Below are positions 1-64,000 of a DNA stretch of 64,000 nt, in pieces. How positions within the stretch are numbered: position 1 is the stretch's first letter; each line of letters begins with the position of its first letter. The notes below the pieces were generated by a model. That model was given only the letters and a program-made list of their open reading frames with translations. It did no database searches and was not told where the DNA came from. The stretch is from Halobacteriovorax marinus SJ (GTDB taxonomy: Bacteria; Bdellovibrionota; Bacteriovoracia; Bacteriovoracales; Bacteriovoracaceae). The DNA lies in NCBI RefSeq assembly GCF_000210915.2, contig NC_016620.1, positions 620,001-684,000 on the forward strand, given 5' to 3'. Position numbers and translations under genes: made by a program.

Positions 1-59
1 ACTCATCACCACCTCTAAAGCTTGATAGTGATGGAACAGTTTTTTAATTTGGAGAATTT

Positions 60-689
60 ATGAATAATAATTTACATGAAATAAATCACCCTGTGCTTCA
101 GCACAAATTATCAATCTTGAGAGACAAGGACACTAATTCGAGGGCCTTTAGAGATATAATGAATGAGATTGGAAGGTTTCTCGCCTATGAAGCGACGAAG
201 AATTTGAAGTCTTCAAAAGTAGATATTCAAACTCCAATTATGAAAGCTTCAGTTCCAGTTATTAATGACTATCCAATTGTTGTATCAGTTCTTAGGGCCG
301 GAAACGGTTTACTGGATGGAGTACTCGACACACTTCCGTTCTCAGCAGTAGGCTTTGTTGGAATGTATAGAGATAAGTTTATCAATAATACAGTAGAGTA
401 CTATTTTAAATTACCTGAGAAGTGTGAAGGACGTGACGTTCTATTACTCGATCCAATGCTTGCTACTGGGGATACGGCCATTTCTGCTCTAGATAGATTA
501 AAACAATATAAAGTTGGTAAAATAACAATGTTAACAGTTTTAATTAGTCCTGAAGGGCTAGAGAGAATTAATCACTTTCACCCGGACGTTGAAATCTACA
601 CTGTAAGCAAAGAAGACGGATTGAATGAGTCAGGCTATTTACTTCCTGGTTTAGGCGATGCTGGAGATAGATTGTACAATACGAAATAG
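60..689 (+). CDS. upp: Uracil phosphoribosyltransferase
   Basis: Cytosolic salvage enzyme that joins uracil to PRPP to make UMP. The 209-residue product has the usual length of the family. The PRPP-binding motif LDPMLATGDTA lies near residues 130-140, and the C-terminal uracil-binding region ends in PGLGDAGDRLY. A GGAGA ribosome site lies just before the ATG. udk follows after an 8-bp gap, so the two nucleotide-salvage genes are probably co-transcribed. The family assignment is secure. Confidence 0.97.
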   Translation: MNNNLHEINHPVLQHKLSILRDKDTNSRAFRDIMNEIGRFLAYEATKNLKSSKVDIQTPIMKASVPVINDYPIVVSVLRAGNGLLDGVLDTLPFSAVGFVGMYRDKFINNTVEYYFKLPEKCEGRDVLLLDPMLATGDTAISALDRLKQYKVGKITMLTVLISPEGLERINHFHPDVEIYTVSKEDGLNESGYLLPGLGDAGDRLYNTK

Positions 690-697
690 GATGTAAG

Positions 698-1300
698 ATG
701 GAAGTTGTAATTGTTGGAATAGCTGGTGGTAGTGGTTCAGGAAAAACTACTTTTGCCAGAAGATTAAGAGAGAAGGTCGGTGAGAGTGATTGCTGTGTTC
801 TCGGTCAAGATAGTTACTACTTTGATCAATCTAAGAAATTTGATCATGACGGAGGATCGGTAAACTTTGATCACCCCGATTCTCTGGACTTTGATCTGCT
901 AGCTAGACATCTCTCAAAACTAAAGAGAGGTGACCAGGTGAATGTCCCTGTCTATGACTTTGCAACTCACTCTAGAAGTTCTGAACCCAAGCAAATGAAG
1001 CCTCGTAAATTTATCTTTGTAGATGGAATTTTGATCTTCTCTCAGCCAAATGTGGTAGAAGAGTTAGATCATAAAATCTTTATTGATTGCCCTGAAGACT
1101 TGAGATTTGAAAGAAGATTGAATAGGGATGTAAATGAGCGAGGGCGAACGAAAGAAGGTGTTCACAACCAATTCTATAAGCAAGTAAAACCAATGCATGA
1201 TCTCTTTGTTGAGCCATCTAAAGACGTTGCCTGTTCAATTGTTAATGTAGATAACTTTGATGATAGAGTTGAGCAGTGGTTTAAAAGGCTTACTTCTTAA
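698..1300 (+). CDS. udk: Uridine kinase
   Basis: Phosphorylates uridine (and usually cytidine) to the monophosphate, feeding the same UMP pool as upp immediately upstream. The Walker A loop GGSGSGKTT is at about residues 10-18. The conserved D-S-Y-Y motif and the DFDLLARHL segment of the uridine kinase/phosphoribulokinase fold follow. At 200 residues it is typical in length. Its stop codon overlaps by 11 bp the end of the convergent lipoprotein gene. No separate promoter is evident, so it is read as the second gene of a upp-udk unit. Confidence 0.95.
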   Translation: MEVVIVGIAGGSGSGKTTFARRLREKVGESDCCVLGQDSYYFDQSKKFDHDGGSVNFDHPDSLDFDLLARHLSKLKRGDQVNVPVYDFATHSRSSEPKQMKPRKFIFVDGILIFSQPNVVEELDHKIFIDCPEDLRFERRLNRDVNERGRTKEGVHNQFYKQVKPMHDLFVEPSKDVACSIVNVDNFDDRVEQWFKRLTS

Positions 1301-1769
1301 TATATTTCCACATTGATTCTCCTTCTTTTGGAAGGAGTTTATTGGCATAGGCCCTCTCGTCTGCACTGATCTCTAGGTAGCCTCTGTCGTAATTCCAGCC
1401 ATATCCCCAGCGGTAATCTGTTTTATAATCGGGGATTCCACCGACTGAAACGCCTAGGTACATAAGAATTCCCATAGAGGCAGAGAAGTGTTCTTTAACA
1501 CATTTTCTAAGTTCTTTATCAGCGGTGAACTTTTCTTCCTTTGTTCCCCCGATCCAATAGGCCTTATCGTGATTGAAACAACAAACAAGCCACAAGTTTG
1601 GCTTCTCCTTTGTTCCGTCTGGCCACTTTGAACAACCGTCTGAGGTGAATGCTCGAAGTTGTTTGGAGAGTGGTTTAGAGAGCTCTTCTTTAATTTCTTT
1701 TCTTGAACTTGGAAGAATGGCACAAGCGCATAAGAGAAGCAGTGTTAATAGAGAGAGCAACTTATTCAT
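1290..1769 (-). CDS. Lipoprotein with a phospholipase A2-like motif
   Basis: This 159-residue protein begins with a lipoprotein signal peptide and the lipobox LLCAC, so it should be membrane-anchored outside the cytoplasm. The segment DGCSKWPDGT followed by CCFNHDKAYW resembles the CCxxHDxxY active site of secreted phospholipase A2, with the His-Asp pair intact. The fifth cysteine of the animal motif is replaced by alanine. Activity is unproven: a calcium-binding loop is not obvious, and the family may have another role. It lies 6 bp after hflX, so it may be the last gene of the coaBC-panC-hflX transcript. Confidence 0.7.
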   Translation of the reverse strand: MNKLLSLLTLLLLCACAILPSSRKEIKEELSKPLSKQLRAFTSDGCSKWPDGTKEKPNLWLVCCFNHDKAYWIGGTKEEKFTADKELRKCVKEHFSASMGILMYLGVSVGGIPDYKTDYRWGYGWNYDRGYLEISADERAYANKLLPKEGESMWKYIKK

Positions 1770-1775
1770 AAATTT

Positions 1776-3104
1776 TTACTCGTTGATAAACTCTTCAATG
1801 AGAGGATCTTCTGGTGCGAGGATATACTTATTGAGATCTAATGGGTTAAAGATAAACTTTGGAACTCTGACTCTGTAGAAGATACCTCTTTCGTGAGTAT
1901 GAGTTGCGAGAACATTTGTCTTTGAAACAACCTTAGAGTGGGCCTCTCCGGCTTCATAAGGGACAAAGAGATCATAGTGCTCTTGCTTGTCTAGAAAGTG
2001 GTTAATGATACTTGCCTTGAGGTTTACCATATCTTCTTCGTTATAAGTAGAAACCAAGAAGCTATCAGGGTTTGTTCTGAGAATGATTTTCTGACCGAGT
2101 GGATCTGGATGTAGATCTTTCTTGTTAAAAACGATCATTTGTTCTTTGTTCTCTACACCAAGCTCTGAGAGTACTTGTTGTGTTACCTCAAGGTGTTTCT
2201 TATAATTTGGATCAGAAATATCACAAACAATTATGAGTAGATCTGCTTCAATTGCCGATTCTAGCGTCGTTTTAAATCCATCAATGAGGGTATTGGGTAA
2301 GTTTGAGATAAACCCAACTGTATCAATGAGAATCATTGGTGGCTTGGTATCGGGGTTAAGCATTCTGTAAGTTGAGTCAAGAGTTGCGAAGAGCTTATTC
2401 TCTTCTAGTACTTCAACTCCACATAGACGGTTCATCACCGATGATTTTCCAGCGTTGGTATATCCTACCAGTGCAGCGGTTACGGCCTTATTCTGCCTTT
2501 TCTTCTTCTGTTGTTCTCTCGATTTTCTAACTTCATCAAGTTCCTTTTTAAAGAACTCAATTCTCTCTCTCACTATCCTTCTATCTAGTTCGATCTGTTG
2601 CTCACCTTCACCACCGCGAACACCGATACCACCCTTTTGTCTTGAAAGGTGTGTCCAGAATCCAGAGAGTCTAGGGAGGAGGTATTGAAGTCTAGAGATT
2701 TCAATTTGAATTTTCGCCTCTTTCGTTCTTGCGTGTTGAGAGAAGATCTCAAGAATTACGTGGCATCTATCAACGACAGAGAGACCTGTTAGGTTTTTAA
2801 TATTTCTAATTTGAGAAGAAGTTAGTTCACAGTCAAAAACTAATAGGGAAGAACCCTCTTCCTTGGCCTGATCGGCAATCTCTTTAATTTTCCCAGAACC
2901 TAGAATCGTGGCTGGGTCTACAGACTTTCTATTTTGTACATATTGCTCACCATTTTCAATCCCAAGTGTATTTAGGAGTTCACGTAGCTCCATGAGAGAG
3001 CGCATTGTATCCTTCTCGGTACTGTGCTCTGCGAACTTTGGGCAAACGAGAGATACGAGGGAAGCTCTCGCATCTTTTGAAATATGAAATTCATTATCTA
3101 GCAT
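1776..3104 (-). CDS. hflX: GTPase HflX
   Basis: Ribosome-associated GTPase of the HflX family, which in other bacteria splits or rescues stalled 70S ribosomes. The 442-residue protein has the N-terminal HflX region with the GSGK motif (ATILGSGKIKEI), a central coiled segment, and then the G domain. G1 is GYTNAGKSS, G3 is DTVGF and G4 is NKKD. Its start lies inside the last codons of panC (11-bp overlap), so it is translationally coupled to the pantothenate genes. That is an uncommon partner; no functional link is implied by the sequence alone. Confidence 0.95.
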   Translation of the reverse strand: MLDNEFHISKDARASLVSLVCPKFAEHSTEKDTMRSLMELRELLNTLGIENGEQYVQNRKSVDPATILGSGKIKEIADQAKEEGSSLLVFDCELTSSQIRNIKNLTGLSVVDRCHVILEIFSQHARTKEAKIQIEISRLQYLLPRLSGFWTHLSRQKGGIGVRGGEGEQQIELDRRIVRERIEFFKKELDEVRKSREQQKKKRQNKAVTAALVGYTNAGKSSVMNRLCGVEVLEENKLFATLDSTYRMLNPDTKPPMILIDTVGFISNLPNTLIDGFKTTLESAIEADLLIIVCDISDPNYKKHLEVTQQVLSELGVENKEQMIVFNKKDLHPDPLGQKIILRTNPDSFLVSTYNEEDMVNLKASIINHFLDKQEHYDLFVPYEAGEAHSKVVSKTNVLATHTHERGIFYRVRVPKFIFNPLDLNKYILAPEDPLIEEFINE

Positions 3105-3957
3105 ATATAATCTTTACTACTTGGTTATCTATTAATCTTGTTTCTCCAACTTTGAGCGCGCCAAGTATTACAGCTTCATTAGTTGTCGGAGATATACTTT
3201 GTAAATTATTACTATCTAATACTTCGAGATAATCCCAACGCTCGTCGCGCAGAGTTTCTTCAAGTATTGAATTTATAGAAATTTGAGAATCAATAAAAGA
3301 GCTCTCTTGGAGAAGTTCTCTTATAGTACTTATTTTCTTAGAGAGCTCTAAAGCTTCAGTTCTTTGTGAGTCACTTAAGTATTGATTACGACTCGATTTC
3401 GCTAGACCTGATTCATCTCTAATAATTGGCATTGTTTGAATTTGAAGTGGAAGTTCAAGATCCCTAACCATTTTCTTTATAATTAATTGTTGTTGAAAAT
3501 CTTTTTGACCAAAGTAGGCAATACTTGGTTTTGTAATATTGAATAATTGATAAACAACTGTTGTCACACCATCGAAGTGACCAGGTCTAGAAGAGCCACA
3601 AAGCTTCTCTGTTAGTCCTGAAATTGAAATCGTCGTTGAGAAACCATTAGGATAAATTTCAGAGGCAGATTCAGGGGCCAGTACGAGTATATCTTTCTCT
3701 ATTGAAAGTGAGTCGATACTTTGTAAGTCCTGCTCTAGAGTTCTGGGGTATTTGTCGAAGTCTTCATTAGGTCCAAATTGAAGTGGATTAACAAAGATCG
3801 TTACAATTGTAACTTCGTTATACTTTGAAGATTCTTCAATAAGGCTTAAGTGTCCTGAGTGGAGGTTTCCCATTGTTGGAACAAGGCCAATACTAGTTTG
3901 ACCCAAGCTTCTTCTATATTCTTTGAATTCATCTATCTTTCTAAATAGCTTAATCAT
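3094..3957 (-). CDS. panC: Pantothenate synthetase
   Basis: Condenses pantoate with beta-alanine, using ATP, to give pantothenate. The 287-residue protein has the adenylation motifs of the nucleotidyltransferase fold: PTMGNLHSGHLSL with the HxGH signature near residue 34, FVNPLQFGPNEDFDKYPR, YFGQKDFQQ and SSRNQYLS. It starts inside the end of coaBC (4-bp overlap) and runs into hflX. The gene set around it supplies most of the route from ketoisovalerate to phosphopantetheine. Confidence 0.96.
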   Translation of the reverse strand: MIKLFRKIDEFKEYRRSLGQTSIGLVPTMGNLHSGHLSLIEESSKYNEVTIVTIFVNPLQFGPNEDFDKYPRTLEQDLQSIDSLSIEKDILVLAPESASEIYPNGFSTTISISGLTEKLCGSSRPGHFDGVTTVVYQLFNITKPSIAYFGQKDFQQQLIIKKMVRDLELPLQIQTMPIIRDESGLAKSSRNQYLSDSQRTEALELSKKISTIRELLQESSFIDSQISINSILEETLRDERWDYLEVLDSNNLQSISPTTNEAVILGALKVGETRLIDNQVVKIIYAR

Positions 3958-5186
3958 AATATTTCCTGAGCGATCATTGTTGAGAGCTCTTTCTTTGTTA
4001 ATTCTCCGTTAAAGAAAATTTGGCCGTCCTTCATTAGGCTATACTTTGCTTGATCGACACCAAATCCAAGAGGTGTATTTGTCTTTTGAGTCAGTCCACT
4101 TGAGACATGGGTACCGACTAAGAGATCTACTTTCTTTCGGTTCCATTTTTCAAGTAGTATTTCTTCACTTAGATTAGTCTCAGCAGCGAAGCCGATAACC
4201 TTTAGCTTAGGGTTTCTAGACTCTAAGATATTCTTTAAAACATCGGGCGCTGTATTGATCTCAAGCGAGTTGGAGAGTTGATTCTTCTTTAATTTCGACT
4301 CACCTTGAATGAATTCGATATCTGAAATGGCCGCGGCCGAAATATAGGCATCAGCATCTATTGTTGATTCAAGAGCACTCTTAAGCATATCTCTCGTAGA
4401 AACGACTCGTTCTAAACTAAAGCGTGGGTGAGCACTTAATCTATCTAAGTTTCCCGTAGCATTTTTGCCGGCAATGACTTTCACATAGTGGCCAGACTTA
4501 AGTAATTCTTTTGCAATTTCAAAACCTGTCTTACCACTAGAGGCGTTTGTAAGATATCTCACTGGATCGACACTCGAAATGGTGGCACCAGTTGTAATAA
4601 CAATCTTCTTTTTATTGTCGTTAAAGTCGAGCGTTTCAATTAGCTCATGAATGTCTTCTATATCAGAGAGCTTTCCCTCTCCCACATCACCACAGGCCAA
4701 TTCACCTTCCTTTGTCGTTGCAACGAAAACTTGAGGAAGTGATTTTATTTTTTCAACCAATTCAAAATTTTCTTTCACGAAGGGGTGATTGAGCATATTT
4801 GTGTTCATAGCAGGAAAGAGTAGAATTTGCTTATTCTGCTCAATCGCCAAAAAAATAGAACTTAAAAGATCGTTGGCGCCACCGCGAGAGAGTGTGGATA
4901 AAGTATTTGCTGAAAGGGGAGCGATAACTAATTTATCTGCCCACTTCGCTAGTTCTATATGGAGCACATTGGAGCTTCTAGGAGTTTTATCTGGATAGTT
5001 GAAATCATCGCCAGCGTAAAATACTTCACTGACACCCAGGTACTTGTAGACATTTGGAACGACAAATTCTTGCGCACCTCTAGTGAGAACAACTTTAACC
5101 TCGTGTCCAGCCTTAACAAGTGACCTTGCTAAATCCAATGTCTTGTATGCAGCAATTGAGCCGCAAACACCTAATAATACTCTCAT
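3954..5186 (-). CDS. coaBC: Bifunctional phosphopantothenoylcysteine decarboxylase / phosphopantothenate-cysteine ligase
   Basis: Carries out the two middle steps of CoA synthesis: addition of cysteine to 4'-phosphopantothenate (CoaB) and FMN-dependent decarboxylation (CoaC). The N-terminal flavoprotein domain shows GSIAAYK, a His in VLHIELAKWAD, the PAMN motif near residue 125 and the active-site cysteine segment LACGDVGEGKL. The C-terminal ligase domain starts near residue 190 with TTGATISSVDPVRYLTN and has the SAAAISD and KLKK segments. At 410 residues it is full length. It is the first gene of the coaBC-panC-hflX run. Confidence 0.96.
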   Translation of the reverse strand: MRVLLGVCGSIAAYKTLDLARSLVKAGHEVKVVLTRGAQEFVVPNVYKYLGVSEVFYAGDDFNYPDKTPRSSNVLHIELAKWADKLVIAPLSANTLSTLSRGGANDLLSSIFLAIEQNKQILLFPAMNTNMLNHPFVKENFELVEKIKSLPQVFVATTKEGELACGDVGEGKLSDIEDIHELIETLDFNDNKKKIVITTGATISSVDPVRYLTNASSGKTGFEIAKELLKSGHYVKVIAGKNATGNLDRLSAHPRFSLERVVSTRDMLKSALESTIDADAYISAAAISDIEFIQGESKLKKNQLSNSLEINTAPDVLKNILESRNPKLKVIGFAAETNLSEEILLEKWNRKKVDLLVGTHVSSGLTQKTNTPLGFGVDQAKYSLMKDGQIFFNGELTKKELSTMIAQEIL

Positions 5187-5332
5187 ATTTCTCCTGTAAG
5201 CGTTTATAGACCTAGTGGGTTAAATTGGATAGACGCCCGGTGTTGCTTTTACGTGATTTTAGAGTGTTAGACTTTCCCATTATGGTTTTTTCTTAGCTGA
5301 ATGTTATAATACTTTTCAAAATAGGAGTTTTT

Positions 5333-5557
5333 ATGAATTTTGGAAAATTTACTGTCGTAAGTGATAGGAACGTACAGGCGCTAGAAGAGACACATGAGGA
5401 AATGATTTTTAATCTCGATCATATTGTTTCTGTAAAGCCAATTAAGATTCCCATGGCCGACCAAGTTGTAGATGGTTTTTGGATTCGAACAACTAACGGG
5501 AAGAAGTATAGAGCAATCTCTGCTCCAGATGTCATTAAAGATTTACTTCATAATTAA
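5333..5557 (+). CDS. Small conserved-looking protein of unknown function
   Basis: A 74-residue protein without signal peptide or membrane segment; I do not recognise a family. It is mildly acidic and looks like a compact beta-rich domain (alternating hydrophobic residues in MIFNLDHIVSVKPI and GFWIRTTNGKKYRAI). AGGAG lies 7 bases before the ATG, and a TATAAT hexamer lies at 5305-5310, though without a convincing -35. Its stop overlaps the start of the next gene by one base (TAATG), so the two are translationally coupled and probably act together. Confidence 0.7.
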   Translation: MNFGKFTVVSDRNVQALEETHEEMIFNLDHIVSVKPIKIPMADQVVDGFWIRTTNGKKYRAISAPDVIKDLLHN

Positions 5558-6399
5558 TGATTATTTCAGAAGTATTCTTAGGACTTGTTCCTATAACTTT
5601 CTTTATAACGGCTCTTCTGCTCATTTTAAGTGATCTTTTCTATAGAAGATATGGAAAGCTCATCAAGGGAAGAGTCATCGCAATAGAAAAATATATTTCT
5701 AGAAGTGGTAGTAGAAACCAAACTAGACAGTTGATGTACCGAGATCTAATTGAATTTAGCCAAGGGTCAGATACATATAAATTTGTAACTCACGGATCAA
5801 GTTATATGTCTGGAAAGCTAAATCAGAATGTTGATATTTTTATTTTAAATAACGATCCTAATTTTATTAGAACGAAGAGAGTGTCGCATCTATTGATTGG
5901 ACTGGCTTTTCTACTTGCTAGTGGACTTTCATTCTACTTTGCTGTTTGGAAAAGTTTTCAATTGATAAATTTCTACTATTCGATACTTCTATCAATTCTT
6001 CTTCCCACACTTTTTTACTTCTTCTTAAAAAAGAAGTCTAAAGGACAATTTCAATTAAGTGACTTATTCAAAACCAAGTTCTTATCAGATGAAGAAATAG
6101 GGAAGAGAGATCTTCTACAAAGTATTAAACAACTTGAGGGAGAAAACTCGAAGAATGCAAAAGTCGGTCTACTTGTTACTCTCGTTTTTTTTATTTTTTA
6201 CTTTTGTATTTTTAGCTTCAGCTATAAGCAATTGAGTGGCGAGGAAGTGCTCTTACTAAAAGGTGCTATTTATAATTTTGAAAACTTCGAGCTTTTATTA
6301 AAGTCTCCTAATCAGGGGCCGGTTATAGGTGTACTATTTTGTCTTTTTTCGGCCCCTCTCTTTCTACATAGCTTTCTATATTCGCTAAAGAAGCTTTAG
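5557..6399 (+). CDS. Multi-pass membrane protein, DUF3592-like
   Basis: A 280-residue inner-membrane protein with about five predicted membrane segments, near residues 3-28, 108-133, 138-160, 203-226 and 255-276. Between segments 1 and 2 lies a soluble stretch (KGRVIAIEKYISRSGSR... YRDLIEFSQG...YKFVTHGSSY) that resembles the small beta domain of DUF3592 proteins. The resemblance is by eye only. It is coupled by a one-base overlap to the 74-residue gene upstream. The function is unknown. The 3' end overlaps the convergent methyltransferase gene by 4 bp. Confidence 0.7.
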   Translation: MIISEVFLGLVPITFFITALLLILSDLFYRRYGKLIKGRVIAIEKYISRSGSRNQTRQLMYRDLIEFSQGSDTYKFVTHGSSYMSGKLNQNVDIFILNNDPNFIRTKRVSHLLIGLAFLLASGLSFYFAVWKSFQLINFYYSILLSILLPTLFYFFLKKKSKGQFQLSDLFKTKFLSDEEIGKRDLLQSIKQLEGENSKNAKVGLLVTLVFFIFYFCIFSFSYKQLSGEEVLLLKGAIYNFENFELLLKSPNQGPVIGVLFCLFSAPLFLHSFLYSLKKL

Positions 6400-7220
6400 T
6401 AGACCTTTGCTTTTGCCTGAATGAATGAATAGTAAAAGACTGCATTTGGATCACTCGCAACCTGTCTCATTTCCTTTTTCATTCCTTCTACAACTTCCTC
6501 AGTAACTCTTTCTGCTTTTATTAACTGATCGGCAGCAGAGAGAAGAAGCTCATGCCAAAAATCGATATATTCTTTTCTCTGCTTTGGTCTTCTATTATCT
6601 AAGTGCCATGTCACAGTATCAATATGTATATCTTTAAAACCTTGTTGAAGTAATAAGTTTCCAAGCTTTGCTCCAACAAATGGGTCACCTTTCATATCGT
6701 ATTGATAATCATTGAATGCCATCCAATACTTCCATACGTTTGGTGAGTATGGATCGAGTAGAAATGAAGAGTTGAGAACTTCTGTAATATAGACAGGTGA
6801 GCCTGGACGTAACACTCTTCTTACTTCACTCAGCACTTTAGCTGGGTTTGGAATATGCTCAAGTACCCAGCATAGAAAACCACCATCAAATGATTCTCCT
6901 TCAAACTCCATATCTGTTGCATCCATCTCTTTATAGTCATATCGACCTTCAAAACTTCCAATTGATTGTAGGTAGTTCTTAGCTGTCTCAAGTTGTTTAT
7001 CTGAGCGATCAATTCCTGTGACGTGAAGGTCTGGAAATCTTCTTAAAAGAATTTCAGTCTGCGCGCCAACACCACTTCCAACTTCTAGGATATTTCTTTG
7101 CTCTGAAAAGTTAATTTCCTTATAGACTGTATACTCTGCAAATTTGGCCTGCTTTGCTAGTCTTTGTTGTTCAGTATTGCTGAAACCATGTAAGTAAGGA
7201 AAGTCTGTTTTCTCATTCAT
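6396..7220 (-). CDS. Class I SAM-dependent methyltransferase
   Basis: A 274-residue methyltransferase with the Rossmann motifs of the UbiE/Methyltransf_11 group. Motif I is ILEVGSGVGAQTE (about residues 44-56), the acidic residue ending strand 2 is in GIDRSDKQ, and motif IV is GGFLCWVLEHI followed by LRPGSPVYITE. The substrate cannot be named. It starts 8 bp after coaX and so appears to be the last gene of the IlvC-like-panB-coaX operon. Whether it contributes to CoA metabolism or is only co-transcribed is open. Confidence 0.85.
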   Translation of the reverse strand: MNEKTDFPYLHGFSNTEQQRLAKQAKFAEYTVYKEINFSEQRNILEVGSGVGAQTEILLRRFPDLHVTGIDRSDKQLETAKNYLQSIGSFEGRYDYKEMDATDMEFEGESFDGGFLCWVLEHIPNPAKVLSEVRRVLRPGSPVYITEVLNSSFLLDPYSPNVWKYWMAFNDYQYDMKGDPFVGAKLGNLLLQQGFKDIHIDTVTWHLDNRRPKQRKEYIDFWHELLLSAADQLIKAERVTEEVVEGMKKEMRQVASDPNAVFYYSFIQAKAKVY

Positions 7221-7228
7221 AGTAAATC

Positions 7229-7930
7229 CTAGATGTTATTATTCTTTAGATATAAGTATATTTCATATAAAGAAAAGTGGATGAGGTTTTTTTCAAAAAT
7301 AACATTACCTTTAAAAAGATCTTCTAAGGCCTTAGAAAATAGTGATCCATGGCCACCACTTAAATATATTTGTTCTATAGGGTGTGAAGAGAGAATTTTC
7401 TCTAACCAAGAAAGCTGAGAAATTTTCATGGCATTTTCAATTGCAGCGTTTGTAGAGTGAGGAATATCAAAATCAATAGTGAAGTTATCTGCACTAGCTA
7501 AACTTGGAAGTTTATCCCCTCTAGAGTAGGAGTTTAAAAATGTTTGAACTCCTGGAAATATATATCCGCCTTTCATTCCACTTTCATCAATAAAGTCTAC
7601 AGTTGTAAATGTACCCGCATCTATTAATAGGCTAAGTCCGGGATGGGCTTTTTTAAAAATATAATAGGCTTGATGAAGTCTATCTTCACCTAGAGTCATT
7701 TCATAATCTACTGGCATATCCAGGAAGGACTCTTCTTTTCTGTAAGGTCTAAGATCGATATAGCTAATGGATTGTAGATTTTTAGACGGGCCGACACTTG
7801 AAGCAATAGCATCAATCTGTTGATCAAATTGAAATTGCGCTAATGGCGTGACACTCTTTAGTTCACCCTTTTCAAAGAGTCCAACATGAGGGTGGCTATT
7901 GCCATTATCAATGGACTGAAGGTTGTACAT
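7229..7930 (-). CDS. coaX: Type III pantothenate kinase
   Basis: ATP-dependent phosphorylation of pantothenate, the first committed step to CoA, by the CoaX type that does not resemble E. coli CoaA. N-terminal phosphate loop SIDNGNSHPHVGLFE, central DAGTFTTVDFID (the D-x-G-T-x-x-T motif) and GGYIFPGVQ mark the ASKHA fold. At 233 residues it is slightly shorter than the usual 250-260. Its start lies 23 bp inside panB, so the two are translationally coupled. With panC and coaBC nearby it completes pantothenate activation. Confidence 0.9.
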   Translation of the reverse strand: MYNLQSIDNGNSHPHVGLFEKGELKSVTPLAQFQFDQQIDAIASSVGPSKNLQSISYIDLRPYRKEESFLDMPVDYEMTLGEDRLHQAYYIFKKAHPGLSLLIDAGTFTTVDFIDESGMKGGYIFPGVQTFLNSYSRGDKLPSLASADNFTIDFDIPHSTNAAIENAMKISQLSWLEKILSSHPIEQIYLSGGHGSLFSKALEDLFKGNVIFEKNLIHFSLYEIYLYLKNNNI

Positions 7931-8714
7931 TAGCTTTTGCGACCTCTTGATTTTTATTTAAGTAATTTGTAATAAGATCTTTTTTCAAATCAAATAAATT
8001 AGCAATGGGTGTACAAAACTTTGGCGGCGTGTGCGGCCCTTCTTTTAAAAGGTCGTTTATAACTAGGACTTGTCCGTCTGTTTTATTGCCAGCACCAATT
8101 CCTATCGTTGGGATTGAGAGCTTTTCTGTAATTGCTGTTGCGATTTCACTTTTTACACATTCAAGTACAACTGCGAATACGCCTGCCTTCTCTAGATTAA
8201 TGGCCTGCTCAAGTAGTTTCTTGGCCGAGGCATCATCCTTACCGTGAACATAGTATCCACCTAATTCATGAACAGATTGAGGTGTTAATCCAATGTGTCC
8301 CATAACTGGAATACCAATTTGAGTGAGTCTTTCTATTAGCTCTAATTGATAAGGAAAGGCCCCTTCTAGTTTTATTGATTCTACATTTGAATATTGAAAG
8401 AGTTTAGTTGCACTCTCAATTCCTTGCTCAAGAGTTGAGTAGCTTCCAAATGGTAAGTCTGCGACAATAAATTTATTAGGAGCACCTCTTTTAACTGCCG
8501 CTGAGAAGATTTTCATTTCCTCTAAACTCACTGGGACTGTAGTCTCATAACCAAGCATGACGTTGCCAAGACTGTCTCCAACCAAGAGCATATCAATACC
8601 TGTCTGTTCCAACATCTGTGCTGTTTGAAAGTCATAGCAAGTTAGCATTTGCAAAGAATGCTTCTCCCTTTGAAGTTTATGACTTTTAATTTTAAGAGTT
8701 GTGAGTTTTTTCAA
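7908..8714 (-). CDS. panB: 3-methyl-2-oxobutanoate hydroxymethyltransferase
   Basis: Transfers a hydroxymethyl group from methylene-tetrahydrofolate to 2-ketoisovalerate, giving ketopantoate. The 268-residue protein shows the TIM-barrel motifs MLTCYDFQTA, LVGDSLGNVMLGYETT (metal-binding Asp), GHIGLTPQSVHELGG and the catalytic-glutamate region VLECVKSE. GIGAG near residue 205 is the phosphate-like binding loop. It follows the IlvC-like gene by 7 bp and overlaps coaX, placing the next pathway enzyme candidate directly beside it. Confidence 0.96.
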   Translation of the reverse strand: MKKLTTLKIKSHKLQREKHSLQMLTCYDFQTAQMLEQTGIDMLLVGDSLGNVMLGYETTVPVSLEEMKIFSAAVKRGAPNKFIVADLPFGSYSTLEQGIESATKLFQYSNVESIKLEGAFPYQLELIERLTQIGIPVMGHIGLTPQSVHELGGYYVHGKDDASAKKLLEQAINLEKAGVFAVVLECVKSEIATAITEKLSIPTIGIGAGNKTDGQVLVINDLLKEGPHTPPKFCTPIANLFDLKKDLITNYLNKNQEVAKANVQPSVH

Positions 8715-8721
8715 ATGAAAC

Positions 8722-9660
8722 CTACTTGTTAATGAGCTGAGATGATAACTCTCTGTGAGTCTGGGTCAGCTCTTCATTTGCCCATCTACTTAATACACTA
8801 GAACGTAATGTATTGAAATCAAGACCTTGGCACTCTGTAAAAAAGTCCTTATTCCAGATGTCTTGGGCCAGTTTCTCAATTTTATGATGATAGCTCTCAT
8901 CAAAGAGAACTTTCTGGGCCTTTTCTCCGCCCAGTAAGGCGTTGGGGCTAATTAATTGGAAAAACTCCTCTGGCCCCATCTTCACCATAGCATCAGCTAT
9001 GAGCTTGACCTCTAGCCAACATTCTAAGTATGCGATTTCACGGGAAACGCCTCGCTTTCTCAATTCGTTATAAGCGTGAAGCGCACCATATGGGAGAAGT
9101 GAACATAGTAAGGTCTGTTCACTAAAGAGATCTGCGTTGGTTTCTTCAAGAAATGTTGTTGGGTACGGTCCTGCCGTAATTCCAATATCCTTAGCAAGAG
9201 AGAAGATAAGCTCCTTGGCCTGATTTTGATTTTCCTCTATATTTTCTACGCTAAAGGCAGCCCCTAACTTGCCTGCTGATTCATATTGAAACCTAAGCTC
9301 ACTAGCAATTGCCTTAGGGGCCAAGAGTAGGTGATTGAATTTTGGAAACTTTTCTTTGAAGTTATTTGCGCTATAGCTATAACCATGAGCATAGACAAGA
9401 TTTGCTCCCGCACTCAATTGTTGATCGAGAAGTTCGAGAGTCTCATGGTGAGTATGATCTGGTGTAAGTAAAATAAAAGTATTTGCTTTTTCCGCAGAGA
9501 GCTGTGAGAGCAGAGTTGTTTCAAATCCCATCTTCTGAGCAAGTGCAATCGAGGGAGAGTTTTCTCTCAGCGCTATTTTCAATTCTCGTTTAGAATCTCT
9601 AAAGTTTAGGGCCCAAGCTTTTGCTTGTGAGCCAAATCCAATGATGATGACTTCATTCAT
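8722..9660 (-). CDS. Ketol-acid reductoisomerase-like NADPH reductase, candidate ketopantoate reductase
   Basis: A 312-residue member of the IlvC fold. The NADPH loop is GFGSQAKAWALNFRDS (residues 9-24) with LRENSPS after strand 2. Catalytic-type residues remain: H93 (AHGYSY), K116 (LLLAPKA), metal ligands D177 and E181 (ADLFSEQ), E213 and E217 (YLECWLEVKL), and a serine-containing loop (ISPNALLGG) where classical enzymes have S-x-T-A-x-x-G. I place the start at 9660, where GGAAAG precedes ATG; an upstream ATG at 9696 lacks such a site. No other ilv gene is near, panB is 7 bp downstream and no panE is visible. The proposed job is ketopantoate reduction, a known activity of IlvC in some bacteria. 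Branched-chain amino acid synthesis remains the alternative. Confidence 0.8.
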   Translation of the reverse strand: MNEVIIIGFGSQAKAWALNFRDSKRELKIALRENSPSIALAQKMGFETTLLSQLSAEKANTFILLTPDHTHHETLELLDQQLSAGANLVYAHGYSYSANNFKEKFPKFNHLLLAPKAIASELRFQYESAGKLGAAFSVENIEENQNQAKELIFSLAKDIGITAGPYPTTFLEETNADLFSEQTLLCSLLPYGALHAYNELRKRGVSREIAYLECWLEVKLIADAMVKMGPEEFFQLISPNALLGGEKAQKVLFDESYHHKIEKLAQDIWNKDFFTECQGLDFNTLRSSVLSRWANEELTQTHRELSSQLINK

Positions 9661-9729
9661 TTGCAACTTTCCTTTGTGTAGCCAAATAGTTATCATTGGA
9701 AAGTCGTATAATCAATGAAGGTCTAGCTT

Positions 9730-10530
9730 GTGAGCGCTAATATATTCTATAATCATCAAATATTTACTCCCGAAAATTGGGATAAATTGGGTCTCAATAG
9801 AGGACTATTTTTTGGGGAGTCTCCCTTTACGACAATACGACTCTCAGGTGGAAGTTTCCTTGGGTTAAATCATCACTTAAGAAGGCTTGCTCGCTCTATC
9901 TACTTTCTTTGGAATAGTGATTTTAAAGAATTCGAAAAACAAATCTTAGATGGATTAAAGTCCCTTCATGAAAATGAAGGTGAGTTTTATTTTAGAATCA
10001 CTTTTGTAAAAAACTTAAATAATGAAGTGGACTTCTTTATCTATAAATTACCTTTTATTGATAATGAGGGAGAGTTACATTTAGAAGTCTCTAATACGAT
10101 TAAAGGTAAAGGGGAGCTCCCAAATTACTTAAAGATCGGCAACTATACAGAACACTCATGTGAACTTAGAAAAAGAGGTTGTTCAGAGTTAATTTACTTT
10201 AATTATGAAGGTGAGTTGCTAGAGTGCGGAACGAATAATATATTTTTAATTAAAGACCAGACAATATTAACACCATCACTTGTACCGGGTGTTTTAGATG
10301 GAATTTGTCGCAGCTTCTTATTAGACTTTCTAAGAAGTAGAAACTTCATAGTGAGAGAAACAAAGTTGTTAAGAGATGATCTAGAGACGTGTGATGAAGT
10401 ATGGTTAACTAACGCACTAAGGGGTGTTCGTGCTGCTCACTTATTGGGTACACGCAAGTTAGAGCGGAAGTTCTTCAAAGAAATCGATGAAGAGTTTATT
10501 ACTTTTGTGAGAAATTATGACCAAGCGTAA
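9730..10530 (+). CDS. Class IV PLP aminotransferase-fold enzyme, PabC-like
   Basis: A 266-residue fold-type IV PLP enzyme starting at GTG. Evidence includes the early segment GLFFGESPFTTIRL, the arginine-rich helix LNHHLRRLARS, the likely PLP lysine in LKIGNY, and ELLECGTNNIFLI, which matches the E-x-x-x-x-N-I-F signature. PGVLDGICR lies near residue 190. This family includes 4-amino-4-deoxychorismate lyase, branched-chain aminotransferase and D-amino-acid aminotransferase. The length and lack of extra segments favour the lyase (folate synthesis), but the substrate is not certain. It overlaps yacG by 14 bp. Confidence 0.75.
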   Translation: MSANIFYNHQIFTPENWDKLGLNRGLFFGESPFTTIRLSGGSFLGLNHHLRRLARSIYFLWNSDFKEFEKQILDGLKSLHENEGEFYFRITFVKNLNNEVDFFIYKLPFIDNEGELHLEVSNTIKGKGELPNYLKIGNYTEHSCELRKRGCSELIYFNYEGELLECGTNNIFLIKDQTILTPSLVPGVLDGICRSFLLDFLRSRNFIVRETKLLRDDLETCDEVWLTNALRGVRAAHLLGTRKLERKFFKEIDEEFITFVRNYDQA

Positions 10531-10759
10531 GTTAGAGGTGAAGTGCCCTCACTGTAAAAAGAAGTTTAATTATTATGAAGGGGAGTTTAGACCTTTTTGT
10601 AGTGAACGTTGCAAAATGATCGATATGGGACATTGGTTGAATGAAGGTTATACTGTCCCTGTGAAAGGAAATTTAGATGCTGAACTCGATTTCGATGAAT
10701 TTGAAATTGACGAAAGTGATCAAGGCTTTGGAAACTTCTACGATGATAAAGAACAATAA
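10517..10759 (+). CDS. yacG: YacG-like zinc-binding protein
   Basis: An 80-residue protein with the YacG zinc site: CPHCKKKF near residue 10 and CSERCK near residue 28, followed by the family's D-M-G-x-W-L segment (IDMGHWLNEGY). In E. coli YacG inhibits DNA gyrase. The C-terminal half is strongly acidic. It starts inside the PabC-like gene and its own 3' end overlaps the next gene, so three unrelated genes are tightly packed and probably co-transcribed. Confidence 0.85.
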   Translation: MTKRKLEVKCPHCKKKFNYYEGEFRPFCSERCKMIDMGHWLNEGYTVPVKGNLDAELDFDEFEIDESDQGFGNFYDDKEQ

Positions 10760-11600
10760 GAAAAATATAAATGATGCTCTCCTCTTCTCACTGGATCTCG
10801 CAAAGAGTGCAGGAAAGATTCTTCTAAAATATCAAACGAAACTTAGCTCTCTAGAGATTACGAGTAAGCAAGCTCAAGGGGTTGCTTCAACAGCAGATCT
10901 CGCATCAGAAAAATTTATTATAAAAGAAATTTCTAAGCGCTTTCCAGAGCATGATATTTTGGCCGAAGAGAGTGCCTATGTTCAATTTGGTGATGCTAAA
11001 GAAGCGTATCAAGTCTTCAAAGAGCGAGAGTGGACATGGGTTATTGACCCGCTTGATGGAACAAATAATTTTTTAAATGGTCTAGACTACTACGCCATTT
11101 GTATCTCTCTATTACACATGGGCAAGCCGGTTCTTGGAGTTGTCTACAGACCTTCAAATGGTGACTGTTATTATGCAACTTCGTATGCTGAAAGTCGTTT
11201 TATCAACTATCAAAAATCTCAAAAATCAAAGAAGCTCTATTCAAATGTAAATCGTAAAAAACTTAAAGAAGCAATGTTGAGTACTGGATTTGTTACAGAA
11301 AAAGGGAAGTGCTTTAATACAGAGTTTGACCAATTTGTTCAGATAATGAAGAAGTCACGTGGAATAAGAAGAATGGGCAGCGCCGCTCTGGATTTATGTC
11401 TTGTGGCCAGTGGAGTCTTCGATGGATTCTGGGAAAGTGGTCTCGCTCCTTGGGATATGGCCGCAGCCGGGCTTATATGTGAGCAAAGTGGGGTAAAAGT
11501 GACAGACTTTCAAGGTCGGGCATTCCAACCATTTACTGCTTCTATTTTAGCGGCGAGAAGCCCTTTTTATAAAGAGTTAAAGGCACAATTCCCTCGTTAA
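10743..11600 (+). CDS. Inositol monophosphatase-family phosphatase
   Basis: A 285-residue magnesium-dependent sugar-phosphate phosphatase of the SuhB/CysQ superfamily. Metal-site motifs are present: the EES of ILAEESAYV, VIDPLDGTNNFLNG, and the C-terminal WDMAAAGLI. The substrate could be inositol-1-phosphate or 3'-phosphoadenosine nucleotides; the sequence does not decide. I start it at the ATG at 10743. The longer reading frame from 10677 lies almost entirely inside yacG. GGAAAC sits 8 bases upstream of 10743. Confidence 0.88.
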   Translation: MIKNNKKNINDALLFSLDLAKSAGKILLKYQTKLSSLEITSKQAQGVASTADLASEKFIIKEISKRFPEHDILAEESAYVQFGDAKEAYQVFKEREWTWVIDPLDGTNNFLNGLDYYAICISLLHMGKPVLGVVYRPSNGDCYYATSYAESRFINYQKSQKSKKLYSNVNRKKLKEAMLSTGFVTEKGKCFNTEFDQFVQIMKKSRGIRRMGSAALDLCLVASGVFDGFWESGLAPWDMAAAGLICEQSGVKVTDFQGRAFQPFTASILAARSPFYKELKAQFPR

Positions 11601-11617
11601 GAATTAATGTTCACCTG

Positions 11618-11645
11618 TTGACAAAAATTCGCATCACTCTATAAT
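11618..11645 (+). promoter_or_regulatory. Consensus sigma-70-type promoter
   Basis: TTGACA at 11618-11623 and TATAAT at 11640-11645 are separated by 16 bp, both perfect consensus hexamers. It lies between the phosphatase gene and the GTG-started membrane coiled-coil gene, about 40 bp before the latter, and should drive that gene and the HEAT-like gene behind it. Confidence 0.85.
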
Positions 11646-11685
11646 TTTAAATAGATATAACTTTAAATATTCCAAGGATGGAAGT

Positions 11686-12666
11686 GTGACTGAGACAATG
11701 AAAAGGTTTGTAAGAGAAGTTGCTCAATTCAATGATGAGACTCTTATTATAACTCTGTCTATTTTAGTTTTAATTTTAGTAATTTTAATAGGGTACTGGC
11801 ACTATAATAAGAGAAAATTTCATCAATTATCTCATCAAATTCCTGCTAGTGTTTTAAAGAACTATCTCGATTCAATTATTCAAAACTCAACATCTCTCAA
11901 GTCATCTCTATTTAGAGGTGGTGGCCTAGATATTGGGGATGGAATTCCTTCTGTTGTTCCTGTGAGAGACCTTCCTGCAGGTAATGTTTCAGTTAGTGGT
12001 GATAGCTCAGAAGAGTTAAATCAAAAGATTGCTGAGATTGCTTCATTAACACAGAGACTTGCTGATAAAGACAGACAAATTACAGAGCTTGATAATAAGC
12101 TAAGAGATATGCAAGCTGCTTCACTAAACGCTGGTTCAGGGGACTCGTCAGAAGAAATTAAAATCCTTCAAGATGAAATTGAATCTCTAAGAGCTCAACT
12201 TGCAGCTGCTGGAACTGCGAGTAGTGGTGGTGCAGATACAGAGGGTCTTGGTGCAGAGTTAGCAGCAGTAACTAAAGAAAGAGACGAGCTTAAAGAACGT
12301 CTTATGGAATACGAAATTATTGAAGAAGATCTTGCGAATCTAAAAAGATTACAGCAAGAAAATGATCAACTTAAGAAGAAGATTGCAGACCTCCAAGCTG
12401 ATGCTCCTACTCAAGAGGAAGCAGCTCCAGAGCCTGCAGCTGAGCCTGAACCTGAACCGGAAGTTGCAGTGGAAGAGCCAGTGGCGGAGGAGATTCCTGC
12501 TGAAGTGGCAGAGTCAGAAGATGACTTGGAAGCACAGATGGCCGCAGCAATTTCAGAGTCAACGCCAAGTGCGGAAGAAGCACCTGTTGATGATGTGCCA
12601 GTTAACGATGGTGAACAAAAGTCTGCAGAAGAATTATTATCAGAATTTGAAAAAATGTTAGGTTAA
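11686..12666 (+). CDS. Membrane-anchored coiled-coil protein with acidic tail
   Basis: A 326-residue protein with a single membrane helix near residues 19-40 (TLIITLSILVLILVILIGYW). A coiled coil of about 105-145 and 160-235 follows, then a low-complexity Glu/Pro/Ala tail ending in KSAEELLSEFEKMLG. The acidic Pro-rich tail recalls FimV- or ZipA-like organisation, but no family is recognised. The GTG start at 11686 is supported by AAGGA seven bases upstream. Expression from the consensus promoter just before it should be strong. A HEAT-like periplasmic protein follows 17 bp later. Confidence 0.75.
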   Translation: MTETMKRFVREVAQFNDETLIITLSILVLILVILIGYWHYNKRKFHQLSHQIPASVLKNYLDSIIQNSTSLKSSLFRGGGLDIGDGIPSVVPVRDLPAGNVSVSGDSSEELNQKIAEIASLTQRLADKDRQITELDNKLRDMQAASLNAGSGDSSEEIKILQDEIESLRAQLAAAGTASSGGADTEGLGAELAAVTKERDELKERLMEYEIIEEDLANLKRLQQENDQLKKKIADLQADAPTQEEAAPEPAAEPEPEPEVAVEEPVAEEIPAEVAESEDDLEAQMAAAISESTPSAEEAPVDDVPVNDGEQKSAEELLSEFEKMLG

Positions 12667-12683
12667 TTAAAAGGAAGTAGAAA

Positions 12684-13457
12684 ATGAAAAGATTTTTATT
12701 AATTGCCCTCTTATCATCTTCTCTTTCTATTCACGCTAGCGTAGATGCTAAAGCGACTGATAAAGTTATTACAGAGTCACTTCTAAAGAAGTTCTCAAAG
12801 AAATCAGATAAGAAGGATCTTGTTGCATTAAAAAAAGAAGTTCTTTCCCACAGTGGAAAATCTGTTCCTGCACTTATTCAAGTAATGAAGAGTGGTCAAT
12901 ACCCTGAGAAGAATAGATGGGTTGCAACTTTTATGCTTGGAAAAGTGATGGGGAAGAAGTCAGCACCTTTTATATCAAAATTCTTAAAGCATCCTAGCTG
13001 GGTGATGAGAATGGCATCTTTAAAAACCCTTCTTGCACTTAAAGGGAGTGAGTATAAAAGAGACTTTAGTGAAGCCCTTAAAGATAAGTCGTTCATTGTT
13101 CGCTCACAGGCTCTAGATAATATCTCTAAGCTCAACCTTACTTCAGAAGCTCCATTCGTTTGGCAAATGCTTTATGATAAGAGAAATTACTATTCACCTA
13201 AGGGAAATAATAAGAAAACTGCAAACCTCAAGAGAACTAATCTTATTAAAAAGGCGATTCTCACAGTTGGTGAGCTTAAATTTCAAAAGGCTAAAGCGCC
13301 ACTTCTTTCAATGATTCAAAAAGATAAGTACAAAGATATTTTTAACGAAATGAATACTTCTCTTGAGAAAATTACTGGTAAGAAATCTCCTAAAGGAGAT
13401 AAGCAAGTTAAGACTATTTTTTGGAAGAAAATTGCAATTGCTAATAAAACAATCTAG
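12684..13457 (+). CDS. Exported HEAT-repeat-like protein
   Basis: A 257-residue protein with a signal peptide (MKRFLLIALLSSSLSIHA) and then paired-helix repeats typical of HEAT/PBS lyase-like solenoids. These include SGKSVPALIQVMKSGQYP, RWVATFMLGKVMGKKSAPFI, HPSWVMRMASLKTLLAL and DKSFIVRSQALDNI. It is rich in lysine. It probably acts as a scaffold in the periplasm, but no partner is known. It follows the coiled-coil gene by 17 bp with GGAAG before the ATG and is read as part of that operon. The next gene converges on it directly. Confidence 0.75.
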   Translation: MKRFLLIALLSSSLSIHASVDAKATDKVITESLLKKFSKKSDKKDLVALKKEVLSHSGKSVPALIQVMKSGQYPEKNRWVATFMLGKVMGKKSAPFISKFLKHPSWVMRMASLKTLLALKGSEYKRDFSEALKDKSFIVRSQALDNISKLNLTSEAPFVWQMLYDKRNYYSPKGNNKKTANLKRTNLIKKAILTVGELKFQKAKAPLLSMIQKDKYKDIFNEMNTSLEKITGKKSPKGDKQVKTIFWKKIAIANKTI

Positions 13458-14024
13458 CTAGAAGGCCTCTTCTAGCTCTTTCGATCTCTGCTCTTCAATC
13501 TTTTTAAGCTTATTATCAATTGATATGACTCGCTCGATTCTGTAGAGTAGTGACTTTTCTAAAATTCCATCAGATGTCACAACTTTCCAGCCCTGAAGAA
13601 AATCTTGCTCAATCATCTGTCTTTTAAAGACAGTAACCTTAGCAACTTCTCTTGAGCCACTAAATCCTTTTACAACGTTTACGATGAGTTTGAATTTTGC
13701 GGCCTTTACAGAGTCTCTACTACCGAAGGAGTCTGCAAAGTTTAGCTGTAGGGTATTATCTATCCATCTGGTCTTAATTACGCCTGCTTCTTGATTTTGA
13801 AGGGCCAAATCGTACTTTTGCATAATCTGCAGAACAGCTTGCCAAGTTTGATTATAAGTGGATTTAAATAATTTAGATGGAATCTCAAACTCTTCAGCTA
13901 TTTCTTGGAATTGTTGATAACTAGAACAACTATTCAAACTAAGCATTAGAGAGAGCAAAAGGAGAGAACTTCCTTTTTTTATTAATTTTTTTGTAAGAAT
14001 AAGATAATAAAATTGTTTTAACAT
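13458..14024 (-). CDS. Lipoprotein, possibly BamC/NlpB-like
   Basis: A 188-residue protein with a long N-terminal region and hydrophobic stretch ending in the lipobox LSLNSC at about residues 28-33. After the anchor comes a domain with STYNQTWQAVLQIMQKYDLAL and a matching basic/hydrophobic strand pattern. This resembles bacterial lipoproteins that assist outer-membrane assembly, but the match is weak. No methionine other than the first fits an intact signal peptide, so the start is kept at 14024 despite its unusual length before the hydrophobic core. Confidence 0.65.
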   Translation of the reverse strand: MLKQFYYLILTKKLIKKGSSLLLLSLMLSLNSCSSYQQFQEIAEEFEIPSKLFKSTYNQTWQAVLQIMQKYDLALQNQEAGVIKTRWIDNTLQLNFADSFGSRDSVKAAKFKLIVNVVKGFSGSREVAKVTVFKRQMIEQDFLQGWKVVTSDGILEKSLLYRIERVISIDNKLKKIEEQRSKELEEAF

Positions 14025-14078
14025 TGTTATAATTTTAACTCAGATAATTTGTTCACCCAAGAAAATATTGAGAAAGTT

Positions 14079-15062
14079 ATGAGTAAAATCGAAATTTTAA
14101 GAGATGTTTTAAATTTAGAGGCCAAATCAATTGAAATAGCTGCGAGTAAGCTTAAAAGTGCTGAAGTAGAATTGATGGAAGAAGTCTTTAATAAATTAAT
14201 TCTATCTGGTGGAGACATTGTCTTTTGTGGAGTTGGTAAGTCAGGTTTAATCGGAGCTAAACTTGCTTCTACATTTACATCACTAGGACTTAGATCATTT
14301 CTTCTTCATCCAACAGAAGCTCTTCACGGAGATCTTGGGCGAGTTCGAGAGAGCGATGTTATCGTCTTTCTATCAAAATCGGGGACAACCGAAGAAATTT
14401 TGAAAATACTTCCATTTCTAAAGGTAAAGAAAGAGAACCGTATAGGTCTACTAGGGGCTGTCGATTCACCAATTGGAAAAGAGTGCGCCGTAGTTTTTGA
14501 TTGTAGTGTAGAGAAAGAAGCCTGTATTAATAATCAGGCACCAACTACAAGTTCAACTGTTTCTCTCGCCATGGGTGATGCTCTGGCTGTTTTATTTGAG
14601 CATATTGTAAATTTATCTAAAGAAGGTTTTGCTGAAAATCATCCAGGTGGATTCTTAGGAAAGAGTCTAAGAATGAAGGTTCAAGACCTGATGTCACACA
14701 AAAAAGATTGTGCTGTGGTTGATTCAAAGGCCACACTTAAAGATGTCATTCTTGAGATGACTCAAAGGCCACTCGGAGCTTGTGCTGTAATCGATAATAA
14801 TAAGTTTGTAGGACTAATTGTCGAAGGTGATATAAGACGTTGCCTCTCTACTGGAGATGGAAACCTTCAAGTAAGTGTAACAAATATATTAAATGCAAAG
14901 CCAAGTACGGTCTCTAGGGCGACGTTAGCATTTGATGCTCTTGGTTTAATGGAAAATAGAGAGAGACCATTGAATGTTGTTCCCGTGGTAGAGGGAAGTG
15001 AATTCTATGGTCTTATTAGATTGCACGACCTACTAAAAGCAGGTCTTAGTCGCAAGTCTTAG
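14079..15062 (+). CDS. kdsD: Arabinose-5-phosphate isomerase
   Basis: Converts ribulose-5-phosphate to arabinose-5-phosphate, the precursor of KDO in lipopolysaccharide. The SIS domain spans about residues 25-170 (CGVGKSGLIGAKLASTF, LHPTEALHGDLGRV, LSKSGTTEEI). Two CBS domains follow (VQDLMSHKKD and VTNILNAKPSTV). I start it at the ATG at 14079 (327 residues, close to the E. coli enzyme); a TTG at 14049 would add ten residues with no family counterpart. Its end overlaps lnt by 4 bp on the opposite strand. Confidence 0.93.
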   Translation: MSKIEILRDVLNLEAKSIEIAASKLKSAEVELMEEVFNKLILSGGDIVFCGVGKSGLIGAKLASTFTSLGLRSFLLHPTEALHGDLGRVRESDVIVFLSKSGTTEEILKILPFLKVKKENRIGLLGAVDSPIGKECAVVFDCSVEKEACINNQAPTTSSTVSLAMGDALAVLFEHIVNLSKEGFAENHPGGFLGKSLRMKVQDLMSHKKDCAVVDSKATLKDVILEMTQRPLGACAVIDNNKFVGLIVEGDIRRCLSTGDGNLQVSVTNILNAKPSTVSRATLAFDALGLMENRERPLNVVPVVEGSEFYGLIRLHDLLKAGLSRKS

Positions 15063-16678
15063 TTACGTGTAAACTTTCTAATTGAAAGAGAGATAATCAT
15101 TAGGATCATAAAGAGAACAAGAGTGGGGAATAAGCCAAATTCTTGGTAGATAGTTCTCTCTCTTGTATTTGTCTTTAATTCAATATCTTGAACAACCTCT
15201 TCAAAGAGCTCACTCCTTGGAGTTTCACTACCATCTTGATAGATTACAGAAGTAATACCAGTATTAGTCATTCGCACTATTGGAATATTAAATTCTAGTG
15301 CTCGCCACTTTGCTAGAAAGAGGTGCTGCTCTGGCTCTGCAGTTCTTCCATACCAGCTATCATTAGTTAGATTCACTAGAAAGTCTGGCTGCTGATCAAG
15401 AGTATTGAGATTATCTTTGATAAAGTTTGAGAACAAAATCTCATAGCAAATAGCCGCACTAAATGGAGTTCCCTTTGATGTCTTAAAGAGTGTGTAGTGA
15501 TCTCCACTAGCAAAGAAGGAGATATTTTGAATATAGCCCGCGAGAAATTCATTGAAAGGTCCAAATGGAAGTCCTTCTCCGAATGGAATTAACTTCATTT
15601 TATGAAATTTATTTTTTAACTTTCCATCCCTGCTGAAATGAAATGCAGCATTGTATTCAGTTTGAAAGTCGTTTTCATTTTCAGTAGCTGACTTATCATA
15701 CCCACCAGTGAAAACCTCTGCATTCATCTTTTTAGCCACTTCTTTAATGAGTGGAGGTGTAAAACGTGGATCGACTTCCATCTTAAATGATTGAAGTAGT
15801 CTAGGGTAGGCGGTCTCAGGCCAAAAAATAAGATCAATATTCTTATCAGTCTCTTTTGTACTTAATCTAAAATATCTCTCATAGACTTCGTTAAAGGCAA
15901 ATGGTTTACCACTTTCTGAATTCACTTTGACAAAATTTCCAATATTCGCCTGAACTAATCTTATAGTGTGAGTTGTAGAGCCCTCATCTTGTGTTCTTTG
16001 AAGAGGAAGTGCCAAATTTACAATTAGAAAGATAATAAAGGCAACTGGAGCAAAGTAATGAGTAACCCAATGCTTAAGTCTGTGGGCAATCATTAGGGCC
16101 AACCAAAAGCTCATAAACGAGTAAACAGGAGCACCAAAAATTGGAGCTAATCCAAGGTTGGGAGCTAGGTTTAGCCAGGCATGCCCTATGTGGGCAGGGA
16201 ATTGTTGTGGAGTAAATCTCTCAATAAGCGTTAGTACAAGAGCGTATATTAAGTGCCTACTCGTAACTGATGAAACGAGAAAGCTCGATTTAATGGAGAG
16301 TCTCTTATAGAGTCTGTGTCCAATAACAAAAATGATGAGGTGTGGACAAATGATTAATGAGAAGAAGACACCAAGTAGCCAATTGATGGGGAAAGGAATA
16401 TCACCAAAGACTTTTAATGTCTCAGGAATCCAATAATAACCAAGAGTATTGTAGCCAATAGAGAAGAAGAGAACACTTATTAGTTCTTGCCATACACTTT
16501 TCTCTTCCATCTCTTGCTGAGTAAAAGCTAGAGAGTAAAGAAGGCAAGTCATCCCTAAAATAGTACCTAGAGGAAAGCTTGGTGCGAAGGTCATTGGAAA
16601 TGAAGTCGCGTATAGAAGTCCACCAAATAGAGGAATCATTGTGGTGGCTATCCATTTATTGTTAAATGGTGTTGTCAT
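15059..16678 (-). CDS. lnt: Apolipoprotein N-acyltransferase
   Basis: Inner-membrane enzyme that adds the third acyl chain to the N-terminal cysteine of lipoproteins, fitting the many lipoproteins in this window. Several membrane helices occupy about residues 10-225. The nitrilase domain follows with the catalytic triad: Glu in FWPETAYPR, Lys in HKMKLIPFGEG and Cys in AAICYEILFS. A final membrane helix lies near residue 515. At 539 residues it is a normal length. Confidence 0.93.
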   Translation of the reverse strand: MTTPFNNKWIATTMIPLFGGLLYATSFPMTFAPSFPLGTILGMTCLLYSLAFTQQEMEEKSVWQELISVLFFSIGYNTLGYYWIPETLKVFGDIPFPINWLLGVFFSLIICPHLIIFVIGHRLYKRLSIKSSFLVSSVTSRHLIYALVLTLIERFTPQQFPAHIGHAWLNLAPNLGLAPIFGAPVYSFMSFWLALMIAHRLKHWVTHYFAPVAFIIFLIVNLALPLQRTQDEGSTTHTIRLVQANIGNFVKVNSESGKPFAFNEVYERYFRLSTKETDKNIDLIFWPETAYPRLLQSFKMEVDPRFTPPLIKEVAKKMNAEVFTGGYDKSATENENDFQTEYNAAFHFSRDGKLKNKFHKMKLIPFGEGLPFGPFNEFLAGYIQNISFFASGDHYTLFKTSKGTPFSAAICYEILFSNFIKDNLNTLDQQPDFLVNLTNDSWYGRTAEPEQHLFLAKWRALEFNIPIVRMTNTGITSVIYQDGSETPRSELFEEVVQDIELKTNTRERTIYQEFGLFPTLVLFMILMIISLSIRKFTRN

Positions 16679-16763
16679 AGTATTCTCTTTCTAAAAATTT
16701 ATTAAATAATACTTAGGAAACTAGAAATTGCCAATTTTGAGATTTTAATAGTACAATTTTATT

Positions 16764-17420
16764 ATGGATTTAAATATAGACCCAAGGAAGGGTAATTCAA
16801 ATTTTCTACATACACGAGTAAATGAGATCAAGCGCTGTCAAAAGTGTAACTCCGTTTTTTTAGATAATGGAGAGTGTGAATCGTGTGGACTGCAAGTTGA
16901 TTTTGATTTTCTAGGGGACCCTCTCGGAGAGAAGAGTTTCTACAGTATTCGAGAAAATTATTGGGAGAGCCTAGGGCCTATTACTAAATTACATGAAGAT
17001 CTAGAGCACTTTGATTCGCCCAACTTCAATAGATATAAGAGAAAGCTTCTAATGCGCTATAATGTTCTCTTAGATTACTTCTATAATAGAGCTAATTTTA
17101 GAGTAGAGGATCGAAACCTCTACCTCCAAGAGTTTACTGACTTGATTATGGAGTTAATTAAGTACGGTGTGAATGAAGATGAGTTGTGGAAGAATGTAGA
17201 TGAAAATTCTGAGCTTCAAAGCTTATATCTAAAAATTAACGATTCAATAAAGTATGCCAAGGAAGCAAAAGAAAAATCGCCTTCTTTGATATTAAGTATT
17301 TTAGATTTTAGAGTATTTGGATTGGTGAGGGTTGGAGTGATAGCGACTACGTTCTTGGGGGGACTTGGGGTCGTTGCTGCTGCGCTATCTCTTTACCGAT
17401 ATATGCTTTTTAATTATTAG
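16764..17420 (+). CDS. Zinc-ribbon membrane-anchored protein of unknown function
   Basis: A 218-residue protein with a zinc ribbon near residues 23-40 (CQKC and CESC spaced by ten residues), then a helical region rich in charged residues. A single membrane segment lies near the C-terminus (about 190-213). The topology suggests a cytosolic domain held at the inner membrane by its tail. No family was recognised. It is alone on its strand between lnt and the subtilase, with which its stop codon overlaps by 4 bp. Confidence 0.65.
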   Translation: MDLNIDPRKGNSNFLHTRVNEIKRCQKCNSVFLDNGECESCGLQVDFDFLGDPLGEKSFYSIRENYWESLGPITKLHEDLEHFDSPNFNRYKRKLLMRYNVLLDYFYNRANFRVEDRNLYLQEFTDLIMELIKYGVNEDELWKNVDENSELQSLYLKINDSIKYAKEAKEKSPSLILSILDFRVFGLVRVGVIATTFLGGLGVVAAALSLYRYMLFNY

Positions 17421-18649
17421 TTTGCTCTTCTTAAAAAGATTTTACCTTTTTCTTTCTTCTCATTAAACTTTTGAGCGACTTCTCTTTTTACTTTAGAGTC
17501 TTTCGCAATATTTGTTGGCTCGCTTGACTCTCTTGTAAATTCTGCGGCCAGTGTATGGGCCTTAGAAGCATCCAGTCTTCCACCTGAGCTACACTTTTCG
17601 CTTAGAGTGATTTCCTGCTTCGCCGATTTCTTAATAATCATCTTTAATTCTTCAGCAGATAGTTGCGGGTAGTGAGACTTAATTAAAGCTGTTACACCTG
17701 AAACAAATGCTGTCGCCTGACTTGTTCCTGTTAAATAACCTGAACGGCTATGAGGAAGGGCAGACTTTATTCTGTAACCTGGAGCAGAAATATCTACTGT
17801 TTTCTTTCCAAAGTTAGATGAGCTTAAAACTTGCTTACTTTGGTTATGAGCTGTAACAGTAATGATATTCTTTAACCCGTAGCTTGCTGGGTAGTAAGCA
17901 TTATCTTTATTATCGATATTTGATTCTTCATTTCCTGCTGCTGCAACAACAAGGATTCCTTTCTCTTCAGCTTTCTTTAGGATCTCTAATTCTCTTCTAT
18001 CTGGCTCTGGACCACCACCTGAGTAATTGATGATATCAACACCCTTATTTACGGCATATTCTAGTGCTTCAATTGTTGAGTTTAAATTATCTTGTCCGTT
18101 TGCATTTCTATTGTAGTACTTAAGCGTTAGGATTTGTACTTTTGGGAAAACACTCTTGATGATTCCTGCAACGTGAGTTCCGTGTCCGTGATCATCATTT
18201 GGCTTATTAAGTGCTGTTCTTCCTTTTGAAAAATCAACTCCATAGTTAAGAAGACTTTCGTGACCTTGAAGAACGTGAATATTATTTTTTAGAAATGGAT
18301 GTTCTGGGTCAATTCCAGTATCGATAACTGCAACGACAATATCCTTTTTCTTCTTATAGTTTCTCCAAGCTTCAATGAGATTGATTGAAGACGATTTATT
18401 ATCTGGATCAACTCCCCAGCTTGCATAAGTCGACTTAAGAAGTGTGAGGTCTAAAGAGTCAGCATCTCTTACAACTGCTTCACTAGGCTTGAAGTACTTC
18501 TTCTTTGTTACTTTCTTAAGCATCTCAGGACTAAGGCTAGATTTTCTCGCCTTACCTGCGTCAGCATAAGAAGTTGCTGTCCCTAGGCTTAGAGTTAGGC
18601 CCAGAGTAAGAAGAACATTTGTAATTTTCGGTCTAAATGTTTGTGACAT
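17417..18649 (-). CDS. Secreted subtilisin-family serine protease
   Basis: An S8 peptidase with all catalytic parts: Asp in VVAVIDTGID, His in DHGHGTHVAGI, the oxyanion asparagine in AAAGNEESN and Ser in LTGTSQATAF. I start it at 18649, giving 410 residues, because GGAGA precedes that ATG and a good signal peptide follows (MSQTFRPKITNVLLTLGLTL, then cleavage near SYA). The reading frame continues 20 residues further upstream without support. A short prodomain of about 75 residues precedes the catalytic core and a lysine-rich tail follows it. It is expected to be exported. Confidence 0.92.
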   Translation of the reverse strand: MSQTFRPKITNVLLTLGLTLSLGTATSYADAGKARKSSLSPEMLKKVTKKKYFKPSEAVVRDADSLDLTLLKSTYASWGVDPDNKSSSINLIEAWRNYKKKKDIVVAVIDTGIDPEHPFLKNNIHVLQGHESLLNYGVDFSKGRTALNKPNDDHGHGTHVAGIIKSVFPKVQILTLKYYNRNANGQDNLNSTIEALEYAVNKGVDIINYSGGGPEPDRRELEILKKAEEKGILVVAAAGNEESNIDNKDNAYYPASYGLKNIITVTAHNQSKQVLSSSNFGKKTVDISAPGYRIKSALPHSRSGYLTGTSQATAFVSGVTALIKSHYPQLSAEELKMIIKKSAKQEITLSEKCSSGGRLDASKAHTLAAEFTRESSEPTNIAKDSKVKREVAQKFNEKKEKGKIFLRRAN

Positions 18650-18847
18650 TAGATGAATCTCCATCGCAATAATAATCAATCTTTTTTGAAATGTCTCGAT
18701 TGAGTACATTTCTGTAATCCCTTTTTATATAAGCAATCTTTAGGCCAAATAAAGCTCAGTATATCCAGTGGGTTAGAGGGGGTTTTAGGTGTGTAAATTG
18801 TCTAAGCTTATGAATAGTGTTTAAAAGTTAGTCACTTTGTCGAAGAT

Positions 18848-18923
18848 GGCCGTCAAAAAGTTAGTGAGTCATTTTGGTGACAAAAGATCAGAGCGAAGTG
18901 GCCCTGGTCTCCTGACGGGTGCC
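18848..18923 (+). ncRNA. Possible structured RNA element (unclassified)
   Basis: An outer stem pairs GGCCGTCA (18848-18855) with TGACG...GCC (18913-18923), with a three-base bulge. Inside, GTCA (18868-18871) pairs with TGAC (18878-18881), and AGATCA (18885-18890) pairs with TGGTCT (18905-18910). The composition is richer in GC than the surroundings. The region does not match any riboswitch, 6S, SRP or RNase P pattern I know. Hand pairing of this size can arise by chance, and the strand is a guess. Confidence 0.25.
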
Positions 18924-18980
18924 CTAAGTTGTTGAACTCATGAGGTAAAAACTGGCATCTAGATTGCTTTAAATTAAGTA

Positions 18981-18999
18981 GTGATCACGGATTGATCAC
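18981..18999. promoter_or_regulatory. Operator-like inverted repeat
   Basis: GTGATCA and TGATCAC are perfect 7-bp inverted arms separated by CGGAT. It lies 29 bp before the start codon of the small lipoprotein gene, in the position where a repressor would block transcription or translation initiation. Confidence 0.5.
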
Positions 19000-19027
19000 C
19001 AGTGAAATAGAGAACAGGGAAGTCCAA

Positions 19028-19246
19028 ATGAAATCAGTTTTATTTTCTTTATCATTCGTATTTATGATTTTAGCTTCGATGGTTTCTTGCCAAAGTCAGC
19101 GTACAAGGAGCATCGACTCTCATCAAGAGATTAGAAACGAAGCTATCTTTAGAAATGACTTTAAACTTGAGAGAGAAGTGACAAAGCTAATTGAGAATGC
19201 TTCACAAACTAAAGCGATTCAATTTGCTGGTGTAGATTTTAACTAA
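19028..19246 (+). CDS. Small lipoprotein
   Basis: A 72-residue protein beginning MKSVLFSLSFVFMILAS with lipobox SMVSC at residues 17-21, so the mature part is only about 52 residues, highly charged and without a recognised domain. I choose the ATG at 19028 because AGGGA precedes it by eight bases and the signal peptide starts there. The frame extends upstream to 18992 but that would place twelve charged residues before the signal. Its 3' end overlaps the convergent hemolysin-III-like gene by 4 bp. Confidence 0.7.
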   Translation: MKSVLFSLSFVFMILASMVSCQSQRTRSIDSHQEIRNEAIFRNDFKLEREVTKLIENASQTKAIQFAGVDFN

Positions 19247-19854
19247 GCAGATTTAATGCAAATATAGTGGGCGAAACTACCAGCGAGAACAAAGAGATGC
19301 CAAATGGCGTGTGTATAGGGAATCTTCTTTAGGGAGTAGAAAATGACTCCTACGGAATAGAGGATTCCTCCTGTCGCTAACCATTTCAAACTCTCGTGAC
19401 TTAGGGCCTTAAAAACATCTGCCCAGAAGAAGACTACTAACCAACCCATAATGAGGTATGAAAGCGTAGAGATAATTTTATTACTTTTACGGGACTTAAG
19501 TTTATAGATCGTTCCAAAGAAGGCAATGATCCAAACTAGAATGGTTACCGTTACTCCAAGTTGTCCGCCAACTTTATTCATCATTATTGGTGTATAAGAA
19601 CCTGCTATTAAATAATAGATACATATATGATCGAATTTCTTAAAAAGTAGTTTTCGGCTCTCAATTCTTGTTAAGTGATAGAAAGTAGAGGAACAATAAA
19701 GTGCAAGCAGAGAAAGTCCGTAGACGAGGTAACTAGCACCTAAGCTTAGAAATGAGAGTATGACATAAATTGAAAGGACAATCCCTAGAAAGTGAGTAAG
19801 GGTGTTTGCAATCTCTTCATTATCTGTATAGCCACTGATATTTCTCGAATTCAT
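19243..19854 (-). CDS. Hemolysin III / PAQR-family membrane protein
   Basis: A 203-residue integral membrane protein of the hemolysin III (YqfA) family, with about seven hydrophobic segments. The conserved metal-site residues are in place: EIANTLTHFLG at the start, SSTFYHL and FDHICIYYLIAGSYTP in the middle, and HAIWHLFVLAGSFAHY near the end. Related proteins act in lipid or membrane homeostasis; the haemolysin name is historical. It lies downstream of the DksA-like gene on the same strand but beyond a terminator. Confidence 0.88.
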   Translation of the reverse strand: MNSRNISGYTDNEEIANTLTHFLGIVLSIYVILSFLSLGASYLVYGLSLLALYCSSTFYHLTRIESRKLLFKKFDHICIYYLIAGSYTPIMMNKVGGQLGVTVTILVWIIAFFGTIYKLKSRKSNKIISTLSYLIMGWLVVFFWADVFKALSHESLKWLATGGILYSVGVIFYSLKKIPYTHAIWHLFVLAGSFAHYICIKSA

Positions 19855-19920
19855 AATCCATACTATACATGAGATAAGAGCGTAGAGAAGGTGACTTCTA
19901 AGGTATTACATTTTTTTTAC

Positions 19921-19948
19921 ATAAAAAAAGGAGCTATGAAAGCTCCTT
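19921..19948 (-). terminator. Rho-independent terminator after the DksA-like gene
   Basis: AAGGAGCT (19928-19935) pairs with AGCTCCTT (19941-19948) over a five-base loop. On the minus strand the hairpin is followed by a run of T. It should end the DksA-like transcript before the hemolysin-III-like gene. Confidence 0.85.
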
Positions 19949-19975
19949 GTTTATGAAGTAAATTTAAGTAGTGAA

Positions 19976-20347
19976 TTATCCAACACGACCGAAACGACCT
20001 TGTTCTCTTTCTTGTTCTTCAGCATGAGTTATGCACAAAGTAGTCCAAGGTTGATTTTCAAGTCTCTTCTTACCAATAGGTTCATCACAATCGTCACAGA
20101 ACCCATAAGTACCGTCTTCAACTCTTTCAAGGGCCTCTTCAATTGCTCTAAGCTTAGAGAGCTCTCTTTGGCGCATATTAAAAGTAACTTGTTGATTTAT
20201 TACACTTTGAGCTAGGTCTGCTTCGTCAGCCAGGTCATCGCTTGAAATTTGAAGATCTTCTGTAGACTTGAGTAGCCCACCATTAAGAATTTCCTGACGT
20301 TTCTTTAGTAGAATTGTCTTAAAGTGTTCGAGATTGACCTTTCCCAT
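19976..20347 (-). CDS. DksA/TraR-family transcription factor
   Basis: A 123-residue RNA polymerase secondary-channel factor. The N-terminal coiled coil has DLADEADLA, matching the D-x-x-D-x-A tip that E. coli DksA needs for activity. The zinc-finger region is FCDDCDEPIGKKRLE followed by CITH. The fourth cysteine of the classical DksA finger is thus replaced by histidine. A strong AGGAGG site precedes the ATG at 20347. The frame runs 32 residues further upstream without a ribosome site. It probably mediates stringent or starvation control of transcription. Confidence 0.88.
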   Translation of the reverse strand: MGKVNLEHFKTILLKKRQEILNGGLLKSTEDLQISSDDLADEADLAQSVINQQVTFNMRQRELSKLRAIEEALERVEDGTYGFCDDCDEPIGKKRLENQPWTTLCITHAEEQEREQGRFGRVG

Positions 20348-20520
20348 ACTATTCCTCCTTGAATACTTGGCAACAACAATTTTACATTTGTTGAGCATGG
20401 TTGGCCCACACAATATTGTAAACATTGGTTGTGTACAATACAAGCTAAAAATTATGCAGGGAGAAATGGGAATAATTTATCATTAGCAGATCAAAAGTCT
20501 CGTGTATTTGAGGAGGTTTT

Positions 20521-20997
20521 ATGAATAAGAAAGAAGCAGCAAAGGCCATTGGACATATTCCTTCAGGGCTCTTTATAGTCGCAGTTTCCGACGGTGGAGT
20601 TAAGCAGGGTTACTTGGCAAGTTGGGTGCAGCAGGTGAGTTTTGATCCTCTGTTAATCTCAATTGCTATAAATAAATCTCGTCCGGGATACGAAGCAATT
20701 ATGTCGGGTAAAACATTTACAGTAAATGTCGTGGGCGAACATGAGATGGGTTACTTAAAACACTTTTGGAGTGGTTATGATCCTGCAGATTCTCCCTTTG
20801 ATAAAATGGATTGTAATATGTCTGAGGCGGGAGGAGTTGTTCTAAAGGATGCGAAGTCTGTTTTGGAGTGCAGAGTGAAGGACTCTATTAAGCCAGGAGA
20901 CCATGAAATAATAATTGCAGAGGTTACTGCTAGCTACACCCTAAGTGAAGGGGCACCAATTAAGGTACACACCAGAGCGACAGGTTTAGATTACTAG
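20521..20997 (+). CDS. Flavin reductase-like domain protein
   Basis: A 158-residue FMN-binding split-barrel protein of the flavoredoxin / flavin reductase group. Typical segments are IPSGLFIVAVSDG, YLASWVQQVSFDPLLISIAI (flavin-binding) and FTVNVVGEHEMGYLKHFW. The physiological partner is not evident from neighbours. A near-perfect GAGGAGG ribosome site lies just before the ATG. It is divergent from the DksA-like gene and convergent with mltG. Confidence 0.85.
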   Translation: MNKKEAAKAIGHIPSGLFIVAVSDGGVKQGYLASWVQQVSFDPLLISIAINKSRPGYEAIMSGKTFTVNVVGEHEMGYLKHFWSGYDPADSPFDKMDCNMSEAGGVVLKDAKSVLECRVKDSIKPGDHEIIIAEVTASYTLSEGAPIKVHTRATGLDY

Positions 20998-21014
20998 CAA
21001 CTCATTGGGGAGAC

Positions 21015-22049
21015 CTATTTCTTATTAAGGTCTCTCCAAGATTTTCCTTTTCTATTCTTAGCATTCTTTTGAAACTCATTAACAGCTCTTCTATGTTGCT
21101 TATAAGTTTCAGAGAAAATATGTGTACCATCGTTCTTGCTTACAAAGTAGAGGTACTTGTGAGTGTCAGGGCTGAGTACAGCTTTAATAGATTCCAGTCC
21201 TGGATTAGAAATAGGCCCAATAGGAAGAGCAGGTATTTTATAAGTATTATATTCTGTTCTCTCTAGTAGATGTTTCTTTCTAAGGTTGCCATTGTAGTTT
21301 TCCCATATTCCATAAATTGTCGTAGGGTCAGACTGTAGTCTCATTCTCTTCTTTAATCTATTGTGAAACACTCCTGCAATTTGAGGTCGCTCAAAACTAG
21401 CGCCAGTTTCTTTTTCTACGACAGAGGCCAAAATAATAACTGAGTGTTTAGAGAGTTTTGATTTTGAAAAATCAACCTCAGCCGTTTTATTATTAAACGT
21501 ATTTACCATTGTCTTAATTACAGTCGCCGCAGGAGTATTCTTCGCAAAGTGGTAAGTCTCTGGGTAGAGGTAGCCTTCAACTCGCGAAGCAGGGATACCT
21601 AAAGAAGAAACAAAGTCAGGACTTTTTGATAACTTTATAAAGCTCTCTTTATCGGTAACTTTCTCAGCTGATAAGATATCTGCAATTTGAAAGAGGTTCT
21701 TACCTTCAGGAATTGTAACAGAAATCGTCTGCCCTTTACCTGTTGTAAGAATAGTAATGATATCGAGCATATTTGTTCCAGGCTTTATAATATAATTTCC
21801 TGCCTTAAAATCACTCAATGAATTATTGATCTTATTGTAGCGGTAAAAGAGTTTTGAACTACTGATAAGTTCTTGCGTCGCTAGGTGATGATTAATCTTA
21901 GAGAAACCTTCTCCTGGTTTAATCACAAAAGTCTTTTCGGGACCTTGATATTTCCAAATTGCGATAGAGTAATAAACTTTTAATCCACCAGCAAAGATAC
22001 CTAGGAGTGGACCCAATACTAAAAATATAAATAAATGTTTCTTTGTCAT
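21015..22049 (-). CDS. mltG: Endolytic murein transglycosylase MltG
   Basis: Inner-membrane lytic transglycosylase thought to cut nascent glycan strands and set their length. One N-terminal membrane helix (LFIFLVLGPLLGIFAGGLKVY) is followed by a LysM-like region (FVIKPGEGFSKINHHL) and the YceG domain, with the catalytic Glu in ASVVEKETGASFERP and RLQSDPTTIYG. I start it at 22049 (344 residues), since the longer reading from 22088 puts polar residues before the helix. ruvX lies upstream on the same strand, 50 bp away. Confidence 0.92.
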   Translation of the reverse strand: MTKKHLFIFLVLGPLLGIFAGGLKVYYSIAIWKYQGPEKTFVIKPGEGFSKINHHLATQELISSSKLFYRYNKINNSLSDFKAGNYIIKPGTNMLDIITILTTGKGQTISVTIPEGKNLFQIADILSAEKVTDKESFIKLSKSPDFVSSLGIPASRVEGYLYPETYHFAKNTPAATVIKTMVNTFNNKTAEVDFSKSKLSKHSVIILASVVEKETGASFERPQIAGVFHNRLKKRMRLQSDPTTIYGIWENYNGNLRKKHLLERTEYNTYKIPALPIGPISNPGLESIKAVLSPDTHKYLYFVSKNDGTHIFSETYKQHRRAVNEFQKNAKNRKGKSWRDLNKK

Positions 22050-22099
22050 AATAGTTCCAAGGATAATGGTCAAAGTGATTCTCGACAAGTCTAAAGAAT

Positions 22100-22561
22100 T
22101 TAATTCCTCATAAAGTCTTCTAGAATGATAGTGGCCGCGACTTCATCAATTCTCTTTGGGTCTACCTTAAAGTTAAATTGAGGAGAGTTCTTCATTCTCT
22201 CTTGTGCGGCATTTGAGCTTAGAGTTTCGTCCTGTTCATAGATCTGAAGATCACTAAATTTTTCTTCTAATAATGTTTTAAATTGTCGCACTTTCTTCGT
22301 CATCTCTGACTCATTTCCGTCGAGATAAAAGGGGATACCTAAGACAATAACCTCGAAGAAATCTTCTTCTATAATGAGAGATAGTTCATCGATGAGTTGT
22401 TCATCGCTTTGATAAATAATTCTTCCTCTAGCTTGAGGAAATGGTTCCCTGCCTGGGCAGTAGCAGGCAAGTCCTGTGACTTTAAGACCGTAATCAATGG
22501 AGAGAATGTTCAAGCCTTTGAATTTGTTGAAGTTCTCATAGGATTCGAATTCATTTTGCAT
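22100..22561 (-). CDS. ruvX: Holliday junction resolvase-like / pre-16S rRNA nuclease RuvX
   Basis: A 153-residue YqgF-family RNase H-like nuclease implicated in 16S rRNA 5' maturation. The three acidic motifs are visible: SIDYGLKVTG near residue 20, EQDETLSS near residue 110 and RIDEVAATIIL near residue 140. It is slightly longer than usual because of the N-terminal extension. It probably shares a transcript with mltG downstream and is divergent from rho. Confidence 0.88.
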   Translation of the reverse strand: MQNEFESYENFNKFKGLNILSIDYGLKVTGLACYCPGREPFPQARGRIIYQSDEQLIDELSLIIEEDFFEVIVLGIPFYLDGNESEMTKKVRQFKTLLEEKFSDLQIYEQDETLSSNAAQERMKNSPQFNFKVDPKRIDEVAATIILEDFMRN

Positions 22562-22611
22562 AGTGATTAACTATGTAACTAAGATTTTGCCCCGTGGCAA
22601 GCAATATCATC

Positions 22612-22641
22612 TTGACAATTTTGCGCGCCATCAACGATAAT
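22612..22641 (+). promoter_or_regulatory. Probable rho promoter
   Basis: TTGACA at 22612-22617 and GATAAT at 22636-22641 are 18 bp apart. The start of transcription would lie near 22648, leaving a leader of about 105 bases before the rho start codon. That is in keeping with the autogenous, leader-dependent control of rho known in other bacteria. Confidence 0.65.
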
Positions 22642-22754
22642 TAAACCACTAACTCAGTTATAAATTCCCTCGAAATTAATATCAAATAAAAGCCTCGGGG
22701 CGTGAGAACCACAAATTATAATCCAAAATTATATATTATCAGGAGAAAGGATTA

Positions 22755-24002
22755 ATGCACCTTAATGACCTAAGAGAAAAGGAAATTAAAGAACTCATTA
22801 AGATGGGTGAAAAGTTAAAAGTAGAAAATGCGTCGGGGATGAAAACTCACGAATTAATTTTCGCTCTTCTAAAAACATCAGCTAAAAATAAAGAAGATAT
22901 TTTTGGTTCAGGTGTTCTAGAGATCCTTCCAGATGGTTTTGGTTTCCTAAGATCTCCTGGTTATAACTACCTTCCTGGTGCCGATGATATTTATGTATCT
23001 CCAAGTCAAATTAGAAGATTTGGTCTTAGAAAAGGTGACTCATTAGAGGGACAGATAAGACCTCCAAAAGATAATGAAAGATACTTTGCTCTATTAAAAG
23101 TTCAAACAATTAATGGTCAAACACCAGAAGCACATAAGAAAACAGTACTCTTTGATAACCTAACTCCACTGTACCCTGATAAGCAGATTAACTTAGAGTC
23201 AAAGCCAACTAATTACTCTACAAGAATGATTAATCTATTTGTTCCTCAAGGTTTTGGACAAAGATGTCTAATCGTTGCACCACCTAAGGCCGGTAAGACA
23301 ATGCTACTTCAGGAAGTGGCCAACTCAATTACTGATAATCATCCAGATGCGAAATTAATTGTTCTTCTAATCGATGAAAGACCGGAAGAAGTAACAGATA
23401 TGAAGAGAAACGTTCAAGCTGAAGTTGTTTCAAGTACGTTTGATGAGCCTGCAAATAGACACGTTCAAGTTGCTGAAATGGTTTTAGAGAAAGCGAAGCG
23501 TTTAACTGAAGCAGGTGATGACGTTGTTATTCTATTAGATTCAATTACTCGTCTTGCTCGTGCATATAACACAGTTGTTCCACCTTCTGGTAAAATCTTA
23601 TCTGGTGGTGTTGATTCAAATGCACTTCACAGACCAAAGAGATTCTTTGGAGCTGCAAGAAATATTGAAAATGGTGGATCATTAACAATTATTGCAACAG
23701 CTCTTGTAGATACTGGTTCAAGAATGGATGAAGTTATCTTTGAAGAATTCAAAGGTACAGGTAACTCAGAAATTCAACTTGATAGAAAACTTTTAGAGAA
23801 GAGAATTTTCCCTGCTCTAGATATTAATAAGTCATCAACTCGTAAAGAAGACCTCTTAATGGATCCACTCGATCTACAAAGAACTTATGTTTTAAGAAAG
23901 GTTCTTCACCCAATGTCTACGATTGATGCGATGGAGTTTATGCTCCAAAGAGTTACTAAGACTAAGACGAATGCAGAGTTCTTAGAATCAATGAACTCTT
24001 AA
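22755..24002 (+). CDS. rho: Transcription termination factor Rho
   Basis: Hexameric RNA-dependent ATPase that ends transcription. The N-terminal helical domain (residues 1-45) is followed by the cold-shock-type RNA-binding domain ([20 protein letters not shown]). The ATPase domain has Walker A at [19 protein letters not shown] and [13 protein letters not shown]. Residues RRFFGAARN and the C-terminal RKVLHPM region match the family. The 415-residue length is normal. AGGAG precedes the ATG. A hairpin terminator follows, so prfA is at least partly separate. Confidence 0.98.
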
Positions 24003-24026
24003 AGTTAAAGAATAAGTAATTTTGAT

Positions 24027-24056
24027 GCCCTTCCTAAGTGAAGGGCTTATTTATTT
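24027..24056 (+). terminator. Rho-independent terminator after rho
   Basis: GCCCTTC (24027-24033) and GAAGGGC (24040-24046) form a 7-bp stem with a 6-base loop, followed by a T-rich tract. It falls in the 81-bp gap between rho and prfA. Confidence 0.8.
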
Positions 24057-24083
24057 GTAGGCTATAAAAATAGGAAAAAAAAT

Positions 24084-25157
24084 ATGTCTATGTTTGATAA
24101 ACTTGATGCCGTAATTGAAAGGTTTGAGACGTTAACAGAAAAGCTAGCTGACCCAACGATCTACGACAGACAAGATGAATTTAAGAAGATTTCTAGTGAG
24201 AGATCTAACTTAGAAGAAGTTGTTGTTGCTTATAAAGAATATCGTCAAATGAAAGAAGATATTGATGAAGCAAAAGAAATTTTAAAGAATGAGAAAGATG
24301 AAGATATGAAGGAGATGGCAAAAGAAGTCATCGCCGAAAACGAGCCACAAATTCCAGAGATGGAAGAGCGCCTTACAATTCTTCTACTTCCAAAAGACCC
24401 TCTCGATGATAAGAACGTGATGATGGAAATTCGTGCCGGAGCTGGTGGGGATGAAGCTTCAATTTTCGTTGGAGATGTCTATAGAATGTACTCAAACTAC
24501 TTTAGAGATCTAGGTTTCAAAGTAGAGCAGGTTTCGATCTCAGAAGGTGATGAGGGTATTAAAGAAATTATCTTCTCTGTCTCTGGTGAGAAAGTATACT
24601 CAAAGCTTAAGTATGAGTCTGGTGTTCACAGAGTTCAACGTGTCCCTAAAACGGAGTCTCAGGGAAGGGTCCATACCTCGACAATTACTGTCGCAGTTAT
24701 GCCGGAAACTGATGATGTGGAATTTGATCTAGATATGAATGATGTACGTATTGATGTTTACCGCTCTGGTGGAGCCGGTGGGCAGTCGGTAAATACAACT
24801 GACTCAGCGGTTAGAGTAACACACATTCCAACAGGAACGGTTGTGGCCAACCAAGATCAGAAGTCTCAGCTTAAAAATAAAGAGAAGGCGCTGAGAATCT
24901 TAAAGAATAGAATTTACGATAAAATGCTTCAGGAGAAAAATGCTGCTGAAGCTGCTGAGAGAAAAGGTCTTGTAGGAACGGGTGATAGGTCTGAGCGAAT
25001 TAGAACTTATAACTTTCCTCAAGGACGACTAACAGATCATCGTATTGGATTAACTCTCTACTCTCTCGATAAGATTATCGAAGGTGATATGACACCTGTT
25101 ACAGATGCTCTTATTGCTCACAACCAAGCTGAGCTACTTAAGGGTCAAGAAGAGTAA
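24084..25157 (+). CDS. prfA: Peptide chain release factor 1
   Basis: Recognises UAA and UAG and triggers peptide release. The 357-residue protein has the GGQ loop in GGAGGQSVNTTDSAVRVTH near residue 230, preceded by the stop-codon-reading region ending in VPKTESQGRVHTSTITVAV. The RF1-type spacing and the neighbour prmC support RF1 over RF2. The stop codon overlaps the prmC start by one base. Confidence 0.97.
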   Translation: MSMFDKLDAVIERFETLTEKLADPTIYDRQDEFKKISSERSNLEEVVVAYKEYRQMKEDIDEAKEILKNEKDEDMKEMAKEVIAENEPQIPEMEERLTILLLPKDPLDDKNVMMEIRAGAGGDEASIFVGDVYRMYSNYFRDLGFKVEQVSISEGDEGIKEIIFSVSGEKVYSKLKYESGVHRVQRVPKTESQGRVHTSTITVAVMPETDDVEFDLDMNDVRIDVYRSGGAGGQSVNTTDSAVRVTHIPTGTVVANQDQKSQLKNKEKALRILKNRIYDKMLQEKNAAEAAERKGLVGTGDRSERIRTYNFPQGRLTDHRIGLTLYSLDKIIEGDMTPVTDALIAHNQAELLKGQEE

Positions 25158-26056
25158 TGATTCCAATAAGTCTTGGAACATATTTAGAGAATTTCTTCTC
25201 TGATAAAAAAGAGAGATTGTCTGAATTGTATCCAGGTTTAACAATCAATAGATTAAAAGATGAACTCACTCAATATGCGAGACAGAAGAAGATCAATGTA
25301 GATGATTTATTTTCTTCTCGCTATATTCCGAGTCATACAAATCCAATTACAAATTACTTTAATAGTTTAGTTAAGGGTTACCCTCTCGAGTATATTCGAG
25401 GAAGGGCCCATTTCTATAAATCTGAATTTGATGTTTCAGAAAATGTTTTAATTCCTCGTAGTGAAACTGAAATTCTAGTCGAGACGGCTTCATCTTTTCT
25501 TAGGGATTGGATGAAAATGTCAGATGAGAGACTTAGGATTTTAGATATAGGCACGGGGAGTGGGGCAATTATAATTTCTCTCTTGCAAGAGATGCCTCGT
25601 CCGCTTGAGGCATTTGCAACAGATATTTCAAAAGATGCTCTAGAGGTTGCTAGAAGAAATTACTTTAACCTTCGCTACACAATTCCTAGGGAGTCATCTC
25701 TTCGACTTATTTGTACTGATCGAATGAATGATTTAGATCAAGAGAAGTTTCATCTAATCGTGAGTAATCCTCCCTATATTAAAAAGAGAGAGGACCGAGA
25801 CTTTGTTCATCATCAAGTAGATAATTATGAGCCGCATTTGGCCCTCTATTTAGAGGATGACTCATATGATGAGTGGTTTAGAACTCTCTTTAAGCAAGTA
25901 CTGAACTCCCTTTATGAAGAAGGGATATTTATTATGGAAGGTCATGAAGATCATCTTGAAGACCTGTGTGAAGTTTGCAATATGATAGGTTTTTCAACTG
26001 TGAAAATCCTCAAGGACTACACCAATAGAAATCGCTTCTTAGTAGCGAAGAAATAG
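25157..26056 (+). CDS. prmC: Release factor glutamine methyltransferase
   Basis: Methylates the glutamine of the GGQ motif in release factors; its coupling to prfA (TAATG overlap) matches a widespread gene order. The 299-residue protein has the N-terminal helical domain, YIRGRAHFY, SAM motif I ILDIGTGSGAI near residue 128 and the substrate-binding VSNPPYIK near residue 202. Slight additions near DWMKMSDERL lengthen it beyond the E. coli form. Confidence 0.95.
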   Translation: MIPISLGTYLENFFSDKKERLSELYPGLTINRLKDELTQYARQKKINVDDLFSSRYIPSHTNPITNYFNSLVKGYPLEYIRGRAHFYKSEFDVSENVLIPRSETEILVETASSFLRDWMKMSDERLRILDIGTGSGAIIISLLQEMPRPLEAFATDISKDALEVARRNYFNLRYTIPRESSLRLICTDRMNDLDQEKFHLIVSNPPYIKKREDRDFVHHQVDNYEPHLALYLEDDSYDEWFRTLFKQVLNSLYEEGIFIMEGHEDHLEDLCEVCNMIGFSTVKILKDYTNRNRFLVAKK

Positions 26057-26065
26057 GATTTAAAA

Positions 26066-27319
26066 ATGGATAAGATAATAGTTAATGGACCGTGTACACT
26101 TGAAGGTTCAGTTAGAATTTCTAAGGCGAAGAACGCATATTTACCAATTCTCTCAGCGGTTTTATTAAGTGAGAAAAGGATTACTTTAAACGAGATTCCA
26201 AATCTAAGAGATATAAATACGATGCTAACGCTACTAGGAAACTTAGGTGTTGGAATAGAGAGAAAGGGAAGTAGTGTTGTCTTAGATCCATCCACACTAA
26301 ATTCTCATGAAGCAACTTATGATCTTGTTAAGACAATGAGGGCCTCCATTTTTACTTTAGGACCAATTCTCACTAGATTACATAAGGCGAAGGTTTCTCT
26401 TCCTGGGGGCTGTGCTATTGGTACGCGTCCGATAGATTTGCATTTAACAAACTTAGAGAAAATGGGCGCTAAGATCACTCTTGAGGGTGGTTATGTTTAC
26501 GCCGAAACTGATGGTCCTCTAAAAGGAGCTCACCTCGTATTGGCCTTCCCATCAGTAGGTGCCACAGAGAATTTGATGATGGCGGCAGTCTATGCGAAGG
26601 GAAAAACTATTATTGAAAATGCGGCCCTTGAGCCAGAAATAGATGATCTTGCTAACTTCTTAAATGCTATGGGAGCAAAGATTTCTGGAATTGGAACAAA
26701 GAAAATTGAAATCGAAGGTGTTAAGTCTCTTAATGAGGTTGAGTATACTGCTATTGGAGATCGTATTGAAGCGGCCACTTATATAATGGCAGCACTGGCC
26801 ACGAAATCAAATGTTCGTGTTGAAGGCTTTAACCCGCACCACTTAGAGTTCGTTATTGATGAGCTAAAGAGAATGGGGGCCGATATCGAAGTCGGTTCAG
26901 ACTTTGTACAAGTTAAAAAGTCAGAGCTAGAAGCTTGTCGAATTGATACAGCACCTTTTCCTGGTTTCCCAACTGATGTTCAGGCCCAAATGATGGCGCT
27001 TGTAACCCAAGTTAAGGGAAGCTCAATCATTACAGAACATATTTTTGAAAATAGGTTTATGCACGTTCCAGAGCTAAATAGGTTGGGAGCAAGTATTGAA
27101 CTTAAAGGTAATACTGCCATTGTAGAGGGACAGAGAGAGCTTAAGGGTGCTCCTGTTATGTGTACTGATCTTAGAGCGTCAGCAGCTCTTATCATTGCAG
27201 CACTTGCCTCTAGTGGTGAAACTGAAATATCGAGAATTTATCATCTAGATAGAGGTTATGATAACTTAGCAAATAAGCTAATGAGCTTAGGTGCAAAACT
27301 AGAGAGAGTTTCGGAGTAA
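26066..27319 (+). CDS. murA: UDP-N-acetylglucosamine 1-carboxyvinyltransferase
   Basis: First committed step of peptidoglycan synthesis: transfer of enolpyruvate to UDP-GlcNAc. The 417-residue protein shows the two inside-out barrel halves and the active-site cysteine loop PGGCAIGTRPIDLHL near residue 113, the residue targeted by fosfomycin in other species. PFPGFPTDVQAQMMAL lies near residue 300, with the C-terminal DLRASAALIIAAL. Because the cysteine is present, fosfomycin susceptibility is expected at the target level. It follows prmC by 9 bp. Confidence 0.97.
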   Translation: MDKIIVNGPCTLEGSVRISKAKNAYLPILSAVLLSEKRITLNEIPNLRDINTMLTLLGNLGVGIERKGSSVVLDPSTLNSHEATYDLVKTMRASIFTLGPILTRLHKAKVSLPGGCAIGTRPIDLHLTNLEKMGAKITLEGGYVYAETDGPLKGAHLVLAFPSVGATENLMMAAVYAKGKTIIENAALEPEIDDLANFLNAMGAKISGIGTKKIEIEGVKSLNEVEYTAIGDRIEAATYIMAALATKSNVRVEGFNPHHLEFVIDELKRMGADIEVGSDFVQVKKSELEACRIDTAPFPGFPTDVQAQMMALVTQVKGSSIITEHIFENRFMHVPELNRLGASIELKGNTAIVEGQRELKGAPVMCTDLRASAALIIAALASSGETEISRIYHLDRGYDNLANKLMSLGAKLERVSE

Positions 27320-27321
27320 GT

Positions 27322-27666
27322 ATGAGTGATTGTATTTTTTGTAAGATCTTAAAGGATGAGATTCCCTCAACAAGAGTCTATGAAGATGATTCTGTAATTG
27401 GCTTTAGAGACTTAAGTCCTATGGCCAAAGAGCACTTACTCTTTATTCATAGAGATCATACAGAAAATGTAAATGAAATCTCAGATAGTGATCCTGCTCA
27501 ACTAAGCGATATCTTTAAAGCCATTTCTAGCTACACAAAATCAAATGATCTCTCTAAGAAAGGTTTTAGAGTTGTGACAAACTTAGGTTCCGATGGCGGT
27601 CAAACTGTTTTTCACACACACTTCCATGTCTTAGGGGGAGAGAAATTGTCCGGATTTGGTTCATAA
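27322..27666 (+). CDS. HIT-family nucleotide-binding protein
   Basis: A 114-residue HINT-type protein. The histidine triad is in VFHTHFHVLGG (H-x-H-x-H) near residue 100, and the N-terminal CIFCKILKDEIPS with a C-x-x-C pair is typical. Such proteins hydrolyse adenosine phosphoramidates and related nucleotides. The start lies 2 bp after murA, so it is probably the last gene of the prfA-prmC-murA run. Confidence 0.93.
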   Translation: MSDCIFCKILKDEIPSTRVYEDDSVIGFRDLSPMAKEHLLFIHRDHTENVNEISDSDPAQLSDIFKAISSYTKSNDLSKKGFRVVTNLGSDGGQTVFHTHFHVLGGEKLSGFGS

Positions 27667-27725
27667 GTGAATTAAATCCAGTCCCTCTTTCTTTAAAAAA
27701 GACAAGTACGACATTTACGCTCTAG

Positions 27726-27749
27726 GGTGACCCAAACCAAGGAGTCACC
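27726..27749 (+). promoter_or_regulatory. Hairpin enclosing the ribosome-binding site
   Basis: GGTGAC (27726-27731) and GTCACC (27744-27749) are perfect 6-bp inverted arms. The AAGGAG ribosome site lies between the arms, overlapping the right arm by one base, and the ATG follows directly. In RNA this would partly hide the initiation region of the lipoprotein gene. Confidence 0.45.
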
Positions 27750-29252
27750 ATGAATCAATTTTTTCTACTCTTATCAATTCTTCTCTTATCCTTTTCTTGT
27801 AGTAAAGAGAGTAAATTAAAATTCTCTCCTCCAATGAGCTTGAATGAACAAGAATCTCAAGCCGTTGATCAACAAAGTGTAGAGGCCAATACTAAAGACT
27901 TTCAAGTCCCTACCTTGAAGCTAATCTCACAGAAATCAAGATTGTCTATTTTGAATAATGATCAAGTGACTGAAGAGATTGATTTAAAAGTTGAAGATGA
28001 AAGATATCTTCGTAGTAAACTCTTAGATATATTAGATGGCAATCGTCCCAATACTTTGGAGATGAGTGATATTTTCACTTATAGTATCTCTTTTAAAAAT
28101 GATGAACTCTTTAAAATTATAAATAACATCAAGCTTGAAGAACTTAAGAATTATAAAGTAAATATCTCAACCTTCTTTTTCTTGAAAAATAATAAGACTG
28201 GATATTACTTAGATCTTGATTATCGCGCAGGTATAGAAAATGATCTCGGTGTGTATGTTTCATCTCAGCTTGAGAATGAAGAGGAGCAGGTCGATGGGTT
28301 TTCTTATGGAGAGAAGCCTGTTGAATCCTACAAGTTTGAGGTTCCCGGTATTGCTCTAGACTTTGCTTTTGATAAATTAACAAAGAAGTCAAAAGTCATC
28401 TACACAGTGGATAATTTTAATAATGGTGAAATGAGCCTTGTCGATTGGAAGAGTGAGACTTTAGAGAAAGGAAGTCTTTTAATTCTCTCTAATACCACTC
28501 AGGAGAAAATCTTCTTTATTCCTAATGGAAAAAGCATTTCAACAGTTCTTGAGGATACTCATAAGGTTAGTCATTATAAGAAAATTAATTTTATAAAGTT
28601 AGATGAGAAAATATTGGCAGGGCAAATTCTTGCTTTAGTTGAGCCACAGAAGATTGAGACGAGAGGCCAGGTTGAAGAGATCTTTGGAGCTCAATCTGTA
28701 GACTTTGTTTTTAAAGAGGGGGTTACGAAAACTTTAATGATTCAACCTATAGGCTTAAAGCATTCAATTCATAAGTATAGCGAACCACAAAAAGTTAACT
28801 ACTATAAGAATGATGATTATATTCGTTCAAGATATTGCAATGTTTCTAGAGAGAAGATTGTAACTCATGAAACTCCTTTAAATATGAAAAGTGAAGTTTC
28901 TAGAATTAAGTTAAGATTTAATGGAAGAGAGAGCTTTCTTACTGAAATGGTTAAAATGGGTCATGCAGAAGTTAAGACTAATAAGAAATCACTATTAATA
29001 ATTCTTAATTCTCTTCCGGGGGGTGGAACTATTTCAAATGTTAATTTAAGTATTTTAAGTCAACTTAAAGAAGGAAAGCTTGTTCAAAGTAATGGAGAGT
29101 GTAGATTATTTCATTATGTTAGGCGTGGAGAGGTTGAAGGAGATTTTTATATACATAGTGTACAAACTGAGAAATATGACAGTTTTAGCCCTTCTGTTGA
29201 CTTGGTGAAGGTCGGAATCAAAACGAAAATGAATTTAAGGGTTATTGAATAA
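27750..29252 (+). CDS. Large lipoprotein of unknown function
   Basis: A 500-residue lipoprotein with a clear signal (MNQFFLLLSILLLSFSC, lipobox LSFSC). The mature part is a mix of beta-rich and charged segments with no recognised domain. Few cysteines occur outside the lipobox. Only vague repeats of extended, alternating hydrophobic residues are seen. It has its own ribosome site (AAGGAG) within a hairpin and ends at a bidirectional terminator shared with the opposite gene. The surface or periplasmic location is inferred from the lipobox only. Confidence 0.75.
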   Translation: MNQFFLLLSILLLSFSCSKESKLKFSPPMSLNEQESQAVDQQSVEANTKDFQVPTLKLISQKSRLSILNNDQVTEEIDLKVEDERYLRSKLLDILDGNRPNTLEMSDIFTYSISFKNDELFKIINNIKLEELKNYKVNISTFFFLKNNKTGYYLDLDYRAGIENDLGVYVSSQLENEEEQVDGFSYGEKPVESYKFEVPGIALDFAFDKLTKKSKVIYTVDNFNNGEMSLVDWKSETLEKGSLLILSNTTQEKIFFIPNGKSISTVLEDTHKVSHYKKINFIKLDEKILAGQILALVEPQKIETRGQVEEIFGAQSVDFVFKEGVTKTLMIQPIGLKHSIHKYSEPQKVNYYKNDDYIRSRYCNVSREKIVTHETPLNMKSEVSRIKLRFNGRESFLTEMVKMGHAEVKTNKKSLLIILNSLPGGGTISNVNLSILSQLKEGKLVQSNGECRLFHYVRRGEVEGDFYIHSVQTEKYDSFSPSVDLVKVGIKTKMNLRVIE

Positions 29253-29254
29253 AG

Positions 29255-29280
29255 AAATAAGGGCCATATTTGGCCCTTTC
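29255..29280. terminator. Bidirectional rho-independent terminator
   Basis: AAGGGCCA (29259-29266) and TGGCCCTT (29271-29278) form an 8-bp stem over a four-base loop, with A-rich sequence on the left and T-rich on the right. It serves both convergent genes. Confidence 0.85.
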
Positions 29281-30042
29281 TTATTGGATATTCTCAGAGA
29301 GACCAGTGAATAGAGCACTTAGAATTGCCTTTTGCATTCTACTTAACTCATAGACTTCGGCCATAATCACTACAGGACTCTTTTTAATAGTGGCCGTAAT
29401 AACTAGTTGGCCCTTTTCACCTGAGTACTCTGCAATATCAAAAGTATTATTGAAATCTTTCTCGTAGTTTGACATGATTTTTGCTTCAAGCTCTCCACCT
29501 TCTGTTGGATTTGGAAGTCTTTCGCCTTCAACTTTCACTTGAATCAATTTATTTTTCTCATTTTCTTTTTTTGCAATCTGAATATCGTTAAAGATAATTC
29601 TAACTGACTTTGCTCCTAAGTTTGATTTTAAGATAAACCAAAGTTCCTCAAAGAAAGTAGTTCTATCATTTGGCCATAGCCCATTTAAATGAGTAATTAC
29701 TTTAAATAGCTCTTCTAGAAGAGTGACATTATTTTGAAGTAGCCAGTTGTCGTGAACCTTTGAAAAAATATTCTTTACTTCGTCTAGAGAAAGAGATTGA
29801 AAAGATTCGTAATCAGAGTTTATTTCTTTAAGTGATCTAATAGGGAAGAAGCGACTGTCTTCAAGTAGAGTTGCTTTTAGGTCTTCGTTTTCAATTTGCT
29901 CTTCATCATAGAAAAGCGCCTGTAGATTTGAGTTCTTTAATTCACTTAAATCTAATACCTTTCCATTATCTTCAGTACCTGCGTCGAAAGATTTCAGTAA
30001 AAATTGATTTTCAGACTTAATTAATCCTAGGCTAAATTCCAT
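29281..30042 (-). CDS. Cytosolic protein of unknown function
   Basis: A 253-residue protein with no signal peptide or membrane segment. It is mostly helical by composition, with aromatic and acidic residues, and I recognise no family. I start it at 30042 where GGGA precedes an ATG (MEFSLGLIKS). The frame extends upstream to a GTG at 30135 without a ribosome site. The region near residues 130-160 (FFEELWFILKSNLGAKSVR) looks like a paired-helix bundle, but this is not diagnostic. Confidence 0.6.
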   Translation of the reverse strand: MEFSLGLIKSENQFLLKSFDAGTEDNGKVLDLSELKNSNLQALFYDEEQIENEDLKATLLEDSRFFPIRSLKEINSDYESFQSLSLDEVKNIFSKVHDNWLLQNNVTLLEELFKVITHLNGLWPNDRTTFFEELWFILKSNLGAKSVRIIFNDIQIAKKENEKNKLIQVKVEGERLPNPTEGGELEAKIMSNYEKDFNNTFDIAEYSGEKGQLVITATIKKSPVVIMAEVYELSRMQKAILSALFTGLSENIQ

Positions 30043-30187
30043 ATATATTCCCAATAAATCATTTAAAGTTGAGCAAAATTCTAGCCTATAGTCCTTGCTA
30101 TGTGAATAAATGATTGAAGAATAGCGGCTTTTCACTGCAGAAATTGCACGGGGCGTTGCTATATGGGAGATATGTTAAAATAAATCA

Positions 30188-30820
30188 ATGAGATTTTTGC
30201 TAGTTACATTCCTATTTCTCATCTCTATGAGCAGCTTTTCACAGGATGAGAGAAGCTTTCGCGAGCTCTTTAGGGCCGAGCTAGATAAGGAAGTCAGAGA
30301 CGAACTCGCGTCCGATGCTAAGTATGTGGTGAATACTCCTCTTCATAAAATTGATTTAGACGGAGACCACAGAAAGGAATCTATCTTCTACGAATTCAAA
30401 GATGGAAAGTCATGGATTCACTTTCTAGGCTATGATGAAACTAGACTTAAGTCTTTCAAACTTGAAGTGAATGGCTTTGGTGCGAAGGTTTATAAAATTA
30501 GAGTAAGGCAATTATCCAAAGATAGCCTGGGACTAGTCTTCTTCTTTTATGAGGGGATGACAAAGTACACAGAACTTAATTCAACCGTTCGTTTATACTT
30601 TGTGACTATTGATCATCAAGATTTGAATAAAATCTATATGGAGAAGGGTCCCATTTTCTGGCAAGAGAAGAGAACTCAGCAGGGCTATTACTTTCAAAGA
30701 CCTAACGAGTTGAGCTTTGTAGATTTTAATCGCAATGGCACTAAAGAAATACTAGTTAAACAAGGAAATACGGCCAGCGTTTTTATGTATTTATCAAAAG
30801 GTAAGTGGTTGAAATTTTAG
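30188..30820 (+). CDS. Exported protein with two calcium-loop-like repeats
   Basis: A 210-residue protein with a signal peptide (MRFLLVTFLFLISMSSFS). Two short D/N-rich loops resemble the metal-binding loops of VCBS/FG-GAP repeats: DLDGDHRKESIFYEF near residue 56 and DFNRNGTKEILVKQ near residue 183. Between them are beta strands with many aromatic residues. The function is unknown. It is followed after 86 bp by the 631-residue lipoprotein gene on the same strand. Confidence 0.65.
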   Translation: MRFLLVTFLFLISMSSFSQDERSFRELFRAELDKEVRDELASDAKYVVNTPLHKIDLDGDHRKESIFYEFKDGKSWIHFLGYDETRLKSFKLEVNGFGAKVYKIRVRQLSKDSLGLVFFFYEGMTKYTELNSTVRLYFVTIDHQDLNKIYMEKGPIFWQEKRTQQGYYFQRPNELSFVDFNRNGTKEILVKQGNTASVFMYLSKGKWLKF

Positions 30821-30906
30821 CTTTTTTTCATAGCTATTCCCTTTAAAGTTTTCCTCATAAAGTCCGATAAGATTCATAGCTTATTATTTTGAAAATCGGA
30901 TTATGA

Positions 30907-32802
30907 ATGCTCTATAGAAACTCATTAATTACTTTATTCTCCTTTCTTCTCATTTCTTGTTCATCGGTAGTAGAAAATGGAAGGACTGTGGCCTCACTAG
31001 ACGAAGTAAAACCTTCGGTAAAGGGAAGCTGCGCTCAAATTATGAATAGTTTCATTAAGGGAAGAAAGATTGTTAAGAAGAACGGTCTTTCAGATCTCTT
31101 TCCAAGTTCAAAAGTATATTCAACTAAAGAAGTTCAACAGATTAAAAAAGTAAGCGACAGAATTGGTGAGAGATCTATTGCGAGAATCCCATCTGAAAAT
31201 CTAGAGAGAGAATTTCAATCTTTTGCTTACTCTAAGTTAATTCAAGACAGCTCCAAAGAGATCGATCCTGTAGAGTTTAATACATGGTTTAGATTGAACG
31301 TTGATGATGTTGTTTCTTCTTTTGATAGATCTAAAAGTGTTTCAGACAATTTTGAATCTTCGCTAGGGGTCTTCAAAAAGTGGAGAGAGAGTGAAGGGTT
31401 TTCATTTAAAAATTTAATTAAGTTAAAGAAAAAGAGCTCGGCCGAAAAAACAGCGTTGAAAAATATTCAAGAGGCCGCAATGGCGGATTATAATTCGATC
31501 ATCTCTAAGAATATTAATGAGTACAGTAATTATCAAGACTTCTTAGATGATACTGTTGCAGCGGTATCTAACTTCCATATTTTTGAAGAGAATTTCCAAG
31601 GACCTGAGTTTTTAAGGTGGATGTCTGATAATGAATTTATTTCTGAAGACGTTTTTGTAAAGCTAAAAAATGGAGCAGAGGATAATCAAAAGCTTGGAGA
31701 CTTACTCTCTAATAACTATGTTGAATTTATTCCTTTCTCTAAGAAACCTGCAATGCCTAAGAAGTCGATTAAAGAGAAGATCAGAGATTACGCAATTGAT
31801 ATGTTTACTCAGAAGAAAAAAGATATCGATGACTGTGGTGGAGATCCTGATTGCGCGCTCCAAGAGACCAAGAGTATTTTTCAACGACTCATTGGTGCGG
31901 ATAGATTTAAAAGAAACTTCAGCTGCTTGAGACAATTTCCTCAAGCTAGAAATGCAATGTATGCAGACTTTGTCGTGGCCTGGTCTATGTTAGGTTATAT
32001 GTACAAGTCTAATGAAGAGAGCTTTGAGAGATTCCCATGGGAGGTTGTCGCCAACGGTTTAATCTTTACTCCAATTATGTCTGAGATTAATTGCCAAGCT
32101 TCTTTCCAGACACGCAATGCATTTGGAGGTGCGATAAATATTGCTAAACAACCTTCAAAAACTAGGGCCTTCCTAAGAAATTGGAGGAGAGTTGCGGGTG
32201 TCAGTGTTGCTTCTGGAATTGGACTGGTTGGGTTAGGCGTTGGCTTTAATGAGCTATATGCAGCTCTAGGTCACCCTGTAGAGAATTCTGAAACTCTTAA
32301 GCAACAAATGCAGATGCTTCCATTTATGTTTCTGTGGTCCGGTGTATTGGGTGGTTTAAAAGATGTGGCATTTCTAAACCCACTAAAACACAAAGTTATT
32401 CCAAAGTTAGCGAGACTTATACAATCTAAAACGGGAATTGCAGCAGGTTCAATTATTTCTTTAAGTGCATTGAATGTATCGCTATCAAGTGCAAATGAGT
32501 ACTATAGTAGCCTTAGTTTTAATGAAGTCTGGCGCTACTACGTTCTTCCAAAGTATCTAGAGATTCTGGGTTACGATAGAGAAGGAGATCTCGAATTCAA
32601 TGGTGAGACTACTGTTGAGGGCTTCGATGAGAATACTGACGTCTATATCACTGAGTATGAAGAAGGTGTTAAAACTTCAGTTAAGGTTAGTAAGTCTTAT
32701 GATGAAGATGGAAAAGAATATATAAAGGTTGAAGATGTTGGAATTGAGATACCTGATTATATTTTGGAAGACTCTGTAAGTGATGTCCCTAAGGCCCAGT
32801 AG
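30907..32802 (+). CDS. Large lipoprotein with internal membrane segments
   Basis: A 631-residue protein with signal and lipobox (SFLLISCSS, about residues 12-20). The first 340 residues are helical and charged. Residues about 420-530 contain several hydrophobic, glycine-rich stretches (SVASGIGLVGLGVGFNELYAAL, MLPFMFLWSGVLGGL, AAGSIISLSALNVSLSSA) that look membrane-embedded. The final hundred residues are acidic. I do not recognise the family. It may be a surface or envelope protein specific to this lineage. It converges on the next gene with one base between them. Confidence 0.7.
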   Translation: MLYRNSLITLFSFLLISCSSVVENGRTVASLDEVKPSVKGSCAQIMNSFIKGRKIVKKNGLSDLFPSSKVYSTKEVQQIKKVSDRIGERSIARIPSENLEREFQSFAYSKLIQDSSKEIDPVEFNTWFRLNVDDVVSSFDRSKSVSDNFESSLGVFKKWRESEGFSFKNLIKLKKKSSAEKTALKNIQEAAMADYNSIISKNINEYSNYQDFLDDTVAAVSNFHIFEENFQGPEFLRWMSDNEFISEDVFVKLKNGAEDNQKLGDLLSNNYVEFIPFSKKPAMPKKSIKEKIRDYAIDMFTQKKKDIDDCGGDPDCALQETKSIFQRLIGADRFKRNFSCLRQFPQARNAMYADFVVAWSMLGYMYKSNEESFERFPWEVVANGLIFTPIMSEINCQASFQTRNAFGGAINIAKQPSKTRAFLRNWRRVAGVSVASGIGLVGLGVGFNELYAALGHPVENSETLKQQMQMLPFMFLWSGVLGGLKDVAFLNPLKHKVIPKLARLIQSKTGIAAGSIISLSALNVSLSSANEYYSSLSFNEVWRYYVLPKYLEILGYDREGDLEFNGETTVEGFDENTDVYITEYEEGVKTSVKVSKSYDEDGKEYIKVEDVGIEIPDYILEDSVSDVPKAQ

Positions 32803-32803
32803 T

Positions 32804-33226
32804 TTAAGAGGCCTTTGGGAAATTCATATCGTCGTTGTCATCATCGCCACGTTTTGACTCTAGATCTACAACATTATTTGGAGTTTCTTCTTCAAGATCC
32901 TTAACTCCTTTCATTAAACCAAGCCAGACAGCAATTGGAAGTAAGCACACCATGAGAATAACAATGATTTGATTCGTACTAGATTTTGCATCATCTAGTT
33001 CATTAATTGTCGTTGTCTTTACCTCGTTTTTTTTTACTGCAGCATTAGGCTGTTCTTTCTTTTGAGTAAAGTCAAAAGGAGTTGCCTTTGAAGGTGGAAC
33101 GTCATTGTACTCTTCAATCGATATCCCGCTAACAGGCTCTACCGCCGGTTTCCTAGCAAAACTCATTGAACTAGTAATCAGTGCTAGAAAAAGGAAGAGG
33201 ATGAATTGCTTTGTAAATTGTCTCAT
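32804..33226 (-). CDS. Small protein with signal peptide and one membrane helix
   Basis: A 140-residue protein with signal peptide (MRQFTKQFILFLFLALITSSMSFA), a polar linker with Pro and Lys, a membrane segment near residues 85-107 (IIVILMVCLLPIAVWLGLM) and an acidic tail. The predicted form is a periplasmic N-terminus with a single-span anchor. No domain was recognised. It faces the LuxE-type operon divergently, 137 bp apart. Confidence 0.65.
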   Translation of the reverse strand: MRQFTKQFILFLFLALITSSMSFARKPAVEPVSGISIEEYNDVPPSKATPFDFTQKKEQPNAAVKKNEVKTTTINELDDAKSSTNQIIVILMVCLLPIAVWLGLMKGVKDLEEETPNNVVDLESKRGDDDNDDMNFPKAS

Positions 33227-33363
33227 AGCTAACCACTTGAAATTATGTGTTCTATACCTCGCAAAACCCTAAATATTTTTCACGTATATTTAGTGAGGCT
33301 TCTCTATATGATACATGGCAATGAGAGTGTTTTTTAGTGAGCAAATTTCACCATTGGAGATGT

Positions 33364-34527
33364 ATGAATACAGTCATAGAGCATGCCAAATTAACTGATG
33401 TTAATGAGTTATTGTCACTGTATTTGTCAGTCTACGGTGAAGACTATCCTCTAGATATTGGAACAAAACGATCGGTTATGGAAGAGGCCCTCAATCATCC
33501 AGAGGAAAACCATTGGTATGTGATGAGATGTACCGATTCAAATCAAATTATAGTATCTGGCATTATTCAAATTGAAAGAGAAAACCTAATTGGTAAATTA
33601 TCAGGGGTTGCTGTTCACGATGAATACAGAAAGCATGGGCTTGCTACAGGGTTCATTGGCCATGTTGTAAATGAGGTCCTTAAAGAAAAGAAACTTGTAA
33701 ATTCAATTTATGCGACTGCAAGGACTATCTCTCACTCTTCGCAAACAATGTTGATGAAGAATGGATTTATTCCACTTGGCTTTTTTCCAAATTGTAGAAG
33801 AATCAAAACCTATGAGACTTTGGCCCTACTTGCAATTTTCGCAGATGGAGTTCTAGAAAAAAGAAAAGTTCCTACTGTTGTTCCAGAATCTGTAGAGCCA
33901 TTTTATTCTCTCGTTGAAAAAGAGATTACTGGAAATGATGCTCATTTTGATACTGCCCCTTGTTTAATTAAGAGAGATCATCAGTTTAAGGATTTGACTT
34001 GTAAAGAGGGAGAGTTCGAATTTATTTTTGCAAAGAACTTCGTGGAGAAGAGATTTGATGAAACCTTTAAAGAGGATAGAGAGTCAGTCTTTTATCCATT
34101 TCACAGACCCAATCTTCTTATCTCCAATATGGAAGAGGGGATTGAAATATTCGCGGCCTTTAGTAAGAAAGATCACTACTGTGTCATCATTACGGCCAAT
34201 AAAAGTATTATCTCATTGGGAGAGAAAATTAATAAGATGCTCTTTGCAATGAAGGAAATTGGAATCTACTACGTAGAAACAATGGTTCGATCTGATAGAA
34301 GAGAGCCAATATGCTTTTTAACTGAAAATAACTTTCTTCCCTCAGCTGTTTATCCGGCAATGAGATTTGAAGAAGGCGTTGGGCAAGACTATATTCTCTT
34401 GGCAAGAACAATGGTACCACTAGACTTTAGTGAGCTTTCAATCCATAAGTCATTTAAGCCATATCTTGATCAATATGCAAAACAGTGGATTGATATGCAC
34501 CTAAATATTCTTAGGGTGAACTCATGA
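33364..34527 (+). CDS. GNAT-family protein with probable second GNAT-like half
   Basis: A 387-residue protein. The first half is a clear GNAT acyltransferase domain: LSGVAVHDEYRKHGLATGFI near residue 85 contains the acyl-CoA binding R-x-x-G-x-A loop. The second half (about 215-365) shows the same order of strand and helix features (MKEIGIYYVETMVRSD, then AMRFEEGVGQDYILLARTM) without the loop, so it may be a degenerate copy. I start it at the ATG at 33364, which has GGAGA in front. Its stop overlaps the LuxE-like start by 4 bp, so it is the first gene of that operon. Confidence 0.7.
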   Translation: MNTVIEHAKLTDVNELLSLYLSVYGEDYPLDIGTKRSVMEEALNHPEENHWYVMRCTDSNQIIVSGIIQIERENLIGKLSGVAVHDEYRKHGLATGFIGHVVNEVLKEKKLVNSIYATARTISHSSQTMLMKNGFIPLGFFPNCRRIKTYETLALLAIFADGVLEKRKVPTVVPESVEPFYSLVEKEITGNDAHFDTAPCLIKRDHQFKDLTCKEGEFEFIFAKNFVEKRFDETFKEDRESVFYPFHRPNLLISNMEEGIEIFAAFSKKDHYCVIITANKSIISLGEKINKMLFAMKEIGIYYVETMVRSDRREPICFLTENNFLPSAVYPAMRFEEGVGQDYILLARTMVPLDFSELSIHKSFKPYLDQYAKQWIDMHLNILRVNS

Positions 34528-35678
34528 AGTCACTTGAAGTTGTAGATAAGAAGTCATTATCTAGAGTCGAAGAACTCTGTAACCTTGAGCGTCCTTACGA
34601 GTATTCGAATGAAAATGACAAACTCTTTGTTGAGGCCATGAAGGAAAATATTCTCTGGCATAGAGAGAGAAATGAGTTTTATAGAAAATTATTGAACTCT
34701 AGAAAGTTTGATACAAGTAAACTTGTAGATATCAAAGATCTTCGTGAAGTTCCTTTCATTATTGCAAACTTTTTTAAATATCATGAGACTAAGTCAGTGA
34801 CTGAGGAAGAGGTTTATCTTCACTTAACATCATCGGGAACGACGGGACAAAAATCTCAAATTTTCTTTGATGAGTGGACCATAGGTAGTGCTCAGGCAAT
34901 GGTTGATAAGATATTTAACTCCTATGGATGGATCAGCCAAGAGAAAGTAAATTACTTACTCTTTACCTATGAACCAGAAGAGGGAAGTAAGCTCGGTACT
35001 GCATACACAGATAACTTCTTATGTAAGTATGCACCAATAAATGAAGTTAAATATGGATTGAGGTTTCTTGGAAAAGACGAAGGTCATAAATTTGATGTCT
35101 TTGGATGTATAGAAGCTCTACAGAAATTTGAAAAAGAGGGACGTGCGGTAAGAGTTTTTGGATTTCCATCTTTCTTTTACTTCACTCTAACTAAAATGAA
35201 AGAGCTAGGTATCGCGCCATTAAAATTGAATAAAGACTCCTTGGTCTTCTTGGGCGGAGGCTGGAAAGGGCATCAAGACAAGGCCATTTCTAAAAAAGAA
35301 TTCTATTCTCTGTGTGAAGAGATGCTTGGTATACCTAATGAAAGATTGAGAGATGGGTTTGGATCAGTAGAGCACTGTATTCCCTATGTGGAGTGCTCTG
35401 AGCATCGATTTCATATTCCTGTTTGGTCACGAGTACTGATTAGAGATGTCGATACTCTTGAGCCTGTCGAAGAGGGAAAGCCTGGATATCTTAATTTGAT
35501 ATCACCTTATATTACGTCGGTTCCTGCAAATAGTGTATTGATGGGCGACTTGGCCATTGTAAAGAGCGAGTGCTCATGTAATTTAAATACACCTTGGTTT
35601 GAAATCTTGGGACGTGCAGGGATTTCAAAGAATAAGAGTTGTGCCGTGGCAGCTAGTGAGCTCTTGGAGAAAATATGA
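34524..35678 (+). CDS. LuxE-like acyl-protein synthetase
   Basis: A 384-residue adenylate-forming enzyme of the LuxE/PaaK family. The SSGTTGQKS phosphate loop is at residues 103-111. The C-terminus holds SCAVAASELLEKI with Cys373, in the position where bacterial LuxE carries the acyl-accepting cysteine. LuxE activates a fatty acid with ATP and passes it to LuxC for reduction. Here it lies in an operon with a LuxC-like protein but no luxAB. A real substrate is not known. It is coupled on both sides by 4-bp overlaps (ATGA). Confidence 0.85.
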   Translation: MKSLEVVDKKSLSRVEELCNLERPYEYSNENDKLFVEAMKENILWHRERNEFYRKLLNSRKFDTSKLVDIKDLREVPFIIANFFKYHETKSVTEEEVYLHLTSSGTTGQKSQIFFDEWTIGSAQAMVDKIFNSYGWISQEKVNYLLFTYEPEEGSKLGTAYTDNFLCKYAPINEVKYGLRFLGKDEGHKFDVFGCIEALQKFEKEGRAVRVFGFPSFFYFTLTKMKELGIAPLKLNKDSLVFLGGGWKGHQDKAISKKEFYSLCEEMLGIPNERLRDGFGSVEHCIPYVECSEHRFHIPVWSRVLIRDVDTLEPVEEGKPGYLNLISPYITSVPANSVLMGDLAIVKSECSCNLNTPWFEILGRAGISKNKSCAVAASELLEKI

Positions 35679-38074
35679 TGAGTATTTTATGCCAGGGAAA
35701 ATATTTAGAAGAGCTTACAAAGACAGAACTAATTAGATACGTGTTAGAGGGGATGTCTACTGATCTTCACCTCGATGAAATCATAGATTGCTTAGACCAT
35801 TTTTCAAAAAATGTTGAGAGTCTAGAGATGGACGCCTTTCTTCTTGCCGAAATAAAAGAATTTTGTAGCAAAGATAGTCTCAAACAAAAGATCGTCTCTG
35901 AGCTTGGTAATCACGAACCATTTAGTATAAAGAAAAATGAATTCCAAAATGCTGAGATGGAGGGCTACGCACCTCTAGGAAGTCTATTGCATATCACTTC
36001 GGCAAACTCTGAAGGCCTTTCATTTCTTGCCTTAGTTGAAGGACTAATATCACAAAATATGAATATCGTTAAACTCAGCAGAAGAGATGACGATTTATGT
36101 TTTAAGTTAGTAGAGCAATTACTTAAGCACGATAGAAGCGAAAAACTGCAAAAGAGAATTTTACTTTTAAAGAATCAAACTTTAGATCTCTCAGACTTGA
36201 TTGATGTGGTCGATGGAGTTTCGTGTTGGGGTGGTGATAGTGCTCTTGAGAGCATTAAAGCGAAAGTACCAAATAATAAGAGATTTATACCTTGGGGACA
36301 TAAAATATCTTTTGCCCTTATTGATAATAACTCAGCTAACGCAGAGACTAGTCGAAAATTAGTTGATGAGATTCTCTTAAATAATCAACAGGCATGTTCA
36401 GCTCCTCAAGTATGTTACTTACTAGACGCAAGCTATGAGCAATTGATGGATTTTGCGCAATTATTATCTGATTCATTCTCTACACATGAGGACTGCAATG
36501 AGCTTGATTTGGATATTCAACAAAGAGCTGAACTCACAAATTATAATGAATTATTAAGACTTGAATCTCTATTTTTAGAAAAAAATCTAATTACTTCTAA
36601 AAAGGGTGAGTGGAGAATTTATATAGAGAAGAATAGTGATTTTAAGGCCTCTCCTTTAAATAGAACTATTTGGATCAAGTCTATTACTTCGAATAATATA
36701 GTTGAAACTTTCCAAAAACATAGAGGCTACTTGCAGACAGTAGGTCTTTCAATTTCTGAAGATAACTTTGATGTCATCAATTACATCTTAAAGGCAGGTG
36801 TGACGAGAGTAAGAGAACTTGGAAGAATGCAGGAATCTTACGGAGGCGAGCCTCATGATGGAGAGTATGCTTTAAGAAGATTTGTTAAAAGAGTCAGTCT
36901 TGATCTAGATATTCTAAAAAGAAATTATCGTCTAGATGAAAAAAGTGAAGGGCGACAAATTATTAATAAGAGTTTACCCGTAATGACTAAGGAAGATTTT
37001 CAAAGCTTATCTCTTGATGATGAGAGAAATAAGCTCTTCTTTAGAAGTGGGGGAAGCTCAGGTAAAAGCGCGCTCTCTACATTCTCTTACCATTCATATC
37101 ATACACAGATGTTGGCGGCCTCTGAGGGGCTCTATGCTGCTGGTCTTGATCCTAAGAATGATCGATGTATGAATCTCTTCTTCGGTGGAGGTCTGTATGG
37201 AGGATTCTTAAGTTTCTTTACAATATTGGAAAAAATGAAGGCCTTGCAATTTCCTATGGCCGCATATGAGGACTTAGAGTTTGTCGCAGAATCTATTGTT
37301 GAGTATCAAGTTGATACACTACTGGGAATGCCATCATATATTGTGGAACTCTTCACTAAAAAAGGTAGCATTCTAAAGAAGGGTTGCATAAAGAAGATCT
37401 TCTTTGGTGGAGAGCACTTTCCTGAAAAAATGAAGACTCTTTTAATTAAAGATTATGGGGTTGAGATTATACGCTCCGCTAGCTATGGGTCAGTTGATGC
37501 TGGACCACTTGGCTTTCAATGCGAGTACTGTGAAGGTTCTATCCATCATTTAAATGAAAGCATACAGTCACTAGAGGTTTTATCTCTAGAGTCTGATAAA
37601 GAAGTGCCTGACGGTGAAGTGGGCAGATTAGTCTTCACGTCAAAGGCCCGAGAGACGCTATCGATTGATAGGTATGACTTAGGGGACCTTGGAAGAATTG
37701 TTAAAGATAAATGTCGTTGTATGAGAAAAGGGCTACGCTTTGAGCTTCTAGGGAGAGCTGGAGATATCTTTAGAAGTGGTGGAACTTTTTTTAATTTTCT
37801 TAAGTTCGAAAAAATCCTAAAAGATAGTTTTGAATATAGTGATCAATTTCAAATTATACTTACAAATGAATCCACTAAAGATACAATAAATTTATACTTG
37901 AATGGCATCACGATAGAAGAAGTGGACTTTGCATCTAAGTATAAAGATTTAAGTGAAGCTTTTTGTCACGAGTTAACAACCGATTTTAAAGTTATAAAGT
38001 CACTTAGTTCAGATTTTATCTCCTCAAAGAGTAGTGGAAAAATCCTAAGAGTAGTAGACCAGAGGAAGTATTGA
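35675..38074 (+). CDS. LuxC-like acyl reductase fused to PaaK-like adenylating domain
   Basis: A 799-residue two-domain protein. Residues 1 to about 415 match the LuxC acyl-CoA/acyl-protein reductase family: APLGSLLHITSAN (cofactor-binding region), the active-site cysteine C241 in NNQQACSAPQVC, and RELGRMQESYGGEPHDGEY near the end. Residues about 435-799 match PaaK/LuxE-like adenylating enzymes: FRSGGSSGKSA at 456-466, a RSASYGSVDAGPLGFQC segment and FELLGRAGDIF. The fusion suggests direct hand-over of an activated acyl group to the reductase. Cofactor (NADPH) and acyl specificity are not readable. Confidence 0.85.
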   Translation: MMSILCQGKYLEELTKTELIRYVLEGMSTDLHLDEIIDCLDHFSKNVESLEMDAFLLAEIKEFCSKDSLKQKIVSELGNHEPFSIKKNEFQNAEMEGYAPLGSLLHITSANSEGLSFLALVEGLISQNMNIVKLSRRDDDLCFKLVEQLLKHDRSEKLQKRILLLKNQTLDLSDLIDVVDGVSCWGGDSALESIKAKVPNNKRFIPWGHKISFALIDNNSANAETSRKLVDEILLNNQQACSAPQVCYLLDASYEQLMDFAQLLSDSFSTHEDCNELDLDIQQRAELTNYNELLRLESLFLEKNLITSKKGEWRIYIEKNSDFKASPLNRTIWIKSITSNNIVETFQKHRGYLQTVGLSISEDNFDVINYILKAGVTRVRELGRMQESYGGEPHDGEYALRRFVKRVSLDLDILKRNYRLDEKSEGRQIINKSLPVMTKEDFQSLSLDDERNKLFFRSGGSSGKSALSTFSYHSYHTQMLAASEGLYAAGLDPKNDRCMNLFFGGGLYGGFLSFFTILEKMKALQFPMAAYEDLEFVAESIVEYQVDTLLGMPSYIVELFTKKGSILKKGCIKKIFFGGEHFPEKMKTLLIKDYGVEIIRSASYGSVDAGPLGFQCEYCEGSIHHLNESIQSLEVLSLESDKEVPDGEVGRLVFTSKARETLSIDRYDLGDLGRIVKDKCRCMRKGLRFELLGRAGDIFRSGGTFFNFLKFEKILKDSFEYSDQFQIILTNESTKDTINLYLNGITIEEVDFASKYKDLSEAFCHELTTDFKVIKSLSSDFISSKSSGKILRVVDQRKY

Positions 38075-39315
38075 AACAAAACCTAAGAGAGCATATTGAT
38101 TTTGTAAGAGAGAATTCACCTTTTTATAAGGAACTCTATAGGGATGTCCCCCTCAAAGATTATAGTATTTCAGATCTTCCTATTTTAAATCAAGATGACT
38201 ATTGGTCTAAGAATGGATTTGAGAATAATTCCGTACTAACGTCAGACTTAAGTGATGGAGTTGTCTTTAAAAGCGGCGGAACAACAGGTGTTCCAAAGTC
38301 TAGCTTCTTCACGCAAGAAGAGTGGGAGACGTTTACAACGGATTTCTCATTTGGAATGGATCAGCTAAGACTTCAAAAAGGGGATCGTTGTGCAAACCTA
38401 TTCTACTCTGGTGATCTCTATGCATCTTTTTTATTTATTAATAAGAGTGTGGAAAAGTTAAAGAATAAGGTTGTGCAATTTCCAGTTACAGGTCAGACAA
38501 GTATTGAAGAGACAAAGAGAATCATAAACTCTTACAAGATAAATGTTCTCTTTGGTGTTCCAACATCTTTAGTGAGCCTGGCAGCCTCATTTGAATCAAG
38601 TGATAATTGTATTAATCAAATTTACTATGGAGGAGAGCCACTTTTTGATGATCAAAGAGAGAAACTTCAAAGAGCATTCCCAGAGGCTCATATCTCTTCT
38701 ATTGGTTATGCAAGTGTTGATGGTGGTCAGCTTGGATATGTCGATAAGAGTTGCACAGCAGGTGAGCATATTGTTTTTGATAAAACTTATATGGAGATTG
38801 TAGATCCAGATACAAATGAAGTTATTCTAGAAGAGAATAAAGTTGGGCGCCTTATTTATACAAACTTATCTAGAAGACTTATGCCCATCGTTCGCTATCC
38901 AGTTGGTGATATGGCCTCGTGGACAGAGGTAGGTAAGAGGTTCTCTCTTCTGGGGAGGGCCGACGAAGGAGCGAGAATTGGTGCGGTAACTGTGACTCGT
39001 GAGGATATAGTGAATACTGCGGCCTCAATCGGAGAGAAACAGGCAATTTCGGGGGTCCAATTAATAATCAAACGAGAGAGTGGCAAAGATTATTTGCACG
39101 TCTATTTAGGTGTTCAGAGTAAAGAAAACCTAAATATTTTAAACTACGTTCATTTATTTAAAGAGTCCTTTTTTATGCAAAGACCTATGTATAAGAAGGA
39201 GAAAGATATTGGAAATATTGCAGATTTAAAAGTTTCAATAGTATTAGTTGACGAATTATTGAAGAATCCTAGAACGGGTAAATTAAGGTTAGTTATAGAC
39301 GAAAGATTCATCTAA
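38071..39315 (+). CDS. PaaK-like adenylate-forming enzyme
   Basis: A 414-residue relative of phenylacetate-CoA ligase/LuxE, resembling the C-terminal domain of the protein upstream. Motifs are KSGGTTGVPKSSFFT (residues 67-81), SIGYASVDGGQLGYV and FSLLGRADEGARIG. It starts at TTG, in the stop codon of the fusion gene (4-bp overlap), with GAGGA just upstream. It could activate a second acid that condenses with the aldehyde or amine made by the operon. No terminal condensation enzyme other than the GNAT protein is seen. Confidence 0.85.
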   Translation: MKQNLREHIDFVRENSPFYKELYRDVPLKDYSISDLPILNQDDYWSKNGFENNSVLTSDLSDGVVFKSGGTTGVPKSSFFTQEEWETFTTDFSFGMDQLRLQKGDRCANLFYSGDLYASFLFINKSVEKLKNKVVQFPVTGQTSIEETKRIINSYKINVLFGVPTSLVSLAASFESSDNCINQIYYGGEPLFDDQREKLQRAFPEAHISSIGYASVDGGQLGYVDKSCTAGEHIVFDKTYMEIVDPDTNEVILEENKVGRLIYTNLSRRLMPIVRYPVGDMASWTEVGKRFSLLGRADEGARIGAVTVTREDIVNTAASIGEKQAISGVQLIIKRESGKDYLHVYLGVQSKENLNILNYVHLFKESFFMQRPMYKKEKDIGNIADLKVSIVLVDELLKNPRTGKLRLVIDERFI

Positions 39316-39377
39316 GCTACTAGATTTTATAGATTCCATGCTATTATTTACTTAGATAATTTTATGGAGACTAGAAC

Positions 39378-40739
39378 TTGAAAATCTTATTGGCCCAAAA
39401 CAATCACAAAATAAAGGATAGGCTAAATCTGTACTTAGATAACTTGCCTACAAACGTAGATGTCTACGAAGTTTCCTCTTATGGAGAGCTGGAAGAAAGG
39501 TTGAGCCAAGATCCTTCAATTGATATTACGATTTCATGTCATATGAGTGCTAAATTAGAGGGAATGAAGATCTCGGGTCTCTTATTGAATGGGCATCAGA
39601 GTGATTTAATTGTTAATACGACTGAGTCCTTAGAAGACTCACTAGAATATAAGGCCTTTTCCAAGCTAGATAGTAGAGGTCAAATCATTCAAAACGATAT
39701 CAATTGTGAATCTTTTCATAATTTAATCTTAGATATTTTAAAGAAGAGAAGAAATTTAAATTTTCAATATGCAGAGGAGGAGTATCGAAAGGTAAGACTT
39801 TCATACTTTCTAAGATTTAATAAAGTTCTCTGTGATGTCTTTATCAAAATCAATGATGATAAATATGTCAAAGTTCTAAGAAAGGATGATATTTATACTC
39901 GAGATGATCTTCAAAGATATAGAGAGAAGAATATAAAATTTCTCTATATTAATTCTGAAGATTATGATGACTTCGGCGCAAGTTTAGCAACAACTCCTTT
40001 TCTTATTGAAGATAGAAACTTAGATCCAAAGTACTTGGACGATGCGGTTGTTAATACATTAGATATAGTTCATGAAATGGTACTGGAGTCTGGTTTAACT
40101 GATGAAGTGGTAAACCTAGTAGACTACACTGCTTATCAAATAGAGAGTAGTCTCTCTAGTGATAGAATTTTAAATAGGCTTCTCTCTATTTTAAAAGATA
40201 GAAAGGACTACTTATTAGATCATAGTTATATGATCGCCTACTTTTCAAATTCAATTTGTTCTCATATGGAGTGGGACTCAGAAGAAATTAGAAAGAAGCT
40301 TAGTTATGCAGCAATATTACAAGATGTTTGTTTAAGTGATGCAAAAATGGCAATGGTAATGAACTTACAAAAGCCAGAAATGACTGAGTATACTCCAGAA
40401 CAAATTGCGCACTATCAATCTCACCCTGAACAAATTGCAAATATTGTAAAGGCCAATGATACGATACCTTTAAATGTTGATGAAATTCTTCTCTCTCAGC
40501 ACGAGAAACCTGAGGGGAATGGCTTTCCTAGAGGGCTTAGTCACCATAGAGTTTCTCAGCTTTCAGCAGTATTCATTGTAGCACACGCATTTGTGGATGA
40601 ACTCTACAGAGAAGAGTTTGATCTTACAAAGATCCCTGTCATTATCAAGAGAATGGAAAAGAGGTTTAGCGTAGGTAATTATAGAAAGCCATTAGAGGGG
40701 CTTATTAACGTATTTCAAAAGTCTATTGAAGTTGCGTAG
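39378..40739 (+). CDS. Degenerate receiver/HD-GYP protein
   Basis: A 453-residue protein starting at TTG (GGAGA eight bases upstream). Residues 1-120 resemble a receiver domain that lacks a clear phosphorylation pattern. Residues about 220-450 resemble the HD-GYP c-di-GMP phosphodiesterase fold: H282 in LDHSYMIAYFS, then QD at 315-316 (ILQDVCL) where active enzymes have HD, and SQHEKPEGNGFPRG where HHExxDGxGYP is expected. So the metal site is damaged and the protein is likely a non-catalytic sensor or partner. It follows the LuxCE-like operon by 62 bp and may be co-transcribed. Confidence 0.75.
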   Translation: MKILLAQNNHKIKDRLNLYLDNLPTNVDVYEVSSYGELEERLSQDPSIDITISCHMSAKLEGMKISGLLLNGHQSDLIVNTTESLEDSLEYKAFSKLDSRGQIIQNDINCESFHNLILDILKKRRNLNFQYAEEEYRKVRLSYFLRFNKVLCDVFIKINDDKYVKVLRKDDIYTRDDLQRYREKNIKFLYINSEDYDDFGASLATTPFLIEDRNLDPKYLDDAVVNTLDIVHEMVLESGLTDEVVNLVDYTAYQIESSLSSDRILNRLLSILKDRKDYLLDHSYMIAYFSNSICSHMEWDSEEIRKKLSYAAILQDVCLSDAKMAMVMNLQKPEMTEYTPEQIAHYQSHPEQIANIVKANDTIPLNVDEILLSQHEKPEGNGFPRGLSHHRVSQLSAVFIVAHAFVDELYREEFDLTKIPVIIKRMEKRFSVGNYRKPLEGLINVFQKSIEVA

Positions 40740-40741
40740 TC

Positions 40742-41581
40742 TTAGTAGATGGAGAGGTTCATCTCTTCATCTACACCTATCATTTGTCCGACATTCATTG
40801 GAATCCAAGTATTATCTCCATGAAGTGGTTCACTACTAAATATGAGATGGTTTATCTTTCCACTCTTAGTAGGAGCTTCACACTCCTGCGAGAAGTAAGG
40901 GCAAGTATCTCTTTCGGAACACTTTACTTTATAGGTTGAATAGTAAAGCTTCTTCCCACCTTGATGAGCAATCATTGTCTTTCCATTTGTTAAAATGAAA
41001 GTTAGGAAAGTTTCAGTATTTTTCCCATCATCATTGGGGCAATAATCCCCAATGATACTTGTAAGCTCGTCAATAGACTTCTTAATACACTCCTGAAGAA
41101 TATCAATGTCACAATGCCTATCTGAGAGTTCAACCCTCTGGCTAAGTTTAGTCAGGATGAAGTAGAAGAGTAGCTCAGAATCTGTTGTTCCAAGAATAAA
41201 TCTCTTAAGGTGGGGTGAGACTCTTGCGATAATCTCATCTTTATATTTATCAAAATCTCTAATATTTCCATTATGTGCAAATATCCAATTCCCATATTGA
41301 AAGGGGTGAGTGTTGAGAATATTTACAGTACCCAGTGTGGCATTTCTAATATGTGCAACGACGGTTTCAGAACTTACGATTCCTGAGACTTTCTTAAAAA
41401 TATTATCGTTTACTGCAGTTTTCTCTGAGCGGATAACATGGGGAGCACCAGCAGTATAATAACTAACACCCCACCCATCTGGGTGCTTGTTACTTTGAAC
41501 CTCTAATGCGTTTTCAGCACTAATTAAACTGTGGTGAACTTGACTCTGAATGACTGAGCGAAATCCAAATAATCTGCACAT
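40742..41581 (-). CDS. Class II glutamine amidotransferase (YafJ-like)
   Basis: A 279-residue Ntn-type amidotransferase. The nucleophile is Cys2 in MCRLFGFRS, exposed after removal of Met1. HPDGWGVSYY, AHIRNATLGTV and HPFQYGNWIFAHNGNIRDF are the conserved active-site segments. YafJ/DUG3-like proteins hydrolyse gamma-glutamyl bonds, and the precise substrate here is not defined. It converges with the HD-GYP-like gene two bases away. Confidence 0.88.
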   Translation of the reverse strand: MCRLFGFRSVIQSQVHHSLISAENALEVQSNKHPDGWGVSYYTAGAPHVIRSEKTAVNDNIFKKVSGIVSSETVVAHIRNATLGTVNILNTHPFQYGNWIFAHNGNIRDFDKYKDEIIARVSPHLKRFILGTTDSELLFYFILTKLSQRVELSDRHCDIDILQECIKKSIDELTSIIGDYCPNDDGKNTETFLTFILTNGKTMIAHQGGKKLYYSTYKVKCSERDTCPYFSQECEAPTKSGKINHLIFSSEPLHGDNTWIPMNVGQMIGVDEEMNLSIY

Positions 41582-41653
41582 TCTCTAACCTATATTAATT
41601 TTATTTTTCAATATTATAACATAGGTCAGAGTGGGGATTAATAAGGTTGTAAA

Positions 41654-42307
41654 TTATATGTTTACTTTGAAATTCTCATCCCAAGTTGAGAATGGTTCTG
41701 ACTTAAGAAAGTTTATTGTGGAACGGCATTGTAAGCGAATATTTCTAATTTGCGTTTCTTTATTCAGATACTTAAGGTGCTCACAGTGCTGCTTTATTAT
41801 GCTAGAGCTAAGGATAATGGCCATATGTGACACATGAGAAATGATCGTAATGACGGCCCAAAACCTACCATCTAATGGTATTTCTTCTCCAACTTCTTCT
41901 GTGACTAGCTTTAAGAAGAGCCATCCGGCCGGAGGACCGAGCTTTGTTACACAAACTCCTGAACCATCTTTTGAGAAGTCCAGGTTTTCGTTGAGAATCA
42001 GTCTAAAGGTATTGAGAAGCTTAGGGCTATTTGTTGTGTAAAACTCAAACATGGCAACTGCAAAGTCCTCTAAGCTCATTCCCTCTTGATATAGTTTAGA
42101 GAGCTGATCTTCTACTTCCTCACAGTTGTTATTAAAGACCTCTAAATAGAGGTTTTGCTTGTTGCTAAAGTGGTAGTTCACAGATGCTAGGTTCACATCT
42201 GCTTCTTTAGCAATGTCTCTTACAGAAGTGCCGTCGTAGCCCTTACAACCAAAAAGCTTTAGGGCCACATTGATAATTTTACATTTAGTATCATTAACTT
42301 TTGTCAT
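41654..42307 (-). CDS. TetR-family repressor of the efflux operon
   Basis: A 217-residue regulator with the TetR helix-turn-helix in residues 10-50 (IINVALKLFGCKGYDGTSVRDIAKEADVNLASVNYHF, shown here only for its TSVRDIAKEAD core). The C-terminal ligand domain is variable. It starts 8 bp after the RND gene and so is the last gene of the operon it probably regulates. The palindrome before the first gene is the proposed binding site. Confidence 0.85.
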   Translation of the reverse strand: MTKVNDTKCKIINVALKLFGCKGYDGTSVRDIAKEADVNLASVNYHFSNKQNLYLEVFNNNCEEVEDQLSKLYQEGMSLEDFAVAMFEFYTTNSPKLLNTFRLILNENLDFSKDGSGVCVTKLGPPAGWLFLKLVTEEVGEEIPLDGRFWAVITIISHVSHMAIILSSSIIKQHCEHLKYLNKETQIRNIRLQCRSTINFLKSEPFSTWDENFKVNI

Positions 42308-42315
42308 AATTATAC

Positions 42316-45300
42316 CTATGCTAATTCTTCGCTTCCGTCCATATCTTCTTCAATATGTTTCTTTCTCTTGGTAATTCTATTAACTAAATTTAGGAAATCT
42401 TCCAAAATTGCATACGCTGGTGGAATAAAAGAAAGTGTAAGTATTGTACCAGAAGTCAGTCCCCAGGCCATAGCAAGAGTCATTGGAACGAGAGTCGGGT
42501 CTGAACCACCAACACCGTAAGCTGTAGGGAAGAGCCCACTAACAGTAGTTAGAGATGTTACAAGTACTGCTCTTAATCTCATTCCTGAAGCTTTGATGAG
42601 AATCTCTTCTAGAGATAGTTTTCCCTCTGCCCTCATTTCATCAATGAAGCTGATAAGAACAATTCCTGAGTTCACGATAATTCCTGCAAGTCCGATAATT
42701 CCAATAAGTGCAAGAAAGGAAATTGGTCTTGTTCTATCCATATAACCACTTAGAACTGGTGTCGCAAAAGCAATTGAGAAACCAAGTAGTCCAAGAGGAA
42801 TAGTCATCATGATAATAAGTGGTCTTAAATAAGATTTAAATAAGAATACTAGTATTGCAAAAATTCCAATGGCAGCAAGTACACTGGCTTGAGCCAAACT
42901 TTCCATTGATTCTTTTGTCGACTCAGCAACTCCACCAAAGACTAGAGAAACACTTGGGAAATCTTTTCTTAGCTCCTCATAAGTTTTAAGAAGAATTTGG
43001 TTCGCTTCCATTGCTGTAATTTTCTTTTCATTGATAGACCCAGCTAAAGTCTTTGATCTCTTAAAGTCAAAGCGCTTAATTTGAGGCGTACCATCTTTAG
43101 TTTCAAATTTAGCAAATGTTCCAAGTGGGACTAGATTTCCTCTTGAATCCATTATGTTTACATCTTTTAGTTTAGTAATATCTGTTCTGTCGCTTTCTTT
43201 AAAACTAACCCTTAAATCAACATCTTTATTATTTAAAGTAACCTCTGAGATAATTCTTCCTGAGATAGCACTTCTAACAGTGTCTCCTGCATTAAAGATA
43301 TTAAGTCCTAGTTGGTCTGCTTTTTCATAGTCTATATTGATAAAGACTTCATCATCACCAATGATATCGTTTACTTTAAGATCCAGAACTCCAGGCACTT
43401 TCTCTAGTCTTGCTTTGATTTTACCAATTAGACTGTCGAGTTGTTCCATATCATTTGATCTAAATGTCGCTTCAATATCACTCCCTACTGGAGGTCCATT
43501 GACTTGAGCTTCGAAAGTTAAACTCTTGTAACCGTCCTTAGGAACTTGCGCTCTAAGTTTTTCAAGAACTGTTGTGTAGAAGAGATTGAGCTTGGCTTCA
43601 TCTGTAACATAGATGAAAACAATACCTACATTATTTCCCTCTGTTGCTTTAGGGTCAGTAAGTTGTACTTTTGATTCTCCAGACTTTCCGATTAGGTGTT
43701 TTACATCTTTTCCAAGAACTTCTTTTATATCGTTAGAGAGATCTCTTAGTTTGGAGTTTGTTTCTTCTAGTTTCGTACCATTCGGTAATTCAAATCTTGC
43801 AATGTAAATCTCTGTTTGATCAGCAGGGAAGAGAATAAACTTATTTCCCGCAGTCATCATAAAGAGAGCGAAAACAATCAGAGCAGAGAAACCTGCTACG
43901 GCAATGTATCTTCTTCTTACGATTACAGTCATGATTTTTTCAAACTTATTTTCAAATTTGTGGAACCAGTCTTTCTTAGAATTTCCATCTTTATCTTTTT
44001 TGACTGAGTTCCCTGCACTCACTAATCTCATTGGAAGAAAGAAGAAACTCTCTACTAAAGAAAGCAGTAGGGATATTGTTACAATAATTGGAATCCACTT
44101 AATGAACTGCCCCATGATCCCTTTTGTAACTAGCATCGGTAGGAATGCGGCGATTGTCGTAAATGCAGTGGCGGTAATAGGAAGCCATAGACTTTTTATA
44201 GACTCTAATGCTGCTTCTTTTGAGTTCTTACCTTCTTGCCTTAGCCTTGTGAAGTTCTCAGAGATAACAACTGAGTTATCAACTAACATTCCTAGAGCGA
44301 TAACGAGGGCCAAAACCGTAATGGTATTCAAGTTCATACCAAATGCCGGCATAATTCCTAGAGTCCCCATAATTGCTAGAGGAAGTGAGAGCGAAGCCAT
44401 GAGCCCAATTTTACCCGGTAAGAAAATAAAGAGGAACACGATAACTAGAATAAGTCCTGAGACTGCGTTGTTGGCCAATACATCTAGTTTATCTTTAACC
44501 TTAATCGACTCATTCAAGAAGACTTTAAAGTCTGCTTTATCTGTATAAAGTTTTTCATATTCATGAAGCTTCTTTTCGACATCGTCAACGAGAGTAATTG
44601 TATCTGCGCCAGCTTTTTTGGCAATCGTTAATAGCGTTGCCTCTTCACCGTTATACCTTGTTCTAACTTTTATTTCTTCTTCACCGTCAACAACTTTAGC
44701 AACGTCTTTTAGGTAGATAGACTGCCCAGAGAAGTTCGATCTAATTAGGATGTTTTCAAGTTCTTTTGTGTTCTTAATCTTTCCTTCTAGGCGAAGCAGT
44801 TGTTGAGTCTTATCTTGCTTTAAGTTACCACCTGGAATATTAACATTTCTAGCTTGGATTTTAGAGATTAACTCTTGCATACCAATATGATGTTTATTGA
44901 GAAGGTCGTTATTAACTTCTATTTGAAATGTTCTCTTGGCAAATCCTTCTAGGGTAACACCTTTAATGAGCTTATTATCTTCTAACTCTTCTTTTAAATG
45001 GTCAGCAATAATATCTCTACTTCGATTTTCATTACTACCTAAAACCGCAATTTGAAAGACTGGCATCTCCTCTGATTTGATTTCACTAAACTTTGGTCTA
45101 TCGATGAGGTCTGCAGGTAACTTATTTGTTCTATCGACAGCTTTTTGAATATCACTGATGACTGTTTCTACATCAATTCCAGCTCTGTCCATATCTACTC
45201 TGATGACGATTGTACTTAGACCAGATTGACTTGTGGAGTTTACATCCTTTAGTCCTCTTACGGTTCTAATTTCATCTTCAATTGGTTTCGTAATCTTTGT

Positions 45301-45483
45301 CTCAATATCCTGCGCCGTCGCACCATCGTAACGAGTCGTCACAATTGCAGTAGCGAAACTAACGTTTGGATAAGACTCCGCATTCATTTTTGCTAGTCCC
45401 ATGATTCCATAAATCAAAAGTCCCAACATGAGAACGATGGAGAGTTTAGAGTTGTCTATAAAGAATTTTGAAAGTGTTTTCAT
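42316..45483 (-). CDS. RND-family efflux transporter, inner-membrane pump
   Basis: A 1055-residue AcrB/HAE1-type proton-driven pump. Two sets of membrane helices flank large periplasmic loops. The N-terminal helix (FFIDNSKLSIVLMLGLLIYG), porter segments such as NVNIPGGNLKQDK, and GMLVDNSVVISEN in helix 4 are seen. In AcrB this last segment has two aspartates (D407-D408); here the first is kept and the second is Asn. The operon has an outer-membrane factor but no membrane fusion protein. Substrates are not readable. Confidence 0.9.
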   Translation of the reverse strand: MKTLSKFFIDNSKLSIVLMLGLLIYGIMGLAKMNAESYPNVSFATAIVTTRYDGATAQDIETKITKPIEDEIRTVRGLKDVNSTSQSGLSTIVIRVDMDRAGIDVETVISDIQKAVDRTNKLPADLIDRPKFSEIKSEEMPVFQIAVLGSNENRSRDIIADHLKEELEDNKLIKGVTLEGFAKRTFQIEVNNDLLNKHHIGMQELISKIQARNVNIPGGNLKQDKTQQLLRLEGKIKNTKELENILIRSNFSGQSIYLKDVAKVVDGEEEIKVRTRYNGEEATLLTIAKKAGADTITLVDDVEKKLHEYEKLYTDKADFKVFLNESIKVKDKLDVLANNAVSGLILVIVFLFIFLPGKIGLMASLSLPLAIMGTLGIMPAFGMNLNTITVLALVIALGMLVDNSVVISENFTRLRQEGKNSKEAALESIKSLWLPITATAFTTIAAFLPMLVTKGIMGQFIKWIPIIVTISLLLSLVESFFFLPMRLVSAGNSVKKDKDGNSKKDWFHKFENKFEKIMTVIVRRRYIAVAGFSALIVFALFMMTAGNKFILFPADQTEIYIARFELPNGTKLEETNSKLRDLSNDIKEVLGKDVKHLIGKSGESKVQLTDPKATEGNNVGIVFIYVTDEAKLNLFYTTVLEKLRAQVPKDGYKSLTFEAQVNGPPVGSDIEATFRSNDMEQLDSLIGKIKARLEKVPGVLDLKVNDIIGDDEVFINIDYEKADQLGLNIFNAGDTVRSAISGRIISEVTLNNKDVDLRVSFKESDRTDITKLKDVNIMDSRGNLVPLGTFAKFETKDGTPQIKRFDFKRSKTLAGSINEKKITAMEANQILLKTYEELRKDFPSVSLVFGGVAESTKESMESLAQASVLAAIGIFAILVFLFKSYLRPLIIMMTIPLGLLGFSIAFATPVLSGYMDRTRPISFLALIGIIGLAGIIVNSGIVLISFIDEMRAEGKLSLEEILIKASGMRLRAVLVTSLTTVSGLFPTAYGVGGSDPTLVPMTLAMAWGLTSGTILTLSFIPPAYAILEDFLNLVNRITKRKKHIEEDMDGSEELA

Positions 45484-45503
45484 ACTATATCTCTGGTCTA
45501 AAA

Positions 45504-46946
45504 TTAGTTATTTATTTTACATGGCATTTCTGTGTAAACAGTAAAGTAGTCCATGAGTGTTGTAATAATTGATAATTGGCTTTGAACTTCAAGTAAATTA
45601 CTACTTAGAAGCGCATCTTGGTCGAGAATAAGGTCTCTAAAAGATACTCTTGCTTGGTTATACTTTTTCTTTGTGTGCTTTAAAGTAATACTTAGCTTTT
45701 CGCTATTGATATTCTGCTGTTGGATTACTTGTTGTAGAAGTTTAATATTCTTTACCACTTGTGAGTGATAGGCATTAACCTTCGCAACAATTTCTTCTTT
45801 TTGAGAAATGAATCTCTTCTTGTCTAGTAATCTTTGTAGTTCTTCAGACTTTGAAGTACTTCCCCCAAGAGGAATCTTAACTTCAATACCAGCAGAAAAT
45901 GATGTTCTTCCATCATCTGAGAATTTATCCCAAGCATTTGAGTATCCCTCTGTCTTTCCTAATCTTCTGACCTCTGAGATGAGGTTTACATTAGCTGCAT
46001 TATAGGAGTTGGTAATCTTTCTTTGTTGAGAATATTCACTTTGTAGTGATTTTAAAATTTCATCGTAGTTAGAGTACTGAAGTGGAGCTTCATTAAAAGA
46101 TGATATCTGAGCAATACAGCTTAAAAGTTCTTTTGATGTATTATCAATAGAGTAACTTCCTAAAACAACCTCCTTATTAGAGAAGTTTGGAAGAAGTTCT
46201 TTTAGTTGTTGAATAAGTACTTCTTTTTGATACTGAAGATTTATAATTCTTGCCTTTCTATCAGCAATCTGTGATTCAGATCTTGAGACTTCACTAATTT
46301 CAGCAATCTTATTTCGGTACTTCTTTTTAGAGTCAACTAATTGCTTCTTTGACAGCTCTAAGAGTTCTTTTGAGATCTTAAGTTGCTCATTATTGGCCAC
46401 TAGAGACCAATAGATCTTTCTTAGAGTTAAGTAGAATGATTTCTTCTGTATACCTTTTTGAAGATCTGCACGTTGGACACTTTCCTTTAGAACTTCTCGT
46501 TGAGCACTTGTTAGTCGCCCAAGAAAGTTCTTGTAAAGGTCCATTGAGAATTGGGCACCAAAACCATTTGTGGTTCCCTTATTTACGTATGAGCTTGTCA
46601 TCTGTTCTGAAAAAGTATTTACGCCAATTTTCATTCCTGTACCAAGTCCTTTTTCAACACCGACTTTGTAGCTTTTAATAGGTGAGCTAACTGGAATTTG
46701 AGGAGTAAAAGAATTTTCTGATGTCTTATAGTAATTGGCAGACCCAACAAGATTAAAGTCAAAGTTCTCTTCAAAGAGTTCTCTTTGGAATTCTACAGAT
46801 AGATAACTTGCTTCAATGGCCAAAGTGTTAGGAGCAGAGTTGTTGACCTCTTTCTTTATAATATCTTCAGTTAATGTGATGGTTTCTTGTGCAATAGTAT
46901 TCGCACCCATTAAGGCGATTAGCGATGCGACCTTTAAAATTTTCAT
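45504..46946 (-). CDS. TolC-family outer-membrane efflux protein
   Basis: A 480-residue outer-membrane factor with a signal peptide (MKILKVASLIALMGANTIAQ) and two long helical hairpin regions (about 125-235 and 315-440) typical of the TolC tunnel, with alternating Lys, Ser and Gln. I choose the ATG at 46946 with AAAGGAAG in front; the frame extends eight residues further to 46970 without support. It is the first gene of the operon and lies just after the operator-like palindrome. Confidence 0.85.
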   Translation of the reverse strand: MKILKVASLIALMGANTIAQETITLTEDIIKKEVNNSAPNTLAIEASYLSVEFQRELFEENFDFNLVGSANYYKTSENSFTPQIPVSSPIKSYKVGVEKGLGTGMKIGVNTFSEQMTSSYVNKGTTNGFGAQFSMDLYKNFLGRLTSAQREVLKESVQRADLQKGIQKKSFYLTLRKIYWSLVANNEQLKISKELLELSKKQLVDSKKKYRNKIAEISEVSRSESQIADRKARIINLQYQKEVLIQQLKELLPNFSNKEVVLGSYSIDNTSKELLSCIAQISSFNEAPLQYSNYDEILKSLQSEYSQQRKITNSYNAANVNLISEVRRLGKTEGYSNAWDKFSDDGRTSFSAGIEVKIPLGGSTSKSEELQRLLDKKRFISQKEEIVAKVNAYHSQVVKNIKLLQQVIQQQNINSEKLSITLKHTKKKYNQARVSFRDLILDQDALLSSNLLEVQSQLSIITTLMDYFTVYTEMPCKINN

Positions 46947-46964
46947 TTTTATTCTTCCTTTGGA

Positions 46965-47002
46965 ATTCAAACGTTTGTTTGACTTTAAACGAATGTTTGA
47001 AT
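46965..47002. promoter_or_regulatory. Operator-like palindrome for the TetR regulator
   Basis: Left arm ATTCAAACGTTTGTTT (46965-46980) and right arm AAACGAATGTTTGAAT (46987-47002) are inverted repeats matching at 14 of 16 positions, with a six-base spacer. It sits directly upstream of the ribosome site of the TolC-like gene. The arms contain AAACGTTT-type half-sites commonly bound by TetR proteins. Confidence 0.7.
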
Positions 47003-47057
47003 TTATACAAGGAGGGTATGTAATTTAGTTAACTAATTTAGTATTTTTCTTATTATC

Positions 47058-49028
47058 TTAGATACTTAGGTGGTCAAATTCTTCGTATAGCTCAAGTAGC
47101 TCTTCTTCGAGGTTGCTCTTTTTCTGCCCTAAATCTGCGTAGAGCTTACTTGTTTCCATGTCCATTGATTCAAAATTGAACTTCAGCATGAGATCATCAA
47201 TATTTGAAATTTGGGCTTCAATACCTTCAATTAGCTGAGGAAGACTCTCTAGTCTCTTCTTTTCTTGATTGGTTAACTTTCTAGGGGCCTCTTCACTAGG
47301 AGTGCTCTTTGGAGGCTCGGCCTCTAGGGGAGCTTGCTCTTGTTGTTCTCTCTCTTGTTCGAGAACAATATTTTCAAGAGTGAGGGCCTCGAGATAACTC
47401 TCTGCTTGAGCATAGCCACCTACAAATTGCTCAATATTATGATTATTAATAACCCATGTCTTATTTGTGACATTAGAGAGAAAGCTCCTATCGTGGGAAA
47501 TAAGAATGAGTGAGCCTTTAAATTGAAGTAGGGTGTCTTCAAGAATTTGTAATGTCTCTAGGTCTAGATCATTGGTAGGCTCATCAAAGATCCAGATATC
47601 TGCTGATCTTGTTAGATTCTTGGCCAATTGAAGTCGGCCTCTTTCTCCACCCGAGAGAGTTTTTATTGGTCTATTTAAATCGTCTTTTGAAAAGAGGAAG
47701 CTTTCAAAATATGCGGCTACGTGACGTGTCCTCCCATCGGGGAGGCTCACCTGATCAGAGCCTTCAGTTAAGAATTGATGAGGAGTTAAATCCTCATCCA
47801 TCTCCTCTCTTTTTTGAGAGAAGTACTGAATCTTTAAATCGTCAGCAACTTTAACTCTTCCTTCTTTAGCATTTAGATGTCCTTGGATAATCTTAACTAA
47901 AGTCGTTTTACCAACACCATTCTTTCCAATAAGACCGATGCGGTCTCCTTTATAGATATCGAGATCAAGATTATTGAAGATGCTCTTATCATCGTAAGAA
48001 AAAGAAACGTCTTTAAGTTCTACTAAACTTCTAGTCTTTCTCTGGCTTGAGGCAATAGTGAGATCGAGTGCTCTTCTTGCTTCACCTTTAACATCGGTGA
48101 TTTTACTTTTTAATTCATGAAAGTTTTCAACACGCTTCTTACTTCGTGTCCCTCGGGCCTTAATACCTTGGCGCATCCACGCTTGCTCGCGAGTGAGAGA
48201 GTTCTTAAGCTTATTTAAAAGTCTCTGCCTGGCAACTTCTTGTTCACTAAGAAAGTCGAGGTAATCTATATAGGAGCCCTTGAATGTTTCTATCAGACCA
48301 TTCTTTATATGGAAAATCTTAGAACATACTTTTCCAAGAAGGTATCTATCGTGAGAAATAAGTATGAATGTCTTTCCTGAGCTCACGAGCTCATCTTCAA
48401 ATAACTTAATCGTTTCAATATCTAGGTGGTTAGTGGGCTCATCCCAGAGGATAAGATTCTCTTTCGCACTAAAGCCTAGACTTAATAAAATCTTTTTTTG
48501 CTCTCCACCACTTAGCTCTGCCACTGTCTTATTAAAGTCTTTGATACCAAAGTATTTAAGGTATGACTCGAAGGAGCGAATGAGCTCCCAGCTGCCAAGG
48601 TGATCAAGTTTTTCAAGGAGATTCTTTTGTTTTTCAATTAGTGATTCATTATGAGATTTTTCAATCTCTAGATTCACGCTCTCTAACTCCTTATGGATTT
48701 CTTCGTGAAGAGGATAGAACTTAAAGAAGTAATTCTTAATAGTCGTCTCGTCGCCATTAGCTAATTGCATATCCTGTGGAACAAGAAAAGTTGAAAAGCC
48801 CTGATTGTCATCTCCACCCGACTTGGCCTTATCAAAAGTAAAGGGTGGGGTAGAGTGATCTGGAGTTAAGTTAGACGATAGAATCTTAAAGAGAGAGGAT
48901 TTTCCTTTCCCGTTAAGGCCAAGGAGTCCGATCTGATCACCATAGGAAATTGTGAAACCAGCACCTTTAAAAAGGCTCTTAGTTCCAAGATGAAGGTGAA
49001 TATTGCTTAATGTGCACAGTAGGGACAT
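47058..49028 (-). CDS. uup: ABC-F family ATPase, Uup-like
   Basis: A 656-residue soluble protein with two ABC cassettes and no membrane domain. Walker A motifs are GLNGKGKSS and GKNGVGKTT; signatures are LSGGEQKKIL and LSGGERGRLQ; Walker B motifs are WDEPTNHLD and FDEPTNDLD. The linker shows WMRQGIKARGTRSKKRVE as in Uup. A C-terminal coiled coil (about 585-655) follows, preceded by a Pro/Glu-rich linker. Uup binds ribosomes or branched DNA structures in E. coli. Confidence 0.92.
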   Translation of the reverse strand: MSLLCTLSNIHLHLGTKSLFKGAGFTISYGDQIGLLGLNGKGKSSLFKILSSNLTPDHSTPPFTFDKAKSGGDDNQGFSTFLVPQDMQLANGDETTIKNYFFKFYPLHEEIHKELESVNLEIEKSHNESLIEKQKNLLEKLDHLGSWELIRSFESYLKYFGIKDFNKTVAELSGGEQKKILLSLGFSAKENLILWDEPTNHLDIETIKLFEDELVSSGKTFILISHDRYLLGKVCSKIFHIKNGLIETFKGSYIDYLDFLSEQEVARQRLLNKLKNSLTREQAWMRQGIKARGTRSKKRVENFHELKSKITDVKGEARRALDLTIASSQRKTRSLVELKDVSFSYDDKSIFNNLDLDIYKGDRIGLIGKNGVGKTTLVKIIQGHLNAKEGRVKVADDLKIQYFSQKREEMDEDLTPHQFLTEGSDQVSLPDGRTRHVAAYFESFLFSKDDLNRPIKTLSGGERGRLQLAKNLTRSADIWIFDEPTNDLDLETLQILEDTLLQFKGSLILISHDRSFLSNVTNKTWVINNHNIEQFVGGYAQAESYLEALTLENIVLEQEREQQEQAPLEAEPPKSTPSEEAPRKLTNQEKKRLESLPQLIEGIEAQISNIDDLMLKFNFESMDMETSKLYADLGQKKSNLEEELLELYEEFDHLSI

Positions 49029-49186
49029 GGCGTGACTATATATTCTAAACGTCGCTAATACAAGAAATCTGATCAGCCCTGGGATTATAAGTGGGTGAGT
49101 TTACTGGTATGGTGTGGGACTGAGCGGCACAATATTCCTTGTTGAAGGAAGTCTCTTTTTAAAAAGGTATACTTTTACTAAGGCCT

Positions 49187-49894
49187 TTGGAAAAGGGTGA
49201 TCCTGTCAAGGAGGTTCTCATCAAATTTCCAGCCATTGCCAGTAGGACATATCAAGCTTTCAAGTCTCAAACAGAGATGCTTAAGATTATGAATGATCTT
49301 ATTAAGAAGCTTAGAAAATTGTCTTCTCCTGCGAGAAGGGCGAGGCTTGTACATAAAGAAGTAAATAAGCGAGTGGAGTCTCTATTTAAAGACCCTGCTG
49401 TCGCTAAGAACGTTTCTTGTAGGCAGGGCTGTTCAGCTTGCTGTCACACTCAGGTTAGTATCAGTGATGATGAAGCTCAATTACTTAAGAAGCTCATCGA
49501 TAATGGACATGAAATTGATATTGAAAAGCTTAAGAGACAATCAAAGGCCAGTAAGAATAGTTCTACATGGTATCGATTGAGCTATGAAGAGAGAGCTTGT
49601 ATTTTCTTAGATGAAAATAAGAGTTGCTCTATCTATGAGCACAGACCTTCTGTATGCAGAACAAATTATGTCGTCGGAGACCCAAGTGATTGTTCAACAG
49701 AAGATGGGCTTGAGAAATCTGTAAGATTATTAAATACTCATGAAGCCGACATGGCCCTAATGGCAGGCTTTAGCCAATGTGAAGAAAATGGAGCCATGCC
49801 CGATCTACTTTATAGTTTACTTGAAGGTAATAGAGACGTTTTAGATTTAATGTCACCTCAAAAAAACTTGGGTCCTGTTTTCAAAGAATTCTAA
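49187..49894 (+). CDS. YkgJ-family metal-binding cysteine cluster protein
   Basis: A 235-residue protein with the YkgJ-type cysteine cluster CRQGCSACCHTQ (C-x-x-x-C-x-x-C-C) and, further on, CIFLDENKSCSIYEHRPSVCR, which usually binds iron-sulphur or zinc. The start is unsure: the longest frame begins at TTG (49187) with a weak site. A near-perfect AAGGAGG at 49208-49214 is followed five bases later, in frame, by ATC rather than ATG. It is the first gene of a four-gene run to 51649. Confidence 0.8.
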   Translation: MEKGDPVKEVLIKFPAIASRTYQAFKSQTEMLKIMNDLIKKLRKLSSPARRARLVHKEVNKRVESLFKDPAVAKNVSCRQGCSACCHTQVSISDDEAQLLKKLIDNGHEIDIEKLKRQSKASKNSSTWYRLSYEERACIFLDENKSCSIYEHRPSVCRTNYVVGDPSDCSTEDGLEKSVRLLNTHEADMALMAGFSQCEENGAMPDLLYSLLEGNRDVLDLMSPQKNLGPVFKEF

Positions 49895-49912
49895 AAAAGA
49901 TATGTTCATCTC

Positions 49913-50563
49913 ATGAATATATGTCCTCTTTGTAATAAAAATGAAGATCAAGTCTTTTTCGCTAATAAGCAGAAGACTTATTTCCAGTGTAAAGAATGTC
50001 ATTTAGTTTTCGCAGCTGAGTCATGCCTATTAAACTCTGATCAAGAACAAGACGTTTATCGCCTCCACCAAAATAATTCAAATGATGAAAGGTACAAAGA
50101 GTTTATGGAAAGAATTCTCTCTCCACTCCGAAGATATATTCGAGAAGGTGAGAGTGGGATTGATTATGGCTGTGGACCAGGACCTGTAATAAGTTCTATT
50201 TTAGGACCAGAAGGTTATGAAATAGTTGAGTATGACCCCTTCTTTAAAAATGATGAAGCTCTCTTGGAGCAATGCTATGACTTTCTCATTGCAACGGAAG
50301 TTATTGAGCATATTTATCAAACGAGGGAAGGGCTTGAGTCTATGCTCAATTTAGTTAAAGAGGGCGGAGTCATCGCGTTGATGACATCATTTTACCCAAG
50401 TGATATAGATAAATTTAAGCTATGGGGATATCATCAAGACCCAACTCACGTCAGGTTCTTCAATGAATCTACATGTGAGTGGATTGCTAGAAAGTACTCT
50501 CTTGATTTCGAGATTCCCAGAGAGAATGTTGTTATTTTTAAAAAAGGATTGGGCCATGATTAA
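49913..50563 (+). CDS. Zinc-ribbon SAM methyltransferase
   Basis: A 216-residue protein with an N-terminal zinc ribbon (CPLC near residue 4, CKEC near residue 26). A Methyltransf_23-type domain follows: motif I is GIDYGCGPGP near residue 82, with EVIEHIYQ and GGVIALMTS after it. The first ribbon motif suggests an RNA or protein target, but this is inference. Its end overlaps the YffB-like gene by 8 bp. Confidence 0.8.
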   Translation: MNICPLCNKNEDQVFFANKQKTYFQCKECHLVFAAESCLLNSDQEQDVYRLHQNNSNDERYKEFMERILSPLRRYIREGESGIDYGCGPGPVISSILGPEGYEIVEYDPFFKNDEALLEQCYDFLIATEVIEHIYQTREGLESMLNLVKEGGVIALMTSFYPSDIDKFKLWGYHQDPTHVRFFNESTCEWIARKYSLDFEIPRENVVIFKKGLGHD

Positions 50564-50894
50564 AATGTACGGAATACCAAATTGCGATACTGTAAAAAAA
50601 GCGAAGAAGTTTTTAGAAGAAGGTGGAGTAGAGTTTAGCTTCGTTGATTTTAAGAAAACTGCTCCGACTGAAAAAGATATTAAGAATTGGAAGAAGAGTT
50701 TCGGTGAATGGCCTATTAATAAAAGAGGAACAACGTATAGAAAACTTAAAGACGAATTTGAGTCTGCTTCTGATGCTGAAGTTGTGAAGCTTATTTGTGA
50801 TAACTCTTCCGTTATTAAAAGACCAATTCTCGAGCAAGATGGAAAGACTCTCTGTCTTGGTTTTGATAAAGAAGTTTTTGGTTCATTAGTATGA
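50556..50894 (+). CDS. ArsC/Spx-family thioredoxin-fold protein, YffB-like
   Basis: A 112-residue protein close to the YffB branch of the ArsC/Spx family: MYGIPNCDTVKKAKKFLE with a single cysteine followed by a lysine (C-x-x-x-x-K), WKKSFGEWPINKRGTTYRKL and the IKRPILEQDGK segment. Redox or glutathione-linked activity is plausible but not shown. I place the start at 50556 because the family begins at the motif; the reading frame extends 31 residues further into the methyltransferase. It overlaps the DTW gene by 4 bp. Confidence 0.88.
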   Translation: MIKMYGIPNCDTVKKAKKFLEEGGVEFSFVDFKKTAPTEKDIKNWKKSFGEWPINKRGTTYRKLKDEFESASDAEVVKLICDNSSVIKRPILEQDGKTLCLGFDKEVFGSLV

Positions 50895-51649
50895 ATAAAG
50901 AGCAGTATCTAGCTAATAAAGAAAAGCAAAGAAAGAAGTTTGAAGAGGTTCAACGAAGAAAGACTTGTCTTAATTGTAGACGCTCCGAGAACTCTTGTCT
51001 GTGTTCTGAAATTAAAAGCTTTGATACTGCTACTCGATTTGTTCTTTTGATGCATCCTATGGAAGCTAAGAAAGAAAAAGTGGGAACAGGTCGTTTAACC
51101 AAGGCAAGTCTTAAAAATTCACAAGTGATTATGGGAATAGACTTTAGTCACGATAAAGAAGTGAATGAACTTATAAATGATCCCAAAAATATTTGCTATG
51201 TCATGTACCCAGGTAAGAACGCTGTAAATATAAGTGAGGAAAAATTCTCTTACGACAAAGAGAAGAGACTTGTTGTTTTTATCATCGATGCAACTTGGCC
51301 ATGTGCTAAGAAGATGATGAAGCTCTCTAATAATCTCCTAGATCTTCCTAGAGTGTGCTTCACTCCTACAAAGAGATCTCGCTTTGAGATAAAGCATCAA
51401 CCAATGGAGTACTGTCTCTCTACGATAGAGTCTGTTCACTACTTCTTAGATGATTTGCAAAAACAGGGAATAGAAAATCTCCAGGGTGAACATGAAGGCT
51501 TATTAAATACATTGGATGCTCTTGTTCAATATCAGCTTCACTGTGAAAATGATCCCGATCGACAGACCTATAGACGAAACGCTCACACTCCCTATGAGAA
51601 GCGTCGTAAGTCTGTGAAATGGAAAACTCGTACTCTTTTTGTGGATTAG
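50891..51649 (+). CDS. DTW-domain tRNA-uridine aminocarboxypropyltransferase
   Basis: A 252-residue protein of the DTW family (TapT/TuaA type), which adds an aminocarboxypropyl group to uridine in tRNA using SAM. The cysteines CLNCRRSENSCLC form an N-terminal zinc site, followed by LLMHPMEAKKEK. The DTW motif reads DATWPCAKKM near residue 133. PTKRSRFEIKHQP and the STIE segment follow. It overlaps the YffB-like gene by 4 bp. Confidence 0.88.
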   Translation: MNKEQYLANKEKQRKKFEEVQRRKTCLNCRRSENSCLCSEIKSFDTATRFVLLMHPMEAKKEKVGTGRLTKASLKNSQVIMGIDFSHDKEVNELINDPKNICYVMYPGKNAVNISEEKFSYDKEKRLVVFIIDATWPCAKKMMKLSNNLLDLPRVCFTPTKRSRFEIKHQPMEYCLSTIESVHYFLDDLQKQGIENLQGEHEGLLNTLDALVQYQLHCENDPDRQTYRRNAHTPYEKRRKSVKWKTRTLFVD

Positions 51650-51682
51650 AGGCTTAATGGCCCTCATTGCCAACCTTTCTTG

Positions 51683-51708
51683 CTAGTACAACCTTAGTGG
51701 TTTACTAG
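51683..51708. other. Bulged hairpin between DTW gene and surface-protein gene
   Basis: CTAGTA plus AACC on the left pairs with GGTT plus TACTAG on the right, with a single C bulge and a five-base loop (ten base pairs). No T-run follows, so it is not a standard terminator. It may mark a transcript end, a processing site or a protein-binding site. Confidence 0.4.
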
Positions 51709-51819
51709 GCTAACCTACCAAATTTATTGAATATTGGCTGAATATACCCAATTCTTTTAACTCTCAGTTAAAGGTAGAATAAAATAAATACTATATAGAA
51801 CAAAAGGATGGTTAGTCCC

Positions 51820-54111
51820 ATGAAGACTATATTCTCTTATTTAGCGAAATGTTTTTTAACTTACACACTTACTTTTGCACTATTGCAGGTGCAAGTTTTG
51901 ATTCCTGTACAAAACCTACAGCACTTAAGTGGAGTGGCCTATGCTGCAAACGATAGAGTTTCTGTAGATGAGGATGGGGTAGCGACAAAGTCGGGAAGTG
52001 TTGATTTAAAGAATGAAAAACCAAATGCTCTTCTTGATCACTTGGCCATGATTTCAATGGGCTTTTTTACATTTAAAGCCGTTTCAGCATGTCAGCCTCG
52101 TCCAATGGATGTTCTCTTGGCCGCAGCTGGTGGAGCTGTCTATATTGGAGCGGAGCTCTTTTCTTTTAACGCATTTAAAGATTTGAAAGAGAAAGATAAA
52201 ATTACTTATACATCTAAAGAAAACGGAGAGAATGATACTCAAATTGAGATGCTTGAAGCTCAAAAGAAGGGTTACGATGATATTGCAGAAACTGCAAAGA
52301 CTAAGGCGATGATTCAAATGGCGGCAGCAGCAGCTTATGGTGCGGCAGCTGTTTTTGCCTTAGTTAAGTCTCAGGAATGGTTTGTTTCTGACTCGACTTG
52401 TGGAGTAGGTTGTGCTCAGGCATCTATCCCTGCTCTCGAGGGAGTGAAGAACTTTATGGCCCCATCTAAGGGGAAATCATCAGCACTTTTTAAAGCTTGT
52501 ACAGCTGTTGAGGCTGAAGCAGCAACAAAGGCTGCTAATCCTGCTACTGCTGCTGCATGTGCTGGAGCAGCAGCGGCATGTGGAACAACAGCGGCTCTAT
52601 GTGCTACTGAAGTTGCTATTTGTGTTCCTGGAGCGTTCTCTATTTTAGGTGATGCTGGTTCATCAACACCTGATGCTCTAGAGAAATTTGCAAAAGAAGG
52701 GATAAAGATTCCAGGAGTTGGACAAACATTAAATGATAATTATATTGCTGAGGTAGTTAAAGAAACAGAACTTAGAAAGTATCAAGATAGATTTGCTATA
52801 CCTAACTTTATTGAAGAGTCGAGTCCATTCTATGAGTTGAACAATAAATTAGCGTTTGATGAAACTAATTTTGATACACAGATTAATTCATATGCAAGAA
52901 ATAGAGATATGAGTCGCTACTTCCAAGGTGAACTTGCATCAACTTCGGTGGACTCTTTTAATGAATTTAGAAACTCAATGTTTGAATTAGAGGTAAATTC
53001 TAATAACGAATCAACTGCTGAGAGTTTAAAGTTTGCACTTGAGAAAGGTGTCGATTTATTAATTCCTTCAACCCATGCAAGTAGTATGACTCTAATGCTA
53101 GGCTCTGCTGTTGCAATCTTTATGGGAATTAATAAGGCCACTTCAACATGGGCCGATACTATGATTGCAACTCCGGGTTATAGATCAATGCTTTGGACAG
53201 CGGCTGCGGGACTTTCTATGGTTGCCTTTAAGGGCTCAAAAGACATACAAGAAAGTGCGGAAGAAAACTCAGAAAAAATTCAAGAAATTATCAATAAGTT
53301 AAATAATCAGGGACAGAAGAAAGTTGACTCTCTAAGTGGAAGTCAAATCTCTATTCCTTCAAAAATACCTTTTAAGATAAAAGGGAATAAGGCGCTTTCA
53401 CTAGGGCCTGAAAAAGTTCAGTGTGCTGATAAGTCTGGAACTAGTGGTTGTGGATCTATTAAAAGTGGAATTACAAAAAGTTCTGACTTCGCTAGATTAG
53501 GTGGAAGCTTTGGAGCAATCGCAGGTGCCGCAGGGGCAGCTGCCGATGATATTACAGGAAGTGACAATATTTCTTCTGCAGGAGTAGATGGTTTAGTGGA
53601 GCTATCTTCAAATCAGCCAGCTGTTGAAAAGAAGCTTAGATCGTTACAGAGAAAATTTAATAAAGTTAGAGAAGAGAGTGGAGCTGCACCAATTGACTTT
53701 GATAAGGTTAATAAGAAAATTCTCGCCAAGCTTAGAAAGAATACTCAATCTGTCTTAAACGGATCAGGTCAATCGGCAAGTGATGTTCTAGCTGCTCTTG
53801 GTCCAGTAAGTAAAGGCACAGAAGAGAAAGAGAAGAAGGTTGCTAAGGATCAGCCAGCAAACGAGAAATTGAAAATGACAGCCGGAAAGTCAAAGAGAGC
53901 GTCTGGTGGGTTTAAGTTAGATCTTGAAAATGAAGGTTCTAATGACGGATTAAATGCTGATGAAGTTCTCGCTAATCAAGAAGCAGCGAATGCTATGAAT
54001 GGTGAGGCTCAGGATGATATTGTTGCGAATAAAGATGTTTCAATCTTTAAGGTGATTTCAGTTCGCTATCTAAAGTCTGGCTTTAATAAATTACTTGAAG
54101 AAGATAAGTAG
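51820..54111 (+). CDS. Large exported protein of unknown function
   Basis: A 763-residue protein starting at 51820 (AAGGATGG lies eight bases upstream; an ATG at 51808 has no spacing). The N-terminal hydrophobic segment (residues 9-25) and a cut near VAYAAND indicate export. Several hydrophobic stretches follow, at about 70-95 and 165-180 and about 415-435. An alanine/cysteine-rich segment (about 220-270) and a long acidic, lysine-rich tail complete it. Composition and order suggest an envelope or surface protein. No known domain was recognised. A terminator follows. Confidence 0.7.
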   Translation: MKTIFSYLAKCFLTYTLTFALLQVQVLIPVQNLQHLSGVAYAANDRVSVDEDGVATKSGSVDLKNEKPNALLDHLAMISMGFFTFKAVSACQPRPMDVLLAAAGGAVYIGAELFSFNAFKDLKEKDKITYTSKENGENDTQIEMLEAQKKGYDDIAETAKTKAMIQMAAAAAYGAAAVFALVKSQEWFVSDSTCGVGCAQASIPALEGVKNFMAPSKGKSSALFKACTAVEAEAATKAANPATAAACAGAAAACGTTAALCATEVAICVPGAFSILGDAGSSTPDALEKFAKEGIKIPGVGQTLNDNYIAEVVKETELRKYQDRFAIPNFIEESSPFYELNNKLAFDETNFDTQINSYARNRDMSRYFQGELASTSVDSFNEFRNSMFELEVNSNNESTAESLKFALEKGVDLLIPSTHASSMTLMLGSAVAIFMGINKATSTWADTMIATPGYRSMLWTAAAGLSMVAFKGSKDIQESAEENSEKIQEIINKLNNQGQKKVDSLSGSQISIPSKIPFKIKGNKALSLGPEKVQCADKSGTSGCGSIKSGITKSSDFARLGGSFGAIAGAAGAAADDITGSDNISSAGVDGLVELSSNQPAVEKKLRSLQRKFNKVREESGAAPIDFDKVNKKILAKLRKNTQSVLNGSGQSASDVLAALGPVSKGTEEKEKKVAKDQPANEKLKMTAGKSKRASGGFKLDLENEGSNDGLNADEVLANQEAANAMNGEAQDDIVANKDVSIFKVISVRYLKSGFNKLLEEDK

Positions 54112-54138
54112 GAACTGTGAAAATATAAGTTAAGTAGG

Positions 54139-54166
54139 GAGCCAGTGTTATTCACTGGCTTTTTTT
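54139..54166 (+). terminator. Rho-independent terminator
   Basis: GCCAGTG (54141-54147) and CACTGGC (54153-54159) form the stem, followed by a run of seven T. It closes the transcript of the large exported protein. Confidence 0.88.
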
Positions 54167-54186
54167 ATGTGGAAATATGTCTAGTA

Positions 54187-54268
54187 GCGAAACGCCAGTT
54201 TCGATTTGCATGGGCGGAAATCCTGCCGATATAAAAAATGTAATGGAAAAAAAATGGCGGTCCCGGCA
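54187..54268. repeat. Direct repeat, copy A (decayed tRNA unit)
   Basis: This 82-bp copy is nearly identical to 54324-54405 with an offset of 137 bp. It holds the CGAAAC/GTTTCG hairpin, a GGCGG...CTGCC hairpin, an AT-rich spacer and the last bases of a tRNA 3' end (TGGCGGTCCCGGCA). Unlike copy B, the T-run after the hairpin on the minus strand is lost. Confidence 0.85.
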
Positions 54269-54316
54269 TGCGACACAGTCAAAGTGCGTTAGCAATTTGC
54301 TGGTCGCTTTACCGTT
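54255..54316 (-). pseudogene. Decayed tRNA-Arg copy
   Basis: The stretch keeps the tRNA 3' end (CCA and acceptor strand) and part of the T arm. Eleven bases of the T-loop region are missing and the anticodon arm and 5' acceptor are unrecognisable. The remaining 62 bases cannot fold as a tRNA. It aligns with the intact gene at an offset of 137 bp. Confidence 0.6.
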
Positions 54317-54317
54317 G

Positions 54318-54342
54318 TGAAAAGCGAAACGTCAGTTTCGAT
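54318..54342 (-). terminator. Terminator of the tRNA-Arg transcript
   Basis: On the minus strand the CGAAAC / GTTTCG hairpin (54325-54330 and 54335-54340) is followed by TTTT. It lies 52 bases past the tRNA 3' end and sits in repeat copy B. Confidence 0.7.
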
Positions 54343-54405
54343 TTGCATGGGCGGAAATCCTGCCGTTATAAAAAATGTATTGGGAAAAAAATGGCGGTCC
54401 CGGCA
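54324..54405. repeat. Direct repeat, copy B
   Basis: The partner of 54187-54268 (offset 137 bp), differing at a handful of positions. It includes the tRNA-Arg 3' end and the terminator hairpin. The two copies are best explained by a tandem duplication of a tRNA plus its terminator. Confidence 0.85.
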
Positions 54406-54468
54406 GGATTCGAACCTGCGACCATTCGCTTAGAAGGCGAATGCTCTATCCAGCTGAGCTACGGAACC
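54392..54468 (-). tRNA. tRNA-Arg (anticodon UCU)
   Basis: A complete cloverleaf of 77 bases including an encoded CCA. The acceptor stem pairs GGTTCCG with CGGGACC. The anticodon stem TTCGC/GCGAA encloses loop CTTCTAA, giving anticodon TCT, read as arginine (AGA/AGG codons, frequent in this AT-rich genome). The T arm contains GTTCGAATC. A consensus promoter lies upstream and a hairpin terminator downstream. Confidence 0.96.
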
Positions 54469-54494
54469 GTTTATTTTCATTGGATTGGAGACTT

Positions 54495-54523
54495 AAATTA
54501 AGGTAAAAAGAGGTAGTTGTCAA
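54495..54523 (-). promoter_or_regulatory. Promoter of tRNA-Arg
   Basis: On the minus strand, TTGACA (54518-54523) and TAATTT (54495-54500) are 17 bp apart. The expected start of transcription, near 54488, is about 20 bases before the mature tRNA 5' end. Confidence 0.75.
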
Positions 54524-54618
54524 GATTCTTTAGGTGCTTAAATTATTAAAAATTCAAAGCTTACAGTTTTCCCTGTAAAATGTTCTTAGAGAAAATGAAA
54601 TTTAATTGAAGAGCGATT

Positions 54619-55950
54619 ATGAAACTAAATAAATTAACCCCTAGAGAACTATCTCAGCTTCAAGCTCATATACGAGGTAAAACTCCATCATTCTATTTTA
54701 GCTCTCAAACTTCGACGGTTATTCCCTATGACAGGATTGAAGAGGTATTACAGGAGCAAGGGGTAGAAGAGTTTTCGCTAGTAAATCTCTCGGAGCTTCC
54801 TAAATCCATGCATCTAGATGAAGAAAATAGATTGCATGTTATAGGGCCAGTCTGCTGGAAAGAGGCTAAGGCCTTTTGCCACTCTAAGGGGAGAGATATT
54901 AAAACATCTCCCACAGAGGAGCTCGCTTCTATCTTAGCGGGGTTTGCAACTTCAGCCACAGGAGAGCGCTGTTTTGGCTTTGGGACACTCAGGGATCAGG
55001 TAAGAGAGCTAGAGTATATTAATCATTTAGGGGAGATTTCTAGGTTAAGTGCAGAGTCACTTCTTGCTGCTAATGATGATCTTCTAAAGTATCAAGAAAG
55101 CTATGATAAATTTAAGGCCTTTAAAAATGCTCCCTTTCCTAGGTTGGAAAAAGAAACAGATCTCTTAATTGGAACAGAGGGGCAATTGGGGGTTATCACC
55201 TCAGCTCTTCTTGAGACCACTCCTCTAGAGGCGAGATCCTATATTTTTATTAAACTTCCGAGGTGGGAAGAGGACTATCAAAGTCATCTTGAAGTCTTTG
55301 AGAGAGTTCAAAGTTTTAGAGATCGAATCTATTCTTGTGAATTACTCGATTCAAACTCAATGGATGTTCTACCTCCTGATGAGAGAGTTGTGGATGAGGG
55401 AGATATCATTTTCTTAGAGGTTAAAAGCGCCGCTTTTGAAAATGTCTACGAGGACTTAATCAGTAAGTTCACTACTATTTGTGAAGAAGATATCTTTGAA
55501 GTTCCAGCGGCTAAGTGCGCAGAGCTGAGAATGAATGTTCCAAGATACACATTTGAGAGAAACTCTCGCATGGGTGTTGTGAAAAAGGGGACAGATATTC
55601 AGGTCGAAGCTAAGGACTTTAAAAATCTATTAGATCTTTATAGAAAATTTTCAGGGCTAGGGATAGATTATAATTTATTTGGTCACTTTGGTGATGGGCA
55701 TTTACATTTCAACTTCCTGCCTGATAAGTCATTAGTAGATACTTGCCAGCAAAAATTAGAGGAACTCTATGACCAAATGAGTGAGTTGAGAGCTTCACCA
55801 TTTGCTGAGCATGGAATAGGAATTATTAAACAAAAATTTATAAAGAAATTTTTAAATAAAACACATTATAGAATGTTTAAAGTTTTGAAAGAAGAGCATG
55901 ACCCAGAGAATATTTTCTTTCCAAATGGTTTTTTAAGCTTAAGGGAGTAG
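54619..55950 (+). CDS. Divergent FAD-linked oxidase (GlcD/D-lactate dehydrogenase type)
   Basis: A 443-residue flavoenzyme relative. The C-terminal part is clear: LLIGTEGQLGVITSALLETTPL near residues 185-206 and FGHFGDGHLHFNF near residue 354, as in glycolate oxidase GlcD and D-lactate dehydrogenases. The N-terminal FAD half is unusual. The glycine-rich pyrophosphate loop (usually RGGGTGLSGG) is absent, and the ATIGGN segment is replaced by LASILAGFATSATGERCFGF. It may bind FAD differently or be a non-catalytic relative. It precedes rsgA by 5 bp. Confidence 0.8.
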   Translation: MKLNKLTPRELSQLQAHIRGKTPSFYFSSQTSTVIPYDRIEEVLQEQGVEEFSLVNLSELPKSMHLDEENRLHVIGPVCWKEAKAFCHSKGRDIKTSPTEELASILAGFATSATGERCFGFGTLRDQVRELEYINHLGEISRLSAESLLAANDDLLKYQESYDKFKAFKNAPFPRLEKETDLLIGTEGQLGVITSALLETTPLEARSYIFIKLPRWEEDYQSHLEVFERVQSFRDRIYSCELLDSNSMDVLPPDERVVDEGDIIFLEVKSAAFENVYEDLISKFTTICEEDIFEVPAAKCAELRMNVPRYTFERNSRMGVVKKGTDIQVEAKDFKNLLDLYRKFSGLGIDYNLFGHFGDGHLHFNFLPDKSLVDTCQQKLEELYDQMSELRASPFAEHGIGIIKQKFIKKFLNKTHYRMFKVLKEEHDPENIFFPNGFLSLRE

Positions 55951-55955
55951 CTACG

Positions 55956-56912
55956 TTGAGAGCTAGAATTTATAAATCAGATAAACGTCAATTTGAATGC
56001 AAACTAGAAGAGTCCGGGGAGGTTGTTAAGGCAAACGCTCTTGGGAACCTTTTAAAGAAAGGTGAGACTCTAGTTGTTGGAGATTGGGTTCAATTAGAAA
56101 AGATTGAAGAGACTGATGAGTTTCAAATCACTTCCCTTGAAGAAAGGGAGAGTGAGATCTTTAGAATCATTGTCAGGGAGCAGAGAAAGAAAGTTACTGC
56201 TGCCAATTGTGATTTATTAATTATCCTAACTTCAGTGTCTAAGCCTAAGTACAAGAGAGGCTTTATTGATCGATTCCTAGCGCGCGCTAGTCAGTGGGGG
56301 ATTAGACCAATAGTCGTCTTTAATAAGATGGACGAATTTAAAGAAGAGTTTGATATTAAATTTGAAGAGGAGAGGCTAAAGAGCCTTGGCGCAAAGTGCT
56401 TTGAAATTTCAGCTCTACAACCAGATTATCAGCCACGCTATTTAGAGCGAGGTTATAGCGAATTAAAAGAAGAAATCTCCAATAGAACCTCTATCTTCTT
56501 AGGTCAATCAGGAGTAGGAAAGAGCGCAACAATCAATACTCTCTCAGAGGGAAAGTATCAGCTTAAGACTAATACTATCGCTAGAGTTGGAAAGGGTTCT
56601 CACACGACTACATGGTCTGAGATTATCGACCTGGATGGTTTTTGCACCATTGATTCTCCGGGAATCAGATCCTTTTCTCTTGAAGATGTTGACCCTGAGG
56701 AGCTACTGAGTCTCTTTCCCGACTTAGAGGAGATCGCTTCTCATTGTAAGTTCTCAAATTGTGAGCACTTGGAAAACTCGAAGGGCTGTGTTTTTTGGTC
56801 TAAATATACTCCAGATTCGCCTGAAGGGGAGCTCGTTCATAGCCGTCTCGATTCCTTTCAGAGAATTTATGAAGAGGTTTCGGCCCTTGAATTTTGGCAG
56901 AAAAAGTACTGA
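55956..56912 (+). CDS. rsgA: Ribosome biogenesis GTPase RsgA
   Basis: Circularly permuted GTPase that helps mature the 30S subunit. The N-terminal OB domain is followed by G4 (VVFNKMDEF), G1 (GQSGVGKSATIN) and G3 (DSPGIRSF). A C-terminal zinc site has CKFSNCEH and a further cysteine. It begins at TTG (AAGGGAG nine bases upstream). At 318 residues it is of normal length. It closely follows the FAD oxidase gene and is probably co-transcribed with it. Confidence 0.95.
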   Translation: MRARIYKSDKRQFECKLEESGEVVKANALGNLLKKGETLVVGDWVQLEKIEETDEFQITSLEERESEIFRIIVREQRKKVTAANCDLLIILTSVSKPKYKRGFIDRFLARASQWGIRPIVVFNKMDEFKEEFDIKFEEERLKSLGAKCFEISALQPDYQPRYLERGYSELKEEISNRTSIFLGQSGVGKSATINTLSEGKYQLKTNTIARVGKGSHTTTWSEIIDLDGFCTIDSPGIRSFSLEDVDPEELLSLFPDLEEIASHCKFSNCEHLENSKGCVFWSKYTPDSPEGELVHSRLDSFQRIYEEVSALEFWQKKY

Positions 56913-56930
56913 GATATTATAATATCAGTA
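56907..56930. repeat. Inverted repeat at the rsgA stop codon
   Basis: TACTGA (with two bulged bases) and TATTA pair with TAATATCAGTA, giving an 11-bp near-perfect palindrome whose core GATATTATAATATC is itself perfect. No T-run follows. It could be an operator for the PilZ gene downstream or an RNA stability element of rsgA. Confidence 0.4.
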
Positions 56931-57020
56931 GGTTAGAGAGTTCTTCTGACTAATAATTCTTAAGTTCTTGGCCCACCTGACCGATAGGTTCCTTGATGTA
57001 AAAATCTTTAGGAGACCTAA

Positions 57021-57479
57021 ATGACCAATAAAGTATTAGATTTTGTTGAAAAGAGAAAAGAGAATGTAGAGCTTAAGAGAAGAAATTTTGAGAGGATTCT
57101 CTTTCAAAACTTTCTAGGTGCATACTCTGTTATTGATCAATCTGGAGTGATCTATCCGATTGAGCTTGTGGATATCTCTCACGAAGGTTGCCTCTTTCAG
57201 ATTCCTTGGGATGCAAATAGAGATACTAAATTCGATAAAGATACTGAAATCAGTATGAGAATGTACTTCACTAATGAAAGCTATATACCTGTAATTGTTA
57301 ATGTTAAGTACGGTAGAGAGTATATCGGAAGAGATGGGATGACCTACATGCAATATGGGTGTGAGTTTGATCAATCACTACCGTCATTCAATGCTATGAA
57401 GAGCTTCATAGAGTTTATGTACTCATTTGCTGAGCACTCAGCAATTGATAAAGGTGATCGCAAGGTTTACTTCAGGTAA
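57021..57479 (+). CDS. PilZ-domain protein
   Basis: A 152-residue protein with the two signatures of c-di-GMP-binding PilZ domains: an N-terminal arginine motif in KRRNFERIL near residue 21 and VDISHEGCLFQI near residue 50 (D/N-x-S-x-x-G). It has no other domain, so it is probably an adaptor that reports c-di-GMP to a partner. A hairpin terminator follows 15 bases after the stop. Confidence 0.82.
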   Translation: MTNKVLDFVEKRKENVELKRRNFERILFQNFLGAYSVIDQSGVIYPIELVDISHEGCLFQIPWDANRDTKFDKDTEISMRMYFTNESYIPVIVNVKYGREYIGRDGMTYMQYGCEFDQSLPSFNAMKSFIEFMYSFAEHSAIDKGDRKVYFR

Positions 57480-57493
57480 GTATCAAAATATCT

Positions 57494-57520
57494 AGCCCCT
57501 TTCAAAGGGGCTTTTCTTTT
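57494..57520 (+). terminator. Rho-independent terminator after the PilZ gene
   Basis: AGCCCCT (57494-57500) pairs with AGGGGCT (57506-57512) over a five-base loop, followed by a T-rich tract. Confidence 0.85.
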
Positions 57521-57551
57521 AAGAATGATTCAATCGTGATAGAAAAAGTCC

Positions 57552-58883
57552 ATGAAAATAGCTATTTTAGGCAGTGGTCCGCTCGGACTAGAAGCCGCTC
57601 TTCATTTTGATCAATTAGGTGCTCATGTGAGTTTATTTTCGCGTGGAGAATTGGGCGGAATGGCCAAGAGAGTAAATGCATTTGCCAGTGAGAGTTCTTT
57701 GGAAGAGTGTTGGGGGGAAATTACTTCAAAGCACGGAAGAGAGTCTCTAGGACTGAATATAGAGCTTTCTGATATTCCAAGTAACGAAGAGTATTTTGAA
57801 AAGTACTTTAGGCCTCTTGTGGAAAAGGGCAGTCAATCGATTATTGTTAAGCCAGGAAATGTTGAAAGAGTTCATAAGAGATTTCTTTCATTAAATGAAG
57901 AGGTCCCTGGAAAATCTAGGTTACATGATCTCTTTAGGGTTGTTTATTCTACAGACCCTGAGCACAGTATACTTAATCAAGTAGAATCTAATCCAGAGGT
58001 TTTTGAAAAACTTGGAGAGGATGTTTTGAATTCTCTCAATGAGTCAGTCGAGTCTTTTGAAGATTTTGATTTAGTTATTGATGCTAGTGGAATTCACTCT
58101 AAAGCAAATCCAATTGGTCCTTCTCAGTCATTTGCGCTGAATGAGGAGAAATTAGCCGCGGAAACAAAGACTTTCTATGGAAGAGAGTGTTTAGAAAATT
58201 ATAAAGATGCCACTGCAAGCTCTAAGCATATTGTTATTGTAGGGGACGGTCATCTAGCAGCTCTACTTCTTTGTGAGTTGGATATGTGGCTAGAAGAAGA
58301 TCGTGAGCGAATGGTCTCTCTTGTCACAACTCAAGGACAGCCTTTTAGAGACTTCTTGGCAGAGCAAGAGAATAGTACTCTCGCACTGATGACTTATGAA
58401 AATATTCAAAAGTATTTTGAAAAGCTACAGATTGCGAGAAGAAAATTTGAAGAGGATCTCTTTAAGTGGAGAGATCTTGAGCCACATATAAAAGCAAAGA
58501 CTCCAGCTCCACAAGAGCCTAAGAGTCAGTTAAATTTAATTACCGCCAGCAATGTGACTTCTATAGATCGCCTTCTTGATAGAGAGGGGATTTTTGTGAC
58601 TTGTGAAACGACAGGCTTTAGAAGCGGGGCCATAGAAAGTGAAGAGCAAATCTCCACCTTTGCTTGCGATAGTATTTTTGTATGTACTGGGCATAAGGGA
58701 GGAAGCTCTCTGGCAACGGGGTTGCAAGGAGTAGCGGGAGCATCGGCTGAGGACTATTCTCATAAAGAGCCTGGGTTCTACACTCTAAATGGTTGTCTTG
58801 GTGGAAAGAACTCTCTTGCAAATGGGATTAAGAAAATCTCATTAATTGAAAGAGAGATTATGAACTTTTTTAGTAGAGCATAA
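57552..58883 (+). CDS. FAD/NAD(P)-type oxidoreductase-like protein
   Basis: A 443-residue protein with an N-terminal dinucleotide-binding GSGPLGLEAALHF (about residues 7-19) and a second loop IVIVGDGHLAALLL near residue 228. It ends with FVCTGHKGGSSL, resembling the NAD(P)/FAD glutathione-reductase fold. No redox-active cysteine pair was seen. Substrate and family are open; a monooxygenase or a dehydrogenase is possible. It is followed by a TTG-started lipoprotein gene after one base. Confidence 0.7.
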   Translation: MKIAILGSGPLGLEAALHFDQLGAHVSLFSRGELGGMAKRVNAFASESSLEECWGEITSKHGRESLGLNIELSDIPSNEEYFEKYFRPLVEKGSQSIIVKPGNVERVHKRFLSLNEEVPGKSRLHDLFRVVYSTDPEHSILNQVESNPEVFEKLGEDVLNSLNESVESFEDFDLVIDASGIHSKANPIGPSQSFALNEEKLAAETKTFYGRECLENYKDATASSKHIVIVGDGHLAALLLCELDMWLEEDRERMVSLVTTQGQPFRDFLAEQENSTLALMTYENIQKYFEKLQIARRKFEEDLFKWRDLEPHIKAKTPAPQEPKSQLNLITASNVTSIDRLLDREGIFVTCETTGFRSGAIESEEQISTFACDSIFVCTGHKGGSSLATGLQGVAGASAEDYSHKEPGFYTLNGCLGGKNSLANGIKKISLIEREIMNFFSRA

Positions 58884-58884
58884 A

Positions 58885-59637
58885 TTGAAATATATAATTC
58901 TAACGATATTATTTTTAGCATCGTCTTGTTCTTCATATACATTGAAAAATTATGAGAGAAGAAACGAGCGCACCTACGAAGACGGTAATGGTGTTATTCA
59001 ATACTTTTTAGCTGATCTTCCTAATTGGGCAAATTTCTCTTCGGCCGGTAGTTGTCATCGTAACTTTCCAGTTCGCTATCTTAATATAAAGAATTTAAGA
59101 GATAGCTTTGCTCTAAGTTATGAAGAGGCCATTCAATTTCAGTTAATGTTCAATGAATACTCTAAAGAAAAAAAAGAAATGGCCAAAGCGAGCTATATTC
59201 CTTTTAAAGATGAAGAGAAAATATTCTATACCGTTCTTGATAAGATAAAGGCGGGGATTAGAAATTTTCAAAAGCCTAAGTATAATGTTGTAAATTTAAT
59301 TTGGATTGACGACGCTCTTTCAAATAAGAAGTCTTTGCAAAAGTTAAAGAAGGTTACTAAGAGTGAGAAGTTTGGAACTGGGCATCCTGTTTTCATTTCT
59401 CTTTGTCTCAATAGAGTGGAGCTTAAAGACTACCTGGCGAAGGTTGGAATAAGAGTGCCTGGAGCTAAATTCTTAAGTTATGAGTTATTAAATCCATTCG
59501 ATCATCAAAATAACTTAGTGGCAGTACCAATAATAGATCTCAATAGAGTATTTAATAAAAACCAAAAAATACAACTTTTCCTACCTAAGGATAGGCCTTT
59601 TGAATTCAAGGGGAAGGTTAAGTTAGTCGATTTTTAA
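58885..59637 (+). CDS. Lipoprotein of unknown function
   Basis: A 250-residue protein with signal peptide and lipobox LASSC (residues 11-15), starting at TTG directly after the previous gene's stop. The mature part is basic, with no recognised domain. A cyclophilin gene follows after 14 bp with its own AAGGAGA site. The order oxidoreductase, lipoprotein, cyclophilin reads as one transcript. Confidence 0.7.
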   Translation: MKYIILTILFLASSCSSYTLKNYERRNERTYEDGNGVIQYFLADLPNWANFSSAGSCHRNFPVRYLNIKNLRDSFALSYEEAIQFQLMFNEYSKEKKEMAKASYIPFKDEEKIFYTVLDKIKAGIRNFQKPKYNVVNLIWIDDALSNKKSLQKLKKVTKSEKFGTGHPVFISLCLNRVELKDYLAKVGIRVPGAKFLSYELLNPFDHQNNLVAVPIIDLNRVFNKNQKIQLFLPKDRPFEFKGKVKLVDF

Positions 59638-59651
59638 TTAAGGAGAATGAT

Positions 59652-60188
59652 ATGTTCGGTTTTGGTAGCGTAAAAAAATCAGATCACAAAGAAGACCTAG
59701 AAAGAGTGAATATTCACTTTCAAACGAATATGGGTGAGTTTGAAGCTGAGCTCTATGCTAAAGAGTGCCCAGAGACAGTGTGGAACTTTGTTAACCTAAT
59801 TGAGGGAAGACAAGAGACTAAGAAAGAAGGTCCTTATTATGATGGACTAATTTTTCATAGAGTTATTTCAGGTTTCATGATCCAAGGTGGTTGTCCAGAT
59901 GGTAACGGAATGGGTGGACCAGGATATAAGTTTGAAGATGAGTGTAGAGCAGACCTAAAGCATGACAGTGAAGGTATTTTCTCAATGGCCAACGCTGGTC
60001 CAGGGACAAACGGTTCTCAATTCTTTATTACACTTGTTCCAACTCCACACCTTAACGGTAGACATACTGTTTTTGGAAAGATTACTAGCGGAATGGACGT
60101 TGTTCATAAAATTGGTAATACAGCAACAGGTGCTATGGATAGACCAGTAGAAGATGTTGTAATGGAAAAAGTAACAGTTAAAAGATAG
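59652..60188 (+). CDS. Peptidyl-prolyl cis-trans isomerase (cyclophilin type)
   Basis: A 178-residue cytosolic cyclophilin. Catalytic segments are FHRVISGFMIQGGCPDGNG, FSMANAGPGTNGSQFFIT and the HLNGRHTVFGKI loop. No signal peptide is seen, unlike the neighbouring lipoproteins, so it resembles PpiB. A bidirectional terminator follows. Confidence 0.95.
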   Translation: MFGFGSVKKSDHKEDLERVNIHFQTNMGEFEAELYAKECPETVWNFVNLIEGRQETKKEGPYYDGLIFHRVISGFMIQGGCPDGNGMGGPGYKFEDECRADLKHDSEGIFSMANAGPGTNGSQFFITLVPTPHLNGRHTVFGKITSGMDVVHKIGNTATGAMDRPVEDVVMEKVTVKR

Positions 60189-60190
60189 AA

Positions 60191-60220
60191 AAAAATGGCC
60201 CATTTAAATGGGCCTTTTTT
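60191..60220. terminator. Bidirectional rho-independent terminator
   Basis: GGCCCAT (60197-60203) pairs with ATGGGCC (60208-60214), flanked by five A on the left and six T on the right. It ends the cyclophilin transcript and the convergent recJ transcript. Confidence 0.9.
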
Positions 60221-61958
60221 ATAACTCGATTCTCTCAATCATGAGTTGAATATATTGATTACCTCTAAAATGATTAACCCCAAGAGTGAAGTAAGCAGTT
60301 AGCTCATCACCATTTCTCTCTTGAGCGTTGTAGAGATCTTGAGGGTCTTCAATTCCCCATTTCCCAATGTAGTTAAAGCTAATTCCTTTGAGTTTTGTGC
60401 TAGGATCATTTAAAGAACTTAGCGACCATCTAACATGGACGTCTTTTAAGATGTCATAATTATCTAGTCTAAATCCCTTCATTTTAAAAATTGGTTTTTG
60501 ATTTCCCATTCCAAATGGTTCAAGAAGCTCTAGCTCTTTAAGGAGTCTAGGATTAATTTCTTCAGGACCAATCTCTACATCATAATAGCTCTGTACAGTT
60601 CTTTGGATTGCAGGAAGCTTCGCAATCGTTGAGAGCATATTCTCTTTAAATTGAGAAAGGTTTTCGACAGGCATTGAAAGCCCTGCGGCAGCCTTATGAC
60701 CACCAAACTTTAAAAAGAGGTCTGCATTTTCATTGAGACAATCAAAGAGATTAAGGTCTCCCGCACTTCTTGCAGAGGCCTTTATCACACCCTTCTCTTC
60801 GGCATTGGTAAATACTATCGCCGGCACTTTAAAAGTCTCTACTAATTTAGATGCAACAATTCCGATAACTCCCTCATGCCACTCTGGAGAATAGACGATT
60901 GAGACAATATGCTCACTTCCATTGAGGTTTTTTAGAACTTGTTCTTTAGCGGAATTGAAAACCTCGGCTTGAATAAACTTTCTTTCATTATTACAAATCT
61001 CTAAATGAGAGTAGTACTCAAAAGCTTTCTTATCATCTTCAATTGTAAGTAATTGGAGGGCCTTCTCGGGATGATCTAGTCGTCCCTTTGAATTAATAAG
61101 TGGCCCAATATTAAATGATAGCTTTTCTGACGGAACAAATCCTCTCTCTCTTTCTTCAGGAGAGAAGAATGCACGTATTCCTGGATATTCTGTAGATGGA
61201 ATTTGTTTTAGACCATGTCTTACAATCTTTAAATTTGTAGGGTTTAGTTTTGCCAGGTCACAAATTGTTCCAATGGCCGCAAATTGGAGAAGGGGATAGA
61301 GGGATGGAATCTTTCTACCCGCTGCAATTAAATCCTCTCGTATTTGAACAGCAAGAGCAAAACCTACAGTAACTCCTGCAAGAGCTTTTAGTTCAGAGTC
61401 TTTAGGCTCGTCTCTTCTATTTGGGTTCACGATAGCAAAGGCATCCGGCATCTCATCTCTAGCATCTTTGTGGTGATCCGTAATAATGAGGTCAATACCA
61501 ATCTCTTTCGCTCTTGTTGCTGCTTCGTTATTTGTAATACCGCAGTCAACAGTAATGACGACTTTATATCCTTCTTCATGAGCTTTATCGATTGAAGGTG
61601 GATGTATTCCATAGCCCTCGATAAATCGACTCGGTTGAATGAGACCAACCTCAATATCAATCATTTTAAAGAAGTGATAAAGAAGGGCACATGAAGTTGT
61701 TCCATCTACGTCGTAATCTCCATAAATTGCTATCTTCTCATTATTCTCAATCGCTTGAATAATTCTTGTCGATGCTTTTTGGACATCTTTCATAGAAGTG
61801 AGAGAGGGCATGGATTTAAGATCCCAAGAGAGAAACTCTGCAATTTCCTTTGGGCCCATTTCTCTCTTATCAAAGATTCTTTGAATCACTGGATGAAACT
61901 TTGGGGTTGTTTGTGGTTTTTGATTTTGTGAATGATGTGTAGTGTGTGTCGTTTGCAT
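60219..61958 (-). CDS. recJ: Single-stranded-DNA-specific exonuclease RecJ
   Basis: 5'-3' exonuclease of recombination and repair. The 579-residue protein has the DHH-family motifs IAIYGDYDVDGTTS, the glycine-rich VDCGIT and LIITDHHKDA, plus VGFALAVQI, FNIGPLINSKGRLDHP and the DHHA1 motif KFGGHKAAAGLS. The C-terminal OB domain follows. The length is normal. It lies alone on its strand with a terminator behind it. Confidence 0.96.
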   Translation of the reverse strand: MQTTHTTHHSQNQKPQTTPKFHPVIQRIFDKREMGPKEIAEFLSWDLKSMPSLTSMKDVQKASTRIIQAIENNEKIAIYGDYDVDGTTSCALLYHFFKMIDIEVGLIQPSRFIEGYGIHPPSIDKAHEEGYKVVITVDCGITNNEAATRAKEIGIDLIITDHHKDARDEMPDAFAIVNPNRRDEPKDSELKALAGVTVGFALAVQIREDLIAAGRKIPSLYPLLQFAAIGTICDLAKLNPTNLKIVRHGLKQIPSTEYPGIRAFFSPEERERGFVPSEKLSFNIGPLINSKGRLDHPEKALQLLTIEDDKKAFEYYSHLEICNNERKFIQAEVFNSAKEQVLKNLNGSEHIVSIVYSPEWHEGVIGIVASKLVETFKVPAIVFTNAEEKGVIKASARSAGDLNLFDCLNENADLFLKFGGHKAAAGLSMPVENLSQFKENMLSTIAKLPAIQRTVQSYYDVEIGPEEINPRLLKELELLEPFGMGNQKPIFKMKGFRLDNYDILKDVHVRWSLSSLNDPSTKLKGISFNYIGKWGIEDPQDLYNAQERNGDELTAYFTLGVNHFRGNQYIQLMIERIEL

Positions 61959-62033
61959 AAAGTCATACTAGCATAGGGCTTATAGAATGACTCGTTTTGA
62001 GATACGCGTTAAGAGCTTGAGTATTGGTATTAT

Positions 62034-62061
62034 AAAAAAGAAAAGGGCCTCTTTAGGCCCT
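62034..62061 (-). terminator. Rho-independent terminator of the small zinc-ribbon gene
   Basis: On the minus strand AGGGCCT pairs with AGGCCCT (stem 62044-62050 with 62055-62061), loop AAAG, followed by a T-rich run. It stands six bases after the stop codon. Confidence 0.85.
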
Positions 62062-62066
62062 CATAT

Positions 62067-62315
62067 TTACCAGAGTACGTTGATACCCTTTATTAAATCC
62101 TCTTCATGGAGTTCATCTGAGCTTAGAAAGAGGTTCTTAAAGTCAGTTGAATTCTTTGCGTGAACTTTTCCAAAATAGTTTGCTGGTAGGAATGACTTTT
62201 TACAGCTTGGGCATTTACTAGCTTCTTTAGCTGTCTCTAATATATGTCCACAGCAGTGGCATTTCTTTATAAGTATTTTTTCAGTTACTTTTCTAGTTAT
62301 GATATCCGATTTCAT
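62067..62315 (-). CDS. Small zinc-ribbon protein
   Basis: An 82-residue protein with two C-x-x-C knuckles (CHCC near residue 19 and CPSC near residue 35), the typical spacing of a zinc ribbon, and an acidic C-terminus. It has no recognised family beyond that. I choose the ATG at 62315, preceded at the right distance by GGAG. The frame also includes a GTG at 62321. A nucleic-acid or protein-binding role is plausible. Confidence 0.75.
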   Translation of the reverse strand: MKSDIITRKVTEKILIKKCHCCGHILETAKEASKCPSCKKSFLPANYFGKVHAKNSTDFKNLFLSSDELHEEDLIKGINVLW

Positions 62316-62465
62316 TTTCACTCCTCATAAGTACTATTTCGCAACATCTATCCCTGAAGTCTTCAACCTCTTTCCTTAGAGGCGATATATAACTAATCGT
62401 GAATAGTTAGGAAATATTTAGAAAAAAGTGGAAAAAAGTGCCGGTATGAATTGGTCAATTTTAGA

Positions 62466-62497
62466 ATAAAAAAGGGGACTGAATTAGTCCCCTTTTG
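62466..62497 (-). terminator. Rho-independent terminator of the coiled-coil gene
   Basis: An 11-bp perfect stem, AAAAGGGGACT (62470-62480) with AGTCCCCTTTT (62486-62496), loop of five, followed on the minus strand by a T-run. Confidence 0.9.
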
Positions 62498-62511
62498 TAA
62501 GTGATTAATTA

Positions 62512-63987
62512 TTAGAAGCTATAGTATCCACTTGGGTTTCTTGACGACTCTGGTTGAAACATTTCTCTGATAGAGAAGTCGTTATTAAATCCACCGTATG
62601 GCTGCGTCTGTTGGTAGTAGTTATTCGTAATGTACTGTGGTGCCGCATATGGGTCGTACATCTTCATTCCTGTTCCACCAAAGCCATTATTCATCTGAGG
62701 AATTTGTTGTCCATACCCAGTAAGTGGATTCGTTAAGTAGTTAGGAGTAAATCCCATTTGACTCTGGTTCATAAAGCTTGAGAACATCTGTGGAATTCTC
62801 ATGAAGTTTGCCATCATCATTTGTACTACGTAATCAAATTCTTTTTTCTCTTTTTGGAAAGCCTTATTTTCCTTTTCGAGTTTTTCAATTTTAGCAACTC
62901 TTTCTTCTTTCTCTTCTTTTAGAGTTTTAATAGCATCTTTTGATTCTTTGATCGCTTTAGTACTATCGTTAATGAGTGCCTGAAGTTCAGTTATCTTATC
63001 TGTGTTAACTTTGATCTCTTGCTGTTGGCAAGAAATAGTATTGTCCTTCTCTAGAATAGACTCATCTCTCTTTGTGATTTCTTCATTCTTTTGAGAGATC
63101 TCTTCTTCCTTCATTTGGATTTGCTCTTCTTGCATTTCAGAAACAAGAGTAATTTCAGCGATTCTTTGATCTAGCTCTTCTTTAGCCGATTTAAGATCAC
63201 TATGGTCTTGTTGTAGAGAAACAAGTGAAGTGTCTAATTCAATAATTCTCTCATCTTTTTCACTAATACTTTCATTTAGTTTCGCTATTGATGAGTTCAA
63301 TTCCTCAACGCTTTTGTTAAGATCATCATTTGCACTAACGGCTTGGGCCAAAGCGATATTCTTTGCATCTACTTGTGCCTTTAGTTCATTAAGAGCAATA
63401 TTTAAATCATTTGATTTCTTATTCTTTTCTTCAAGATTAGATCTTAGCTTTGCTAATTCTTCTGCACTGGCTTTACCTGAAGCTTCAAGTTGCGAGATCT
63501 TCTTCGCTAACTCTTTCTTTGCCTCTTCTGAGCTTAAGAACTCTTTAGCCAGCTTGTTATTTATTTTAGTTAAGCTATCAATAGATTCTTTATGCTTAAC
63601 TTTTAATCCTTCCATTTTCTTTTCAACGGCAACTTTATCGCTCTTAGCTTTTGCTAATTCATTTTTTAATTTAGAAATCTCAGCAATATTTGAATAGGCT
63701 ACACCCTTTTCCATTTGGGCCGCTAACTTAGTTTCTATTTCAACTAGTCTCTTTGTTACTTTAATCATGTCACCATTGGCGTTTTTCATTTCTAAAGTAA
63801 CTTCTTCCATTCTAACTTTTTGCTCTTTAATAAACTTTGCAGATGCATACTCTGCAATGATTGGATTCTCTAAAGAAGCAATTGTTCTAGAGTTAGAGTA
63901 GTTAATAGTTTGGTATACTTTTACTGCTCCAAAAGTTGCACTAAACATACTTAAGGCAATGAGTGTTTTTGCTACTGGCTTTTTCAT
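62512..63987 (-). CDS. Exported long coiled-coil protein with Asn/Tyr/Pro-rich tail
   Basis: A 491-residue protein with an N-terminal hydrophobic signal or anchor segment (TLIALSMFSATFGAVKVY, about residues 8-25). A single long coiled coil of about 45-385 follows (repeated Glu/Lys/Leu heptads). The tail (about 390-491) is rich in Asn, Gln, Tyr, Pro and Gly (such as NNYYQQTQPYGGF). The shape suggests a filament or scaffold in the envelope. The family was not recognised. The gene ends at a strong terminator. Its start is at 63987, with only 13 bases of upstream sequence in view. Confidence 0.75.
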   Translation of the reverse strand: MKKPVAKTLIALSMFSATFGAVKVYQTINYSNSRTIASLENPIIAEYASAKFIKEQKVRMEEVTLEMKNANGDMIKVTKRLVEIETKLAAQMEKGVAYSNIAEISKLKNELAKAKSDKVAVEKKMEGLKVKHKESIDSLTKINNKLAKEFLSSEEAKKELAKKISQLEASGKASAEELAKLRSNLEEKNKKSNDLNIALNELKAQVDAKNIALAQAVSANDDLNKSVEELNSSIAKLNESISEKDERIIELDTSLVSLQQDHSDLKSAKEELDQRIAEITLVSEMQEEQIQMKEEEISQKNEEITKRDESILEKDNTISCQQQEIKVNTDKITELQALINDSTKAIKESKDAIKTLKEEKEERVAKIEKLEKENKAFQKEKKEFDYVVQMMMANFMRIPQMFSSFMNQSQMGFTPNYLTNPLTGYGQQIPQMNNGFGGTGMKMYDPYAAPQYITNNYYQQTQPYGGFNNDFSIREMFQPESSRNPSGYYSF

Positions 63988-64000
63988 ATTATCTCTCCCA

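Follow-up and report, generated by a model that had tools for sequence, protein, structure and literature searches.

A probable leupeptin-type operon in the predatory bacterium Halobacteriovorax marinus SJ

Four overlapping genes of Halobacteriovorax marinus SJ very probably make up a leupeptin-type (leup) operon whose enzymes, judging from their homology, would assemble a small N-acylated peptide aldehyde without an NRPS. By analogy, this aldehyde is most likely an inhibitor of serine or cysteine proteases. It may be leupeptin itself, an identification that we offer tentatively, and would otherwise be a close relative. Leupeptin is Ac-Leu-Leu-argininal, a small peptide-aldehyde protease inhibitor that is likewise made without an NRPS. 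A preliminary description of this DNA had ranked the genes as the best candidate for a new system and stated that no described system had their order. Both judgements have to be withdrawn, as the genes are of a known operon type and the series LuxE - LuxC::PaaK - PaaK - GNAT is that of the published leupABCD. The operon therefore represents a known pathway in a host where it had been overlooked, rather than a novel system.

Layout and catalytic residues of the operon

The window, by which we mean the whole 64,000-nucleotide stretch that was analysed, spans positions 620001-684000 of a 3.44 Mb genome. Within it we annotated the following features (coordinates count from the first letter of the window):

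33364..34527, + strand: GNAT N-acetyltransferase of 387 aa with two GNAT-like domains (Pfam Acetyltransf_10/1), with a proposed N-capping role as in LeupD
34524..35678, + strand: LuxE-family acyl-protein synthetase, LeupA homologue (Pfam LuxE 143 bits, cut-off 24.9)
35640-35642, + strand: LuxE nucleophile C373, invariant in 39 sequences
35675..38074, + strand: LuxC::PaaK fusion of 799 aa, LeupB homologue (LuxC residues 51-405, PaaK residues about 432-797)
35825..36889, + strand: LuxC reductase domain of the fusion (Pfam LuxC 250 bits, cut-off 21)
36395-36397, + strand: LuxC catalytic cysteine C241 in QQACSAPQ, invariant in 40 homologues
36962..38071, + strand: PaaK-type ligase domain of the fusion (NCBIfam PaaK model, E 1e-25; PDB 4r1l, E 2e-23)
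38039-38041, + strand: A10-type lysine K789 of the fused PaaK domain, invariant in the alignment of homologues
38071..39315, + strand: stand-alone PaaK-type ligase of 414 aa with a TTG start, LeupC homologue (NCBIfam DVU1553/PaaK models)
39280-39282, + strand: C-terminal lysine K404 of the free PaaK, invariant in 36 homologues

The 4 bp overlaps noted in the preliminary description were confirmed at all three junctions (GNAT/LuxE, LuxE/LuxC::PaaK and LuxC::PaaK/PaaK), all on the + strand. An alternative in-frame GTG start for the GNAT gene lies farther upstream at 33337, and 33364 is favoured by relatives. The Pfam match of the GNAT barely exceeds its cut-off, and the two PaaK units were recognised via NCBIfam PaaK-type models with scores under those models' cut-offs. 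On their sequences these two units are paralogues, the free ligase and the fused domain sharing 28% identity (E 5e-37). A scan for promoters and terminators returned no more sites than were found in shuffled sequence.

The active-site residues pointed out earlier, namely C241 in ACSAPQ together with the SSGTTG loop and C-terminal cysteine of LuxE, are present and conserved in the alignments; the loop occupies residues 103-108, of which S103, S104, G105, T106 and G108 are invariant in 39 sequences. The two cysteines also align with the solved LuxC-LuxE complex 7xc6, whose DQQAC cysteine corresponds to C241 and whose KGC cysteine corresponds to C373. LuxE matches PDB entry 7xc6_E with an E-value of 9e-36, and for the fusion the closest solved structures in a PDB search were a PaaK ligase together with LuxC from the fatty acid reductase complex. 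The AlphaFold2 model of the fusion (mean pLDDT 88.6) matched 7xc6_A as well as the PaaK structures 4r1m and 2y27 in Foldseek, and the GNAT model (mean pLDDT also 88.6) consists of two GNAT-like halves that matched many GNATs, including the tandem GNAT 2wpw. These models confirm the folds and predict no substrate.

We also searched the whole genome for families that would point to other pathways. The absence of luxAB that had been reported extends beyond the window, with no PF00296 (Bac_luciferase) match in the genome and a control positive in 10 genomes, while the search for the luxD acyltransferase (PF02273) was empty both in the genome and in its control. Only one full-length LuxC, the window copy, was found along with one weak partial match. 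The operon shares with luxCDABE its LuxE-family and LuxC-family proteins, with the acyl-cysteine relay between them, but differs in having no luciferase, a LuxC fused to a PaaK domain, and an additional ligase and GNAT. NRPS condensation domains (PF00668) gave no match in the genome with a positive control, in contrast to the NRPS clusters that make peptide aldehydes of the antipain type, which have such domains.

Correspondence with leupABCD

Li et al. 2020 (Angew. Chem. 59:17872) reportedly described leupABCD as the leupeptin operon of Klebsiella michiganensis/oxytoca, Photorhabdus and Xenorhabdus. The set comprises LuxE, LuxC::PaaK, PaaK and GNAT (PMC8283571, PMC11480411, PMC11212599), and its published hosts are Klebsiella, Photorhabdus and Xenorhabdus (PMC11480411, PMC8283571). 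To check our reference operon, the published leupA_f/leupB_r primers (PMC8283571) were searched on the K. michiganensis DSM 25444 locus (L109), where leupA_f matches 6918-6938 (+) and leupB_r 8133-8152 (-) with zero mismatches, giving a product of 1,235 bp, which is the published size. This exact match assigns leupA to LuxE and leupB to LuxC::PaaK, so by gene order leupC is the PaaK and leupD the GNAT.

Compared with this Klebsiella locus, the window LuxE is 48% identical, the LuxC::PaaK fusion 36% over its full length and the free PaaK 37%; LuxE rises to 51% with the Xenorhabdus and 54% with the Streptomyces homologue. The window GNAT shows 22% identity to Klebsiella LeupD by BLAST, which is not significant. 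Comparison of profiles with hhalign aligned its N-terminal half with that of gammaproteobacterial LeupD (134 columns, 96.5% probability, E 8e-10), and the GNAT encoded in a Streptomyces plasmid operon shares 32% identity with it from end to end.

Both operons are tight units of LuxE, LuxC::PaaK, a free PaaK and a GNAT in which all catalytic residues are kept. They differ in that the GNAT gene comes first in the window and last (leupD) in leupABCD, in the window GNAT being from a longer, remotely related subfamily, and in their hosts, which belong to different phyla. Apart from this GNAT position, the gene order is that of a characterised natural-product cluster, and fusion-domain searches combined with neighbourhood comparison recovered the same module in the leup operons of Klebsiella, Photorhabdus and Xenorhabdus, which contradicts the novelty first proposed. 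A further difference is the MFS transporter gene that adjoins leupABCD in K. michiganensis, whereas no MFS or other exporter gene adjoins the operon in the window. In the neighbourhood scan the leup loci of Xenorhabdus and Photorhabdus likewise lacked the MFS gene, which lies beside the operon in at least 9 other Bdellovibrionota loci. The neighbouring TetR-RND-TolC genes were considered as the exporter and rejected, since shared synteny accounts for them equally well.

Streptomyces, Kutzneria, Massilia and other Bdellovibrionota carry uncharacterised GNAT-LuxE-LuxC::PaaK-PaaK(-MFS) operons that have the same GNAT subfamily as the window operon and usually its gene order. Unlike the window, these often have an MFS gene (arrangements MGEFP, GMEFP and PMEGF), and some actinobacteria have the PaaK gene apart. 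The PaaK-like fold is also shared by NatL2 (6siw/6tm4), ClxA (9s3l) and EhpF (3hgu), all from other pathways; NatL2 and ClxA serve as discrete ligases in natural-product assembly, and we know of no LuxC fusion or GNAT/LuxE operon context for any of the three. A literature search on LuxE/LuxC/PaaK clusters found no paper naming the system, and one from which most subscription papers were out of reach found none linking leupeptin to Halobacteriovorax.

Leupeptin assembly uses separate AMP-dependent ligases together with a reductase (PMC11212599), and conversion of its peptide acid to the aldehyde uses ATP and a nicotinamide cofactor (PMC7714073). Such an ATP-supported reduction is LuxE/LuxC chemistry, and the gene set agrees with each of the steps. 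From homology to leupABCD we infer a pathway of four steps. Acetylation of the first amino acid, which is Leu in leupeptin, on its amino group would fall to the GNAT. The free and the LuxC-fused PaaK ligases would each adenylate a carboxylate and couple it to the following amino acid through that residue's amine, yielding two peptide bonds, one per PaaK unit, and thus a tripeptide acid. LuxE would then adenylate the C-terminal carboxylate and load it onto C373, from which the acyl group would pass to the LuxC domain's C241, where a nicotinamide cofactor would serve to reduce it to the aldehyde. The preliminary description had envisaged an acyl group reduced to an aldehyde and then joined to another activated acid or amine. 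The reduction probably stands, as do the joining of building blocks by the extra adenylating enzymes and the lack of a link to luminescence, but the order of the chemistry was reversed: leupeptin is made by joining the peptide before its C-terminal carboxyl is reduced in the last step (PMC7714073).

Distribution and phylogeny

The fusion was present in 22 of 59 sampled genomes. Every carrier belonged to the same family as the window genome, and the 22 genomes sampled from other families of the phylum all lacked it. The set of GNAT, LuxE, fusion and PaaK occurs in 17 genomes including the window's (two of them without a recognised adjoining GNAT), and its flanking genes are quite different in several of these. 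Held together despite differing flanks, far beyond what chance would give, the set behaves as one unit. A three-gene set without the free PaaK (GNAT-LuxE-LuxC::PaaK) was found in 4 further relatives. A hand-counted sample of the class had this LuxE family in 79 of 129 genomes. By score, 44 of these are leup-like (>470 bits), 32 belong to the divergent three-gene type (about 300-370 bits) and 3 are weak.

Further, an alignment-query scan of 84,980 species genomes recovered 368 relatives, whereas a single-protein query with the whole fusion against genome contigs recovered none. The best 80 of the 368 include Photorhabdus, Xenorhabdus, Klebsiella michiganensis, Pantoea and Burkholderia as well as Massilia, Rugamonas, Streptomyces and Kutzneria. 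In gammaproteobacteria the gene order is (MFS-)LuxE-LuxC::PaaK-PaaK-GNAT, and a Salmonella conjugative plasmid also bears the gene set. The module of LuxE, LuxC::PaaK and PaaK recurs across Pseudomonadota, Actinomycetota and Bdellovibrionota, almost always accompanied by a GNAT and in many cases by an MFS gene.

A tree of LuxE plus the fusion (68 rows, SH-aLRT support, quick method) groups the window copy with Halobacteriovorax and places the leup clade within the same family as this copy. Actinobacterial operons form one clade and enterobacterial and related operons another, both lying among many deep Bdellovibrionota branches. This pattern suggests that the well-studied enterobacterial operons are part of a broader, perhaps older family. 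The direction of transfer is not proven by this tree, as it was rooted on the three-gene variants, where long branches come together.

The likely product and its role in a predator

Within the leupeptin-type reading, the chance that the aldehyde differs from leupeptin in its residues or N-cap is close to even. The window GNAT is of another subfamily than LeupD (22%, not significant by BLAST), and its match to LeupD is remote and confined to the N-terminal half, and the pathway may accordingly use a different acyl cap or starting amino acid. At 36-37% the identity of the ligases to the leup enzymes is too low for amino-acid specificity to be transferred. Some relatives have the three-gene set without the fourth gene, and K. 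oxytoca makes a Lys analogue as well as leupeptin (PMC11480411). However, the adenylation-site motifs GGEH and YGSVDAGPLG are, like LuxE, strongly conserved with the leup enzymes, which speaks against a different product. It is also conceivable, though improbable, that the aldehyde is an intermediate that is cleaved and cyclises to a signalling pyrazinone, as is reported from Photorhabdus and Klebsiella. Strains with leup do make a leupeptin-derived Leu-Arg pyrazinone that alters gene expression (PMC11480411), but the window operon encodes no cleaving protease.

Readings outside peptide chemistry fare worse. Reduction of a fatty or aromatic acid to its aldehyde, in a lux-like or EhpF/EhpG-like manner with the PaaK units forming only CoA thioesters, would account for the match of LuxE and the LuxC domain to their counterparts in the fatty acid reductase complex 7xc6 and for the fact that the PaaK units weakly match EhpF in profile comparison. 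We consider it very unlikely, given that the luciferase family is absent from the genome, that the exact combination of fusion, two PaaK units and GNAT is the leup set and not that of lux or ehp, and that LuxE is far more similar to LeupA (48-51%) than to the LuxE of lux operons. The griseoluteic acid pair EhpF/EhpG was also tried as a pattern and rejected, as the PaaK half alone matches it, and weakly. Least credible of all is a role in modifying surface glycans or flagellin. Flagellin glycosylation islands are reported to contain luxE and luxC genes (PMC4875605), but no sugar or flagellin genes were seen in the operon or among its annotated neighbour genes, and we came across no report of a LuxC::PaaK fusion in such islands.

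If the operon does make a leupeptin-type aldehyde, the host's own proteases become possible targets, as the genome holds 16 trypsin-family and 2 papain-family matches. Trypsin-family genes in genomes of the window's family (at least 90% complete, hand-counted) averaged 13.4 with the fusion (19 genomes) and 11.7 without it (10 genomes), which is no clear difference, so we claim no link to protease load.

With this operon the range of leupeptin-type pathways, so far enterobacteria and streptomycetes, comes to include a predatory class, where the operon has features of its own, with the GNAT gene first, another GNAT subfamily, no adjoining exporter and a predatory phylum as host. For genome annotation, it corrects the "bioluminescence" label on such LuxC genes, which a Streptomyces copy carries as a GO term. 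Halobacteriovorax is a marine predator of bacteria in the Bacteriovoracia of the Bdellovibrionota, and predators of this group live by digesting other bacteria. A further hypothesis, possible though doubtful, is that predators of the Bdellovibrionota form an ancient reservoir for this pathway, in which a non-leupeptin aldehyde, made with a distinct tandem GNAT and diverged ligases, would control the proteases of the predator, its prey or its grazers during predation, and in which the three-gene GNAT-LuxE-LuxC::PaaK set would make a shorter, dipeptide-type aldehyde. Leupeptin inhibits trypsin with a Ki of 88 nM (PMC7714073), and a trypsin-inhibitor pathway in a predator with so many trypsin-family proteases may protect the cell itself, time digestion, fend off protist grazers or provide a pyrazinone signal.

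Genes adjoining the operon

The gene directly downstream of the operon in the window, 62 bp away, encodes an HD-domain protein and adjoins the operon throughout the genus, as it also does in L025 (L numbers denote loci of relatives carrying related genes, with local coordinates). L104, from the Halothiobacillaceae, likewise has an HD-domain response regulator next to its operon. Efflux-related genes lie near the operon in the window and likewise in L021-L024, L030 and L036; they may encode an exporter or may simply reflect shared synteny. The actinobacterial operons in L077 and L070 are adjoined by a serine hydrolase gene, which may or may not have to do with the product.

Window 39378-40739: HD-domain (HD_5) protein
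Window 41654-46970: minus-strand genes coding for TetR-like, RND efflux pump and TolC-like outer membrane proteins
L077 11788-13200: serine hydrolase, Beta-lactamase family with DUF7586
L070 11775-13163: serine hydrolase, same cluster as the L077 protein

A plasmid-borne operon in Salmonella

The full operon is also found on a conjugative IncF plasmid of Salmonella enterica, surrounded by recombinase and toxin-antitoxin genes. This operon is mobile and leup-like.

L123 6872-12630 (plasmid CP054717.1): LuxE-LuxC::PaaK-PaaK-GNAT

The three-gene variant

Apparently secreted HEARH-motif (HExxH, metallopeptidase-like) proteins adjoin a divergent GNAT-LuxE-LuxC::PaaK variant, accompanied by a gene for a small, membrane-anchored-looking protein.

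L125 11300-12439: HEARH-motif protein gene
L126 3437-4570 and 4762-5898: two copies
L129 2503-3600 and 4213-5322: two copies

The variant occurs in relatives of the same family (L037-L040 and L125-L132) and is widespread, being assigned by LuxE score to 32 of the 129 class genomes. Because it lacks the free PaaK, its product is predicted to contain one peptide bond fewer.
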